Origin: an archaeon
GTDB taxonomy: Archaea > Hydrothermarchaeota > Hydrothermarchaeia > JALTZZ01 > JALUTC01
DNA length: 5,971 nucleotides
Assembly (NCBI GenBank): GCA_027051265.1
Contig: JALTZH010000032.1
Location: forward strand, 1 to 5,971
Reading direction: 5' to 3'
Position 1 is the first letter of the stretch. Each line of letters begins with the position of its first letter. The notes under the pieces are model-generated. The model worked only from the letters and a program-made list of their open reading frames with translations, was not told the origin of the DNA and did no database searches. The translations under genes and the position numbers were made by a program. Shown one piece after another: positions 1 through 5,971 of the stretch.

Positions 1-51
1 GTTCATTATCATGCTTTAAAAGAGGGGATAATACTATGTGAGAGGATTTAA
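1..51 (+). CDS. C-terminal end of an MNT-type nucleotidyltransferase (partial)
   Basis: The window opens in a reading frame ending at TAA 49-51. Its last residues, HALKEGIILCERI, match the usual end of small MNT nucleotidyltransferases; the intact copy at 421-735 ends YEAKIEGIII. It is followed directly by a HEPN gene, the normal order for these pairs. The catalytic part lies outside the window. The protein probably once stopped after GIIL: base 39 is T where an A would give TGA at 37-39, overlapping the HEPN start ATG at 36-38 just as in the second copy. The present protein would therefore carry an extra tail, CERI. The identification rests on a short tail plus context. Confidence 0.55.
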   Translation, partial: VHYHALKEGIILCERI

Positions 52-421
52 AAGAACTATTGGAAGTTGCAAATGACGATTTAAAAGTTGCTAAAGATAA
101 TTACAACTTAAGAAATTTTAGAATTTGCGTGTTTTTATGCAACAATCTGTGGAAAAATTTCTAAAAGCATATTTACTAGAAAAGGAAGAAGGATTTCCTT
201 TTATTCATTCTATAAAAATGTTAATTCATTTGTGCACCCAAATAGATAAAGATTTTGAATATTTACTTAAGATTGATGCAGATAAATTAGATAAATATTA
301 TACCGGAACAAGATATTTACCTTTATTAAAAGTTTCTCAAAAAGAAGCAAAAGAAGCTATCGAAATAGCTGAAAAAGTTAAGGATTTTGTTCTTAAAAAA
401 TTAAAAATTAAAGAATTATAA
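36..421 (+). pseudogene. Broken HEPN-domain protein, partner of the left-edge MNT gene
   Basis: Two frames joined give a HEPN protein of about 128 residues. From 42 the frame reads EDLKELLEVANDDLKVAKD and continues to FLC. From 140 the next frame reads QQSVEKFLKAYL, then a His (HSIKML), then TRY, and ends AEKVKDFVLKKLKIKEL. Two lesions are visible. The start ATG at 36-38 is followed at once by TGA, and one base is missing near 138-140 (TGC CAA CAA has become TGCAACAA). The remaining open frame could only start at TTG 125, inside helix 1-2, giving 98 residues. The C-terminus is nearly the same as that of the HEPN protein at 732-1118, so they are close paralogs. In this family HEPN is the RNase toxin and the MNT enzyme neutralises it. 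This copy is very probably dead unless the sequence contains errors. It overlaps the next MNT start by one base. Confidence 0.8.
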
Positions 422-735
422 TGGAAAAAACATTAAAACTTATCAAAGAAACCATCTTGGATATTGCCAAAAAATATAATATTGAAATAGAAAAGATTAT
501 TTTATTCGGTTCAAGAGCAAGAGAAGATTACAAAGAAGATAGTGACTATGATATACTAATAATAACAAAAGAGAAACTAGATTGGAGGATTAGAAAAAAA
601 TTTTGGATAGAAATTATAAGAAAACTACCATATACAATTGATTTAATTATAACTGACAAGGAAACATTTGAAAAGAATTCTAAATATGTTGGAAATGTTG
701 CTTATGAAGCTAAGATTGAAGGAATTATAATATGA
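421..735 (+). CDS. MNT-type minimal nucleotidyltransferase, antitoxin of an MNT/HEPN pair
   Basis: This 104-residue protein is a minimal Pol-beta-superfamily nucleotidyltransferase. The signature G30-S31, ten residues, then D42-Y-D44 is complete, and the third metal-binding Asp is D74 in TIDLII. The length is normal for the family. In characterised MNT/HEPN systems such an enzyme adds AMP to the HEPN RNase and silences it, acting in the cytoplasm. Its ATG shares one base with the stop of the broken HEPN gene before it, and its TGA overlaps the next ATG (ATGA at 732-735), so it is likely translated together with the HEPN protein downstream. Catalytic residues are all present, so it is probably active. 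The family is clear; the cellular target is inferred from the neighbour. Confidence 0.9.
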   Translation: MEKTLKLIKETILDIAKKYNIEIEKIILFGSRAREDYKEDSDYDILIITKEKLDWRIRKKFWIEIIRKLPYTIDLIITDKETFEKNSKYVGNVAYEAKIEGIII

Positions 736-1118
736 AACCAGAAGATTGGGTAAAGAAAGCAGAAACAGATTTGAGAGTTGCTAAAAAACTTTTAGAACTA
801 GATGAAGAACCTTGGATAATTGCTTATCACATAGAACAAGCTGTTGAAAAATATCTCAAAGCTTTTTTAGTTTATAAAAATCAAAGATTTAAGAAAACCC
901 ATAACATAAAAGAGCTTTTAGATTTGTGTATTAAATTGGATAAGGATTTTGAAGAACTAAGAAAATTAAATATAGAATATTTGTCAGAATATGCAACAAA
1001 CGTAAGGTATCCCGGTTTTTATGAGCCTACAAAAGAAGAAGTAATAGAAGCTCTAGATATTGCTGAGAAAGTTAAGGATTTTGTATTAAAAAAGCTTAAA
1101 TTAGAAGAAGAGAAATAA
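732..1118 (+). CDS. HEPN-domain protein, putative RNase toxin of an MNT/HEPN pair
   Basis: This all-helical 128-residue protein is a HEPN-domain protein (PF05168 type). It begins KPEDWVKKAETDLRVAKKLL, followed by the typical second helix with E35-Q36-A-V-E-K-Y-L-K, then T56-H57 and the R92-Y93-P94 element. R92 is the likely catalytic or RNA-contacting Arg of the family, but the exact R-x4-6-H spacing is not obvious, so catalysis is inferred. The family acts as a translation-blocking RNase toxin or as a substrate-binding subunit paired with an MNT enzyme. The ATG overlaps the stop of the MNT gene by four bases, so production of the two is coupled. No lesion is seen. Downstream it meets an oppositely oriented relic of a similar pair. 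Confidence 0.9.
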   Translation: MKPEDWVKKAETDLRVAKKLLELDEEPWIIAYHIEQAVEKYLKAFLVYKNQRFKKTHNIKELLDLCIKLDKDFEELRKLNIEYLSEYATNVRYPGFYEPTKEEVIEALDIAEKVKDFVLKKLKLEEEK

Positions 1119-1277
1119 ATAAAAAAGCTGATAATTCTTTAACCTTTTCTGCTATTTTTTAACGGCTTGTTGAGAAGAATAGCATGCGTAATCATAGTAA
1201 TTTTCTTCATATAATTTTTTAACTATTTCCAAATCTTTATTAGCTTTCTCTATCCATTTTTTGGTACTTTTCCTTAT
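1096..1277 (-). pseudogene. Relic of a third HEPN gene, start lost and centre deleted
   Basis: On the minus strand the frame from 1277 reads RKSTKKWIEKANKDLEIVKK and continues to SSQQAVKK, a clear HEPN N-terminus. It then stops at TAG. In the next frame the sequence resumes as IAEKVKELSAFL, matching the extreme C-terminus of the intact HEPN at 732-1118 (IAEKVKDFVLKKLK), and runs to TAA at 1098-1096 inside that gene's end. About 70 codons are missing between these parts, including the conserved His and the RYP element. The expected start codon at 1277-1275 is ATA, not ATG; an ATGA overlap with the MNT relic, as in the intact pair, would be restored by one base change. It cannot make a working HEPN protein. 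Confidence 0.75.
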
Positions 1278-1537
1278 ATTACTATACCTTCCTCTAAAGC
1301 ATAATTTATATATAAATCCATAATCTTCCTTAAATTTTTCTAAAGTTTCTTTTGAAACAATTATTATATCTGTTGGCACGTTTACCTTTTTGTAAATTTC
1401 ATACCAAAATTTCTTCTTCATTCTCCAATCTAACTTTTCTTCGTTACAATTAGTATATCCCAGTCAGAGTCTTCTCTGTAATTTCTTCTTATACGTTTTA
1501 AGATAGTTCCTTTAATTAGTTTTAATATTTCTTGCAT
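1274..1537 (-). pseudogene. Relic of a third MNT nucleotidyltransferase, active-site loop deleted
   Basis: The minus strand from ATG 1537 reads MQEILKLIKGTIL and then jumps to RRNYREDSDWDILIVT. Compared with the intact copy (421-735), about 17 residues are gone in frame, including the Gly-Ser of the GS-x10-DxD motif. One base is then missing after IVT; the next frame continues KLDWRMKKKFWYEIYKK, then PTDIIIVSKETLEKFKEDYG. A one-base insertion (AAATTAT) shifts the frame again before the true ending, YALEEGIVI and TAA at 1276-1274. The open stretch 1421-1152 is therefore an accidental chimera of the MNT C-terminus and the HEPN N-terminus. It lies head-to-head in an inverted arrangement with the intact pair and is certainly not a functional enzyme. 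Confidence 0.75.
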
Positions 1538-1576
1538 AAAATTATAATTAAAGTACTAAAAGATAAGATTTATCTC

Positions 1577-1741
1577 TCAAGAAAACTCTACGATCTCTTC
1601 TAATTTTACATTAACGAATGATATGTATTCCTCTCTCGTTGCACTATCCGGTAGCTTTAGCTCCACATATCTTTCCACGACATCTTTTATTTCCTTTTCA
1701 TCCACCTAATCAGGAACTTCTATTCGAATTACCTTTCCCAT
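1577..1741 (-). pseudogene. Orphan VapB-type antitoxin with a nonsense codon at position 12
   Basis: The minus strand from ATG 1741 reads MGKVIRIEVPD, then TAG (1708-1706), then VDEKEIKDVVERYVELKLPD and on to VNVKLEEIVEFS with TGA at 1579-1577. The N-terminus is identical to that of the intact antitoxin at 3325-3086, where codon 12 is Trp (TGG), so one G-to-A change explains the stop. The rest is open: 42 codons beginning with GTG. VapB proteins bind DNA through this N-terminal strand and the toxin through the C-terminal helix. No PIN toxin follows; the MNT relic comes next. The gene is most likely dead, although a GTG restart directly after the stop would give a short protein without the DNA-binding strand. 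Confidence 0.7.
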
Positions 1742-1763
1742 AATTTTTCTTGGTTTAATAACG

Positions 1764-1770
1764 TTTTAAA
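1764..1770 (-). promoter_or_regulatory. TATA box with overlapping palindrome, promoter of the 1741 antitoxin relic
   Basis: TTTAAAA on the minus strand is centred 26 bases before the ATG at 1741, the archaeal TATA-to-start spacing, so the mRNA would be leaderless. It lies inside an imperfect palindrome at 1760-1774 (AACGTTTTAAAGGTT on the plus strand). The same arrangement stands before the antitoxins at 2712 and 3325. Confidence 0.6.
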
Positions 1771-1800
1771 GGTTCCAAACGAAATAAAAATTTCTTTAAT

Positions 1801-2268
1801 TTAGAAATATTTTTTCTTTAAATATTCTTTGATTTCTTTGAGATTTTTACCGATAATTAACATTTCAAGAGCTTCTGTATCCAAAGCTAAGAATTTATTA
1901 GAAATTAAACTGTATTTTATCATCTCCTTGTCGTTTGTCCATATAGGAATGTTAAGCTTTAGAGCTAAAGCGACGAATGGGAAATCGTTATAATCAAAAT
2001 TCTTTGTTATTTCTTTAGCTATTTGAATGTATTTTTCATCTTTAGCGGAAAATCCAACTGATTTCAACTTTAACTTAACCTTAAATAGAATCAAATCGAA
2101 AGCAGATTTTGGGACTTTGGTTAAAAGTATCTTTTTATGCTTTTCTATCTCTTCAAAAGCGTATTGAACTGTGTAGAGTTCTAAGAATGGCAGAAATAAT
2201 AATCTTCTAACCTTTCCATCTCTAAGCAAACAGGCAATAATCTTGTTAGTATCAACGATCAATCTCAT
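1801..2268 (-). CDS. vapC: PIN-domain RNase toxin of a VapBC pair
   Basis: This 155-residue protein starts MRLIVDTNKIIACLLRDG, a PIN-domain opening with the first catalytic Asp at D6. The other acidic positions are present: E40 in FEEIEKH, D92 and D95 in FDYNDFPFVALAL, and D113 in WTNDKEM. The form resembles archaeal PIN_2-type proteins rather than the shorter classic VapC. Such proteins are magnesium-dependent RNases that cut tRNA, rRNA or mRNA in the cytoplasm and are held inactive by the antitoxin. The ATG lies 17 bases inside the end of the antitoxin gene (2494-2252), giving a coupled pair. No lesion is seen, so this is probably a working toxin. The RNA target cannot be read from the sequence. 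Confidence 0.85.
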   Translation of the reverse strand: MRLIVDTNKIIACLLRDGKVRRLLFLPFLELYTVQYAFEEIEKHKKILLTKVPKSAFDLILFKVKLKLKSVGFSAKDEKYIQIAKEITKNFDYNDFPFVALALKLNIPIWTNDKEMIKYSLISNKFLALDTEALEMLIIGKNLKEIKEYLKKKYF

Positions 2269-2494
2269 TCTCGATCTTTTTTCTAATTTCTTCTTTGATC
2301 ATTTTGTCTATTTTCATTACGTCTTCTTCGGTTAGTTTAGAACTTTCTGCAAGTTTATCCATTGTTAAAATTGATAAAACATAACTTACGACATCTTCTC
2401 TAACAAGTTTTTCTATTATACATCTTAAGGAAGGATCGGATTCTATTAAAGCATGTATTTCTTCTGGAAGTTCAATAGTTATCGTTTTAGGCAT
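2252..2494 (-). CDS. vapB: VapB-type antitoxin paired with the PIN toxin at 2268-1801
   Basis: This protein of 80 residues opens with a short strand, KTITIELPEEI, like the DNA-binding beta strand of ribbon-helix-helix-type antitoxins. It continues with two helical stretches and ends in a highly charged segment (SKLTEEDVMKIDKMIKEEI) of the kind that wraps around the toxin. It overlaps the toxin gene by 17 bases and is preceded by a good TATA box, so it heads a two-gene operon. Its N-terminus differs from the IRIEVP family of the other three antitoxins here, so it is a separate lineage. The role is inferred mainly from position, size and the LTEED pattern common in archaeal VapB proteins. Confidence 0.75.
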   Translation of the reverse strand: MPKTITIELPEEIHALIESDPSLRCIIEKLVREDVVSYVLSILTMDKLAESSKLTEEDVMKIDKMIKEEIRKKIENEIDR

Positions 2495-2513
2495 AATTTA
2501 ATTTAAATTTTAG

Positions 2514-2523
2514 TATTTATAAA
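2514..2523 (-). promoter_or_regulatory. Archaeal TATA box of the intact vapBC operon
   Basis: TTTATAAATA on the minus strand is centred about 25 bases before the antitoxin ATG at 2494. This is the best TATA box in the window and predicts transcription starting at or next to the ATG. It lies just downstream of the antitoxin relic that ends at 2531. Confidence 0.7.
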
Positions 2524-2530
2524 TCTTTAA

Positions 2531-2712
2531 TCAGTTGTGTCTTTTAGCCATGCCAATTTTTATCTCTTCAGCGAGATTTTTAGCTTGTTCTTCCGATAAT
2601 TCTGATTTTTCTATTATTTTTATTATTAAGCTAACCCTTGCAATTCTTTTAATGTCTTTATAAACTCTTCTTCAAGCACTTATGGAACTTCTATTCGAAT
2701 AATTTTATCCAT
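2531..2712 (-). pseudogene. Orphan VapB-type antitoxin relic with a stop codon and a frameshift
   Basis: From ATG 2712 the minus strand reads MDKIIRIEVP, then TAA (2682-2680), then VLEEEFIKTLK. After a one-base loss the next frame reads RIARVSLIIKIIEKSELSEE, then QAKNLAEEIKIGMAKRHN and TGA at 2533-2531. Spliced together this is a typical archaeal VapB of about 60 residues, with an SELSEE segment like the SKLTEE of the neighbouring antitoxin. The lost base is probably an A (TTAAAAAGA has become TTAAAAGA). No toxin gene follows; the next gene is an antitoxin with its own promoter. The stop lies one codon away from the stop in the relic at 1741-1577. The gene is not expected to be functional. 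Confidence 0.7.
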
Positions 2713-2730
2713 ATTTTTATTTGATTTTAT

Positions 2731-2745
2731 AATGTTTAAAAGTTT
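2731..2745 (-). promoter_or_regulatory. TATA box within a palindrome-like element before the 2712 antitoxin relic
   Basis: The plus strand reads AATGTTTAAAAGTTT, an imperfect palindrome around TTTAAA (2735-2740). TTTAAA is centred about 25 bases before the ATG at 2712. Position and sequence match the elements at 1760-1774 and 3343-3356. Confidence 0.55.
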
Positions 2746-2760
2746 GTTAAGATTGAAATT

Positions 2761-3089
2761 TTAAATTATTTTGACTTTTAAATTCGAGACTTTGGCTATA
2801 TCTAAGAAGTCTTTATCTTTTGTTAATAATTCTTTGTTTCGGTTTATGCAGATGGATGCAATTAATAGATCGGAAAAGGGTTTTGGTTTACCAATTAATC
2901 TTAGACGCCTTTGCAGTTCTATAGATAGTAAAACATCGGTTCTTTCAATAATGAGAACTTTTCCATGAAATTTCTTGTAGTCCATGATTGGAGGATATTC
3001 GACAATCGTAACCTCAGTGATATTTTCCTTTATATCCTCGTTTTTCTTAACTTTTTCAATTACCAAGCTCGTATCTATTTTACAGTCAT
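2761..3089 (-). pseudogene. vapC: VapC PIN-domain toxin frameshifted just after its start codon
   Basis: The natural start is ATG 3089-3087, overlapping the antitoxin's TGA as ATGA. In that frame it reads M-T-V-K and stops at TAG. One extra A in the AAAA run at 3081-3078 would give MTVKIDTSLVIEKVKKNEDI, continuing through VEYPPI, KPFSDLLIASICINRNKE and LLTKDKDFLDIA: a 109-residue VapC with all four acidic PIN residues (D6, E31, D74, D92). As it stands, the frame can only start at TTG 3066, giving 101 residues that lack the first catalytic Asp and strand 1, so the product should be an inactive RNase. Causes could be true decay, a reversible homopolymer slip or a sequencing error. The antitoxin partner at 3325-3086 is intact. 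Confidence 0.75.
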
Positions 3090-3325
3090 TTTATTCTTTT
3101 TTCTTTTTCTCTCATCTTTTTGTGATTTTCCAATTCCTTATCAAGATCGAAATCAACATTCTTAGTTTCCGGAAATTTCAGCGTAAAATATAGGTTATAT
3201 ATTCTGATATCAACATAATCTCTTCCTATTACTTCTCGTAGTTTTTCTATCAGCATTTCTTTCAGTTTATTCGCAAGTTCCTCATCCACCCAGTCTGGGA
3301 CTTCTATTCGAATTACCTTTCCCAT
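3086..3325 (-). CDS. vapB: VapB-type antitoxin, IRIEVPDW family
   Basis: The 79-residue product begins MGKVIRIEVPDWVDEELANK, a short beta strand followed by a helix, typical of archaeal VapB antitoxins that bind their own operator. The C-terminal third (FDLDKELENHKKMREKEKR) is very charged and probably binds the toxin. The stop TGA at 3088-3086 overlaps the ATG of the PIN toxin gene by four bases. A TATA box inside a perfect 14-base palindrome lies directly upstream, fitting autoregulation. It is the only undamaged member of three copies with this N-terminus in the window; the others are at 1741-1577 and 2712-2531. Its toxin is frameshifted, so it may now be an antitoxin without an active target, or may still act on related toxins elsewhere. 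Confidence 0.8.
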   Translation of the reverse strand: MGKVIRIEVPDWVDEELANKLKEMLIEKLREVIGRDYVDIRIYNLYFTLKFPETKNVDFDLDKELENHKKMREKEKRIK

Positions 3326-3342
3326 AATTTTTTTGGTTTTCT

Positions 3343-3356
3343 AACGTTTAAACGTT
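3343..3356 (-). promoter_or_regulatory. Perfect 14-base palindrome over the TATA box, probable VapB operator
   Basis: AACGTTTAAACGTT at 3343-3356 is a perfect palindrome. Its central TTTAAA is placed about 25 bases before the ATG at 3325, as expected for a TATA box. A VapB or VapBC complex bound here would cover the promoter. The two antitoxin relics carry weaker versions of the same element. Confidence 0.6.
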
Positions 3357-3622
3357 TCTAAGTTATTTGGTTTTAGAGTTTGCTCTTTGATTTAAACATT
3401 TTTAAAATTTTGTTTTTTATCTTATTCTGTTACAAGTTTGAAAAACAGGAAGAAGATTAAAAATGGTTAGATTTAATTCTATCGTTAAAGCTTCCTTCTA
3501 TATTCTTTCGTATCACTTTTAAAACGTATTGCAAAAATTCTCTCTACATTTATAACGTTATTGAGGAACAAAAAGATAAGAATCTTGCAAATATTGAAAT
3601 TAGAATCGTTTAAGAATATAAA
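3357..3622. other. Intergenic stretch without a recognisable gene
   Basis: This AT-rich stretch separates the vapBC array from the membrane-protein operon, both on the minus strand. I see no supported gene or RNA. The longest suggestive piece is on the minus strand around 3555-3465, reading REFLQYVLKVIRKNIEGSFN and ending SNHF, but it follows a TAG and has no convincing start, so it may be a gene remnant or chance. T-rich tracts on the minus strand after 3623 could serve as an archaeal terminator for the operon. Confidence 0.4.
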
Positions 3623-4195
3623 TTACAGAAAATTATAAATGAGTTTGGAGATTATAATTATAGACAATACAATTGGAACCTTTGACGAATGTTTGTCAAG
3701 AGAAGCAATTATTTCTTTGAAATAGATTAATACGAATAGGTATATACAGGTTGCTATTAGATAAATGTTAAAAATAATAAAAGAATAACCATATTTTATT
3801 GAATATATAATTAACAATAACATTATTGGTATTAAACAATAAGGTAAATTTAATCCCAACGATATGCTTGGAGGTAATTTTATTCCAAAATAAGCTGGAG
3901 ATATATCTATTGGAGCAAATTTAAACTTAATCATCAATTTAAACCCAATTAAGAAAATAGCTGCTACTAATATATTAGCAAGTATAAATAGAGAATTGCT
4001 TATATTAAGATGAAGAAGATATAAAATCAATGCAATGAGATTCAATAGAAGTGCTCTTACGAATATATATTCAAATACTTTTCTAAGACCATAAGCTTTG
4101 TAGTATGCAAATAATAACTTATATAGGTTTATGGAACATGGAGTGTTTTGAGAAAGAATACTGATCAAAAAAACAAATAAAACTATTTCATACAT
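3623..4195 (-). CDS. CcdA-like six-helix membrane protein with two intramembrane cysteines
   Basis: This 190-residue protein is very hydrophobic, with about six membrane segments: roughly 2-15, 44-61, 66-88, 117-133, 139-156 and 172-188. It has a cysteine at the end of helix 1 (NTPCSINLY, C20) and another in helix 4 (LNLPYCLIP, C120). Both sit next to prolines and are 100 residues apart, the layout of CcdA/DsbD membrane electron carriers, although the usual NPC is stretched to NTPC. Such proteins move electrons from cytosolic thioredoxin to disulfides outside the membrane. The gene overlaps the thioredoxin gene by 13 bases as third gene of an operon after tatA, which supports the redox role. 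A second, clearer CcdA-type protein is encoded at 4668-5288. The assignment is by pattern and context, since overall similarity to CcdA is weak by eye. Confidence 0.6.
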   Translation of the reverse strand: MYEIVLFVFLISILSQNTPCSINLYKLLFAYYKAYGLRKVFEYIFVRALLLNLIALILYLLHLNISNSLFILANILVAAIFLIGFKLMIKFKFAPIDISPAYFGIKLPPSISLGLNLPYCLIPIMLLLIIYSIKYGYSFIIFNIYLIATCIYLFVLIYFKEIIASLDKHSSKVPIVLSIIIISKLIYNFL

Positions 4196-4449
4196 ATCTC
4201 TTCTTTAATAGCATTTCTTAGCTCTGTTTCACTAGGAATTTTACCGGAGAATTTTATTTTACCATTGATTACTATAATTGGTGCCGTTGTTATACCGAGT
4301 TCAACAATTCTCTTTGAATCTAAAATAGGATCCAAAAACTTAACTTCTACATTTTTCATATCCTTGATTGCATTCATAACCAATTCTTTAACCGCTTTAC
4401 ATTTGGGACAACTTTCAGATTTTAACAGTTCAATTACGATCTTCTTCAT
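4183..4449 (-). CDS. Small cytosolic thioredoxin-like protein with CPKC active site
   Basis: This 88-residue protein has a thioredoxin fold pattern: strand IVIELLKS, the redox motif C14-P-K-C17 leading into a helix, strand VEVKFLD, then GITTAPIIVINGKIKFSG with the conserved cis-proline P57, and a final helix. It matches the short archaeal redox-active disulfide proteins (Thioredoxin_3 type) rather than full-length thioredoxin. There is no signal peptide, so it works in the cytoplasm. It overlaps tatA by 20 bases and the CcdA-like gene by 13, so all three are probably translated as a coupled set. The likely role is to feed electrons to the CcdA-like protein(s). An extra cysteine sits near the C-terminus (EEICMK, C85), of unknown significance. 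Confidence 0.85.
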   Translation of the reverse strand: MKKIVIELLKSESCPKCKAVKELVMNAIKDMKNVEVKFLDPILDSKRIVELGITTAPIIVINGKIKFSGKIPSETELRNAIKEEICMK

Positions 4450-4618
4450 ATTTCTCCCTCTTTATTTTTTCATCAACACACGTCTCCGCTTCAAGTACGG
4501 CTTTTTTATATTCGATATAAGCTTCTTTAATTGCCTTCACCAACTCAGGAATTTTTTCTGGTCCTAGTAAAACTAGCGTAACTATAATAATTATTATCAA
4601 TTCAGGTGTTCCAATCAT
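4430..4618 (-). CDS. tatA: Sec-independent translocase component TatA
   Basis: This 62-residue protein has the TatA/TatB layout: a short N-terminal membrane helix (PELIIIIIVTLVLL, about residues 5-18), the hinge G19-P-E-K-I-P-E-L, then an amphipathic helix (VKAIKEAYIEYKKAVLEAE) and a charged tail. The Phe usually before the hinge Gly is Leu here. The polar E6 at the membrane start is common in TatB and in many archaeal TatA proteins. TatA oligomers form the channel that exports folded, often cofactor-bearing proteins. It heads the operon, and its 3' end overlaps the thioredoxin gene by 20 bases. No tatC is in the window, so this is a dedicated or additional TatA. The family call is strong; the choice of TatA over TatB is less sure. 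Confidence 0.85.
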   Translation of the reverse strand: MIGTPELIIIIIVTLVLLGPEKIPELVKAIKEAYIEYKKAVLEAETCVDEKIKREKYEEDRN

Positions 4619-4643
4619 ATTAAAATATTAAAAACGTTTCCAT

Positions 4644-4655
4644 AAAATATTTAAG
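4644..4655. promoter_or_regulatory. TATA-like element shared by the divergent tatA and ccdA-like genes
   Basis: AAAATATTTAAG on the plus strand, CTTAAATATTTT on the minus, lies in the 49-base spacer. Read leftward it is about 32 bases before the tatA ATG at 4618, giving a leader of a few bases. Read rightward it predicts a start near 4675, which favours the second Met codon (4674) of the ccdA-like gene as leaderless start. A further AT-rich tract at 4620-4633 may serve the plus-strand gene instead. Confidence 0.45.
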
Positions 4656-4667
4656 CTCTAATTATTT

Positions 4668-5288
4668 ATGGAAATGTTCTCACAATTTTTATTCGGACTA
4701 TTATCTGTAATGAATCCATGCGGTTTACTTATAGCAATCTCATATCTTATGCTTCTTTTAAATGTTCAAACGTTTTATAAATCGTTGATAAACATCGTAC
4801 TCATAATTTTACTCGTACTGATTACTTACGTTCCTTTTGGAACATTGGCAGGAATTCTAGGAGAGTTTTTCATATCAAAAGTTGCTTATATCGTTTATAT
4901 CTATCCTTTAATAATAATAATTTTAGGACTAAGTTTAATAAGAGGAAAATTTTTCAGGATAAGCATAAATATAGGAACAAAATCGTTATACCTTATGATA
5001 CCGATAATTTCTCTATCAATAGCTTTTAGTTGCTCGTTACCTCTATTCCTTTCGAGTTTCATATTTGCAACTGTTCAGGAAAATTTCTTCAAAGCTTTTA
5101 TTTCCATCATATATTATGCTCTAGGATTTTCAATAACTCTAATTTCATTAACACTTATAGCAAAAATATTTGGACAACGTATTTTATACAAAATAGATCT
5201 TAGAAAAATACAAAAAATTTCTGGTATATTTCTAGTAATTATTGGAACAATAATATATCTGGAATATCTGACCTCCTCCCTGCCCTAA
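4668..5288 (+). CDS. ccdA: CcdA-family membrane electron carrier, 3' end replaced by transposon sequence
   Basis: The product of 206 residues has about six membrane helices. C18 in SVMNPCGLLIA is the CcdA NPC motif of helix 1, and C122 in AFSCSLPLFL is its partner in helix 4. CcdA (PF02683) accepts electrons from cytosolic thioredoxin and passes them to periplasm-side thiol proteins, for example in cytochrome c maturation. The thioredoxin and TatA genes lie divergently across a 49-base spacer. The start could be M1 (4668) or M3 (4674); promoter spacing favours M3. The final residues, about LTSSLP, and the stop TAA (5286-5288) lie in the GC-rich transposon end, so the original C-terminus was cut off. 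Helix 6 (IFLVIIGTIIYLEYL) is complete, so function may survive. The gene converges with tnpB and the two stop codons overlap. Confidence 0.8.
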   Translation: MEMFSQFLFGLLSVMNPCGLLIAISYLMLLLNVQTFYKSLINIVLIILLVLITYVPFGTLAGILGEFFISKVAYIVYIYPLIIIILGLSLIRGKFFRISINIGTKSLYLMIPIISLSIAFSCSLPLFLSSFIFATVQENFFKAFISIIYYALGFSITLISLTLIAKIFGQRILYKIDLRKIQKISGIFLVIIGTIIYLEYLTSSLP

Positions 5289-5400
5289 AGGGCAAGGGTT
5301 CCAGCGAGGGCGGGGAGTAAGCTTAAGGGAGCGGTCTTACTCCCGTTACGGCTATCCGCCATATTTGCGGACTTGCCGTTATGGAGGATATTAAAAGCTC
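5270..5400 (-). ncRNA. Putative TnpB guide RNA scaffold (omega/reRNA)
   Basis: The 3' end of tnpB and the element end hold three hairpins in about 100 bases: ACGGC/GCCGT enclosing TCCGC/GCGGA (5348-5379), a perfect nine-pair stem GGGAGTAAG/CTTACTCCC (5313-5321 with 5336-5344), and TGCCC/GGGCA with a TAAA loop on the plus strand (5281-5294). Base composition is much richer in GC than the surroundings. Known TnpB guide RNAs start within the 3' end of tnpB, run through the element end on the same strand and continue into flanking DNA as the guide. Here the guide would read leftward from about 5270 into the ccdA-like gene. The exact ends are not visible. Confidence 0.55.
5281..5294. repeat. Subterminal hairpin of the IS605-type right end
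   Basis: TGCCC-TAAA-GGGCA forms a five-pair stem with a four-base loop. It contains both the TAA of the ccdA-like gene (5286-5288) and the TAG of tnpB (complement of 5285-5287). Subterminal hairpins at this position are recognised by the TnpA transposase in the family. Confidence 0.65.
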
Positions 5401-5971
5401 CTACTAGATCTGCATTCATGGCTTTTCTATACTTCGGACAAACAAATAAACCTCTGTATTTTCTACCATTGTTATGGATTTCTCCGCAAAGAGGACAAAT
5501 CTTCGATGTATTCTTCTCTTCAACTGGGATATATTTCATACCGTATTCCTCGCAAAGGTCTTTAATCCATTGGTGTATTTTTCTATAGCTCCAGAGGTTA
5601 GAGATTACGAAGTTAACTCTTGAACTTTTATTTGGTTCTTTTGCAATGTGTTTAGAATATCCAACTCTAACTTTTGAAACTCCTAAGAAGTACAATTTCT
5701 CAAATAAATCTCTAAGTTTTGATCTAATATAAGCTTCGAACCTACTTCTCCATACAACGTAATACTTTCTAACTCTATCCAAATCTCCTTCAGACTGTGC
5801 TTTGGCAATCCTTTTCCTCCAGTAGAATGCTTCTGCCTTTAATGGTTTTCCGTTGATTAGGAAAGTGGTTCCATCTTCAACGAACACTGCGAAGAAATTA
5901 TTGACGCCTAAATCGATACCTACTTGTTTATTTCCGTGAGGTGTTAATGGAACTTTTCTCCACTCGTTTCT
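5285..5971 (-). CDS. tnpB: TnpB RNA-guided nuclease of an IS605-type element, C-terminal 228 codons
   Basis: The minus-strand frame is open to the window edge, so the start lies outside; the GTG at 5887 is internal. Visible parts in order are RuvC-I GIDLGVNNFF with its Asp (visible residue 20), a helical middle, RuvC-II around PVEEKNTSKICPLCG with the Glu at about residue 152, a zinc ribbon, and RuvC-III NADLVGAFNI with Asp 188. All three catalytic acids are therefore present. The zinc ribbon has CPLC but the second pair reads CPKY, so the fourth ligand is missing; this may be normal in some archaeal TnpBs. TnpB cuts DNA guided by an RNA made from the element's own end and helps the element persist. 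The tail after NILHNG is coded by DNA that also forms the RNA scaffold. Confidence 0.88.
   Translation of the reverse strand, partial: RNEWRKVPLTPHGNKQVGIDLGVNNFFAVFVEDGTTFLINGKPLKAEAFYWRKRIAKAQSEGDLDRVRKYYVVWRSRFEAYIRSKLRDLFEKLYFLGVSKVRVGYSKHIAKEPNKSSRVNFVISNLWSYRKIHQWIKDLCEEYGMKYIPVEEKNTSKICPLCGEIHNNGRKYRGLFVCPKYRKAMNADLVGAFNILHNGKSANMADSRNGSKTAPLSLLPALAGTLAL

What the first reader, a model, noticed from the sequence alone, without database searches (positions are those of the whole stretch)
5245..5294. A transposon end supplies the C-terminus and stop codon of the ccdA-like gene
The ccdA frame runs out of AT-rich DNA at about 5270 into the GC-rich element end, adding roughly LTSSLP and stopping inside the element's hairpin. 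The tnpB stop overlaps it on the other strand. The last helix is intact, so insertion was probably tolerated. The original ccdA tail should lie beyond the element's far end.
Basis: partly seen in the sequence, partly recalled or inferred. Interest (0 to 1): 0.6.

Follow-up and report, generated by a model that had tools for sequence, protein, structure and literature searches.

The report
Transposon end supplies ccdA's stop codon
A TnpB-carrying jumping gene landed in the last codons of a small membrane-protein gene and now provides that protein's last six amino acids and its stop codon, swapping out an inferred two-residue original tail; it is a tidy, probably harmless example of an ordinary insertion.

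Summary
Confirmed and sharpened. The GC-rich DNA from window 5268 on is the right end of a 1420-bp IS200/IS605-type TnpB element. Its terminal GGTCAG is shared by copies at unrelated sites in the same genome. The ccdA-like frame enters the element exactly at 5268, takes L-T-S-S-L-P from it, and stops at TAA 5286-5288, in the 4-nt loop of the right-end hairpin, overlapping the tnpB stop (5285-5287, - strand) by 2 nt. A neighbouring contig sharing exactly 127 nt, the overlap size also seen at another contig join, gives the other half. There the element begins after the target TGAC, next to a convergent aminotransferase gene. Joining the flanks by this rule gives ...YLEY-VI*: the missing tail is two residues and a stop. 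The same rule applied to a copy inside a DNA-methylase gene restores an 844-codon frame that aligns in one piece to intact methylases. None of 29 CcdA homologs ends in LTSS; their tails are 0-28 residues long. No real empty ccdA site was found, so 'VI*' is inferred. The right end closes every reading-in frame and also ends a ksgA gene, so this is a generic property, not special to ccdA. Low to moderate interest.

The parts
4668..5288 (+). ccdA-like membrane protein gene (206 aa as it stands); 4668-5267 is host DNA
   Evidence: ORF; weak Pfam DsbD_2 E=0.008 below cut-off; profile of 4 homologs hits solved CcdA 5vkv E=1e-26 and 2n4x E=3e-7; conserved C18 and C122
5268..5285 (+). element-derived codons LTSSLP at the end of the ccdA-like frame
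   Evidence: element end at 5268 from comparison of copies; translation
5286..5288 (+). element-derived TAA stop of the ccdA-like gene, in the hairpin loop
   Evidence: sequence, hairpin fold
5285..5287 (-). TAG stop of tnpB, overlapping the ccdA stop by 2 nt
   Evidence: ORF list
5278..5297 (-). right-end hairpin of the element (8-bp stem, UUUA loop)
   Evidence: fold of the right ends of four copies, same hairpin in each, with changed pairs
5268..5971 (-). right part of a 1420-bp IS200/IS605-type tnpB element; the element goes on past the window end to position 6687 of the joined contigs (C32 + reverse of C42)
   Evidence: 127-nt identical overlap of contigs, same 1420-bp length as the copy in C21
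5285..5971 (-). 3' part of tnpB (442-codon open frame in the joined contigs); RuvC motifs visible, fourth zinc-finger Cys absent
   Evidence: Pfam OrfB_IS605 4.8e-17 and Cas12f1-like_TNB 1.2e-15; NCBIfam guided_TnpB 6e-21, below its cut-off on this fragment; frame
5248..5267 (-). predicted guide of the TnpB guide RNA: about 16-20 nt of flank next to the right end, i.e. antisense to the last ccdA codons
   Evidence: inference from the position rule for TnpB RNAs (PMC8612924); no RNA data

Best explanation
An IS200/IS605-type (tnpB-only, IS1341-like) element inserted next to a TGAC target on the strand opposite to ccdA, two codons before the original ccdA stop, without target duplication. Its right end faces into ccdA, so the ribosome reads six element codons (CTG ACC TCC TCC CTG CCC) and stops at the TAA in the right-end hairpin loop. 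The predicted ancestral end is ...YLEY-VI-stop. The exchange of 2 for 6 residues after the last membrane helix is most likely neutral. The right end carries a stop in all three frames read from outside (after 1, 6 and 13-17 residues), so insertions of this kind truncate cleanly rather than run on. Shown: boundary, frame, stops, homolog comparison. Inferred: the tail VI, neutrality, and that the TnpB guide RNA carries ccdA antisense sequence and would cut an empty ccdA copy.
For: Right ends at unrelated sites share the DNA that encodes LTSSLP up to position 5268. Left ends are TGAC|AAAAGATAAGGCAAGCC or nearly so in four copies and TGAC|AAA... in C138. The rule 'TGAC + flank after GGTCAG' applied to the C21 copy restores an 844-codon N6 DNA methylase frame that aligns across the junction and in one piece over 94-98% of its length to the five listed plasmid relatives. 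The same rule here gives ccdA ...YLEYVI*. The contig join is an exact 127-nt overlap, the same overlap size as between C21 and C85. Among 29 homologs 12 end 0-7 residues after the helix and none has LTSS. Stops in all three frames in 4 of 4 full copies. The end of ksgA in C194 is likewise made by the element's TGA and lies where the same-genus homolog ends.
Against: No empty ccdA site was found in the own assembly, in the GTDB species contigs, or in the one same-genus genome, which lacks ccdA beside the aminotransferase gene. 17 of the 29 homologs have tails of 13-28 residues, so if the contig join were wrong a longer tail could have been lost. Neutrality and expression are untested.
Confidence: 0.9

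Rival explanations
1. The contigs are wrongly joined: the left flank next to the aminotransferase gene belongs to another copy, so the true original ccdA tail is different and perhaps longer.
For: The contig broke inside the element; several related copies exist; strain variants occur in the assembly (C78 overlaps the C42 end at 98%); 17 of 29 homologs have 13-28-residue tails.
Against: Only C32 and C42 share the 127-nt end exactly, other copies being at most 89% identical; the joined element has exactly the length of the C21 copy (1420) and an intact 442-codon tnpB; the joined empty site gives a stop after two codons.
Confidence: 0.07
2. The element-derived tail is selected: it changes stability, folding or membrane insertion of the CcdA-like protein, or the shared 3' end couples ccdA expression to the TnpB guide RNA (the ccdA transcript would be antisense to it).
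For: The frame is kept and the two genes overlap tail to tail; convergent transcription over the guide region is unavoidable if both are expressed (inference).
Against: The tail is just what the right end encodes in this frame (LTSSPP in three other copies); homolog tails vary freely; no expression data.
Confidence: 0.05
3. LTSSLP is the native ccdA end and the element lies downstream or captured it.
For: None found.
Against: The same DNA is the right end of copies at unrelated loci; no homolog has LTSS at its end.
Confidence: 0.01

Closest known systems
IS200/IS605 family, tnpB-only (IS1341-type) insertion sequences of archaea
   Same: TnpB with OrfB_IS605 and TNB domains, subterminal hairpins, no target duplication, fixed target (TGAC) left of the left end, tnpB stop near the right-end hairpin
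   Different: No Y1 transposase gene in the element and none detected in the 95% complete genome, so mobility must have come from an absent or undetected TnpA; the fourth zinc-finger Cys is missing in the copies
Insertion sequences that end a host gene with their own stop codon
   Same: Element end gives the C-terminal residues and stop of the interrupted gene (general knowledge; my paper searches gave no specific precedent)
   Different: Only two inferred residues are lost, so the gene is probably functional rather than a pseudogene
CcdA / DsbD transmembrane family
   Same: Two conserved cysteines, several hydrophobic stretches, profile match to solved CcdA, thioredoxin gene next door
   Different: Very divergent: single-sequence Pfam hit below cut-off, no NCBIfam or phmmer hit

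Membership tests
IS200/IS605 (tnpB-only, IS1341-type) | TnpB protein of the OrfB_IS605 / TNB type | tested here: met
   Pfam 4.8e-17 and 1.2e-15, both over cut-off
IS200/IS605 (tnpB-only, IS1341-type) | No target duplication; insertion 3' of a fixed short target | tested here: met
   TGAC left of the left end in 6 left ends; the C21 frame is restored without duplication
IS200/IS605 (tnpB-only, IS1341-type) | Subterminal hairpins at both ends | tested here: met
   Right-end hairpin folded in four copies; left-end GCCTCGCCTTTTAAGGCGGGG palindrome seen in the sequence
IS200/IS605 (tnpB-only, IS1341-type) | Y1 transposase available in the genome for movement in trans | tested here: not met
   No PF01797 match in the own genome (95% complete) or same-genus genome; one in the same-order genome. 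tnpB-only elements lack tnpA by definition, so this bears on current mobility, not on the family assignment
RNA-guided TnpB nuclease | RuvC catalytic residues and guide RNA from the right end plus flank | tested here: inconclusive
   GIDLG, E and NAD motifs present in the 442-codon frame; zinc-finger Cys 4 missing; no Rfam hit in the window; no RNA data
CcdA/DsbD_2 | Sequence similarity with two conserved membrane cysteines | tested here: met
   C18 and C122 invariant in four sequences; profile to 5vkv E=1e-26; the window protein alone is below the Pfam cut-off and has no phmmer hit
CcdA/DsbD_2 | Thiol-disulfide electron transport across the membrane | not testable with these tools
   needs biochemistry

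The most novel reading that the evidence does not exclude
Right ends of this element group are built as universal gene terminators (a stop in all three frames right behind the cleavage site), which lets them settle at gene 3' ends, making a guide RNA antisense to the host gene's last codons so that element-free copies of an important gene are cut.
Probability: 0.1. Interest if true: 0.55.

Novelty: new member of a known kind. Interest (0 to 1): 0.3.

Why it matters
It gives a clean example of how a TnpB element can settle inside a coding sequence almost without cost: the right end itself supplies the stop in any frame. It also shows that coding tails next to TnpB elements should be read as transposon DNA when genes are annotated or C-termini compared. 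If the guide logic holds, the guide RNA of such an element targets the very end of a host gene.

Tried and rejected
Empty-site searches in the own genome and GTDB contigs found nothing, and a close-relative scan for ccdA in GTDB contigs found nothing. The same-genus genome has a different gene beside the aminotransferase, so it is no empty site. The same-order genome has related right ends, but none of the 9 sites read clearly ends a gene with homolog support. A test for excess of insertions at gene 3' ends: four reading-in genes of 12 is more than uniform chance (P about 5e-4) but only P about 0.02 once insertions inside genes are assumed purged, and P about 0.3 counting only the two well-supported cases; I do not claim target preference. 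A single-sequence structure model was too poor to use (pLDDT 58). The relative-genome scan for the right-end motif was mostly noise in other genomes. Paper searches for IS-supplied stops gave no specific precedent.

Full report
What is there. The window is a whole contig (C32, 5971 bp) of a 1.46-Mb, AT-rich prokaryotic genome in 257 contigs; I take it to be archaeal from its gene content, but no taxonomy was looked up. The ccdA-like frame runs from 4668 to 5288 on the + strand and ends ...GTIIYLEY-LTSSLP. The TnpB frame comes from the other strand and stops at 5285-5287, overlapping the ccdA stop (5286-5288) by two bases. GC content jumps from 27% in ccdA to 56% in 5268-5400.

Where the element ends. 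BLAST in the own genome finds three further full-length copies (C21, C79, C138), a partial one (C84), and shorter remains (C57, C116, C50, C52, C85). In the copies that keep the right end the shared sequence stops at GGAGGTCAG, with GATCAG in C57 and a slightly shorter GGAG run in C116, and the flanks are unrelated. A pattern scan adds more distant right ends on C173, C12, C194 (GGTCAC) and C153. The last element base is therefore window 5268, exactly the first base of the ccdA codon CTG. All six residues LTSSLP and the stop are element DNA. Left ends read TGAC|AAAAGATAAGGCAAGCC (C32/C42, C21, C79), nearly the same in C116, and TGAC|AAA... in C138, the pattern of IS200/IS605 elements, which insert 3' of a short fixed target without duplicating it (as described for ISDra2 in PMC8612924).

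The far end. The window ends inside tnpB. Contig C42, reversed, overlaps it by exactly 127 identical bases. 127 looks like the assembler's overlap size, since the end of C21 overlaps the end of C85 by exactly 127 too. The joined element is 1420 bp, the same as the C21 copy, and holds a 442-codon tnpB frame, open like that of C21; C79 and C138 are broken. Beyond the left end lies an aminotransferase gene pointing towards ccdA, with its stop 20 bases from the insertion point.

Proof of the boundary rule. In C21 the copy interrupts a gene. Removing it by the rule (keep TGAC, drop from AAAAGATAAGG to GGTCAG) restores an 844-codon frame. That protein aligns through the junction with a relative in the same class and in one piece over 94-98% of its length with the five best plasmid-borne N-6 DNA methylases listed. 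Applying the same rule in the window gives, in the ccdA frame, GAA TAT | GTC ATA TAA: ccdA would end ...YLEY-VI-stop.

Homologs. A profile search of 297 genomes found 116 with CcdA relatives. In 29 aligned homologs the last helix ends at the same place; 12 stop 0-7 residues after it and 17 carry 13-28 residues. None carries LTSS near its end. The last hydrophobic stretch of the window protein (from residue 180 to 199) lies upstream of the junction, which follows residue 200, and the paired cysteines C18 and C122 are kept. A profile of four homologs matches solved CcdA chains (5vkv, E = 1e-26), although the window protein alone matches Pfam DsbD_2 only weakly and no solved chain. The insertion was thus probably tolerated.

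A general property of the end. Read from outside, the right end gives a stop in every frame: TGA at once (from CTGACC), TAA after six residues (from the hairpin loop) or TAA after 13-17 residues, in all four full copies. In the same genome a ksgA-type gene on C194 ends at such a right-end TGA (...YRSFK-K-stop) where its same-genus homolog also ends. A glycosyltransferase-like frame on C57 and a small VapB-like frame on C116 also read into right ends. Four of 12 is above uniform chance, but mostly explicable by loss of insertions inside genes. The same-order genome shows no clear case among its nine sites.

What it may do. By the known layout of TnpB guide RNAs (3' end of tnpB, right end, then about 16 nt of flank; PMC8612924), this copy's guide would be ATATTCCAGATATATT..., antisense to the last ccdA codons, and TGAC next to it in an empty site would be the TAM. 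TnpB could then cut element-free ccdA copies and favour restoring the element. This is inference; no RNA data exist here, no Rfam family matched, and the copies lack the fourth zinc-finger cysteine. No Y1 transposase was found in the genome, so the element may no longer move.

Limits. No actual empty ccdA site was found; the same-genus genome lacks ccdA at this place. The tail VI depends on the contig join and the validated rule. Verdict: the finding is right and now precise; the event is an ordinary insertion with an unusually clean outcome.

Noticed in passing
window 1686-1774, 2657-2745, 3270-3358: Three related copies of a small-gene start region (reading MGKVIRIEVPDWVDEE... in the intact one, - strand) next to PIN-like genes: repeated, partly decayed VapB-type antitoxin starts (ORFs).
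   Followed up: no
window 60-1540: An array of HEPN/nucleotidyltransferase-like small gene pairs, one intact set on + (421-1118) and decayed copies on either side, some inverted (repeats D2, D3, I1-I3).
   Followed up: no
joined contigs, tnpB 5285-6613 (-); L012, L013: The TnpB zinc finger has CPLCG...VCPKY / VCPVM / VCSKF: the fourth Cys is missing in C32, C21 and C138, in two of them with an otherwise open 442-codon tnpB frame.
   Followed up: partly
L016 (contig C116) around 1577-1866: A deleted copy of the element (both ends, no tnpB) lies between a VapB-like antitoxin frame, which it ends, and a PIN-like start.
   Followed up: partly
L012 (contig C21) 3323-4747: A second copy with an open 442-codon tnpB frame interrupts an N6 DNA methylase / restriction-modification gene.
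   Followed up: yes
L136 (contig C78) 1-464 vs start of contig C42: A 98% identical overlapping contig end: strain variation in the assembly, a likely reason for the broken contigs.
   Followed up: partly
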